Shown here: positions 1 through 38,070 of the stretch, piece by piece
Position numbering within the stretch: position 1 is the stretch's first letter
Layout: every line of letters begins with the position of its first letter
NCBI GenBank assembly: GCA_963169235.1
Contig: CAUJCX010000040.1
Span: 1 to 38,070, forward strand
DNA from: Actinomycetota bacterium
GTDB taxonomy: Bacteria; Actinomycetota; Thermoleophilia; Miltoncostaeales; Miltoncostaeaceae
DNA length: 38,070 bases
Direction of reading: 5' to 3'
Notes under the pieces: generated by a model
What the model was told of the DNA's origin: nothing
Seen by the model: the letters and a program-made list of their open reading frames with translations, nothing else
The model's database searches: none
Made by a program: the position numbers and the translations under genes

Positions 1-492
1 CTGGTCACCGACTGCCACGCGTTGTACCTGAGCGCACCGCATCACGTTCGCCGTCAACTGAACCAGGCCGTCTTCGAGAAGATCTTCGTGGAGGACGGCG
101 AGGTGCCGACCGGCAGGCTGGCGTCTCCGTTCGGAGAGCTCTTGAGCCTGGTCGAGCAGACCGAATCGAAAGAGTGGGGCTCTGAGGAACAGCTGAAGCG
201 CTACCTGCGGAAGTCCCCGTCGGAAGCGACGAGCATCCAGGAGATCGAGAGGACGATCGCCCGGATCCTGGCCGAGAACGAAGAAGGGGCCGTCCTGATG
301 GACGACCCCGGGAAAAGCAAGAACCCTGGCCCCTCATTGCTGGGCCAGGGTTCGAACGTCGCGCTTATGGCGGAGGAGGGGGGATTTGAACCCCCGTCGG
401 ACCGAAAGGCCCGAAACGGTTTTCGAGACCGCCGCATTCGACCGCTCTGCCACCCCTCCGCGGGGAACCGTATCAGGGGTGTCCAGCACTGA
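1..492 (+). CDS. Serine site-specific recombinase, C-terminal end (5' end outside window)
   Basis: The frame is open from base 1 and encodes a stretch with VRRQLNQAVFEKIFVEDGEV and a following PFGELLSL. This is the usual C-terminal pattern of large serine recombinases of phages and integrative elements (RR.lNqa.F.ki.v). These enzymes cut and rejoin att sites through an N-terminal catalytic serine, which lies outside the window. There is no stop after the recombinase part. The frame runs through a hairpin (321-353) and the antisense of tRNA-Ser (368-459) before TGA at 490-492, so the last ~45 residues are probably a by-product of the junction. The gene points at the tRNA 3' end, the arrangement expected for an integrase at the edge of an element inserted at a tRNA. 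The family call is fairly firm; whether the gene is intact cannot be judged. Confidence 0.72.
   Translation: MVTDCHALYLSAPHHVRRQLNQAVFEKIFVEDGEVPTGRLASPFGELLSLVEQTESKEWGSEEQLKRYLRKSPSEATSIQEIERTIARILAENEEGAVLMDDPGKSKNPGPSLLGQGSNVALMAEEGGFEPPSDRKARNGFRDRRIRPLCHPSAGNRIRGVQH
321..353 (-). terminator. Rho-independent terminator of tRNA-Ser(CGA)
   Basis: A perfect 12-bp inverted repeat (321-332 with 342-353) has a 9-base loop. On the minus strand it is followed by cttgctttt. It lies 15 bases past the 3' end of the minus-strand tRNA-Ser and inside the reading frame of the recombinase. Confidence 0.6.
368..459 (-). tRNA. tRNA-Ser (anticodon CGA)
   Basis: This 92-nt class II tRNA has a 7-bp acceptor GGAGGGG/CTCCTCC with one GU pair, and the anticodon loop CTCGAAA on a 5-bp stem gives anticodon CGA (reads UCG). 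It has a long variable arm and a T-arm GGGGG-TTCAAAT-CCCCC. Discriminator G and CCA are encoded. Its 3' end faces the recombinase fragment. Confidence 0.95.
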
Positions 493-495
493 TAC
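470..495. repeat. Inverted repeat between divergent tRNA-Ser genes
   Basis: Arms gtatcag (470-476) and ctgatac (489-495) are separated by 12 bases. The left arm, read on the minus strand as TGATAC, sits 11-16 bases before tRNA-Ser(CGA), so it may be its -10 element. The symmetry could also be an operator. No good -35 was found. Confidence 0.4.
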
Positions 496-551
496 AGCGC
501 GTCCGAGACGCATCCGGCGCGCGCGCCGATCGCGGGGCCCCCGCGGTGCGC

Positions 552-557
552 TACCAT
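552..557 (+). promoter_or_regulatory. Putative -10 box for tRNA-Ser(GGA)
   Basis: TACCAT lies 12 bases before the tRNA 5' end, in the only AT-richer spot of the flanking GC-rich DNA. No convincing -35 is visible. Confidence 0.35.
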
Positions 558-569
558 CCACGCGCCCGC

Positions 570-661
570 GGAGAGGTGTCCGAGCGGTCGAAGGAGCGCG
601 ACTGGAAATCGCGTAAGCGGGGTTCCTCGCTTCGAGGGTTCAAATCCCTCTCTCTCCGCCA
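570..661 (+). tRNA. tRNA-Ser (anticodon GGA)
   Basis: This 92-nt class II tRNA has acceptor GGAGAGG/TCTCTCC and anticodon stem cgcga/tcgcg with loop CTGGAAA, giving anticodon GGA (reads UCC/UCU). It has a long variable arm, T-arm GAGGG-TTCAAAT-CCCTC, discriminator G and encoded CCA. It is divergent from tRNA-Ser(CGA), with 110 bases between their 5' ends. Confidence 0.95.
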
Positions 662-670
662 TCTTCATCA

Positions 671-707
671 CGTCCCGGCCGCGCCGCACGTCGGCGCCGC
701 CGGGACG
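671..707 (+). terminator. Hairpin after tRNA-Ser(GGA)
   Basis: A 9-bp stem (671-679 with 699-707) is extended, after one mismatch, by a 6-bp inner stem (681-686 with 692-697). No U-tract follows, so this is a strong hairpin that may act as terminator or processing boundary rather than a textbook terminator. Confidence 0.4.
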
Positions 708-760
708 TCCCGTCGCCCCAGGGCGCCAGGGTGACATTCGACATGACCGCCGCGGGCCTC

Positions 761-790
761 TTGTCTCGCCGGGGGATCGTGGGGTACTGT
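761..790 (+). promoter_or_regulatory. Putative sigma-70-type promoter of the secreted lyase
   Basis: TTGTCT (761-766), an 18-base spacer and TACTGT (785-790) lie 85 bases before the ATG at 875. Confidence 0.45.
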
Positions 791-874
791 CGTCCGGCCC
801 CACGCCTTGTCCGGAAAAGCCGGCCGGTGCCCTCTGCGCGCTGAGCCCTGTCCCGCCTCTGAGGGTTGCCCCAT

Positions 875-2389
875 ATGAGAATCCCCCTGACCGGGCGTGC
901 GCTTGCGCGCGCTGCTTTGGCCGTTGGTCTCCTGGTTCCCGCGGCCGCCGCTGCGGACGCCGCCGAGCTGACCGCGTCCCGCACGAGCCTGCGCGAGTGG
1001 ACCCCTCTGGTGCAGCGCACCGCCGCGATCCAGCTCATCCGCGCCGGCGCCGACGGGCGCGTGGTGCGCCTGCGCGACGGCAAGCGGGGTGCGGGCTACG
1101 TGGTGCTGTCGACCCGCACCGCGCCTCAGGTCACCATGATCGGCACGGCGCGCCTGAACGTGCGCCGGCAGCGGATGGCGCTGCGCTCGGCCCGGGCGAT
1201 GATCGAGCTGCGGGGAGAGGGACGCAGCGTGGAAGCGGGTCCCTACCGCGACGCGGTCGGCAACGTGCGCTGGGCCGCGTGGACGAAGGGCGCCGACGGC
1301 GGCCGCCGCGCGCTGGCCGTGAGCCCCGAGCCCGTGCGCATGTCGCAGTGGTCCACCGTGACGCTGGCATCGCGCTGGGCGGGGGACGACTCCCGCGCAT
1401 CGCTGCGCATCGACGGCCGGGTGGTGGTGCGGCTGCCGAAGCTGGTGCTGCCCATGGGCGCGACGTCGGCCAACATCGGCCTGGGCCGCGCCTCGCGCAA
1501 GGGCGAGAAGGGCGTGCTGCTGGTGCGCAACGCCCGCGTGTGGGGCACCGAGCTGCAGGCACCGGTGCAGGCCGACCATGCCCACGTGGCAGCCGTCGCG
1601 CCCGAGGCCACCCCCGACGCCGCGGCGCCGCCCGCGGCAACGCCCCCTGCCGCGCCGCCCGCCGCCCCCGCGCCCACCCCCACTCCGCCGGCGCAGCCGC
1701 CCATCACCGCGCCGCCCGCAATCGCCCCGCCCATCCTCCCCGGCCGGGAAGTGGCGCGTCTGGACTTCGAGAACGGATTCGGCAACGCCGGCTTCCAGGC
1801 GGTGTCGCGCGACCGCATCACGCAGGTGACCAACCCCGTGGCCGCCGGGCGCTATGCCGGCCGGTTCGAGGTGCGCCCCGGCGACACGCCCATCGACAGC
1901 AGCGAGCGCGCGGAGCTCTCGCTCGACACGGGCGAGTCGGAGGGCGAGGAGCGCTGGTACTCGTGGGCCGTCATGTTCGACCAGGGCTTTCCCAGCGGCG
2001 GCCAGTGGCAGGTGGTGAGCCAGTTCCACTCCACCGCGCCGCGGCAGCCTCCGGTGGGCTTCTACGCCGAGAACAACCGCTTCCGCCTGCAGGTGTGGCC
2101 GAAGAACGCCGACGGCTCGCAGGCCGCGCCCGAGCGCACCATCTGGTCGACCACGCTGCAGCGGGGCGTCTGGTATCGCATCACCCTGCACGCGCGCTGG
2201 TCGGGCAGCGACACGTCCGGGTTCGTCGAGCTGTTCGTCAACGGCAAGCCCGCCGGGTCGAAGACGTACATCCGCACGCTGGCCCCCGGGTCGCCCAACT
2301 ACTTCAAGATGGGCTACTACCGCAACTCGGGCTTCAGCCAGACGGGCGTCGTCTACATCGACGACTTCCGCGCCACGCAGGTGAACTGA
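875..2389 (+). CDS. Secreted polysaccharide lyase with N-terminal accessory domain
   Basis: Start ATG 875 is chosen because GAGGG lies 9 bases upstream; TTG 866 has no room for a Shine-Dalgarno site. The 504-aa protein begins with a signal peptide ending near AAAAADA (about residues 25-31). A beta-rich domain (about 35-225), an Ala/Pro linker (about 240-290) and a C-terminal jelly-roll domain follow. The last domain carries SSERAELS, QFHST and YFKMGYYRN. These resemble the RxEL, QxH and YFKxGxY signatures of jelly-roll polysaccharide lyases (PL7/PL20-like, heparin-lyase-like Pfam families). They would cleave uronic-acid-containing polymers by beta-elimination outside the cell; the substrate cannot be read from sequence. 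A lipoprotein paralogue lies at 32338-33171. The gene stands alone with its own promoter. Confidence 0.72.
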   Translation: MRIPLTGRALARAALAVGLLVPAAAAADAAELTASRTSLREWTPLVQRTAAIQLIRAGADGRVVRLRDGKRGAGYVVLSTRTAPQVTMIGTARLNVRRQRMALRSARAMIELRGEGRSVEAGPYRDAVGNVRWAAWTKGADGGRRALAVSPEPVRMSQWSTVTLASRWAGDDSRASLRIDGRVVVRLPKLVLPMGATSANIGLGRASRKGEKGVLLVRNARVWGTELQAPVQADHAHVAAVAPEATPDAAAPPAATPPAAPPAAPAPTPTPPAQPPITAPPAIAPPILPGREVARLDFENGFGNAGFQAVSRDRITQVTNPVAAGRYAGRFEVRPGDTPIDSSERAELSLDTGESEGEERWYSWAVMFDQGFPSGGQWQVVSQFHSTAPRQPPVGFYAENNRFRLQVWPKNADGSQAAPERTIWSTTLQRGVWYRITLHARWSGSDTSGFVELFVNGKPAGSKTYIRTLAPGSPNYFKMGYYRNSGFSQTGVVYIDDFRATQVN

Positions 2390-2434
2390 ACGGACATCCC
2401 GGCACCGGGGGGCTGCGCGGCGGCCTCCCGATGC

Positions 2435-2440
2435 TAGGAT
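2435..2440 (+). promoter_or_regulatory. Putative -10 box for tRNA-Val
   Basis: TAGGAT is located 10 bases before the tRNA 5' end. No clear -35 was seen. Confidence 0.35.
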
Positions 2441-2450
2441 CCCTCCTCCC

Positions 2451-2522
2451 GGGCAGTTAGCTCAGCGGGAGAGCGCTCGCCTCACACGCGAGAGGTCACT
2501 GGTTCAATCCCAGTACTGCCCA
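2451..2522 (+). tRNA. tRNA-Val (anticodon CAC)
   Basis: Acceptor GGGCAGT/ACTGCCC is complete, and the anticodon stem ctcgc/gcgag encloses loop CTCACAC, giving anticodon CAC. The T-arm contains GGTTCAATC. The discriminator A is not followed by CCA, unlike the two tRNA-Ser genes, so the CCA tail must be added by an enzyme. Confidence 0.95.
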
Positions 2523-2547
2523 CTCCTGTTCCCACCGAAGGGTGCCG

Positions 2548-2829
2548 ATGGCGTCCGACCGCTCCCGACCCGGCCTGATGGACAACCGCTTCGCCCTGGT
2601 GCTCGCGGGCGTCGTGCTGGGCGCCCTGTGGGGGCTGGTCATGTGGGGGCTCGCCACGCTGCTGGGCAACGACTCGGGCGTGCGCGGCCTGGTGTACCTG
2701 GTGCTCACCATGGCCATGCTCGGCGGCGGCGTCGCCGCGTTCTTCGGGGTGTTCGGCGTGGTGCGCCGCGGCGAGCGGGTCGCCCCGCGCATCCGCCGCG
2801 ACCGCGACGGCGGGGAGCCTCGCGGATAG
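2548..2829 (+). CDS. Small two-helix membrane protein, unknown function
   Basis: This 93-aa protein starts at ATG 2548, with gaaggg 5 bases upstream. A basic N-terminus is followed by two hydrophobic segments (about 17-40, FALVLAGVVLGALWGLVMWG, and about 50-73). A charged cytoplasmic tail RRGERVAPRIRRDRDGGE ends the chain. I do not recognise a family. It sits between tRNA-Val and SRP RNA without an obvious partner. The high GC and third-position bias match the neighbouring genes, which supports real coding. Confidence 0.6.
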   Translation: MASDRSRPGLMDNRFALVLAGVVLGALWGLVMWGLATLLGNDSGVRGLVYLVLTMAMLGGGVAAFFGVFGVVRRGERVAPRIRRDRDGGEPRG

Positions 2830-2842
2830 TCGCCGGGTCGAC

Positions 2843-2848
2843 TATCCT
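2843..2848 (+). promoter_or_regulatory. Putative -10 box of SRP RNA
   Basis: TATCCT is placed 6-8 bases before the likely 5' end of the SRP RNA. Confidence 0.4.
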
Positions 2849-2853
2849 TCCCG

Positions 2854-3120
2854 GGTGGTCGTGCTAGGCGGGGAGCTAGCGGTTCCCTGTACCCGAAATC
2901 CGCTTCACGCGGGGCACAACTCCCATCCTCGGGGCGCGTCTTCGTGGGTATGGGCACGCGACACGTGGTGTTGATGGGAAGGTCCCATTCGATGGGCGAC
3001 TGCGAACCAGGTCAGGTCCGGAAGGAAGCAGCCTTAAGCGGACCCGCCCATGCGCAGTGGGGTCACCTTGCCGGAGCCGGCGGCGCGCGTACCGTCCACG
3101 TCGATCGTCACAACGAAGGG
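2854..3120 (+). ncRNA. ffs: Signal recognition particle RNA, large bacterial type
   Basis: The RNA scaffolds Ffh for co-translational membrane targeting. The near-universal SRP core is at 3007-3033 (ccaggtcaggtccggaagga followed by agcagcc). Upstream, gtgctaggcggggagctagc and the next ccctgtacccg match the 5' Alu domain of the long form found in Gram-positive bacteria, so this is not the short 4.5S type. Helix 5 pairing can be traced outwards (for example gatgggcg with cgcccat, acgtgg with ccacgt near 3097, cttcgt with acgaag near 3113). This suggests a 3' end near 3120 and about 267 nt in total. The core is certain; both ends are estimates. Confidence 0.88.
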
Positions 3121-3203
3121 TGCACGGCCACCTACTGTTTCGGGCAGCACGTCCCGGCGCGCCCGCGCCGCGGCTCCGCTGCCACGCACGTGAAAGGGCG
3201 ACG

Positions 3204-4994
3204 CTGACCTCGGCCGACCAGGGCGCCAGCCTCTACAACCGGTACCGCCCCACCACGTTCGAGGAGATGGTGGGCCAGGAGCACGTCGCCCGCGCCGTGG
3301 GCAACGCGCTGCGCGCCGGGCGCCCCGCACGCGGCTACCTGTTCTCGGGGCCCCGCGGCACCGGCAAGACCACCACGGCCCGCATCCTCGCCCGCGGCCT
3401 CAACTGCCAGTCGGTCGACGCGCCCACCGCCACCCCGTGCGGCACGTGTGACTCGTGCCGGCGCATCGGCCACGACGACTGGCTCGACGTGGTGGAGGTG
3501 GACGCCGCATCCAGCGCCCGCCGCATCGACGAGATGCGCGATTGGCTCGAGACCGTCCGCTACGCGCCCGTGGCGTCCCGCTACCGGGTCACCATCATGG
3601 ACGAGGCCCACCAGATCCAGGACGGCGCGTCGAGCGCCCTGCTGAAGACGCTGGAGGAGCCGCCGCCGCACCTCATCGTGATCCTCTGCACCACCCACCC
3701 CTGGGACCTGCTGCCCACCATCCGCAGCCGCGTGCAGCACTTCGTGCTGCGCAAGCCCGGCATCCCCGGCCTCACGCGGGTGCTGCAGCGCGTCGCCGAC
3801 GCGGAGGGCTTCACGGCCAGCGAGCCGGCCCTCGACGCCCTGGCGCGCGCCGCCGACGGCTCGTACCGAGACGCACTGGGCCTGCTGGACCAGCTGGCGG
3901 CGTACGGCGACGGCGAGATCGGCATCGAACAGGTGCGCGAGCTGTCCGGATCGGTGGCCCGCGAGACGCTGTTCGAGCTGACCGACCTGGTGAGTGACGG
4001 CGAGGCCCCCGGCGCGTTCCTGATGCTGGAGGACGTGCTCGACGGTGGCGCCGACCCCGAGCAGTTGCTGCGCGAGCTGGTGACGCACATGCGGTACGCG
4101 TGCCTTCTGCAGCAGGGGGCGGGCGTGCGTGACGAATGGGCGTACGCCCCCGACGAGCTCACGCGCCTCGAGGCCCAGGCCAACCGCGTGCCGCCGCGCC
4201 TCACCGTGCGCGCACTCGACCTGCTGGCCGACGCCCAGCTGCGCATCCGCCACGGCGGCGCCGACCCGCGCCTGCAACTGGAGCTGATCCTCGCCAAGCT
4301 GGCCCGTCCCGAGCTTGACGGCGGCGCGGGCGGCCCGGCTCCCGGCGGCGCCCGCACGGCGCCCGCCGCGCCCCCTGCTGACGTCCCCCGGCTGCGGCCC
4401 GCGCCCGACCCGGACCCGCCGCCCGTGGTCGCGTCCGCCCCGCCCGCCGAACCGTCCGCCCCGGCCGCGCCCGCCGAACCGTCCGCCCCGACCGCGCCTG
4501 CGCCCGTGGCCGCGGTGCCGGACGCACCCACCCCGCCCGCGGAGCCGGCGCCGCAACCCGACGCCGTCGCGCCTCCTCCTGCGCCCGAGGCACCCCCGGC
4601 GCCCACCGGGCCCGTGCCCGCCGACGTCGAGCACGTCACGCGCCTGTGGCCCCAGGTTGTCCAGGCGGTGTCGACGTCCGCTCCGCCCTTGGTGGGCTTT
4701 TTGCAGGAGGCGCAGGTGCCGCGCGTCACCGGCGACGTCGTGCACCTGGCCGTCAGTCCCGTGGGCGCCAGCATGCTGGCCCGTCCCGAGTACCGGCGCA
4801 GCGTGGAGCACGCCCTGGCGGGGGTGATGGGCCGGCCTTTGCGCGTGGAGGTCGCTGCTGCCGCCGCCGCCCCGGCGCCCCGCCGCCCCGAGGCCTCCGA
4901 GCAGCCGCTCGACCTCGATACCCTTCGCCGCGAGCTGATGTCGACGTTCGATGCGACCCCCGAGGACGACGCGTCCTCGTCCGCCAACACCTAG
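3204..4994 (+). CDS. dnaX: DNA polymerase III subunit gamma/tau (clamp loader ATPase)
   Basis: DnaX loads the beta clamp onto DNA in the replisome. Numbering from CTG 3204 (596 aa), the Walker A motif GPRGTGKT is at 49-56, zinc-binding cysteines are at 68, 79, 82 and 85, and Walker B/DEAH is at 133-136. Sensor 1 (ILCTTHPWDLLPTIRSR) and the GSYRDALGLLDQL sensor-2 region follow. An Ala/Pro linker (about 375-480) leads to the tau-type C-terminal domain. The conserved start ASLYNRYRPTTF has no ATG, GTG or TTG before it except GTG 3120, which lies in the SRP RNA end and has no correctly spaced Shine-Dalgarno site. GAAAGGG (3192-3198) sits 5 bases before CTG 3204, so I infer a CTG start. It is first in an operon with ybaB and recR (13-base gap). 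Confidence 0.93.
   Translation: MTSADQGASLYNRYRPTTFEEMVGQEHVARAVGNALRAGRPARGYLFSGPRGTGKTTTARILARGLNCQSVDAPTATPCGTCDSCRRIGHDDWLDVVEVDAASSARRIDEMRDWLETVRYAPVASRYRVTIMDEAHQIQDGASSALLKTLEEPPPHLIVILCTTHPWDLLPTIRSRVQHFVLRKPGIPGLTRVLQRVADAEGFTASEPALDALARAADGSYRDALGLLDQLAAYGDGEIGIEQVRELSGSVARETLFELTDLVSDGEAPGAFLMLEDVLDGGADPEQLLRELVTHMRYACLLQQGAGVRDEWAYAPDELTRLEAQANRVPPRLTVRALDLLADAQLRIRHGGADPRLQLELILAKLARPELDGGAGGPAPGGARTAPAAPPADVPRLRPAPDPDPPPVVASAPPAEPSAPAAPAEPSAPTAPAPVAAVPDAPTPPAEPAPQPDAVAPPPAPEAPPAPTGPVPADVEHVTRLWPQVVQAVSTSAPPLVGFLQEAQVPRVTGDVVHLAVSPVGASMLARPEYRRSVEHALAGVMGRPLRVEVAAAAAAPAPRRPEASEQPLDLDTLRRELMSTFDATPEDDASSSANT
4441..4494 (+). repeat. 27-bp tandem duplication in the dnaX linker
   Basis: Two copies (4441-4467 and 4468-4494) differ at one base and encode the repeated PPAEPSAPA-type linker. 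It is in frame, so it only changes linker length. Confidence 0.8.
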
Positions 4995-5007
4995 GGAGCG
5001 CCGCGCA

Positions 5008-5328
5008 ATGGGCATGAACCCGCAGAAGATGATGAAGCAGATGCAGAAGATGCAGCAGGAGATGGAGCGGGTGCAGACCGCGCTCCAGGAGGAGCACGTC
5101 TCGGCCACGGCCGGCGGGGGCGCCGTCACCGCGACGGTCAGCGGCGGGCTGGAGCTCGTGTCGGTGAAGCTGTCGCCCGAGGTGGTCGACCCCGAGGACA
5201 TCGAGATGCTCGAGGACACCGTCGTGGCCGCCGTCAACGAGGCTCTGCGCCAGGCGCAGGACCTCGCGTCGAAGCGCATGGGCGAGGTCACCGGCGGGCT
5301 GTCCGGCCTCGGCCTGCCCGGCTTCTAG
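5008..5328 (+). CDS. ybaB: YbaB/EbfC family nucleoid-associated protein
   Basis: This 106-aa protein has the family layout: a Met/Gln-rich N-terminal helix (MMKQMQKMQQEMERVQ, about 7-22), a central beta part with VSATAGGGAVTATVSGG, and a C-terminal helix ending in GGLSGLGLPGF. YbaB forms DNA-binding dimers associated with the nucleoid, and the gene is found between dnaX and recR in many bacteria, as here. Start ATG 5008 has AGGGAG 9 bases upstream; ATG 5014 is a possible alternative. It follows dnaX by 13 bases and is in the same frame as recR, with 15 bases between its stop and the proposed recR start. Confidence 0.93.
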   Translation: MGMNPQKMMKQMQKMQQEMERVQTALQEEHVSATAGGGAVTATVSGGLELVSVKLSPEVVDPEDIEMLEDTVVAAVNEALRQAQDLASKRMGEVTGGLSGLGLPGF

Positions 5329-5343
5329 GCCGGAGCCGCCACC

Positions 5344-5937
5344 ATCCTCACGCCGTCGCTCGAGCGCCTGGTGGCCGAGCTGTCGCGGCTGCCGGGCATC
5401 GGTGCCCGCAGCGCGCAGCGGCTGGCGTTCCACCTCTTGCGCCAGCCCTCCGAGCGCTCGCTGGCGCTGGCCGCCGCGCTCACGGGCCTCGCCGAGCGCA
5501 TCCACCCGTGCCCGCGGTGCTTCAGCTTCGCCGAGGACGAGCTGTGCCCCATCTGCGCCGACCAGCGCCGCGACCCCTCGCTTCTGTGCGTGGTGGAGGA
5601 GCCGTCCGCGATCCTGCCGATCGAGCGCACGTCCGAGTACCGCGGCTACTACCACGTGCTGGGCGGGGCGCTGTCGCCCATCGACGGCGTCGACCCTGAC
5701 GACCTGCGCATCGCCGAGCTGCTCGCCCGCGTGGAGGCCGAGGGCGTCGCCGAGGTGGTGATCGCCACCAACCCCACCATGACCGGCGAGGCGACGGCGC
5801 TCTACCTGGCCGACGCGCTGCGCGGCAAGGTGCGCATCACCCGCCTGGCCTCGGGCCTACCGGTGGGCGCCGACCTGGAGCACGCCGACGAACTCACCCT
5901 GGGCCGGGCCCTGCTGGGCCGCCGCGAACTGGCGTAG
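5344..5937 (+). CDS. recR: Recombination mediator protein RecR
   Basis: RecR works with RecO (and RecF) to load RecA on gapped DNA. Visible are the helix-hairpin-helix LPGIGARSAQRLAFHLL, the C4 zinc finger CPRCFSFAEDELCPIC, a Toprim domain with CVVEEPSAILPIERTSEYRG and HVLGGALSPIDG, and the conserved C-terminal end LTLGRALLGRRELA. The first conventional codon, GTG 5371, would delete the N-terminal helix. The frame continues upstream as LTPSLERLVAELSR. ATC 5344 has GGAG 8 bases before it and lies 15 codons before LPGIG, the same distance as the Met of mycobacterial RecR as I recall it. I therefore infer AUC initiation (197 aa). It is the third gene of the dnaX operon. Confidence 0.92.
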   Translation: MLTPSLERLVAELSRLPGIGARSAQRLAFHLLRQPSERSLALAAALTGLAERIHPCPRCFSFAEDELCPICADQRRDPSLLCVVEEPSAILPIERTSEYRGYYHVLGGALSPIDGVDPDDLRIAELLARVEAEGVAEVVIATNPTMTGEATALYLADALRGKVRITRLASGLPVGADLEHADELTLGRALLGRRELA

Positions 5938-6040
5938 CGGGGCGCACACAGAGGTACGAATCGCGTACTTGCGCCCCCGCCGACGGCGGGTGTTGCGTCC
6001 TCGTGCGAGGGAAATGTACGGTCCACATGGAGGTCGGACA

Positions 6041-6667
6041 GTGCGTAGACAGAGGATTGTGGCCCTCGGCGCGGCCGCAGCGTGTGCTCTCGGTGCCGGG
6101 GTCGTGGTGGTATCCCACGCGAACTCCGAGGCGGAGCCTTCCCCCTCCCTCTACGTGCCTGATTCGCCCGTCGCCCCCGGCGCGCCAACCGCACGTGCGC
6201 CCCGCACCACCGACGGCGTGTCGTTCCTTTCACCGACGGCCTCCGCGATCGGCGCCGCGGCCGCACGGCAGCTCCCGAGCGGCTACTCGATCTCCGTCGT
6301 CCGCTCGTTGCGGGGTCGTACGGGGCACGGCACGGCCGCGTACGAACACGCCGACGCCCGAGGGCACCGTGGCGACCTCTACCGCATCTCGCACTTCCGG
6401 CGCTTCGCCCCGGACGAACTCGACGCACAGCCCGACTTCGTGCGCGGTGAGTCCCCCGCGGGGCGGTACTGGATCACCACCGACGACGACGGGCTTCAGG
6501 CCGTCACCGTGCTGACGGCCGCCGGGGTCGCGGTCAGGGTCGATCATTTCTCCGTCACACCGGCCGACCGCGTCGCCATCCCGGCCTTGCTGGACCTGGC
6601 GTGGAACACCGCTCGCGACCTCGCGGCCGGCGACCCGTCATCTGGCGCCGCCACGGCGCCGACCTGA
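6041..6667 (+). CDS. Secreted or membrane-anchored protein, unknown function
   Basis: This 208-aa protein starts at GTG 6041, with GGAGG 7 bases upstream. The N-terminus MRRQRIVALGAAAACALGAG is a signal peptide or membrane anchor. A Pro/Ala/Ser stretch (about 30-60) and a soluble domain with YRISHFRRFAPDEL and RYWITTDDDGLQAVTVLTA follow. I recognise no family. Codon choice is more mixed than in the flanking genes (less dominated by ctg/gtg/cgc) and the gene stands alone between recR and lysC, which fits an accessory insertion. There is no sign of catalytic motifs. Confidence 0.55.
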   Translation: MRRQRIVALGAAAACALGAGVVVVSHANSEAEPSPSLYVPDSPVAPGAPTARAPRTTDGVSFLSPTASAIGAAAARQLPSGYSISVVRSLRGRTGHGTAAYEHADARGHRGDLYRISHFRRFAPDELDAQPDFVRGESPAGRYWITTDDDGLQAVTVLTAAGVAVRVDHFSVTPADRVAIPALLDLAWNTARDLAAGDPSSGAATAPT

Positions 6668-6883
6668 CGACACGCCGTGACGCCGTGAGCGCCTCCGGCC
6701 CGCGCGGCCGTGCGAGGCCGGCGGCGTAGGGAGCCGTGAGCCCCCGCCTCCGCATCAGGGCTCGTGAGTGGGGAACGGTGACAGGGGCGAGCTCCGTTCG
6801 AGCGCCGCCACCACGATCACGGCCGGCCGGACGCGATTCTCGCCGCGCGACGCCGGAAACCGGCCCCTTCCACGGCGCCACGC

Positions 6884-6889
6884 TAAAAT
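6884..6889 (+). promoter_or_regulatory. Putative -10 box of lysC
   Basis: TAAAAT is the only A/T-rich hexamer in a 230-base GC-rich intergenic region (6668-6901). It predicts transcription from about 6896 and a ~33-base leader carrying the AAGGAG site at 6917-6922. Nothing else was recognised in this gap. Confidence 0.5.
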
Positions 6890-6928
6890 TACTGGCTGGC
6901 CGTGGCCCCTGACGACAAGGAGACGGCA

Positions 6929-8170
6929 ATCGCCCTGCGTGTGATGAAGTTCGGCGGCAGTTCCGTGGCCGATGCGGAGAAGATCCGCACCGTGGCGCGC
7001 CGCATCGCCGACGCGAAGGAGTCGGGGGACGACGTGGTGGCCGTCGTGTCGGCCCGCGGCAAGACCACCGACGGGCTCGTGGCCGACGCGATGGAGATCA
7101 GCGCCCGCCCCGATCCGCGCGAGATGGACATGCTGCTGTCGACCGGCGAGCGCATCTCGTGCGCGCTGATGGCGATGGCGCTGCACGACCTGGGGCACGA
7201 GGCCGAGTCGTTCACGGGCTCCCAGGCGGGCATCTTCACCGACGCCCAGCACACCAAGGCGCACATCCTCGAGATGCAGCCGCACCGGCTGGAGGAGTCG
7301 CTGAAGGCCGGCCGCATCGTGCTGGTGGCGGGCTTCCAGGGCATGTCGAAGGAAGACAAGAACGTCACCACGCTGGGGCGCGGCGGCAGCGACACCACCG
7401 CCGTGGCGCTGGCCTCGGCGCTCAACGCGTCGGTGTGCGAGATCCACAGCGACGTCGTCGGCGTCTTCACCGCCGATCCCCGCATCGTGCCGGGCGCCGC
7501 CAAGCTGGCGCGCATCACGCACGAGGAGATGCTCGAGATGGCGGCGATGGGGTCGAAGGTGCTGGCCCTTCGCGCCGTCGAGTTCGCCCGCAACCACGAC
7601 GTGCGCCTCCACGCACGCTCCACGTTCCTGCCCGTCGAGGGCACCTGGATCATCAAGGAGACACCCGATATGGAGCAGGCCATCGTGTCCGGCATCGCGC
7701 ACCGCAGCGATGAGGCCAAGATCACGGTGACGGGCGTCCGCGACCAGCCCGGCATCGCGGCGGCCATCTTCACGGCCCTCGCGGACGCGCTGATCAACGT
7801 GGACACCATCATCCAGAACATCGGCATCCACGGGCACGCCGACCTGTCGTTCACGGTGCCGCTGGTGGAGCTGACTCCCGCCCGCGACGCGCTCGAGAGC
7901 GTGCGCGGCACCCTGCAGTTCGACGACGTCATCACCGACGACCAGATCGGCAAGGTCACGCTGGTCGGGGCGGGCATGAAGTCGAACCCCGGCGTGGCCG
8001 CCAAGATGTTCCGGGTGCTGGCCGCCGAGGGCATCAACATCCAGATGATCGACACGTCGACCATCCGCATCAGCGTGGTCATCGACCGGCGCGACGTCGA
8101 GCGGTCGGTGCGCGCGCTGCACGACGCGTTCGACCTCACGTCCGAGGCCGCCAGGAGGGCCAATGTTTAA
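6929..8170 (+). CDS. lysC: Aspartate kinase with two ACT domains
   Basis: It phosphorylates aspartate, the first step towards lysine, threonine, methionine and diaminopimelate. The kinase start KFGGSSVADAEKI, the core GFQGMSKEDKNVTTLGRGGS followed by DTTAVALA, and two C-terminal ACT domains (about 262-335 and 345-410, the latter with NPGVAAKMFRVLAAEGINI) are clear. The ACT domains imply feedback control by end-product amino acids. Conventional starts are poor: GTG 6902 has no Shine-Dalgarno site, and GTG 6941/ATG 6944 are 18 or more bases from one and cut the first strand. AAGGAG (6917-6922) is 6 bases before ATC 6929, whose product (M)ALRVMKFGG aligns residue for residue with typical MALxVxKxGG starts. 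I infer AUC initiation (413 aa). It overlaps asd by 8 bases. Confidence 0.93.
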   Translation: MALRVMKFGGSSVADAEKIRTVARRIADAKESGDDVVAVVSARGKTTDGLVADAMEISARPDPREMDMLLSTGERISCALMAMALHDLGHEAESFTGSQAGIFTDAQHTKAHILEMQPHRLEESLKAGRIVLVAGFQGMSKEDKNVTTLGRGGSDTTAVALASALNASVCEIHSDVVGVFTADPRIVPGAAKLARITHEEMLEMAAMGSKVLALRAVEFARNHDVRLHARSTFLPVEGTWIIKETPDMEQAIVSGIAHRSDEAKITVTGVRDQPGIAAAIFTALADALINVDTIIQNIGIHGHADLSFTVPLVELTPARDALESVRGTLQFDDVITDDQIGKVTLVGAGMKSNPGVAAKMFRVLAAEGINIQMIDTSTIRISVVIDRRDVERSVRALHDAFDLTSEAARRANV

Positions 8171-9170
8171 CGTCGCCGTCGTCGGCGCCACCGGGGCCGT
8201 CGGCTCCACCATGCTGCGCGTGCTCGAGGAGCGGGGCTTCCCCGTCAGCGAGCTGCGTCCGCTCGCCAGCGCCCGCAGCGCGGGCAAGAGCATCGAGTTC
8301 CTGGGTAAGGACTTCGCGGTGCGCGAGCTGTCGAACACCAGCTTCGAGGGCATCGACATCGCCCTGTTCTCGGCCGGCGGCCCGCGGTCGCGCTCGTTCG
8401 CGCCCGCCGCGGTGGAGGCCGGCGCCGTGGTCATCGACAACTCGTCCGCGTACCGCATGGACCCGGACGTGCCGCTGGTGGTGCCCGAGGTCAACGAGGA
8501 CGCCATCCGCGAGCACCAGGGCATCATCGCCAACCCCAACTGCGTCGCCGCCCCGCTGGTGGTGGCGCTGAAGCCCATCGCCGACGCCGTCGGCCTCGAG
8601 CGCGTGGTGCTGTCGAGCTACCAGGCGGTCAGCGGCACGGGCGTCGCCGCCGTGGAGGAACTGCGCGCCCAGGCGGCCGGCTACCTGGCGGGCGACGAGC
8701 CCGCGCCGCAGGTGTACCCGCATCCCATCGCGTTCAACGTGCTGCCCCACATCGACGTGTTCGACGAGACCGGCTACACGGGCGAGGAGCGCAAGGTCAT
8801 CGCCGAGACGCAGAAGATGCTGGGCATGCCCGACCTGCGGGTGAGCGCCACGTGCGTGCGCGTGCCGGTGCTGAACTCGCATTCCGCGTCCGTGCACATC
8901 GAGACCACCGAGCCCATCACCGCCGAACGGGCCCGCACGCTGCTGATGGCCGCGCCGGGCGTCGCCCTGCGCGACGAGCCCTCCGCCAACGTCTACCCGC
9001 TGCCGCGGGACGCGACGGGCGTGGACGAGGTGCTGATCGGGCGCATCCGCAACGACCTGTCGCACCCCAACGGGCTGGTGCTGTGGTACTCGTCGGACAA
9101 CCTGCGCAAGGGCGCGGCCACCAACGCCGTGCAGATCGCCGAGTCGCTGGTTACGAAGGGCTGGTTGTAG
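8163..9170 (+). CDS. asd: Aspartate-semialdehyde dehydrogenase
   Basis: This enzyme reduces aspartyl phosphate to aspartate semialdehyde with NADPH, directly after LysC. The 335-aa chain starts with the nucleotide-binding loop VAVVGATGAVGSTMLRVLEE. The catalytic cysteine is Cys127 in IIANPNCVAAPL, followed by SYQAVSGTGVAAVEEL and the C-terminal substrate-binding part. ATG 8163 has AGGAGG shortly upstream and overlaps the lysC stop by 8 bases, so translation is probably coupled. The 3' end overlaps the convergent TPM-like gene by 20 bases (9151-9170). Confidence 0.95.
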   Translation: MFNVAVVGATGAVGSTMLRVLEERGFPVSELRPLASARSAGKSIEFLGKDFAVRELSNTSFEGIDIALFSAGGPRSRSFAPAAVEAGAVVIDNSSAYRMDPDVPLVVPEVNEDAIREHQGIIANPNCVAAPLVVALKPIADAVGLERVVLSSYQAVSGTGVAAVEELRAQAAGYLAGDEPAPQVYPHPIAFNVLPHIDVFDETGYTGEERKVIAETQKMLGMPDLRVSATCVRVPVLNSHSASVHIETTEPITAERARTLLMAAPGVALRDEPSANVYPLPRDATGVDEVLIGRIRNDLSHPNGLVLWYSSDNLRKGAATNAVQIAESLVTKGWL

Positions 9171-10257
9171 GCGTCGGCTCGGTCTCCGGTGCCTGGGCGG
9201 CGTCCGGCACCGGGGACAGCTCCACCTGATCGAACGGCACCGGGCCGTCGAGCGTCGGTAGCACCCTGCGCCTGATGGGCCTGCCCGCCTTCGCCTCCCC
9301 GGCGCAGCGGCGGCACACCGGCACGCGTCCGGGGCGGTCGGCCAGCGTCGCCACGTCGTAGGCAAGGCCGTGGGCCGGATCGGCGCTGCACAGGCCGTCG
9401 AGGGGCCGGTCGGCAGGGAACGGCTCGCCTACAAGCTCCCCGGCGCGCGCGGCCTCGCGCAGGCCCGCGTCGAGGGCGGCGAACCCGGCGGGGGCGTCGA
9501 ACAGGGAACCCGCCAGCTGGGCGGCGGCCCGGCCCGCGCTGTGGTGATGCTGGGCGAGGCTGAGTGCCTCGGCCGCCTCGGGCGGGCCCGCGGCGACGGT
9601 CGTGTCGAGCGCCCGCAGGCGGGCGTCGAGCGCGTCGAGACCCAGCACCAGGGCGCCGCGTTCGTGGTCGGCCACCCGCCGTGCCCGGCGCTGCTCGCGT
9701 CGCAGGCCCCAGCCCACGGCGGCGGCGGCGCCCAGCACCGCCAGCACGATGAACGCCACCAGCCCGCGCCAGCCGCTGGGGGGGCGCGGCGGGGGCGGCA
9801 CCGCGATGTCGGCCGCCCGCCTCAAGCGCTCGGATGCGCTGCCCATCTCGTTCACCCGTGCTGCCGTGAACCCGGCCCGCAGCGACCGCGGCGTGCGCAG
9901 GCCCGCGGCGCCGACCGGACCGGTGAGGGTGGTCACCAGCAGCGTGCCGTCGTACCCCAGGCGCGCGCGCAGGCGCTGCGCGTACCCGAACACGCCGTCG
10001 CCCCGCAGGTCGGTGACGATCGCCAGCTTCACGGGGAAGTCGCGCCCGCGCAGCTCGTCCACCTTCTCCTGCAGCCGGGCCGCGATCGTGGGGGCGACGT
10101 CCCTCCCCAGGTCCTCCGTGGCCACGTAGACGTCGCCGTTGGACAGCGCCTCGAACGCCGCCGCGTCGTCCCGCGGGATGGCCCCGGCGGGGGACGTGGC
10201 CCCCACCAGCGCCGTGAACAGCGCGGCCACGACCACGACGAACGCGCGCGGGCTCAC
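9151..10257 (-). CDS. TPM-domain-like membrane protein
   Basis: This 368-aa protein has a signal peptide (MSPRAFVVVVAALFTALVGA). A TPM-like extracytoplasmic domain follows (about 35-135: DVYVATEDL, VKLAIVTDLRGDGVFGYAQRL, GTLLVTTLTG). One membrane helix (about 165-185, GLVAFIVLAVLGAAAAVGWG) leads to a cytoplasmic helical region. A C-terminal segment with C..DPAHG and VCRRCAGEA looks like a small metal-binding knuckle. TPM proteins are poorly defined; roles in membrane-protein quality control or phosphatase activity are known for some members, and no specific function can be claimed here. GTG 10257 overlaps the stop of the upstream GNAT gene by 4 bases, so the two are translationally coupled. 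Confidence 0.6.
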   Translation of the reverse strand: MSPRAFVVVVAALFTALVGATSPAGAIPRDDAAAFEALSNGDVYVATEDLGRDVAPTIAARLQEKVDELRGRDFPVKLAIVTDLRGDGVFGYAQRLRARLGYDGTLLVTTLTGPVGAAGLRTPRSLRAGFTAARVNEMGSASERLRRAADIAVPPPPRPPSGWRGLVAFIVLAVLGAAAAVGWGLRREQRRARRVADHERGALVLGLDALDARLRALDTTVAAGPPEAAEALSLAQHHHSAGRAAAQLAGSLFDAPAGFAALDAGLREAARAGELVGEPFPADRPLDGLCSADPAHGLAYDVATLADRPGRVPVCRRCAGEAKAGRPIRRRVLPTLDGPVPFDQVELSPVPDAAQAPETEPTPTTSPS

Positions 10258-10886
10258 GACGGCTCCCGCAACGCGGCGGGCATCGGCGACGACACCGACA
10301 GCGACCGCAGGGGCTGCGTCAGGCGGGCCAAGAGACCCGGCTCCATCGCGGGCACCAGCCCGCCCAGCGACAGCCGCATCAGCGACACCTGGCCCCGGCT
10401 GCGCACCACCCGGAACCCGAAGCGCTCGAGGAACGCGCGGTCGAACAGCGTGTGGTGCTCCTCGAAGCGGGCCTCCCGGGGCACGTCGTCCGAGAACGTC
10501 AGGCCGAACACCTCCACGGCCGCCACGCGCCGGGCCTTCAGGTCGGCCAGGGCCTCCAGCACCAGGTGCTCACACACCCCTGCCAGGTCGTCGCCCGCCA
10601 TGAACACGCACGTGATGAGCGCGGCGTCCCGCGACGGGGGACCCGCCGGCAGGTCGCGCGCCCGCGGGAACGCCCCGGACGGACCGAACTGGATGAACCC
10701 CCGGAACCGCCCGCCCTCCTCGATCAGCCGCCCCCAATGCCCGAACGAGCGCTCCACGCCCTGGGCCCAGCGCTCCTTCACGTCGGGGTCCACCACGCGC
10801 GACCGGTGCTGCCAGAACACGCAGTGCTCACAGCACTCGGGGGCGTCGCGGCGCGTGGCCGCGCACAGGGGACGGAGCTCGCTCAC
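10254..10886 (-). CDS. GNAT-like acetyltransferase with N-terminal cysteine motif
   Basis: This 210-aa protein has Cys18, Cys19 and Cys22 followed by VFWQ near the N-terminus. The cysteine-FW motif, then VKERWAQGVERSFGHWGRLI and GFIQFGPSGAFPRA, matches a GNAT subgroup common in actinobacteria. The region LITCVFMAGDDLAGVCEHLVLEAL would be the acetyl-CoA-binding part. The typical RGxGxG pyrophosphate loop is not seen, so catalytic ability is uncertain. It is the first gene of a two-gene minus-strand unit with the TPM-like protein. The GTG 10886 start has G-rich sequence immediately upstream and is only moderately supported. Confidence 0.6.
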   Translation of the reverse strand: MSELRPLCAATRRDAPECCEHCVFWQHRSRVVDPDVKERWAQGVERSFGHWGRLIEEGGRFRGFIQFGPSGAFPRARDLPAGPPSRDAALITCVFMAGDDLAGVCEHLVLEALADLKARRVAAVEVFGLTFSDDVPREARFEEHHTLFDRAFLERFGFRVVRSRGQVSLMRLSLGGLVPAMEPGLLARLTQPLRSLSVSSPMPAALREPS

Positions 10887-10959
10887 CCCTTCATGATGCC
10901 AACATCGCGCGGCCGACTCGATGAACGCGGGGTAAGCACCGCGGCGTCGGCCAACGCGA

Positions 10960-10989
10960 AGGGCCGCCTCCCGGTAGGGAGACGGCCCT
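10960..10989 (-). terminator. Terminator of the sdh operon
   Basis: A 13-position stem (10960-10972 with 10977-10989, one mismatch) has loop ggta, 28 bases past the sdhE stop on the minus strand. The following minus-strand sequence is only weakly T-rich (ttcgcgtt). Confidence 0.55.
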
Positions 10990-11016
10990 CGGCCATCGCA
11001 CGCGTATGCGGACGGA

Positions 11017-11898
11017 CTAGCGTCCGACGACGTCCAGCACGGGCTCCACCGACACCATGTGGCGCTTGAACTGCATCACCGACTGGTCGAGGCCCAGCGC
11101 CATGCCGATGAGCTGCGGCAGGTGCAGCACCGGCATGTTGTACTCGGTGGCGTTCGCCTCCTCGGCCTTCTGCTGGTAGGCGTCCATCGCCAGGTGGCAC
11201 AGGGGGCACGGGGTCACCATGCACTCCGCGCCGGCGTCGCGCGCCTGCGACAGGGCGACGTGCGACTCCTTCAACGCCACCGCCTCGCGGGCGAGGATGA
11301 TGGGGAAACCGCAGCACTTGGACTTGGCCTCGTAGTCGGCCACCTCGCCGCCCAGGGCTCGGATGAGGCGCTCGAGCGACTGCGGCTGGTCGGGGTCCTC
11401 GAAGCCCATCACCGACGACGGCCGCAGCAGCTGGCAGCCGTAGTACGGGGCGACGCGCAGGCCGTTGAGGCCCTTGGGTCCCTGCTTCTCGAGCAGCGAC
11501 AGCCCCTCTTCGGTGGCGAGGTACCACAGGAGGTGGGTGACGTCGACGGTGCCCTCGTACGGGCGCGCGCCGGCCTTCACCAGCTCCTCGTTGACGGCCT
11601 CGAGCACGCGCGGGTCGTCCTTCACGATCTTGTTCGCGCGCCGCAGGTTGAGCGTGCACACGTTGCAGATCGTCATCACGTCGGCACCCATCTCCTCGGC
11701 CTGCGAGAGGATGCGGACGTTCAGCGACAGGTACAGGTTGGGCTTGGCCTCGGCGATGTCGCCGGCGCCGCAGCACGTCGCGGCCGGCATCGGCAAGAGG
11801 TCGATGTCGAGCATGGGCGCGAGCGCCTTGGTCGTGGCGTTGAGCTCCTTGGAGCTGAACTCCGCGATGCACCCGGGGTAGTAGGCGAACTTCGCCAT
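11017..11898 (-). CDS. sdhE: Succinate dehydrogenase HdrB-like subunit (two CCG domains)
   Basis: This 293-aa protein is of the heterodisulfide reductase subunit B family. Two complete CCG modules are visible: Cys10, Cys42-Cys43, Cys78, Cys81 and Cys155, Cys195-Cys196, Cys231, Cys234. Such modules bind unusual iron-sulfur clusters in HdrB. In class E (non-classical) SDHs of Sulfolobus-type archaea, cyanobacteria and some Campylobacterota this subunit replaces the heme-containing SdhC/SdhD anchors and links the enzyme to the membrane quinone pool. No membrane helix is visible here. The gene follows sdhB by one base, with AAGGAG in the sdhB end, and is last in the operon. The name sdhE here means this subunit, not the small flavinylation factor of the same name. 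Confidence 0.88.
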   Translation of the reverse strand: MAKFAYYPGCIAEFSSKELNATTKALAPMLDIDLLPMPAATCCGAGDIAEAKPNLYLSLNVRILSQAEEMGADVMTICNVCTLNLRRANKIVKDDPRVLEAVNEELVKAGARPYEGTVDVTHLLWYLATEEGLSLLEKQGPKGLNGLRVAPYYGCQLLRPSSVMGFEDPDQPQSLERLIRALGGEVADYEAKSKCCGFPIILAREAVALKESHVALSQARDAGAECMVTPCPLCHLAMDAYQQKAEEANATEYNMPVLHLPQLIGMALGLDQSVMQFKRHMVSVEPVLDVVGR

Positions 11899-11899
11899 G

Positions 11900-12850
11900 C
11901 TAGATCGTCTCCTTCACGTTCTTGATGAGCTTCTTGACCTCGCTCAGCCTCTTGATGCGGTGAGGGATCGGCGACGGGGCCTTGCCCTTCTTCATCATCT
12001 TCAGCGCGAACGGCACGTCCAGCTGCGACTTGATGGGGTTCGTGAACGGCACCAGCATGGTCTCGTTCAGCTTGCCGCCGGTCTTCATCGAGATGAGGAA
12101 CGCCTTGGCGTGGCGGGCACCGGGGTCGCCCCAGCTGATGCCCTCGTTGAACGCGATGCCGCCCAGCTTCTCGATGGCGTCGCGCGGGTCGACGCCCTTG
12201 GGGCACCGCTCGTTGCAGTACATGCAGCGGGTGCAGTCCCAGATGCCGTGCTGCCCGGAGTACAGCTTGGCGCGCGCGCGGCGCTGGCCGTCACGCTCGT
12301 CGCCCGCGAAGCGGTAGCCCCACGCGAACGCGGCGGGGCCGACGAACTCGGGGTCGGCCGCGAACGAGTTGCACTCGCTGTAGCAGGCGGCGCACAGGAT
12401 GCACTTGCTCTCGTTGTAGATCTTCTGCATCGCCTCCTTCGAGACGATGCGCTCCTTCTCGGGCGGAGGTCCGTCGGGGATCAGGTACGGCTTCACCGAC
12501 TTGAACTTCTCCCAGAACGGGTCCATGTCGACGACGAGGTCCTTGATCGGCGCGAAGTTGCCGATGGGGTCCACCCGCACCGTCTCGCAGCCGAACTCCT
12601 CCTTGACGGCCTCGACCTGCGTCATGCAGGCCAGCACCGTCTTGCCGTTGACGCGGACCGCGCACGATCCGCAGATGGCGCTGCGGCACGAGTAGCGCAC
12701 GGCCAGCGAGCCGTCCTGCTCGTTCTGCAGCTCGAGCATGGCGTCGAGGATGGTGAACTCGGACTCGTGCTCGAGGTCGAACGACTGCCGGTACGACTCG
12801 TCCGAGAAGTCCGGCTGGTAGCGGAAGATGTCGAACGTGGTCTGCGGCAT
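11900..12850 (-). CDS. sdhB: Succinate dehydrogenase iron-sulfur subunit, non-classical type
   Basis: It passes electrons from the SdhA flavin to the quinone-side subunit. The 316-aa chain has the [2Fe-2S] ligands Cys55, Cys60, Cys63 and Cys75. Two further motifs of the form CxxCxxCxxxC follow: Cys150/153/156/160 and Cys206/209/212/216. Classical SdhB has a three-cysteine [3Fe-4S] site at the second position. The extra cysteine here is the feature reported for class E enzymes and suggests a second [4Fe-4S] cluster. The chain is longer than classical SdhB (about 240 aa), with a basic C-terminal extension. The ATG shares its first base with the sdhA stop, so translation is coupled. Confidence 0.93.
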   Translation of the reverse strand: MPQTTFDIFRYQPDFSDESYRQSFDLEHESEFTILDAMLELQNEQDGSLAVRYSCRSAICGSCAVRVNGKTVLACMTQVEAVKEEFGCETVRVDPIGNFAPIKDLVVDMDPFWEKFKSVKPYLIPDGPPPEKERIVSKEAMQKIYNESKCILCAACYSECNSFAADPEFVGPAAFAWGYRFAGDERDGQRRARAKLYSGQHGIWDCTRCMYCNERCPKGVDPRDAIEKLGGIAFNEGISWGDPGARHAKAFLISMKTGGKLNETMLVPFTNPIKSQLDVPFALKMMKKGKAPSPIPHRIKRLSEVKKLIKNVKETI

Positions 12851-14541
12851 CAGTAGGTCCTCACCTGCGGCTCGAACTTGGTCATGGTGACTTCGGAGTA
12901 GTCCAGCCTCACCTTGCCGTCCTCGAGGTACGACAGCGAGTGCTTCATCCAGGTCTCGTCGTCGCGCTCGGGGAAGTCGGTGCGGGAGTGGGCGCCGCGG
13001 CTCTCGGTGCGGTTGATGGCCGCGTTCACCATGCAGTCGGCGAGGTCGACCAGGTAGGCCGTCTCGATGGCGTGGATGAGCGACTGGTTGAACGTGCGGC
13101 CCTTGTCGCTGATCACCATGGTGGGGACCTTCTCCTTGAGGTCGTCCACCACGACCTTCGCGGCGGCGAGGTCCTCGGCGTTACGGAACACGCCCACCTT
13201 GTCCTGCATCATGTCGGCCAGCGGGTCGCGGATGAGGTGCTGCGGCGTGCCCTGCGTGCGCTCGAGGAGGGCGCGCAGCTTCTTCTCGTACTCCAGCGCG
13301 GCCTCGGGAGTGGCACCCGACACGTCGCCGTGGCCGTCGTGCACGAAGCGGGCGGCGGCGTCGCCGGTGCGGGCGCCGAACACCACGGCCTCCAGCAGCG
13401 AGTTGCCGCCGAGGCGGTTGGCGCCGTGCACCGAGACGCAGGCGCACTCACCGGCCGCGAACAGCCCGGACATGTGCGGAGCGGCTCCCCACGAGTCCAC
13501 GTGTACGCCACCCATGTGGTAATGGGCGCCGGGGCGGATCGGGATGGGCGCGTCGATGGGGTCGACGCCGGCGAACGCCATGGCCAGCTCGCGGATCTGC
13601 GGCAGCCGCTCCATGATCTTCTCGCGGCCGAGGTGACGCAGGTCGAGCATGACGCAGCCGTTGACGCCGCGACCCTCGAGGATCTCGGTGGCCTCCGAGC
13701 GCGACACCACGTCGCGGGAGGCGAGCTCGAGCTTGTTGGGCGCGTACTTGCTCATGAAGCGCTCACCCTCGCTGTTGAGGAGGATGCCGCCCTCTCCGCG
13801 GGCGCCCTCCGTCACCAGCACGCCGCTGGGGCTCAGCGTCGTGGGGTGGAACTGCATGAACTCCATGTCCTTCAGCGGCACGCCGGCGCGCAGCGCCAGG
13901 CTCATGCCGTCACCCGTCGACGCGTGGGCGTTGGTGGACGGGGCGTAGACGCGACCCGCGCCGCCGGTGGCCAGAACCACGGCCTTCGCGCCGATGGTCT
14001 CGATGGTGCCGTGCACCATGTCGTACGCCACGACGCCGCAGCACGAGCCCTTGTCGTCGGTGATCAGCTCGGTGACGAAGTACTCCTCGTAGCACGGGAT
14101 GTCGTACTTCACGCACACGGTGTAGAGCGTGTGCAGGATCACCAGGCCGGTGAGGTCGGCGGCGTAGCAGGTACGCGGGAAGCCGGCGCCACCGAACGGG
14201 CGCTGGGCGATCTTGCCGGTGGTCTCGTGCCGGCTGAAGACGGCACCCCAGTGCTCGAGCTGGATGATCTCGCCGGGCGCGTCCGCGCACAGGATCTCGA
14301 TGGCGTCCTGGTCGCCCAGATAGTCCGAGCCCTTGACGGTGTCGAAGGTGTGGTTGTCGGTGGAGTCGTCGGTCTCGTTGCCGAGCGCGGCGTTGATCCC
14401 GCCCTGCGCGGCGCCGGAGTGGCTTCGCACGGGGTGGATCTTCGTCACGAGAGCGACGTCCACGCCGGCCTCGTGAGCCGCGATTGCCGCACGCATCCCC
14501 GCCAGACCCGCGCCGACGACGACGACGTCATGGGTGTGCAA
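12850..14541 (-). CDS. sdhA: Succinate dehydrogenase flavoprotein subunit
   Basis: It oxidises succinate to fumarate in the TCA cycle. The 563-aa chain begins with the FAD-binding motif [18 protein letters not shown]. His41 in [14 protein letters not shown] is the expected site of covalent FAD attachment. Further conserved blocks are [30 protein letters not shown], the YHMGGVHVD substrate region and [18 protein letters not shown] chose TTG 14541, preceded by gaggggggcgg; ATG 14568 and GTG 14589 would add residues before the flavoprotein fold and have no Shine-Dalgarno site. It is first in the operon sdhA-sdhB-sdhE and divergent from icd. Confidence 0.94.
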
Positions 14542-14749
14542 TCTTCCGCCCCCCTCGCAAAGGTGCATCGATAGGCTGATAACGACCACAGAAGTTACCG
14601 CAGTGCCGTGGCGAGCGAGGGGGACAGTTGCCCCTTTCCGCCGCGCCCGATGGGCCAGAGTACCGGGACAGAGGCACCTCGTGGGCGGGCGTCCGTCCGG
14701 GGTGGTGCCCGCAGGCCCGCGCGCGCGGGTCCCGAACGCGTGGTCAGGC

Positions 14750-14755
14750 TATAGT
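14750..14755 (+). promoter_or_regulatory. Putative -10 box of icd-mdh in the divergent sdhA/icd gap
   Basis: TATAGT lies about 90 bases before the icd start and predicts a leader of ~85 bases. The 305-base divergent gap (14542-14846) otherwise holds AT-richer DNA near 14570-14605 that may carry the sdhA promoter. No ORF, RNA motif or clear operator was recognised. Confidence 0.45.
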
Positions 14756-14846
14756 GTCGCCGCTTCGCGGACGCGCCGATGAGCCCTGCGCTCCGGCGGC
14801 GACCGCCATATCTCGCCAGAACTGCCACACGAAGGAGAGCCGGATA

Positions 14847-15935
14847 GTGGCTTATCGCGTCACGTTCATCCCCGGCGACGGGACGGGTCCCGAGATCGCC
14901 GAGGCGACCAAGCGGGTTCTCGACGCGACGGGTGTCGATTTCGACTGGGACATCCAGCAGGCCGGCGTCGACATCATGGCCGAGGAGGGTACTCCGCTCC
15001 CGCAGGCCACCATCGACTCCATCCTGACGAACAAGATCGGGATCAAGGGCCCGATCACGACACCCGTCGGCACGGGCTTCCGCAGCGTCAACGTGGCCCT
15101 GCGGAAGATCTGCAACCTGTACGCCTGCGTCCGTCCCACCAAGTACTACGACGGTGTACGCACCAAGTACAAGGACGTGGACCTCGTATTCATCCGCGAG
15201 AACACCGAGGACCTGTACGCGGGCATCGAGTTCGAGCGCGACACCCCCGAGACGGGCAAGCTCATCGAGTACCTCCGGGACATCAACCCGGACGCGTCGT
15301 TCGGTGAGGGCACGGGCATCTCGATCAAGCCCATCTCGGTCGAGGGTTCTCGCCGCATCGTGGAGTACGCATTCCAGTACGCCCGCGACAACGGGCGCAA
15401 GAAGGTCACGGCCGTGCACAAGGCCAACATCATGAAGTTCACGGACGGTCTGTTCCTCGAGATCGCCACCCAGGTCGCTGCCGAGAACCCGGACATCGAG
15501 TTCGAGGAGCGCATCGTCGACAACATGTGCATGCAGCTGGTGCAGAAGCCCGAGCTGTATGACGTGCTGGTGCTTCCGAACCTCTACGGCGACGTGCTGA
15601 GCGACCTCGGCGCCGGCCTCACCGGTGGCCTGGGCGTCGCGCCCGGCGCGAACATCGGCACCAACGCCGCGCTGTTCGAGCCCACGCACGGCTCCGCTCC
15701 CAAGTACGCCGGGCAGAACAAGGTGAACCCGATGGCCATGATGCTGTCGGGCGTCATGATGCTGCGGTACCTGAAGGAGAACGAGGCCGCGGACAAGATG
15801 GAGAACGCCATCGCCGCGATCATCAAGGAGGGCAAGACGGTCACGTACGACATGAAGCCCGACCGCAACGACCCGACGGCCGTGGGCACCAGCGAGGTGG
15901 CCGACGGCATCATCGCCAAGATGGAAGAGGCATAG
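14847..15935 (+). CDS. icd: Isocitrate dehydrogenase, short homodimeric type
   Basis: It oxidatively decarboxylates isocitrate to 2-oxoglutarate. The 362-aa chain has the IDH/IPMDH family blocks [36 protein letters not shown] (substrate loop), [43 protein letters not shown] and the metal-binding [17 protein letters not shown]. The length is that of short NAD-type enzymes. However, [13 protein letters not shown] has Lys-Tyr and Val at positions where E. coli NADP-IDH has its NADP-selecting residues (Asp-Ile in NAD enzymes), while the position of E. coli Arg395 is Pro. Cofactor preference is therefore unclear. GTG 14847 is chosen because AAGGAGAG is 8 bases upstream. mdh follows without a gap. 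Confidence 0.93.
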
Positions 15936-16919
15936 ATGGCTACCCCGCTTCGAGTCGCCGTCACCGGCGCCGCCGGCCAGATCGGCTACGCCCTGCTCCC
16001 CCGCATCGCCGCGGGCGAGATGTTCGGCAAGGACCAGCCGATCGAGCTGCGGCTGCTGGAGATCCCGGTGGAGCAGGTGCAGAAGGCCCTTCAGGGCGTC
16101 GCGATGGAGCTGGACGACTGCGCGTTCCCGCTGCTTTCCCGCATCGTCTGCACCGACGATCCGCGTGAGGCCTTCGGCGACGCCGACTGGTGCCTGCTGG
16201 TGGGTTCCAAGCCCCGCGGTCCGGGCATGGAGCGCGCCGACCTGCTGAAGGACAACGGCAAGATCTTCATCGCCCAGGGCAAGGCCATCGACGAGGTGGG
16301 CGCCGCGGACGTGAAGGCCGTCGTGGTGGGCAACCCGTGCAACACCAACGCCATGATCGCGGCGAACCAGTTCACGCGCATCCCGCGCGAGTCGATCACG
16401 GCGATGACCCGCCTCGACCAGAACCGCGCCGCCAGCCAGCTGGCGCAGAAGGCCGGGGTCGCGGTGACCGAGGTCGACGACATCGTGATCTACGGCAACC
16501 ACTCGCCGTCGATGTTCGCCGACTACTTCCACGCCACCATCGGCGGGAAGCCCGCCACCGACGTCATCACCGACGCCGCGTGGCTGCAGGAGGACTTCCT
16601 GCCTAAGGTCGGTAAGCGCGGCGCCGAGATCATCGCGGCCCGCGGCCTGTCGAGCGCCATGTCGGCGGCCAACGCGCTGATCGACCACGTCAAGTCGCTG
16701 TACACCCCCAGCGACGACGTGCACTCCATCGCGGTGCCCAGCGACGGCAGCTACGGCTTCGCCGACGGCGTGTGGGCGTCCGTGCCCGTGAAGACCACGG
16801 GCAAGGGCGTGTACGAGGTGCAGAAGGGCCTCACGCACGACGCGTTCGCCCAGGGCAAGATCGACGCCTCCAACGCCGAGCTGGTGGAGGAGCGCGAGAC
16901 GGTGGCCGAGCTGCTCTAA
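15936..16919 (+). CDS. mdh: Malate dehydrogenase (NAD-dependent)
   Basis: It interconverts malate and oxaloacetate. The 327-aa chain has the Rossmann loop [14 protein letters not shown], the mobile active-site loop with Arg94 and Arg100 ([15 protein letters not shown]), NPCNTNAM, Asp161 and Arg164 in MTRLDQNRA, and catalytic His189 in [10 protein letters not shown]. This is the 'cytosolic-like' MDH group widespread in actinobacteria. ATG 15936 directly follows the icd stop, with the purine-rich GAAGAGG inside the icd end as Shine-Dalgarno site, so icd and mdh form one transcript ending at the hairpin 16946-16973. Confidence 0.95.
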
Positions 16920-16945
16920 GCCGCGTCGCCCGGTACGTGTTCGTC

Positions 16946-16973
16946 CGAAGGGGGCCCCACCGGGCCCCCTTCG
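16946..16973. terminator. Bidirectional terminator between mdh and thioesterase
   Basis: A perfect 12-bp stem (16946-16957 with 16962-16973) with loop cacc lies between two convergent genes. The plus-strand tail ccgttct is weak, but the position 26 bases after the mdh stop supports the call. Confidence 0.7.
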
Positions 16974-16979
16974 CCGTTC

Positions 16980-17354
16980 TCAGGCCTCGTCCGCCTCGGG
17001 TGGCACCGGCGTGGGGCGCCCGTCGGAGTCGACGGCGACCATGGTGAAGTGGCCTTCGACGCACAGCTCGCGGCCGGCGGTGTCGAGCCGCTCGCGCCAC
17101 ACGTCCACCTTCACCCGCAGTGACGACGTGCCCACCCGCACCACGTTGGCGTCCACCTCCACCAGCTCGCCGACGCGGATGGGGCGGCGGAACTCGATGC
17201 CCTCCATCGCCACGGTCACCACGGGGCCGTGTACGCGCCGCATCGCCGCGTAGGCCGAGGCCTTGTCCATCCAGCCCACCAGCGTGCCGGCGAACAGCGT
17301 GCCCAGCGAGTTGCTGTCCGACGGGAACACCGACTGCAACAGGGTGGCGCGCAT
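16980..17354 (-). CDS. Acyl-CoA thioesterase, hotdog fold
   Basis: This 124-aa single hotdog domain of the YciA/ACOT group hydrolyses acyl-CoAs to free acids and CoA. The signature is NSLGTLFAGTLVGWMDKASA, whose Asp in WMD is the usual catalytic residue of this group. VTVAMEGIEFRRPIRVGELVEV and a final strand VEGHFTMVAVD follow. Start ATG 17354 has GAGGAG 5 bases upstream; the longer open frame upstream is not needed for the fold. It is a single gene convergent with mdh. The substrate chain length cannot be predicted. Confidence 0.85.
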   Translation of the reverse strand: MRATLLQSVFPSDSNSLGTLFAGTLVGWMDKASAYAAMRRVHGPVVTVAMEGIEFRRPIRVGELVEVDANVVRVGTSSLRVKVDVWRERLDTAGRELCVEGHFTMVAVDSDGRPTPVPPEADEA

Positions 17355-17404
17355 GGGGCTCCTCGCAGAGGGGGCGGGCGGGGGGCCCAGCCTACCCCCG
17401 GGGG

Positions 17405-19771
17405 TCAGCGCTTGGTGCGCGTCACCCGCTTCTTCACCGGGGCCTTGGCGGTGCGCGACACCGTGAACCAGCTCTGCGCCTTCGCGGTGGCCGTGTAGCG
17501 CTTGCGGGCGCCGATGTAGGGCCACACGCGCCACAGGTACCGCTGGCCCTTCTTCAGCTTCTTCGCCGAGACCACGTACGCGTTGCGGCGCGGGAACGCC
17601 GACACGACCTTGACGAAGCGGGTGCCCTGCATGCGGTACACCTGCACGTTGTAGACGGTCGCGCCGCGGTAGCGGGGCCAGCTGAGGCGGGGCGCCAGCG
17701 TGCGCACCGTCGCGCCGGCCTTCGGCCGCGAGCGCGCGGCGCCGATGGTGGCGACGACCAGCTTGGTGGTGCCCGGGCGGACGGACGTGGTGGTGGCGGG
17801 CGGGGCGCCGGCGATCGGAGCGGGCACAGGCCCGGGCGCGGGCGGCGCGGCGACGCGGAACGCCACGTCGGCGGGCGCGCTGAGGTTGCCGGCGGCGTCC
17901 GCCTGCACCAGGCGGAACGTGTACGCACCGGGCGGGAGCGCCGCGGGCAGGCGCATCGGGGCGGCGGCGACGCTGCCGGGGCCCAGGCGCGTGTCGCCCG
18001 CGGGACCGAGCACCTGCCAGCGGAACGTGCCGCCGGGCTCACCGGCCGTCCACGTGAACACCGGCTGTGCGTCGCCGTCGGCGCTGGCGCCGGTGAGGCC
18101 CGCGGGCGCGGGCGGCGGGGTGCCGTCTACGGTAAACAGCACGATCGCGTACTGGCCGTCGGTGCCCAGCGCGTTGCGCTGCCGCACCTTGAGCCGGTAC
18201 GCGCCGTCGTCGAGCGCGGAGGGCGCCACGGTGCCACTGGGGCTGGGGGCGCCGGACTGCACCGGGGTCGTGGATCCGTCCGGGACGAAGCCCTCGAGTA
18301 CCCAACTGAACATGGCGTTGGGCAGGCCGGACGCCTGGAATACGGGCGTGCGCGTGGCGACGAGGCCGCTGGGCCCGCTGACCTGGGGCGCGTCGGGGGC
18401 CGTGGTGTCGACGCGGAACGCGATGGTGTCGGAGCGGGAGGTGAGGCCGGCGCCGTCCACGGCGCGCAGCTGCCACGTGTGCTGTCCACTGGAGAGATCG
18501 GGCACCTTCTGCTGGGTCACCTTCTCACCCGTATCCAGCCTGCCATTGTTGTTCTCGTCGATGAACTCGAGGTCGGGAAGCGGGATCGAGTACTCGGCAA
18601 GCTCGAGGCCGTTGCTCGAAAGTGGTTTCACCTCGAACGACTTCGCGTTGTCGATCCACACCTCGTACCGCTGCATGCCCGTGCCGGTCTCCGTGGAGCG
18701 GGGCCACGAGAACGTGGGGCGGCGCGTGTTCACCGTCTCCGCTGGCATCGTGGGCATGGGCTTGCCCGGGGCGATGGTGTCGACCACGGTGTAGCGGACC
18801 GTCTTGGCGTTGGTGTTGCCCGCCACGTCGCTGCCCGCGTATGTGATGACGCGGTCACCGAGCTGGGTCGCGTCGCGCGTCATCGGGATGGCGTCGGTGA
18901 CCGGGGTGCCCGACCCCAGAGGACCCTGTTGGGGGGCGAGGTTGACCGTCCGGGTTCCGATGCGCATGGTGGTCGTGCAGCCCGCCAGCCCCGACGTCTC
19001 GCGGTCGATCGCGCAGCCCGGCGTGAACGTGAACGCCGAAGCCGGGCCGAGCTCGATGCGAGGCGAGCCGCCGCCGGGCGCCAGCGACGTGCCGGTCCAG
19101 GTCCAGGCAGACGGGCCGTCCAGCGGGCCGTTGGACGGTGGTACGGCGAAGTACATGGCGGGCGGCTGGTTGTCGACGCCGAGAAACATGGCGGGGACGG
19201 TGGTGGTGTTGCCCGCGGCATCGCTGACCGTGTGCTCGGGCAGCGGGGTGTCCTTCGTGGGGTGCTCGAACGGGCCCTCGTCGGCCGGGCACGGCGCGGC
19301 ATCCTCCGGCATGCAGTCGTAGTGCACCACAACGGCCTGCCGCACCCAGCCAGCCGCATTGGGGGTCACTGGAGCGGAATTGATGGGGTCCAGGAACTGC
19401 CGGCGGAGGATCGGCGGGATCTTGTCGACCGTGAACGCGACGGACTCGGTCGGGGGCGGGTCCGTGGGTGGAGCCGTAGCCGGCGGAGTCTCGTCCACAT
19501 CGAAGCGGTACGTGCCGGAGCCGACGGCGATGGGGCCCGCGGACGTCGCCGGGCCGCTGTCCGAGCCCACGGTCGCGCCGGTGCCCGTGTTGACCAGGCG
19601 CCACGTGAACGTGGTGCCGCCCGCGGTCGGCGCCCACGCCACCGACGGGTTCTGGTTGGACAGCGGCGCCGGGGCGGACGTGATGACCGCGGCCCCGGCG
19701 GGCATGGCCCAGGCCAGCGCGGCGGCGGCGCCGAGGGTCACAAGGCTCGTACGGGAGGGAAAAGCGGGCAA
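17405..19771 (-). CDS. Large secreted protein with Ig/FN3-like repeats
   Basis: This 788-aa protein starts at TTG 19771, preceded at 4-5 bases by AGGTGA, which gives an N-terminus MPAFPSRTSLVTLGAAAALA, a normal signal peptide. The body is a string of beta-sandwich modules marked by recurrent boundaries such as TVDKIPP, VDNQPP, VDTIAPGKP, VDTTAPDAP and VDGTPPPAP, as in bacterial Ig/FN3-like adhesins. A DENNNGRLDTGE stretch looks like a calcium-binding loop. The last module (about 700-770) has an FN3-like strand pattern (LAPRLSWPRY, YLWRVWPYI) and the chain ends in a Lys/Arg-rich tail with no LPXTG. It is probably a surface or matrix protein; its binding partner is unknown. Confidence 0.7.
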   Translation of the reverse strand: MPAFPSRTSLVTLGAAAALAWAMPAGAAVITSAPAPLSNQNPSVAWAPTAGGTTFTWRLVNTGTGATVGSDSGPATSAGPIAVGSGTYRFDVDETPPATAPPTDPPPTESVAFTVDKIPPILRRQFLDPINSAPVTPNAAGWVRQAVVVHYDCMPEDAAPCPADEGPFEHPTKDTPLPEHTVSDAAGNTTTVPAMFLGVDNQPPAMYFAVPPSNGPLDGPSAWTWTGTSLAPGGGSPRIELGPASAFTFTPGCAIDRETSGLAGCTTTMRIGTRTVNLAPQQGPLGSGTPVTDAIPMTRDATQLGDRVITYAGSDVAGNTNAKTVRYTVVDTIAPGKPMPTMPAETVNTRRPTFSWPRSTETGTGMQRYEVWIDNAKSFEVKPLSSNGLELAEYSIPLPDLEFIDENNNGRLDTGEKVTQQKVPDLSSGQHTWQLRAVDGAGLTSRSDTIAFRVDTTAPDAPQVSGPSGLVATRTPVFQASGLPNAMFSWVLEGFVPDGSTTPVQSGAPSPSGTVAPSALDDGAYRLKVRQRNALGTDGQYAIVLFTVDGTPPPAPAGLTGASADGDAQPVFTWTAGEPGGTFRWQVLGPAGDTRLGPGSVAAAPMRLPAALPPGAYTFRLVQADAAGNLSAPADVAFRVAAPPAPGPVPAPIAGAPPATTTSVRPGTTKLVVATIGAARSRPKAGATVRTLAPRLSWPRYRGATVYNVQVYRMQGTRFVKVVSAFPRRNAYVVSAKKLKKGQRYLWRVWPYIGARKRYTATAKAQSWFTVSRTAKAPVKKRVTRTKR

Positions 19772-19890
19772 AGAATCACCTGGTCCGAAGTCTCGGGGCG
19801 ATCCTAAGCCCGCGCGGCCCATTCGCCCTCATGCCAGGCGGGGGGTTTTCGCGCCGGAGGGCTGTACGAAAGGGGGGACGGCACGGCGGC

Positions 19891-20355
19891 TCACGCCGCA
19901 GCGAGCTGCTCCAGCCACGGCACCAGGCGGCGATACACGGCGGCCCGCATCTCGTGCGCACCCGCCACCAGCCCGTCGAGGTCGGTCCAGCGGTGGTCCT
20001 GGAACTCCTCGCTGGCGCTGAGGTCGATGCGCAGGTCGCCCCGGGGACGCACGGCGAACCAGCGCTGCACCTGCCCGCGGCGCCCGTCGTGGCGCCCGTC
20101 GCGCACGACGGCGGGCCACTCGTACGCCAGCCACTCGGGGAACTCGCCGATCACCTCCACCTGGTCGGCGGTGATTCCGGTCTCCTCCCACAGCTCGCGC
20201 AGGCCGCCGTCCAGGGGTTCCTCGCCGACGTCGAGGCCGCCCTGGGGAAGCTGCCAGTTGCCGGGGCGGTCGCTGCGCTCGAACGTCAGCACGCGGCCGT
20301 CGCGGCCGACGACGGCGACGCCCACGTTGGCGCGGAAATGCTGGCTGGGCGACAC
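19891..20355 (-). CDS. Nudix hydrolase
   Basis: This 154-aa protein has a perfect Nudix box with Gly39, Glu45, Arg53-Glu54, Glu57-Glu58 and Gly60. Such enzymes hydrolyse nucleoside diphosphates linked to another group. The surroundings (RPGNWQLPQGGLDVGEEP, EWPAVVRDG, RGQVQRWFAV) resemble the RppH/diadenosine polyphosphate hydrolase branch, but the substrate cannot be fixed. GTG 20355 begins 9 bases after the stop of the lyase-like gene, so it is probably the last gene of the minus-strand unit that starts with the sugar transferase. Whether it serves polysaccharide synthesis or simply sits downstream is not clear. Confidence 0.88.
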   Translation of the reverse strand: MSPSQHFRANVGVAVVGRDGRVLTFERSDRPGNWQLPQGGLDVGEEPLDGGLRELWEETGITADQVEVIGEFPEWLAYEWPAVVRDGRHDGRRGQVQRWFAVRPRGDLRIDLSASEEFQDHRWTDLDGLVAGAHEMRAAVYRRLVPWLEQLAAA

Positions 20356-20364
20356 CGGCGCAGC

Positions 20365-21126
20365 CTACTGGGCGATCACCACCTGGGCGATGTCGACGTG
20401 GGCGGTGCCGCCGATGCGGGCGTCGCGCGTGTACCCCACCTGCAGCGTGTCGGGCGGCGGGCCGGGCGCGTGCGTGGCGCCCGCGAACGTCACGGGTGCG
20501 CGGCCGTCGACGCTGAGCGCGGCCCTGCCGGCGGGCCCGGATGCCCACGTCACGCGCAGCAACACCGTGTGCCAGGCCCCGTCCGCGACGCGCGGCCCGG
20601 GCACCACGTGCGGGCGCCCGTCCGGGCCGGTCCCCAGTTGCAGCACAATCCGGCCGCCGTCGAGCATCAGCGCGACGGCCGGGACGGCGTCGCGCCGCGA
20701 CGACGACCACTTCGCGAGCGCCTGCCAGCGCCGGGTGAGGGGCACGCGCCCGGTGCGGAACACGACGGTGTACGCGCGCACCGAGCCCTCGGCCGGGCGT
20801 TCGACGAGGGCCAGGGCGGCGCCGTTGGTGTCGTCCCACAGGTGGTCGCGGGCGCCGACGGTGAAGCGCACCAGCCGGCGGTCGCCGCTGGCCAGCACCC
20901 GCACGGAGCCGGCCCGGGCCGCGTGGACGACGTCCCAGTGCGGCAGGCCGGGGTCGGCGAAGCGCTCGTCCAGCAGGGGCGTCGGTGCTGCCTGCCGGGT
21001 CGGCGCCGGTATCGACGCCGCGCCCTGCGCCTGCGGCACGCCGGCGGGCGTGGTGGCGAGCGCCCAGGCGGACGTCGCGGCGGCGGCCGCGGCCACGAGC
21101 GCCGCGCCGATGGGCGCCGGCCTCAC
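20365..21126 (-). CDS. Secreted jelly-roll protein, degenerate lyase-like
   Basis: This 253-aa protein has a signal peptide (MRPAPIGAALVAAAAAATSA). The single beta-jelly-roll domain resembles the lyases at 875-2389 and 32338-33171. The final segment TLQVGYTRDARIGGTAHVDI aligns with their YFKxGYY end. The lyase signatures are changed: no RAEL/RAEV is seen, KWSSSR replaces QFHS, and the Tyr/Lys of YFKxGYY are lost. By inference it binds rather than cleaves polysaccharide, or is a LamG-like lectin domain. It begins 10 bases after the coiled-coil protein gene and is followed by the Nudix gene. The GTG 21126 start has no strong Shine-Dalgarno site. Confidence 0.6.
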   Translation of the reverse strand: MRPAPIGAALVAAAAAATSAWALATTPAGVPQAQGAASIPAPTRQAAPTPLLDERFADPGLPHWDVVHAARAGSVRVLASGDRRLVRFTVGARDHLWDDTNGAALALVERPAEGSVRAYTVVFRTGRVPLTRRWQALAKWSSSRRDAVPAVALMLDGGRIVLQLGTGPDGRPHVVPGPRVADGAWHTVLLRVTWASGPAGRAALSVDGRAPVTFAGATHAPGPPPDTLQVGYTRDARIGGTAHVDIAQVVIAQ

Positions 21127-21136
21127 CTGTGGCGCC

Positions 21137-21850
21137 TTAGCGCAGTCCCAGGATGAACAGCGCCATCAGCACGCACGAGGCGGAGACGGCGGCCAGCTCG
21201 AGTCGGTGCTGGGCGACGCGGGCGAGGGCGCCCAGCGACGCGCGGCGACCCAGGCCCGTGGCGGCCGCCAGGAGGCCCGTCAGCAGGGCCACGGCCAACA
21301 GGCCCAGCGAGATGATCGCGCCGTTGCCGTTGGACGCGTCGGCCTCGGCGGCCACGACGGGGACGGGCGCGTTGCCCGCGGCGGTGGCCACCTGCTCGGC
21401 CAGGCCGCCGGTCTCGCGCATGGCACGCGACGTGTTGCGCGCCCCGGCGAGGGCGGCACGCCGGGCCGCGGCCGCGCGCAGCGCCTTCTGGCGCCTGATC
21501 TCGCGCTGACGGGCGATGCGGGCGGCGCGCTGCCGGGCCCGGGCGGCGGCAGCCTCACGGGCCCGCTGCTGCTGGATCTGCTCGGGCGTCGGCCCGCTGG
21601 GCTCCACCGGCGTCGGCGTGGCCGGCGTGACCGGGGAAGGAGTCGGCGAGGGGGCGGGGCGTGACGGTGCGGGGGCGGGGCGCGACGGTGCCGGGGCGGG
21701 GCGCGACGGTGCCGCGGGCACCGGGTCCGGCGCCTGCGGCACGGGATCGGGCGCGCCCGGCAGGTCCTGCGCCACGAGCGGGGCGGCCCCGATGGCCAGC
21801 CACATCAAGACGCCCGCCGCGAGCGCCTTCCAGGTCACGCGCCGCGTCAA
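21137..21850 (-). CDS. Membrane protein with Pro-rich repeats and Arg-rich coil, unknown function
   Basis: This 237-aa protein starts at TTG 21850, overlapping the TGA of the sugar transferase (TTGA), with GGGGAG 10 bases upstream. The layout is a signal/anchor helix (KALAAGVLMWLAIGAAPLVA), a Pro-rich segment with PSRPAPA repeats (about 40-75), a long Ala/Arg/Gln helix likely to form a coiled coil (about 88-140), and two C-terminal membrane helices (about 172-195 and 215-237). I recognise no family. Tight coupling to the initiating phosphotransferase suggests a role in assembling or positioning the polysaccharide machinery, but this is only inferred from context. Confidence 0.6.
   Translation of the reverse strand: MTRRVTWKALAAGVLMWLAIGAAPLVAQDLPGAPDPVPQAPDPVPAAPSRPAPAPSRPAPAPSRPAPSPTPSPVTPATPTPVEPSGPTPEQIQQQRAREAAAARARQRAARIARQREIRRQKALRAAAARRAALAGARNTSRAMRETGGLAEQVATAAGNAPVPVVAAEADASNGNGAIISLGLLAVALLTGLLAAATGLGRRASLGALARVAQHRLELAAVSASCVLMALFILGLR
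21651..21713. repeat. Three 21-bp tandem repeats
   Basis: Units lie at 21651-21671, 21672-21692 and 21693-21713; the last two are identical and the first differs at two bases. They encode the PSRPAPA heptad repeated in the Pro-rich part of the membrane protein. Copy number is likely to vary between strains without breaking the frame. Confidence 0.85.
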
Positions 21851-23328
21851 CTGGCGCCGTCTCCCCGCAGCACGCGCGGGACGGTCTGGAGGATGAGGCG
21901 GATGTCCCACCACAGCGACCAGTTGGTGACGTACATGTAGTCGAGGCGCACCATCTCGTCGAATGGTACGTCGTTGCGGCCGCGAACCTGCCACAGGCCG
22001 GTGATGCCGGGCTTGATGTCCAGCCGCTTGCGGCCCCAACCCTGGATCTGCACGGCCTCGTGGGTCACGAACGGGCGCGGCCCCACCACGCTCATGTCGC
22101 CGCTGAGCACGTTGAACAGCTGCGGCAGCTCATCCAGGCTCGTCTTGCGCAGGAAGCGGCCGGTGCGCGTGACGCGCGGGTCGTTCTTCATCTTGAACAG
22201 GGGGCCGGAGCCCTCCATCTCGTTGCGGTCGGCCAGGCCCATGCGCTGCGCCTCGGCGTCCTGCACCATGCTGCGGAACTTCAGGATGTGGAACGGGCGC
22301 CCGTTGGAACCCAGCCGCTCCTGGCGGAAGAACACCGGGCCGCGGGAGTCGAGCTTGACGGCCACGGCGATGGCGGCGAGCACCGGCGCCAGCACCACCA
22401 GCGCGCCGGCGGCCACGATGAGGTCGAGCGCACGCTTGGCGGCCCGCGCGCCGTGCGACAGCTGGGCGCTGCGCAGGTCGAGCAGCGGCACGCCGTTGAT
22501 CTCGCTGAGGGTGGAGTGCGCCGGGGTGATCTCGAAGTACCGCGGCACGATGCTGATGGGCAGGCGGCCGAACTTGGACGTGCGGATCGACTCGAGCACC
22601 TGGTGGGTGGGGGACGAGCTGAATGCCAGCACCAGGCGGGTCGCGTCGGTCTCGCGCAGCGCCGGCGTGATGCCCTGCGACTCCGGCAGCACCGGGATGT
22701 CCTTCAGCGAGTCGCGCAGCGGGATGGGGTCGTCGTCGACGAAGCCCACCACCCGGATGCCGTGGCCGCTGGTGCGGATGCGCTCGGCGAGCGTCTGGCC
22801 CATCTGCCCGGCGCCGTAGATGAGGACGCGCTCCGGGTTGCGGTGCCGGGCGTACGCGCGCACGGCGCCGCGCATGGCCAGGCCGAGCACGAACGCCAGC
22901 GACAGCCAGGCGGCCATGGCGATGGCCTCGGGGCGGCCGAAGCTGCCGGGCCGCAGCAGCAGGCCGAAGAACAGCCACGCCAGGGTCAGCAGCGCCAGGG
23001 CGCTGGCGATGGCGCGGGCCTCGTCCAGCACCGACGTGGTGAGCGCGCGGAACCCGTACAGGTTGAACAGCGCGAACACCATGGGCGCGATGGCCGCGAA
23101 CAGCAGGCCAGACTTCATCGCGAAGCCGTCGCTGGGGAAGCCCCACAGCTGGCTGGAGGCCAGCAGCACCAACGCGACGCCGGTGAACGCGCCCAGGTCG
23201 CACAGCATCAGCAGCGACGCCGTGCGGCGGCATTCGGCCTCGTAGCGCCGGCTCGGGGTCCACCCATCGGCGCCGGCGGGGGGCGGCGAAAGCGTGGTCT
23301 CCAGACCAGTGGGCAGCGTTGTGCTCAT
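21847..23328 (-). CDS. Exopolysaccharide-initiating polyprenyl glycosylphosphotransferase
   Basis: It transfers a sugar-1-phosphate from a nucleotide sugar to undecaprenyl phosphate, the first step of Wzx/Wzy-type polysaccharide synthesis. The 493-aa chain has four to five N-terminal membrane helices (about 35-140) and a Rossmann-like domain (VLIYGAGQMGQTLAERI). The C-terminal bacterial sugar transferase domain begins at KRALDLIVAAGALVVLAPVL and contains GPVFFRQERLG, FHILKFRSMV, RKTSLDELPQLFNVLSGDMS, VGPRP and KPGITGLWQVRGRN. This layout is that of WbaP/CpsE-like enzymes; the sugar is unknown. ATG 23328 was chosen as the only ATG before the first helix. It heads a minus-strand unit of four genes. 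Confidence 0.92.
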   Translation of the reverse strand: MSTTLPTGLETTLSPPPAGADGWTPSRRYEAECRRTASLLMLCDLGAFTGVALVLLASSQLWGFPSDGFAMKSGLLFAAIAPMVFALFNLYGFRALTTSVLDEARAIASALALLTLAWLFFGLLLRPGSFGRPEAIAMAAWLSLAFVLGLAMRGAVRAYARHRNPERVLIYGAGQMGQTLAERIRTSGHGIRVVGFVDDDPIPLRDSLKDIPVLPESQGITPALRETDATRLVLAFSSSPTHQVLESIRTSKFGRLPISIVPRYFEITPAHSTLSEINGVPLLDLRSAQLSHGARAAKRALDLIVAAGALVVLAPVLAAIAVAVKLDSRGPVFFRQERLGSNGRPFHILKFRSMVQDAEAQRMGLADRNEMEGSGPLFKMKNDPRVTRTGRFLRKTSLDELPQLFNVLSGDMSVVGPRPFVTHEAVQIQGWGRKRLDIKPGITGLWQVRGRNDVPFDEMVRLDYMYVTNWSLWWDIRLILQTVPRVLRGDGAS

Positions 23329-23474
23329 CGAGCGTCCATTCCGTGACGTGTTCCGGTAAGCGAACAAAGCGATCTCATGGTAGATACCGCCCCGTCGCCG
23401 ACGTGCTACCCGCAGGGCTGGACCCGTACCTGTACGAATGCCGGGGACGCGTCGACGACCCACCCTTCGTCGCC

Positions 23475-23504
23475 TTGCGCGGCCCCGGTCGTTTTCCCTA
23501 CGGT
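23475..23504 (+). promoter_or_regulatory. Putative promoter for the first GT4 gene
   Basis: TTGCGC (23475-23480), 18 bases, then TACGGT (23499-23504). Transcription would start at about 23511, next to ATG 23512, which would make the mRNA leaderless and would explain why no Shine-Dalgarno site is visible. Confidence 0.35.
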
Positions 23505-23511
23505 GCGGGCG

Positions 23512-24708
23512 ATGTCCGGCTCTCTTACATCTATCGGCGTCACGATGGTTGCCGACACGCTTCCGTTGGGCGGAGCCGAATCCTTACAACTGCGCGTGCT
23601 CTCCGGGCTCGACCGCAGCCGCTTCCACGCGTCGGTGGTCTGCCTGCGCGAGGCGGGCGTGATGGCGCCGCGGTTCGAGGAGGCGGGCGTCGACGTGCAC
23701 GTGATGGGGCGGCGGGGCGCGGCGCACCTGGCCACCGTGCCGGCCCTGGCGCGTGAGCTGCGCCGCCGCCGCACCGACGTGGTGCTGCTGACCACCCACC
23801 ACGCCACGCTGATGTTCGCGCCGCCCGCGGCCCGCCTGGCCGGTGCCGGTCTGGTGCTGGGGCTGCATCAGACCGGGGGGAAGGCCATCGGCATCCCCAG
23901 CTTCCCCCGCCACAGCGTCGAGGGCGCGTTCCTGCTGGACGCGCTGGTGGTGCTGACCCGGGCGCAGGTGGACTACCTGCGGGCCGAGGAGGGCTTCCTG
24001 CGGTTCCCGTGGCGCCGGGCCCCCATCGCGGTGATCCCCAACGGCGTCGACATCCCCCCGCCGGCCACCGCGGACGAGCGGGCGCAGGCGCGCCACGAGC
24101 TCGGGCTCGACCCCGGCGACCTCGCCGTCGGCATCGTCGCGGCGCTGCGGCCCGAGAAGGACCACGAGCTGCTGATGCGCGCCGCGGCCCGGATGGCGGG
24201 CGATCACCCCGCGCTGCGGCTGGTGTTGATCGGCAGCGGCGCGCGCGACGCCGAGCTGCGCGCCGAGGCGCAGCGACTGGGCATCGGCGACCGCACCGTG
24301 TTCGCCGGTTTCCGTCCCGACGCCGTGCAGCTGGCGTGCGGCCTCGACGTCGCGTGCCTGGTGTCGGTGCAGGAGACGTTCCCCACGTCGGTGATCGAGG
24401 CGATGGCGGCGGGCGTGCCCGTGGTGATGACCGACCCGCCGGGCGTGCCGCCCCTGGTGGACGACGGCGTCACGGGTTTCCGCATCCGGGTCGGCGACGA
24501 GGACGCCCTCGTCGACCGGCTGGGGCGCCTGCTGGGCGACGCGGGCGCCCGCGCCCGGATGGGCGCGGCGGCGCGGCACCGGGCCGCCACCGAGTACCCC
24601 CTCACCCGCACGGTGGACCGCTACGCGCAGGTGTTCGCCGCGGTCGCCGCCCGCCGCGGCCGCGCGGGCGTCAGCGGCGCGACCGGCGCGGGCCCAGCAG
24701 GTCGGTGA
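23512..24708 (+). CDS. GT4-family glycosyltransferase
   Basis: This 398-aa GT-B enzyme should add a sugar from a nucleotide donor to the lipid-linked repeat unit. The N-terminal domain has MVADTLPLGGAESLQLRVL (the GGAE loop). The C-terminal donor domain has VIPNGVDI, GIVAALRPEKDHELLMRAA, LVLIGSGARDAELRA and the E-x7-E motif in QETFPTSVIEAMAAGVPVV. Start ATG 23512 is the best match to the family start, although Shine-Dalgarno support is poor; ATG 23545 is the alternative. It is divergent from the sugar transferase, and its 3' end overlaps the next, convergent GT gene by 38 bases. Donor and acceptor are unknown. Confidence 0.9.
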   Translation: MSGSLTSIGVTMVADTLPLGGAESLQLRVLSGLDRSRFHASVVCLREAGVMAPRFEEAGVDVHVMGRRGAAHLATVPALARELRRRRTDVVLLTTHHATLMFAPPAARLAGAGLVLGLHQTGGKAIGIPSFPRHSVEGAFLLDALVVLTRAQVDYLRAEEGFLRFPWRRAPIAVIPNGVDIPPPATADERAQARHELGLDPGDLAVGIVAALRPEKDHELLMRAAARMAGDHPALRLVLIGSGARDAELRAEAQRLGIGDRTVFAGFRPDAVQLACGLDVACLVSVQETFPTSVIEAMAAGVPVVMTDPPGVPPLVDDGVTGFRIRVGDEDALVDRLGRLLGDAGARARMGAAARHRAATEYPLTRTVDRYAQVFAAVAARRGRAGVSGATGAGPAGR

Positions 24709-25834
24709 GCACCCGCTGGGTCTCGGCCACGCTGCGCTCCAGCGTGAAGTGGGCCTCCAGCCGGCGCCGGCCCGCGTCACCCATGGCGCGGCGGCGCTCG
24801 GGGTCGCTGAGCACCCGCACGATGGCGTCGGCCAGCCCGCGCGGGTCGCGCGGCGGCACCAGGTGACCGGTCTCGCCGTCCTCCACCATCTCGGGCAGCC
24901 CGCCGATGGACGTGCACACCGCCGGCAGCCCCGCCGTCATCGCCTCGAGGATCGCGAACGGGAAGCACTCGATGGTGTACGACGACAGCACGGCCACGTC
25001 GATCAGCCGCAGCATCACGTCCACGTCGCTGCGCATGCCGGCGAACACCACGCGGTCGCCGAGCCCCAGCTCGGCCGCCAGCTGCTCGAGCTGCGGCCGC
25101 AGCGGGCCGTCGCCCACCACCAGCAGCTTCGCGGACGGGTGGGCGTCGACCACCAGGCGCCCCGCCCGCAGGAACGTGGCGTGGTCCTTCTCGGTGCGCA
25201 GCACCGCCAGGATGCCCACCACGTCGTCGCCGGGCGCGATGCCCAGCTCGGCCGCCACGGGCTCGGTGCGCGCCGTGCGGCGACCGTCGGGCGAGTACTC
25301 GGCCGGGTCCACCCCGTTGTGGATGACGCGGATCTTCGCGCCCGGGATGCCCAGCTCGTTGACCAGATACGGCACCTGCCCGAACGCGACGCCCAGGAAC
25401 GCGTCGCTCATGCGGGTGATGACGGGGCCCAGCACGCGCTCGCGGTGACGTCGTTTCACATCCCCGCAGTTATGCTTCCACACCACGGTCATCGGCACGC
25501 GGGCGATCCGTGCCGCCAGGGCCCCCAGCATCTCCGCGTTGAAACCCCGCGTGATCACCATGTCGGGGCGGTGCCGCCGCATCAGGCGCACCAGGTCACC
25601 CACCGCACCGCCCAGCCGCTTGTCCGATCGATCGAGCGAGTCCACACCGATGCCCGCATCCTTCACCGCATCAAAGAACGGCCCGCGCTCCTTGATGCAG
25701 ACCACGCGCGCGGTGAACCGGGCGGGGTCCAGTTGAGGCAGCACGCGCGCCAGGTGGCGCTCGGCGCCCCCCACGCTGAGGCTGGGGACCACGAACAAGA
25801 GCCGTGCGGGTTCGGCGGGGTGCTTCGTTGACAT
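24671..25834 (-). CDS. GT4-family glycosyltransferase
   Basis: This 387-aa GT-B enzyme is a second glycosyltransferase of the exopolysaccharide locus. Motifs are VVPSLSVGGAERHLARVLPQ, VIHNGVDPAEYSPDGRR, GILAVLRTEKDHATFLRAG, LLVVGDGPLRPQLEQLA and the E-x7-E motif in ECFPFAILEAMTAGLPAV. It shares clear family similarity with the neighbouring GT (both have RTEKDH/RPEKDH) and may derive from an old duplication and inversion. ATG 25834 lies about 11 bases from GGAGGA. The start region overlaps that of the divergent flippase by a few bases, so one regulatory site may serve both. Confidence 0.92.
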   Translation of the reverse strand: MSTKHPAEPARLLFVVPSLSVGGAERHLARVLPQLDPARFTARVVCIKERGPFFDAVKDAGIGVDSLDRSDKRLGGAVGDLVRLMRRHRPDMVITRGFNAEMLGALAARIARVPMTVVWKHNCGDVKRRHRERVLGPVITRMSDAFLGVAFGQVPYLVNELGIPGAKIRVIHNGVDPAEYSPDGRRTARTEPVAAELGIAPGDDVVGILAVLRTEKDHATFLRAGRLVVDAHPSAKLLVVGDGPLRPQLEQLAAELGLGDRVVFAGMRSDVDVMLRLIDVAVLSSYTIECFPFAILEAMTAGLPAVCTSIGGLPEMVEDGETGHLVPPRDPRGLADAIVRVLSDPERRRAMGDAGRRRLEAHFTLERSVAETQRVLTDLLGPRRSRR

Positions 25835-27360
25835 CGTCGGACGATTCCTCCGTCTCGCGTGACCGCGCGGGTGGGGCCGTGCTCTGGGCGAGCATCGGCT
25901 GGTACTCGTCGTTCATCCTCTCATTCGTCTTCAGCCTGGTGACCGCCCGGCTGCTGACGCCCGCCGAGTTCGGCCTGGTGGGGATGGTGCTGGTGATCGT
26001 GGTGGTGGCCCAGCTGTTCGCCGACTCGGGCACGCGCGCCGCGCTGGTGCACCGGGAGGGGGACGACCTGGCGGACGCGGTGTCCACCGCGATGGTGTCC
26101 GTGCCGCTGGCGGGCTTCGTCGGCTCGTGCGTGATCGCGGCGTGCAGCTCGCTGATCGCGAGCTTCTACCACGAGCCGCGGCTGGTGTGGATCGCGTTCA
26201 CGATGTCGTGGCTCTTGTTCATCTTCTCGCTGTCCATCGTGCCGGACGCGCTGCTGCAGCGACGGCTCGACCTGCGCATCCGCCGGGCGGTCATCGACCC
26301 CCTGTCCATCGTCGGGTACGGCGTCACCGTGATCGTGCTGGCGCTGGCCGGCCTGGGTCCGTGGTCGCTGGTCATCGGCCAGTTCGTCAGCTTCACCATC
26401 ATCACGGCGGGCGCGTGGTGGCTGGCCAAGCCGCGCTTCCGCAAGGGCCGCCCCAGCTGGGACGTGTACCGCAGCATCGCCCGCTACGGGCGGGGCCTGC
26501 TAGCCGCCAACATGGTGGAGTCGGTCGAGGCGCAGGCCGCCCCGGTGGTGCTGGGCCGCGGCGTCGACACGCACGCCGTGGGCCTGTGGCAGGCCGGCAT
26601 GCGGCTGGGCAAGCTGCCGCTCACCGGCATCGTCCAGGTCACCGGCGGCGTGGTGTTCTCGGCGCTGTCGCGCCTGAAGCACGACCTGCCCCGCTTCCGC
26701 GCCGTGGCGTCCGAGGCGCTGCAGATGAACAGCATGCTGATCGTGCCGGTGGGCGTCACGTTCATGACGATGGGCGTGCCGATCATGGGCGTCGTGTACG
26801 GCAGCGAGTGGCGCGGCGCCGGCGTCGTGCTGCAGTTCATCGGCTTCTGGGCGATCTGCCTGGGTCTGTCCGACAACGGGCGCGAGATCTTCAAGGCGCT
26901 GGGCCGTCCCATGCTGGTGGCCCGCGGCGCCGCGTTCGAGACCGCCGCGGCCATCCTCTACCTGGGCGTGCTGTGGGGCACGGGGCACCTGTCGTTGTGG
27001 GCCGTCGCCCTGGGGCGCGCCATCAGCGGCGGCGTGCTGGCGTGCACGTACATCGTGCAGGCGCACCGGCTGGGCGCGCTGAGGGTGGGCGAGCAGTGGC
27101 GTGCGGTGCGCGCGTCGATGGGGGCCGGCCTGGTGCAGGCCGGGGTCATGTGGGGGCTGCACTGGTACCTGTCGCACGAGTGGCCCCACTGGGACGTGGT
27201 CGACGGCTTCGTGCCCACCATCGCGGGCCTCGGCGTCGTGCTCGCGGTCTTCCTCGTGGGCGTGGCCGTCTACGCCGTCACCCTGTGGATGCTGGACCGC
27301 GAGAGCATCCGGCGGCTGCGCAAGAACCTCCAGACCAGCATCGCGGGGCGGCGGGCCTGA
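25828..27360 (+). CDS. Wzx-type polysaccharide flippase
   Basis: This 510-aa multi-spanning membrane protein of the MOP/polysaccharide-synthesis exporter superfamily moves lipid-linked repeat units across the membrane. The N-terminal helix AVLWASIGWYSSFILSFVFS is followed by TARLLTPAEFGLVGMVLVIV and about 12-14 hydrophobic segments. The loop RLKHDLPRFRAVASEALQMN and a GSEWRGAGVVLQFIGFWAIC segment are typical. TTG 25828 (GGGG a few bases upstream) is the assumed start; it overlaps the opposite-strand GT start at 25834. GTG 25804 or a GTG near 25879 are alternatives. It is convergent with the Wzz/BY-kinase gene, with 22 bases between them containing the GC palindrome 27369-27380. Confidence 0.88.
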   Translation: MTSSDDSSVSRDRAGGAVLWASIGWYSSFILSFVFSLVTARLLTPAEFGLVGMVLVIVVVAQLFADSGTRAALVHREGDDLADAVSTAMVSVPLAGFVGSCVIAACSSLIASFYHEPRLVWIAFTMSWLLFIFSLSIVPDALLQRRLDLRIRRAVIDPLSIVGYGVTVIVLALAGLGPWSLVIGQFVSFTIITAGAWWLAKPRFRKGRPSWDVYRSIARYGRGLLAANMVESVEAQAAPVVLGRGVDTHAVGLWQAGMRLGKLPLTGIVQVTGGVVFSALSRLKHDLPRFRAVASEALQMNSMLIVPVGVTFMTMGVPIMGVVYGSEWRGAGVVLQFIGFWAICLGLSDNGREIFKALGRPMLVARGAAFETAAAILYLGVLWGTGHLSLWAVALGRAISGGVLACTYIVQAHRLGALRVGEQWRAVRASMGAGLVQAGVMWGLHWYLSHEWPHWDVVDGFVPTIAGLGVVLAVFLVGVAVYAVTLWMLDRESIRRLRKNLQTSIAGRRA

Positions 27361-27382
27361 CCCGGCCGCCCCGCGCGGGGTG

Positions 27383-28807
27383 CTACTTGTTGACGCGGGT
27401 GAGCACCACGCCGAGCGTGTTGGCGTTGACGCGCTCCAGAAGGTCGCGGGCCTCGACCGCGTCCTTCGCCCCGGTGGAGTTGGAGTCGACCACCAGGATG
27501 GTCTGGTCGCACAGCGAGCACACCACCTGGCTCTCGGCGGCCGTCAGAAGCGACGGGGTGTCCAGCACGATCAGGTCGGCCAGCGGCGCGGCCTGCTCGA
27601 GCAGCGCGCGCATGCGCTCGCTGGACATCAGCGAGTACGGGTCGGACGACGGGCCGCCGGCCGGCAGCACCGACATGTTGGGGATGCCCGACGGCACCAG
27701 CTCGTCCTCGAGCGTGCGCTCGCCGCCGCGGCCGAGGATGGCCGCGAGCCCGCCCTTGCGGCCCTTGCCGGCGGTACCACCCGCGGCTTGGCGCAGGTTG
27801 GCGTCGATCAGGATGACCCGGTCGCCCAGGCCGGCGCGGATGCGCGCCAGGTTGCTGGCCACCATGGTCTTGCCCTCGTCCTGCACCGCGCTGGTGACCG
27901 CCAGGGTCTGCGCCTGACCCGGCATCAGCGACAGGCCGCTGGACAGGGCCCGCAGGTCTTCCGCCCGCTGCTCGGCGTTGCCGGTGGACACGGTGGCGAG
28001 CGTCGGCAGGTCGAGCCGGGCGCGCACCTCCTCGGGGGAGTCCACGCGCGACTGGAGCGATCCCAGCACCATCGCGACCACGATGCCGAGGATGCCGCCG
28101 CCGATGAAGCCCAGCATGGTGTTGCGCACGATGCCGGGCGAGCTCTCCTGCGCCTGCTGGGCGCTCTGGTACACGGACGCGGCCCGGCTGTTGCCGGCCG
28201 CGCCGCGCAGGCTCTCGATCTGGCTGGTGAGCGACGAGTTCTCGGACTGCAGCAGCCGGATGGTGGCCTGACGCTCCACCCGCTGGGCGGGGGTGAGGCC
28301 CGAGCCCGAGTCGAGCTCGGCCTGCGCGGTGGCGATCTCGGTGTTGTTGCTCTGGAACTCGCGCTGAAGCGGGTCGATGGTGTCGTCGAACTGCTTCTTG
28401 AACAGCGTGGTCAGCGACTTCTCGAACGCCTTCGCGAACTTGGCCGACCCCGTGATGGCGTCGTCCTCGCCCGGCGCCGTCGCCGTGATGTAGATCACGG
28501 GGCCGTCCGCGACGTTGGACGCGGTGATGTCGACGTCGTCGGGAAGGCCGGCGCTGGCGCGCAACGGGGCCTGGTTGGCGGGGCTGTTGAGGAACTCCAC
28601 GTACGACCGCGCGGTGACGGCGTCCTGCTCCGGCGCGTTGCCCCCGTCCTGCGTGGACGATCCGACGAACATGGTCGTCTGGGCGCTGTACGTCGATTCC
28701 TTGGTGAGGCTCAAGAGCAGCGCCGACACGGCACCGATCACCGCGATCAGCACCACCAGCGTGCGCCAGCGACGGATCGCGTCGAGCTGTTTGAGCAGTT
28801 CCTCCAC
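27383..28807 (-). CDS. Wzz chain-length regulator fused to a BY-kinase-like ATPase
   Basis: This 474-aa protein controls polysaccharide polymerisation or export. A Wzz domain starts at residue 1 with TM1 (about 16-36). An extracytoplasmic coil includes PLQREFQSNNTEIATAQAEL, and TM2 (about 225-250) has MLGFIGGGILGIVVAMVLGS. The cytoplasmic ATPase has a P-loop SAVQDEGKTMVASNLA, Walker A' VILIDANLRQ and Walker B LIVLDTPSLL. The second Asp of the usual DxD in Walker A' is Asn, and the C-terminus (LGVVLTRVNK) has no Tyr cluster, so autophosphorylation in the usual way is unlikely. GTG 28807 has GAAAGGA 11 bases upstream. Confidence 0.88.
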   Translation of the reverse strand: MEELLKQLDAIRRWRTLVVLIAVIGAVSALLLSLTKESTYSAQTTMFVGSSTQDGGNAPEQDAVTARSYVEFLNSPANQAPLRASAGLPDDVDITASNVADGPVIYITATAPGEDDAITGSAKFAKAFEKSLTTLFKKQFDDTIDPLQREFQSNNTEIATAQAELDSGSGLTPAQRVERQATIRLLQSENSSLTSQIESLRGAAGNSRAASVYQSAQQAQESSPGIVRNTMLGFIGGGILGIVVAMVLGSLQSRVDSPEEVRARLDLPTLATVSTGNAEQRAEDLRALSSGLSLMPGQAQTLAVTSAVQDEGKTMVASNLARIRAGLGDRVILIDANLRQAAGGTAGKGRKGGLAAILGRGGERTLEDELVPSGIPNMSVLPAGGPSSDPYSLMSSERMRALLEQAAPLADLIVLDTPSLLTAAESQVVCSLCDQTILVVDSNSTGAKDAVEARDLLERVNANTLGVVLTRVNK

Positions 28808-28977
28808 GGGTGAGCCGGTCCTTTCGTCGCCGGGCGCGGGCGATCGCAGCGAGCGTGCACGCCGCGGGGATCGTAGTGGCCGAAACGCGCCTGCGTCGCC
28901 CCGTACGGGCACGGATACGCGATTCCCTCCCCGCGGACGGGCCCGGCGGGCCCGGCACCTAACCGTGTGTCGGTCGT

Positions 28978-29066
28978 GAGAGTTCCAAACTCTCCACCCA
29001 CGGCTAGGTGGGAGGCTCGACCCCTTGGTGTGGGTCGTCACGATGTTCTCGGGGTACCGTGGTGAC
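28978..29066 (+). promoter_or_regulatory. Structured leader upstream of the thioester adhesin
   Basis: Four consecutive hairpins can be drawn: 28978-28984/28988-28994 (7 bp), 28994-28998/29007-29011 (5 bp), 29018-29023/29032-29037 (6 bp) and 29037-29041/29062-29066 (5 bp). They end 47 bases before the adhesin ATG. They fill part of the 306-base gap 28808-29113, in which no gene was found. I compared the strand by eye with c-di-GMP and c-di-AMP riboswitch consensus and saw no match. This could be a cis-regulatory RNA; the direction is assumed. Confidence 0.35.
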
Positions 29067-29113
29067 AGCCCGGCGAACCCACGTGCGTCGGTATGCATCC
29101 GGAGGTGCCACCC

Positions 29114-30481
29114 ATGACAAGTCCCGCAAGGAGCGCCCGACCCGTACTGCAGCTGATGCTGCTCGCGGTGGTCGCGGCGATGATGGCCGCGATGGCGTCC
29201 CTCGCGTCGGCCGCACCGGCCACGCAGGTGTGGACGGGCCACTCCGGCGGCGCCACGCCCGACATCGAGCGCACGGGCGTCGAGATCTTCAAGACCGACG
29301 GCTCGCCCGTCACCGTGTCCAGCGGTGAGGTGGGCACCCTCAACTTCACCATCAACGGCGTCCCGTACGTCGGCCTGTGCGTCGACACCGCCCGCGCGTT
29401 CGACGACAGCGCGGCGTCGGTGGACGTGAGCGCCGTCACGGCTCCCACCCACACGGACCGCGCGGTGGCGTGGATCATCTCCAACCTGCCGCAGGGCGCC
29501 ACGACGCCCGACAAGGCCTCGAAGGCCGCCGCCTCGCAGATCGCCGTGTGGCTGCTGCGCGGTCAGGTGAACGCCGACAACCCCAGCAACGACGCGGCCC
29601 TCAACGCCGCGGCGAAGGCGCTGCGTGACGAGGCCCTGGCCGCCACCGACGTTCCCGCCTCGCTGGTGATCACCCCGTCGGCTCCCGCCGCCGGTGCCAC
29701 CACCACGCAGGTCACCATCTCGGCCCGTCCCGGCGCCGTCGTGACGCTGTCGGTCACGTCCGGCAACGGCACGCTGTCGGCCGCGCAGGTCACCATCGGC
29801 GCGTCGGGCACGGCCATGGTCACGCTGACCACCACCGGCCCCGGCACCGTCGCACTGGCCGCCCGCACCGCGGGTGACCCCGTGCTGTACCGCGTCGACC
29901 CGGTCAAGGACACGCAGACCACGTCGTACGCCGCCCCGGTCGTGCTGGACGCCGCCACCAACGTGACGTTCACCGCCGCGCCGACCACGGTCACCACGCC
30001 GTCGACGCCGACGTCCACGCCGGCCCCGGCGCCGTCCTCGGCGCCCGCCCCGGCCCCCGCCCCGACCGTGGTGGTGGCCCAGGCCCCGCGTGCCGCGCTG
30101 CACATCGTGAAGGCGGGTCCCGCGCGGGCCACCGCCGGCATGACGCTGCGGTACACGGTGAAGGTCACGAACACCGGCAAGGCCCCCGCCCGCAACGTGG
30201 TCGTCACCGACCGCCTGCCCGGTGGCATGACGCTGGTGGGTCGCCAGGGCACGCGCTCCGGCGCCTCGGTGAGCTTCCGCGTCGGCACGCTGGCGCCCGG
30301 CGCCAGCAAGGTCATCCAGGTCACCGTGCGTTCGCGCACCGGCCTGGTGGGTCGCCGCGTCAACGTGGCCACCGCCACCGCGACGGGTGTCGCCCGCGTC
30401 ACCGCCCGTGCCGCCACGCGCTTCGTCGGCCCCAAGGCCCGCACGCAGCCCGCCGTGGTCGCCCCGGCCGTCACCGGCTGA
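29114..30481 (+). CDS. Secreted thioester-domain adhesin with DUF11-like module
   Basis: This 455-aa protein has a signal peptide (about 1-33). The domain at about 38-155 has VGLCVDTARAF (Cys89) and SQIAVWLL (Gln142). This matches the Cys and the hydrophobic-Q-x-A-hydrophobic-W motif of thioester domains (TED), in which Cys and Gln form an internal thioester that can bond covalently to host or surface molecules. An Ig-like part (about 175-280), a Thr/Pro/Ala linker (about 285-325) and a DUF11-like module (about 335-440: TVKVTNTGKAPARNVVVTDR) follow. No LPXTG is visible. ATG 29114 has GGAGG 8 bases upstream. It is monocistronic, between a structured leader and a strong terminator. Confidence 0.75.
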   Translation: MTSPARSARPVLQLMLLAVVAAMMAAMASLASAAPATQVWTGHSGGATPDIERTGVEIFKTDGSPVTVSSGEVGTLNFTINGVPYVGLCVDTARAFDDSAASVDVSAVTAPTHTDRAVAWIISNLPQGATTPDKASKAAASQIAVWLLRGQVNADNPSNDAALNAAAKALRDEALAATDVPASLVITPSAPAAGATTTQVTISARPGAVVTLSVTSGNGTLSAAQVTIGASGTAMVTLTTTGPGTVALAARTAGDPVLYRVDPVKDTQTTSYAAPVVLDAATNVTFTAAPTTVTTPSTPTSTPAPAPSSAPAPAPAPTVVVAQAPRAALHIVKAGPARATAGMTLRYTVKVTNTGKAPARNVVVTDRLPGGMTLVGRQGTRSGASVSFRVGTLAPGASKVIQVTVRSRTGLVGRRVNVATATATGVARVTARAATRFVGPKARTQPAVVAPAVTG

Positions 30482-30510
30482 CGTAGACCCCCCGATACGA
30501 GGGACCGCTA

Positions 30511-30552
30511 GGGTCCCGGCCGCGAGCAGCGGTCGGGGCCCTTTCGCGTTTT
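30511..30552 (+). terminator. Rho-independent terminator of the adhesin gene
   Basis: A 13-bp stem (30511-30523 with 30529-30541, two GU pairs) has loop gagca and is followed by tttcgcgtttt. Confidence 0.8.
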
Positions 30553-30616
30553 CGCGGCCCGGTGCGGCCGTCGCCCGCCCCCACGTGCCGTCCGACATCG
30601 TCCCCGGGGGGAGCTC

Positions 30617-31333
30617 ATGAAGCACCTGATCCACGCGCGCGTCGCGGCGTCCGCCATCGCGGCCTTCACGGCGGTCCCGGCGGCGTCGTCGGTCGCCGCG
30701 TCCGCCGCGCCCGCCCCGCCCGCGCAGCTGGCCCGGGTGCTGGTGCCGGTGACGGCGCACGCCCGCCCGTCGGAGCGCTCGCGGGTGGTGATGAGGGTGT
30801 CGCCGTACACCGATTTCACGCGTGACGCGCACGTGCTGCTGGTGACCGAGCGGCGTCTCGAGCGGCCCGGCCGGCGGTGGGTGAGGGTGCGGCTGCCCCG
30901 GCGGCCCAACGGCAGCCAGGGCTGGATCCGTGAGGAGTTCGTGGTGCTGGCCCGCACGACCACGCGCATCGTGGTGCGCGTGCGCCCGCGCCGCGTCGAG
31001 GTGTGGCGCGGAGATCGCCGGGTGATGAGCGTGCGCGCCGACGTGGGCACGTCGGCCACCCCCACGCCGCTGGGGCGGTTCGCCGTGCACGACCCCGTGC
31101 CGACGACGCCCGCGACCCGGCCGACGTACGGTCGCTACATCATCACGCTGACGGCCTACTCACCGGTGCTGCGCACGTTCAACGGTGGCAACGGCCTGGT
31201 GGCGATCCACGGCTACGCAGGCGTCGGCGGCAACGCCGTCAGCCACGGCTGCATCCGCATCACCGACGGCGCGGTGGTGCGGCTGCGGAAGTACGCGGCC
31301 CCCGGCGTGCCCGTCGACATCGTCGCGCGCTGA
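30617..31333 (+). CDS. L,D-transpeptidase (YkuD fold), secreted
   Basis: It forms 3-3 peptidoglycan crosslinks or attaches proteins to peptidoglycan. The 238-aa chain has a signal peptide (about 1-31), an SH3-like N-terminal domain (about 38-110, WVRVRLPRRPNGSQGWI) and a YkuD domain (about 116-238). The catalytic signature is complete: His198 in AIHGYAG, then SHGCIRITD with His210, Cys212 and Arg214. ATG 30617 follows a GGGGGAG run. With no sortase signals on the nearby surface proteins, an L,D-transpeptidase is a candidate for wall attachment, but this is only an inference. Confidence 0.92.
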   Translation: MKHLIHARVAASAIAAFTAVPAASSVAASAAPAPPAQLARVLVPVTAHARPSERSRVVMRVSPYTDFTRDAHVLLVTERRLERPGRRWVRVRLPRRPNGSQGWIREEFVVLARTTTRIVVRVRPRRVEVWRGDRRVMSVRADVGTSATPTPLGRFAVHDPVPTTPATRPTYGRYIITLTAYSPVLRTFNGGNGLVAIHGYAGVGGNAVSHGCIRITDGAVVRLRKYAAPGVPVDIVAR

Positions 31334-31384
31334 GCGCGCCGGGGGCCGCGGCCGGCCCGTCGCCGCCCGCGGCCCCGTCCGCCG

Positions 31385-32143
31385 TCACGGGCGGATGGTG
31401 ACGTACGCGTGGGACGTGCCCAGGCCCATCTCGCCGAACCGCAGGGCCATGGGCCGGCCGATCTTGGACGGCGGCACGTCGAACACCACCGTGCCCCGCT
31501 TCGTGATGTCGGGACCCAGGTCGTCGAGGAAGAACGGCGTCTCGCCCGAGCCGATCAGCGCGGTCGTGTCCGAGTCGTACGTCGTGCCCTCGATCTCGAG
31601 CTTCACCATCGTGTCGGTGAGCGTGACGGCCTCGTCGTGGTTGCTGGTGACGCTGAGCTTCACCACCACGAAGCGCCCGTCGGCCTTCTCGCCGAACGTG
31701 TCCGGGTCACCCAGCTGGGTGGCGGTCCGCACCCCCTGGACGCGCCACGTCAGCGCGTCGACGGTCACGGCCTGGCCCTGTGCGACGCGCGGCGTGCAGT
31801 CGTCGGTGGCGGTGGTGCCGCAGCCCTTCTTCGTGGCGCCCTTCGCGGCGGTGTCCTTCGCCGCGGCGGCATCTCCCGGCGCGGCGGGGTCGTCCGCACC
31901 GCCGCCGCTGAGGGCCGAGATCACCACCATCACGATCACCAGCGCCGCGACGATGCCCAGGATGTTGCGGACGGTGTGGCGCTTCTTCGGCGGTGCGGCG
32001 GCTGCGGCGGGCGCTGCGGCGCCGGTGGGCGGCGACGCGTTCTGGACGTGATCCGTCCACTGCGTGCCGTCCCAGTAACGCTGCTGGGGCCCGCCGTGGG
32101 GGTCGGCGTACCAGCCGGGGGCAGGCGGGGGAGACGGTGACAT
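31385..32143 (-). CDS. DUF2510/DUF4352-type membrane-anchored protein
   Basis: This 252-aa protein opens with the DUF2510 motif PGWYADPHGGPQQRYWDGTQ (about 9-28), a short cytoplasmic module common in actinobacteria. One membrane helix follows (about 62-85, ILGIVAALVIVMVVISAL). The extracytoplasmic beta domain of the DUF4352/telomeric-repeat-like immunoglobulin type (about 120-250) has GRFVVVKLSVTSNHDEAVTL. The function is unknown; such domains are often found in cell-envelope stress or antigen-like lipoproteins. ATG 32143 has AAGGAG 7 bases upstream. It is convergent with the L,D-transpeptidase gene and divergent from the lipoprotein lyase. Confidence 0.82.
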   Translation of the reverse strand: MSPSPPPAPGWYADPHGGPQQRYWDGTQWTDHVQNASPPTGAAAPAAAAAPPKKRHTVRNILGIVAALVIVMVVISALSGGGADDPAAPGDAAAAKDTAAKGATKKGCGTTATDDCTPRVAQGQAVTVDALTWRVQGVRTATQLGDPDTFGEKADGRFVVVKLSVTSNHDEAVTLTDTMVKLEIEGTTYDSDTTALIGSGETPFFLDDLGPDITKRGTVVFDVPPSKIGRPMALRFGEMGLGTSHAYVTIRP

Positions 32144-32337
32144 GGGGTGCTCCTTCGGACCGGGATGGGACTCGTGGCGAGCGTACGAGCGGCCCATGGG
32201 CACGGGCATGCCGGGGATGGGTACGCGCCTACCCACGGGGCTGCACCGGTGACGCGCGTACCCGCGCCGGGGCCGGCGGGCGCGCCGCACCCGACCCGCG
32301 GGACGGCGGGCGCGGCTCTGCTAGCGTGCCTCGCCGG

Positions 32338-33171
32338 ATGAGACCGTCCCTTGCCCCGACCGCCCCGCGCGCCCTGCGCCACGGGGGCTTCGCCATGACC
32401 GCACTCGCCTGTGCGGCGCTGCTGGCCGCGTGCGGCGGGGGCGGTGCCACGTCGGCCGTATCGGCACCGAAGACGACCACCGGGCCGGCGAAGGCCAAGG
32501 CCACCAAGGGGCCGAAGCTGAAGGGCCGCACGGTGATGTCGTTCGGCTTCGATCGCAGCATGGACGACGTCGACCGCGTCGCCGGCTTCCAGCGGGTCGC
32601 CGCCGACCGCATCCGCTCGGCTCCCGCCCCCGGCGCCGACGGCGGCAGGGCCGCGCGGTTCTCGGTGACCCAGGGCGACAACCCGGTGGACGAGAACGAC
32701 CGTGCCGAGGTGTCGTTCGGCCTCGACGAGAAAGAGGGCGTCGAGCGCTGGTACAGCTGGCGCACCCGCTTCGCCAAGGGCTTCCCCACGTGGGCCGAGT
32801 GGCAGCTGGTGGCGCAGTTCCACTCCGTCCGCGACGGGGTGCCGCCCATGGCGCTGTACGCCGAGGACGGTGAGCTGCGCCTGCGCGTGCCGTCGTCCGA
32901 CATGCGCCGCCCGCGCTTCGTGTTCCGCCTGCCGCTGCGCACGCAGCGCTGGTACGACATCACGCTGCACGTGAAGTGGTCGGACAACCCCGGCGTCGGC
33001 TACGTGCAGGCGTGGGTGAACGGCGTGCCCGCGGGCGTCAAGACCTACGTCAACACGCTGTACCCGGGGCAGCCCAACTACTTCAAGCTGGGCTACTACC
33101 GCTCGCGCCACATCGGCGGCACCGGCGTGGTGTTCCACGACTCGCTCAAGGTGACCCAGGTCTCACCCTGA
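32338..33171 (+). CDS. Lipoprotein polysaccharide lyase
   Basis: This 277-aa protein has a lipoprotein signal peptide with lipobox LLAAC (Cys32, followed by GGGG), so it would be tethered outside the membrane. The lyase domain (about 62-275) is the paralogue of the C-terminal domain of the 875-2389 protein. It has NDRAEVSF, ERWYSWRTRFAKGFPTWAEW, QFHSV and YFKLGYYRSR, all jelly-roll polysaccharide lyase signatures. It is expected to cleave acidic polysaccharide at the cell surface; the substrate is unknown. ATG 32338 is only a few bases after a TAGCGT -10-like box, and ATG 32395 (with GGGG upstream) would still keep the lipobox, so the start is uncertain. Confidence 0.75.
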   Translation: MRPSLAPTAPRALRHGGFAMTALACAALLAACGGGGATSAVSAPKTTTGPAKAKATKGPKLKGRTVMSFGFDRSMDDVDRVAGFQRVAADRIRSAPAPGADGGRAARFSVTQGDNPVDENDRAEVSFGLDEKEGVERWYSWRTRFAKGFPTWAEWQLVAQFHSVRDGVPPMALYAEDGELRLRVPSSDMRRPRFVFRLPLRTQRWYDITLHVKWSDNPGVGYVQAWVNGVPAGVKTYVNTLYPGQPNYFKLGYYRSRHIGGTGVVFHDSLKVTQVSP

Positions 33172-33314
33172 CGCCCGTGGGCGGGGACGTCCCGCGCGCC
33201 GGGACCGTCGTCCTCATCTGCCCCGCGCGGACGGCGTCGGATCGCGCACCCCGGGTATGCTCCCCGGGGCTTTCGTGACGGGAGCCCGCCGTGTCAACCC
33301 GACAAGGGGCAGGT

Positions 33315-34460
33315 GTGGATCTCTTCGAGTACCAGGGCAAGCAGCTCTTCGCGCGCCATGGCATCCCGGTGCCGTCCGGTGAGGTGGCCGAGACGCCGGC
33401 AGAGGCCAGGGCCGCCGCCGAGCGCATCGGCGGCAAGGTGGTGGTGAAGGCGCAGGTGCAGGTGGGAGGCCGCGGGAAGGCCGGCGGCATCAAGCTGGCG
33501 GAGAACCCCGACGAGGCCGAGGCCCGCGCGGGCGAGATCCTCGGGATGGACATCAAGGGCCACACCGTGCACCGCGTGTGGATCGAGGCCGCCTCCGAGA
33601 TCGTCAAGGAGTACTACGCGTCGGTCACGTTCGACCGGGGCGAGAAGAAGCCCCTGGTGATGCTGTCGGCCATGGGCGGCGTCGACATCGAGGACGTCGC
33701 GCACAACAACCCCGACGCCCTGGCGAAGCTGCACGTCGACCCGCTGACCGGGTTCCAGCAGCACCACGCCCGCTGGCTCGTGTACACGGCGAAGATCGAC
33801 GAGGGCGCGCAGAAGGGCGTCGTCGCCATCCTCGAGAAGCTCTACCAGGCGTTCATCGAGCTCGACGCGACGCTGGTGGAGATCAACCCCCTCATCTGGA
33901 CGAAGTCCGGTGACGTGGTGGCGCTCGACGCGAAGGTCAGCCTGGACGGCAACGCCATGTTCCGGCACCCCGACTACACCGAGCTGCGCGAGTCGGTCAC
34001 CGACGACCCGCAGGAGAAGATGGCCCACGACCGGGGCGTCACGTACGTGAAGCTCGACGGCGACGTCGGCATCTTGGGCAACGGCGCCGGGCTCGTGATG
34101 AGCACGCTCGACGTGGTCGCCCTGGCGGGTGGCCGGCCGGCCAACTTCCTGGACGCCGGCGGCGGCTCGAAGGCCGACGAGGTGGTGACCGCCCTCGAGG
34201 TGCTGCTGAGCGACCCCAAGGTGAAGTCGCTGCTGGTCAACATCTTCGGCGGCATCACGCGCTGCGACGAGGTGGCCAACGGCCTCCTGACGGCGCTCGA
34301 CCAGACCAAGGCGACGCTGCCCATCGTGGTGCGCCTGGACGGCACCAACGAGGAGGAGGGCCGCAAGATCATCGCCGAGCGCGCCCCGTCCAACGTGGTG
34401 GTGGAAAAGACGATGCTGTCGGCCGCCGAGCGCGCCGTCGAGCTTGCCAAGGGAGCCTGA
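33315..34460 (+). CDS. sucC: Succinyl-CoA ligase, beta subunit
   Basis: The enzyme converts succinyl-CoA to succinate with NTP formation in the TCA cycle. The 381-aa beta subunit has an ATP-grasp fold: MDLFEYQGKQLFARHGIPVP, KVVVKAQVQVGGRGKAGGIK, EINPLIWTKSGDVVALDAKV (metal ligands) and GNGAGLVMSTLDVV, with a C-terminal CoA-ligase domain containing NIFGGITRCDEVA. GTG 33315 is chosen because AAGGGG is 5 bases upstream and the product starts exactly like family members; GTG 33291 would add eight residues. A TATGCT -10-like box is at 33256. sucD follows directly. Confidence 0.96.
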   Translation: MDLFEYQGKQLFARHGIPVPSGEVAETPAEARAAAERIGGKVVVKAQVQVGGRGKAGGIKLAENPDEAEARAGEILGMDIKGHTVHRVWIEAASEIVKEYYASVTFDRGEKKPLVMLSAMGGVDIEDVAHNNPDALAKLHVDPLTGFQQHHARWLVYTAKIDEGAQKGVVAILEKLYQAFIELDATLVEINPLIWTKSGDVVALDAKVSLDGNAMFRHPDYTELRESVTDDPQEKMAHDRGVTYVKLDGDVGILGNGAGLVMSTLDVVALAGGRPANFLDAGGGSKADEVVTALEVLLSDPKVKSLLVNIFGGITRCDEVANGLLTALDQTKATLPIVVRLDGTNEEEGRKIIAERAPSNVVVEKTMLSAAERAVELAKGA

Positions 34461-35330
34461 GTGAGCATCTGGGTAGACGAGAACACGAAGCTGGTCGTCC
34501 AGGGCATCACCGGCCGTGAGGGCGCGTTCCACGCGGGCCGCAACAAGGCGTACGGCACCCACGTGGTGGCGGGCGTCACGCCGGGCAAGCAGGGCCAGGA
34601 CGTCGACGGCATCCCCGTGTTCAACACCGTGCGCGACGCGGTGGACGAGACGGGCGCCAACACCGCCATGGTGTTCGTGCCGCCGCGGTTCGCCACCGAC
34701 GCCGTGTACGAGGCGCTCGACTCGGGCGTCGACCTGGTGGTGTGCATCACCGAGGGCATCCCCGCCCACGACATGATGCGCGCGTACACGCACCTCAAGC
34801 GCAGCGGTCAGCGCCTGGTGGGCCCCAACTGCCCGGGCATCATCAGCCCCGGCAAGGCCACGGTGGGCATCATGCCCACGCAGGTGTTCCAGCCGGGCCG
34901 CGTCGGCCTGGTGAGCCGCTCCGGCACGCTCACGTACCAGATCAGCAAGGAGCTCGAGCTGGTGGGCATCGGCCAGAGCACCGTGGTGGGAATCGGCGGC
35001 GACCCCGTCGTCGGCACGTCGTTCATCGACTGCCTCGAGGCCTTCGAGGCCGACCCCGACACCGACCTGGTCGTGATGGTGGGCGAGATCGGCGGCAACG
35101 AGGAGGAGAAGGCGGCCGAGTACATCGCGGCCAACATGAAGACCCCGGTGGTCGGCTACATCGCCGGCTTCCAGGCTCCCCCCGGAAAGCAGATGGGTCA
35201 CGCCGGCGCCATCATCACCGGCTCGTCCGGTACGGCGCAGGCCAAGAAGGAGGCCCTCGAGGCCAAGGGCGTCGCGGTGGGCACCAACCCCACCGAGGTC
35301 GCGCAGCTGGTGAAGGAGCGCGTGGGCTGA
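34461..35330 (+). CDS. sucD: Succinyl-CoA ligase, alpha subunit
   Basis: This 289-aa subunit carries the CoA-binding Rossmann domain ([21 protein letters not shown]) and the histidine that is phosphorylated during the reaction ([14 protein letters not shown]). [12 protein letters not shown] and [14 protein letters not shown] are further conserved blocks. GTG 34461 follows the sucC stop without a gap, and AAGGGAG in the sucC end serves as Shine-Dalgarno site, so the two subunits are made together. Confidence 0.97.
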
Positions 35331-35377
35331 CACCCCACGCGCGGTAACGGAAGGCACACACACCGGGGGACCGACGC

Positions 35378-36535
35378 ATGCGCGTGCTGATCGTGATGGG
35401 GACGCGGCCTGAGGCCATCAAGCTCGCCCCCGTCGTGCTCGCCGCACGCGAGGCCCCCGGTGTGGAGCCCCTGGTGCTGGCCACCGGTCAGCACAAAGAG
35501 GTGTTCGACGACATCCTCAACCTGTTCGGCTTCGAGGCGGCGTACCAGGCCGACGTGATGCGCCCCGGCCAGAGCCTCGCGGCCCTGTCGGCCCGTTGCC
35601 TCGAGGCGTTCGACGGGCTCATGGCCCAGTCGCACGCCGACGTGGTGATCGTGCAGGGCGACACCACCACCGCCGCGATGGGCGCGCTGGGCGCGTTCTA
35701 CTTGGGGCTGCCGGTGTGGCACGTGGAGGCGGGCCTGCGCACCAGCAACCCGGCGCTGCCGTTTCCCGAGGAGATGAACCGGCGCATCATCGGCCGCATC
35801 GCGTCGGTACACCTGCCCCCGACGTCGGGGCCGCGTCAGAACCTCGTGCGCGAGGGCATCGACCCCGAGACCGTGGTGATGACCGGCAACACCGGCATCG
35901 ACGCGTTCCTGGCGGCCGTGCGGATGCGCGACGCGTTCGTCGACCCGGCCCTGGCCGCCGTGGCCGACGGGCCGTGGCCCCTGGTGGTGGCCACCACGCA
36001 CCGGCGCGAGAACTGGGGTGACGGCATCCGCCGCATCGCGGGCGCGCTGCACGACCTGCTGGAGGCGTTCCCCGACCTGCGCGTGGTGCACGCCGCCCAC
36101 CCCAACCCGGCGGTGCGCGCCGACGTGGACGCGGTGCTGGGCGGGCATCCGCGCGCCCACATCGCCGACCCCGTGGGGTACGGCGACTTCGCGCGGCTCC
36201 TGTCGAAGGCCACGGTGATCATCTCCGACTCGGGCGGCATCCAGGAGGAGGCCCCGTCGCTGGGCACGCCCGTGCTGGTCGCCCGCACCGAGACCGAGCG
36301 CCAGGAGGGCGTCGAGGCGGGCGTGGCGCAGCTGGTGGGCACCGACCGCGAGCTGATCGTGCGTGAGGCCACGCGCCTTCTGAGCGACCAGGCCGCCCGG
36401 GACGCGGTGGCGCGCATCGCGAACCCGTACGGCGACGGCCATGCCGGCGCGCGCGTCGCGGCCATGCTGGCCGCCGTGGCCCGGGGCGACGATCCCGTGC
36501 CCGTGGGGCGTGCCCGCGAGTTCTCCGGGGCGTAG
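35378..36535 (+). CDS. wecB: UDP-N-acetylglucosamine 2-epimerase (non-hydrolysing)
   Basis: It interconverts UDP-GlcNAc and UDP-ManNAc, a precursor for surface polysaccharides. The 385-aa chain has the family blocks VMGTRPEAIKLAPVV, VQGDTTTAAMGALGAFYLGL, WHVEAGLRTSNPALPFPEE, MNRRIIGRIAS, TTHRRENWGDG and SDSGGIQEEAPSLGTPVLVA, covering the known catalytic Asp, Glu and His positions. It lies 47 bases after sucD, with its own ggggga site, and may be co-transcribed with sucCD, a metabolic mix without functional logic. It gives the nearby exopolysaccharide locus a possible ManNAc-type donor. A terminator follows. Confidence 0.95.
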   Translation: MRVLIVMGTRPEAIKLAPVVLAAREAPGVEPLVLATGQHKEVFDDILNLFGFEAAYQADVMRPGQSLAALSARCLEAFDGLMAQSHADVVIVQGDTTTAAMGALGAFYLGLPVWHVEAGLRTSNPALPFPEEMNRRIIGRIASVHLPPTSGPRQNLVREGIDPETVVMTGNTGIDAFLAAVRMRDAFVDPALAAVADGPWPLVVATTHRRENWGDGIRRIAGALHDLLEAFPDLRVVHAAHPNPAVRADVDAVLGGHPRAHIADPVGYGDFARLLSKATVIISDSGGIQEEAPSLGTPVLVARTETERQEGVEAGVAQLVGTDRELIVREATRLLSDQAARDAVARIANPYGDGHAGARVAAMLAAVARGDDPVPVGRAREFSGA

Positions 36536-36541
36536 CAACAG

Positions 36542-36579
36542 CGAGGGGCCGCTCCCGGTGTGCGGGTGGCGGCCCCTCG
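36542..36579. terminator. Hairpin between convergent wecB and the P-domain gene
   Basis: An 11-bp perfect stem (36542-36552 with 36569-36579) lies just past the wecB stop. No strong U-tract is present. It can act for either strand. Confidence 0.6.
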
Positions 36580-36630
36580 TGACGTGCGGGGGCGGGGCGA
36601 GCCGGTGGCCCGTCCCGCCCGGTGTGCGGT

Positions 36631-38070
36631 TTAGCGCACGACCCGCAGCTTGGTCGTCTTGGTGACGGCCTTGCCGTTGGTCGGGCGGCTGGTGAGCGTC
36701 ACGCGGTAGGTGCCGGTGACGCGGCCCACGTTCAGGCGGAACGTGTTGATGCCCTTGCGGCCCTTGAACGTGGCCTTGCGCACGACCTTCTTGCCCTTGC
36801 GCATCTGCACCTGCACCTTGGCGGCCGAGCTCAGCTTGACGCGCACGGTCACGTTCTTGCCGCGCTTGACCACGTACTGCTTGGCGATGCCGGTGACCAC
36901 CAGGCGACCGGTGCCGGTGATGACCACGACGGGCGGCGTCGCGGGCGGCGTCACCACGGTGGGCGTCGGCGTCGGCGTGGGCGCCGGCGGGGCGGGCGGG
37001 GGCGGGGTCGGCGTCGTCGGGGTGGTCGGCGTCGTGGGCGTCGTCGGCGTGGTCGGCGTCTCGGGCTCCTGCGGCACGGCGCAGCCCGTGGTGGTGCCGA
37101 TGGTGAGCGTCACCTTGTTGAGGACGCCGCTGTCACCGGCGAACCGGTCCTGAGCGGTCAGCGTCCAGGTGCCGTTGGGCTCGTCGCCGATGAGGCGCGA
37201 CAGGGCCAGCTGCGGCTGCATGCTGGCCGTCTTGTCGGGGCTCTTGATGACGAGGCCCGTGCCCAGGTCGCTCCACGTGGTGAGACCCGCGAAGTTGGTG
37301 GTCGAGCCACCGCCGGGGGTCAAGAGCACCGTGGTGCCGGTGGGCGACGTCAGCTCGAGCCGCAGGTCGCTGCGGCTGCGGTCGGGGCTGCCGTCGTACC
37401 CGAACGGGTTGATGTCGGTGGCGACGGTGATGTTGGAGATGTTGCCGTTGAGGCCCGCGACGTTGACGGGCATCGACACGGGCGCGCCGGGGCCGGGAGC
37501 CGGCGCGGTGACGCCGTCCGGGATGGCCACCGACGGGGCCGTCGAGGCGACCGTGGTGGTGGTCGAGGCGGGCACGTCGGCCGTCTTCGCGCTGGTGATG
37601 CTGAGCGAGAAGCCCTTCAGGGAGCCGTCGTCGGCGACGCCGGGGTCGGCGGGCGTGACGTCGTCGCCGGGGGTGGGGGCGACGTACCGGTCGGCCGAGT
37701 CCTTCACGGTCAGCGTCCACGTACCGCGCGGGTCCATGCCGTTGAACGCCGCCAGCTTGGCCTGCGGGGCCACGGCACCGGCCGCGGGGCCGTTGGCGTC
37801 ACCACGGGCCGTCATGGCGGTCTGGCCGGCCTGGTCGTCGAACAGGCGGTTCTGCCACAGGTTGTCCTGGTGGTCCCAGGTGCGCACGCTCGTCTCGGGC
37901 GACACCAGGGTGACGCTGCGGGCGGCACCCGTGGGGGGCGTGTGCGTCAGCGTGATGGTCGCGTCACCCGAGAACGTGCTGTCGATCATCGTGGTGACGT
38001 CGACGTCCTGGATGACGTGCGGCGTCGAGGCGCTGACGTCCATGTCGGAGACGTTCAGCGTGGACGACAG
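36631..38070 (-). CDS. Secreted P-domain protein (5' end outside window)
   Basis: The frame is open to the window end, so the N-terminus is missing (480 codons seen, including the stop). Two P/Homo B-like domains are visible, each ending in the typical block: FNGMDPRGTWTLTVKDSADR and LIGDEPNGTWTLTAQDRFAG (with LRLELTSPTGTTVLLTPGGG before the second). Such domains often follow subtilisin-like or metallo-protease domains, which could lie upstream. A Thr/Pro linker (TPTTPTTP...) leads to a Lys/Arg-rich beta module (KRGKNVTVRVKLSSAAKVQV to TKLRVVR) at the C-terminus. It is probably extracellular. It may equally be an adhesin without protease activity. Confidence 0.7.
   Translation of the reverse strand: MSSTLNVSDMDVSASTPHVIQDVDVTTMIDSTFSGDATITLTHTPPTGAARSVTLVSPETSVRTWDHQDNLWQNRLFDDQAGQTAMTARGDANGPAAGAVAPQAKLAAFNGMDPRGTWTLTVKDSADRYVAPTPGDDVTPADPGVADDGSLKGFSLSITSAKTADVPASTTTTVASTAPSVAIPDGVTAPAPGPGAPVSMPVNVAGLNGNISNITVATDINPFGYDGSPDRSRSDLRLELTSPTGTTVLLTPGGGSTTNFAGLTTWSDLGTGLVIKSPDKTASMQPQLALSRLIGDEPNGTWTLTAQDRFAGDSGVLNKVTLTIGTTTGCAVPQEPETPTTPTTPTTPTTPTTPTPPPPAPPAPTPTPTPTVVTPPATPPVVVITGTGRLVVTGIAKQYVVKRGKNVTVRVKLSSAAKVQVQMRKGKKVVRKATFKGRKGINTFRLNVGRVTGTYRVTLTSRPTNGKAVTKTTKLRVVR
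37007..37063. repeat. 9-bp-type repeats coding the Thr-Pro linker
   Basis: Imperfect repeats of ggcgtcgtc/ggggtggtc type encode (TPT)n in the P-domain protein. They are prone to copy-number change in frame. Confidence 0.65.

Follow-up and report, generated by a model that had tools for sequence, protein, structure and literature searches.

The window (the whole stretch of 38,070 nt analysed here, taken from contig C40 of genome G000, an assembly of 65 contigs) opens with a recombinase frame that runs on through the antisense of a tRNA. A sequence-only reading had taken its first 492 nt to be the edge of an integrated element, with the crossover near the 3′-end of a tRNA-Ser gene and the natural stop of the recombinase on the other attachment half. 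We asked whether this is so, where the other end of the element lies, and what integration does to the recombinase frame. It is very probable that the window up to a core at 370-373 is the attL of an element integrated at tRNA-Ser(CGA), with attP inside the 3′-end of its recombinase gene, and that the remainder is chromosome.

Results

The recombinase frame, the tRNA gene, and the hairpin

Frame 1 of the plus strand is open from base 1 to a stop codon at 490-492 (163 codons; ORF reading of the window), and within it lies the whole antisense of a tRNA-Ser(cga) located by ARAGORN at 368-459 on the minus strand. Recombinase coding without a stop through the putative terminator hairpin and the tRNA antisense, as first read, was confirmed: the arrangement is a real observation. 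Base 1 of contig C40 is base 1 of the window, and the 5′ part of the recombinase therefore lies outside it. A Pfam search with the window fragment gave no match. Its closest relative in the family is the end of a full-length gene of G019 (76% identity over 118 residues), whose protein (P0001) carries Resolvase, Recombinase, and Zn_ribbon_recom domains in one chain; through this full-length relative the fragment, a C-terminal end only, is assigned to the large serine recombinases.

Inside the recombinase frame, a hairpin (GAACCCTGGCCC/GGGCCAGGGTTC, 321-353, minus strand, by eye) is T-rich on the tRNA side and is likely the terminator of the tRNA transcript. Stems of at least 7 were present in 71 of 91 related loci (13 of 91 when shuffled); at least five T followed the stem in only 26 of 91 (three when shuffled).

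The contig end coincides with the window start, as would be expected of a false join induced by a repeat. The same junction is nevertheless found on the 3.68-Mb contig 1 of the three-contig G019 genome, and the same architecture recurs in genomes of named strains, which leaves an assembly artefact with next to no probability.

Distribution in the family

A recombinase match was found in four of 42 family genomes (three of 27 among the better genomes); the other 38, some of them incomplete, gave none. The tRNA region was matched in 34 of 42, some matches being other tRNA-Ser genes. G011, of the same genus, has the tRNA-Ser(cga) and no recombinase match. The recombinase adjoins tRNA-Ser(cga) in G000 and G019, and G010 has a truncated copy beside the neighbouring tRNA-Ser(gga), with the same element end on a different target. 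In all three genomes the sequence 3′ of the tRNA reads ccgCCA.aag..cgacgttcgaaccctg. It is different in the seven recombinase-free relatives compared (G001, G006, G009, G011, G013, G014, and G018), where the encoded CCA is also absent (ccgct in five, ccgtt in two). At its junction with the element the tRNA-Ser(cga) of the window is intact, and element sequence completes its encoded CCA, according to the ARAGORN call and the alignments. The window's own tRNA-Ser(gga), its neighbour, encodes CCA although no element adjoins it, so an encoded CCA does not by itself indicate an insertion.

A resident, immobile recombinase gene that merely abuts the tRNA, its open frame being a chance of base composition, would accord with an arrangement common to G000 and G019. 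The antisense of tRNA genes is often open in the frame of the recombinase, which is a further point for that explanation. Against it stand the 38 genomes without a match and the seven unlike junctions.

The other end of the element

The other end was sought by synteny with G011, before any arm of the window's element was known. Sequence 3′ of the G011 tRNA maps to contig C38 of G000 in two blocks (730-849 corresponding to 1969-2089, and 1123-6442 to 7363-12750), between which C38 holds additional sequence. An attR is located near the start of that contig (G000:C38:826-829), where GCGG is followed by GCCTCGCGCGATTGAAGCTGAACCC on the minus strand. In the att alignment, attL and attR have only these 4 bp in common (GCGG, window 370-373, matching C38 829-826), and the exchange point would fall within them. 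C38 and C40 are separate contigs with the element interior unassembled, their ends being linked only through synteny and the geometry of the att sites. An Rfam search of C38 1500-2500 found nothing.

The proposed edge of an integrated element is thus upheld, with attL in the window and attR found through G011, and a located attR is also at odds with an immobile gene. The crossover had been placed near 300-370; the common core lies at the edge of that range. The direct repeat of 320-400 expected at the far end did not materialize: there is no long repeat at attR beyond the 4 bp. Likewise, no displaced tRNA fragment of the kind carried by Islander-type genomic islands at tRNA genes was found at the far end.

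The predicted attP is GGTTCGAACGTCGCGCTTATG-GCGG-GCCTCGCGCGATTGAAGCTGAACC, and the predicted attB is the native tRNA 3′-side sequence with its own hairpin. A pattern made from the C38 arm had a match without mismatches in G019, which there delimits an element about 16.3 kb long; allowing up to three mismatches, it was matched in six of 42 family genomes (reversed control, 0).

Other searches for element ends failed. A matrix seeded from other elements gave no convincing arm in 130 kb of G019, in G000:C29, or in the G010 stretch; the G019 attR does lie in the 130 kb scanned, and its arm is unlike the matrix seeds. A degenerate pattern run on six whole genomes matched mostly ordinary tRNA T-arms and missed C38. 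No synteny was found between G018 and the 130 kb of G019. For the empty site of the G140 element, stretches from four same-genus genomes contained the attR host flank without a following tRNA, and a search from the tRNA side turned up short matches to the tRNA-Lys 3′-end, dispersed through the same genomes. Att sites of serine integrases are described as hard to predict owing to their short cores (PMC10654092, in the passages drawn on here). In a separate observation, several tRNA-Lys 3′ matches (about 40-46 bp) lie kilobases apart in G136:C14 and in G228:C12 and C15, as in tandem islands.

Geometry of the attachment sites

On the P′ side, the element arm carries the motif GGTTCGAAC (349-357, plus strand; motif comparison), a putative zinc-domain site. 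The span from TTCGAA to GCTGAA in the predicted attP is 45, counted by eye, and equals that of the G064 tandem junction; two-arm spans of 45 were also counted by eye in G008, G019, G059, and G140. In attL the span from the arm motif to the T-arm is 40 in 65 of 91 loci and 39 in 24 of 91; the remaining two (55 and 34) may have been misplaced by the search expression. The T-arm (ATTTGAACC, 384-392, minus strand; spacings by eye) thus replaces the second arm motif and is 5 bp closer to the core than in attP. For characterized serine integrases, the cited part of Rutherford and others (PMC3783163) gives positions 16-24 of attP for the zinc-domain motif, which in attB is closer by 5 bp. The sites described here have the corresponding short core, with the attP motif 5 bp farther out than that of attB, on the tRNA-side half of attB. 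We infer that this recombinase lineage reads the tRNA T-arm, its zinc domain probably contacting the T-arm motif.

An element inserted by a tyrosine integrase, with the serine recombinase as cargo, would also end at a tRNA. At the same tRNA-Ser(cga), G009 carries a separate element of 8.3 kb, with a 60-bp tRNA repeat and a gene resembling tyrosine integrases (L053, 18-107 and 8345-8404), and G019 has a distant 60-bp copy of the tRNA 3′-end. The attL and attR of the window, on the other hand, have 4 bp in common rather than 60, their arms bear a like motif on both sides at serine-integrase spacing, and the recombinase gene keeps its end at the att site in most of the relatives that were compared. 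We therefore consider insertion by a tyrosine integrase very improbable and retain integration by the serine recombinase itself. Sequence comparison shows both junctions, the common core, the spacing of 45 vs. 40 bp, and the open frames in attL and the predicted attP.

Related loci

Related loci were selected by recombinase similarity and are not independent of one another. In the first set, 25 of 31 had a tRNA or tmRNA (ARAGORN) at the recombinase 3′-end, two of them adjoining tmRNA; the other six comprised a two-arm junction in G008, a tandem junction, a truncated gene, and three loci with tRNA-like pieces (by eye). In the named-genome set (the best 80 of 554 loci), which spreads over many actinobacterial genera, 69 of 80 had an ARAGORN tRNA in this position, and of the remaining 11, four had tRNA 3′ pieces, five ran off the contig, and two were junctions without a tRNA. 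The combined set numbered 94 loci against a tRNA or tmRNA 3′-end, 91 of them distinct (three contigs, recognized by equal length, were present twice). Targets were Ser, Val, Pro, Arg, Lys, Ala, Leu, Met, and His tRNAs (nine isotypes) and tmRNA. Allowing for ARAGORN's choice of tRNA start, the frame relative to the tRNA was identical in all loci (by eye), and no stop was found between domain and tRNA in the tRNA-adjoining loci, two early stops lying upstream of the open frame.

Two loci of the lineage have a stop before the core, and their near relatives have none there: L143, beside a tRNA piece, and L179, on a viral contig and adjoining no tRNA. At L161, a junction without a tRNA, the recombinase frame continues towards a helix-turn-helix-like coding stretch. 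About 11 kb of a tRNA-His element is identical (rounded 100%) between Tessaracoccus bendigoensis and Granulicoccus phenolivorans (L150 and L176), which suggests a recent transfer or a sample mix-up.

The viral-contig set held 67 loci, 61 of them less than 40% identical. None of the five viral-contig relatives of the lineage had an ARAGORN tRNA; L178, L180, and L188 adjoin tRNA 3′ pieces and L177 a T-arm-like stretch. In five of the 61 distant loci (L184, L187, L191, L203, and L242, of which three are closely related) there is an overlap with a tRNA, in a different frame; two more, L195 and L208, finish in tRNA-like sequence, and the rest mostly have their own stop without a tRNA. Together with element B of G059, an inner 4.3-kb element whose different serine recombinase also overlaps the tRNA, the five point to the same overlap in a second recombinase group.

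Elements also occur in tandem, at tRNA-Val in G064:C83 and G059:C64 (L244-L247). The L107/L244 contig, considered as an intact attP, had no end overlap and proved to be the junction of two tandem elements. The window's own genome holds a second serine recombinase (L010, G000:C29:1075-2928), likewise near a contig start, whose frame enters the antisense of a tRNA-Ala(cgc). In G008:C182 and C105 and in G007:C226 (L338-L359), arm copies lie 1.3-3.9 kb apart, mostly without a partner arm at the usual distance, in cassette-like arrays.

Element cargo

The G019 element (about 16.3 kb) encodes the recombinase, an M78 peptidase, a Replic_Relax protein, a conjugation coupling protein, a cadmium transporter family protein, and an oligonucleotide cyclase (PADLOC). 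Integrative and mobilizable elements, a possible class for these elements, are marked by relaxase-like and coupling-protein genes without a full secretion system; Replic_Relax and coupling-protein domains were found among nine proteins of the G019 element, the interior of the window's element being unassembled. The C38 end of the latter encodes part of a C5 DNA methylase. The G140 element (26.7 kb) carries Gabija GajA and GajB and type I restriction and methyltransferase genes (PADLOC).

The recombinase frame in the free form

In the predicted attP of G000 the frame is open past the core, runs into MAGLARLKLNPNLLTLMARGSG, and stops there, about 20 codons on. The frame is likewise open beyond the core in the predicted attP of G019, G064, and G140 and stops later. 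In all four predicted attP sites the stop thus falls where the first reading had proposed it, on the other att half. In two less certain attP candidates (G301 and G229) the frame also continues past the core, one stopping after about five codons; their attR candidates had entered the matrix that scored them, and they are weaker than the other four. What would differ between the excised and the integrated form is the C-terminus of the recombinase.

The coding status of the tail was examined in 90 tRNA loci, 87 after three with less than 30 nt between the matched part and the tRNA had been dropped. Between the matched domain and the tRNA (41 distinct lengths), the recombinase frame had stops in none of the 87, the +1 frame in 74, and the +2 frame in 50. 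Linker differences in 18 pairs were distributed over the three codon positions as 114/69/177 (P = 2e-11, a guide only, given the kinship among loci). Changed codons comprised 153 nonsynonymous and 109 synonymous ones, so that selection on the tail appears weak, while the coding bias before the tRNA is, by these counts, clear. Stops in both other frames of the same stretches also tell against an open frame by chance, and with the attR and the family comparison they make a resident, immobile gene a very unlikely explanation of the locus.

A requirement for the tRNA-coded tail itself was considered and dropped: at tRNA-His, 10 of 13 loci have a frame that stops 6-8 bases inside the tRNA. The free form was sought with the L067 recombinase as a query. 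Among 50,697 phage records it found nine distant matches (E up to 1e-30), and among plasmids none (E up to 1e-50), so that no free form came to light.

Discussion

Proposed mechanism

In the course of events that we favour, the element's large serine recombinase, with attP located within the 3′-end of its own gene, would recombine attP with the 3′-end of tRNA-Ser(CGA), where the conserved T-arm would serve it as one attB half-site. Strand exchange would take place at a presumed dinucleotide in the GCGG core within the acceptor stem. The product would be a complete tRNA, now with an encoded CCA and a terminator supplied by the element, and the integrated recombinase frame would run through the tRNA antisense and end just past the tRNA. 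On the free circle its stop would come about 20 codons beyond the core, in the other half of attP. The recombinase is presumably an active enzyme.

The exchange of tails could be a switch: integration would rewrite the integrase C-terminus from attP-coded to tRNA-antisense-coded and alter the enzyme's directionality, stability, or level; the enzyme would in this way sense integration, and a lineage reading the universal T-arm could move among many tRNA genes and keep the switch. We regard this idea as doubtful. The free-form tails beyond the arm are not alike among elements, and for this reason their exchange may be without effect.

Comparison with known systems

The nearest precedent is found in the ssrA islands of Dehalococcoides, where, according to the cited part of PMC3146451, the 3′-end of the serine recombinase gene dsiB overlaps attL and its stop lies only outside the island, even in ssrA. 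The window has the same overlap, with the integrase 3′-end over attL and the stop beyond the element. The DsiB target, insertion in the ssrA T-loop with a 20-bp repeat, was not found here, the window's target being tRNA-Ser with the core in the acceptor stem. As described there, the DsiB islands concern one genus and one tmRNA target, and DsiB is CcrB-like with a DsiA partner; the likeness noted here is one of architecture. The same source calls these islands integrating and mobilizable elements, reports them in tandem, and suggests that full function of the recombinase may be limited to the circular form (PMC3146451).

There is a weak sequence match to the solved A118 integrase. Integrases of the A118/LI type have protein genes as targets. 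Their domain order is like that found here, and so is the motif 5 bp closer to the centre in attB than in attP, whereas an attP inside the integrase gene is not described in the passages of PMC3783163 drawn on here. Serine recombinases of Mycobacterium AICEs (PMC3218068) resemble the present ones in being actinobacterial, from conjugative elements integrated at a tRNA; they number eight with a single target, tRNA-Leu, and in the portion cited, serine integration into tRNA is called rare and a frame/tRNA overlap is not described. The phiRSM integrase of Ralstonia filamentous phages is, like that of the window, a serine recombinase acting on tRNA-Ser, but its site is given as 13 bp and its attP lies between two genes rather than inside int (PMC4471427, in part). 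In mycobacteriophage BPs, as here, attP lies within a gene and integration alters the C-terminus of a protein; that gene is a repressor with a degradation-tag tail (PMC4557955, as excerpted), whereas here it is the integrase, with a tail to which no role is assigned.

No report on the window's recombinase lineage was found in the open-licence literature. The window is thus a known kind of arrangement, with DsiB as precedent, in a lineage for which no report was found. New here are the breadth of targets (nine tRNA isotypes and tmRNA), the T-arm geometry, the located stop of the free form, and the coding bias of the tail. With the T-arm at the position of an attB half-site, a single contig end gives one half of attP and one of attB, and the arm motif leads to what remains of the two sites. 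If active, integrases of this lineage would find targets in any cell and, if the tail matters, would possess a simple device for sensing integration.
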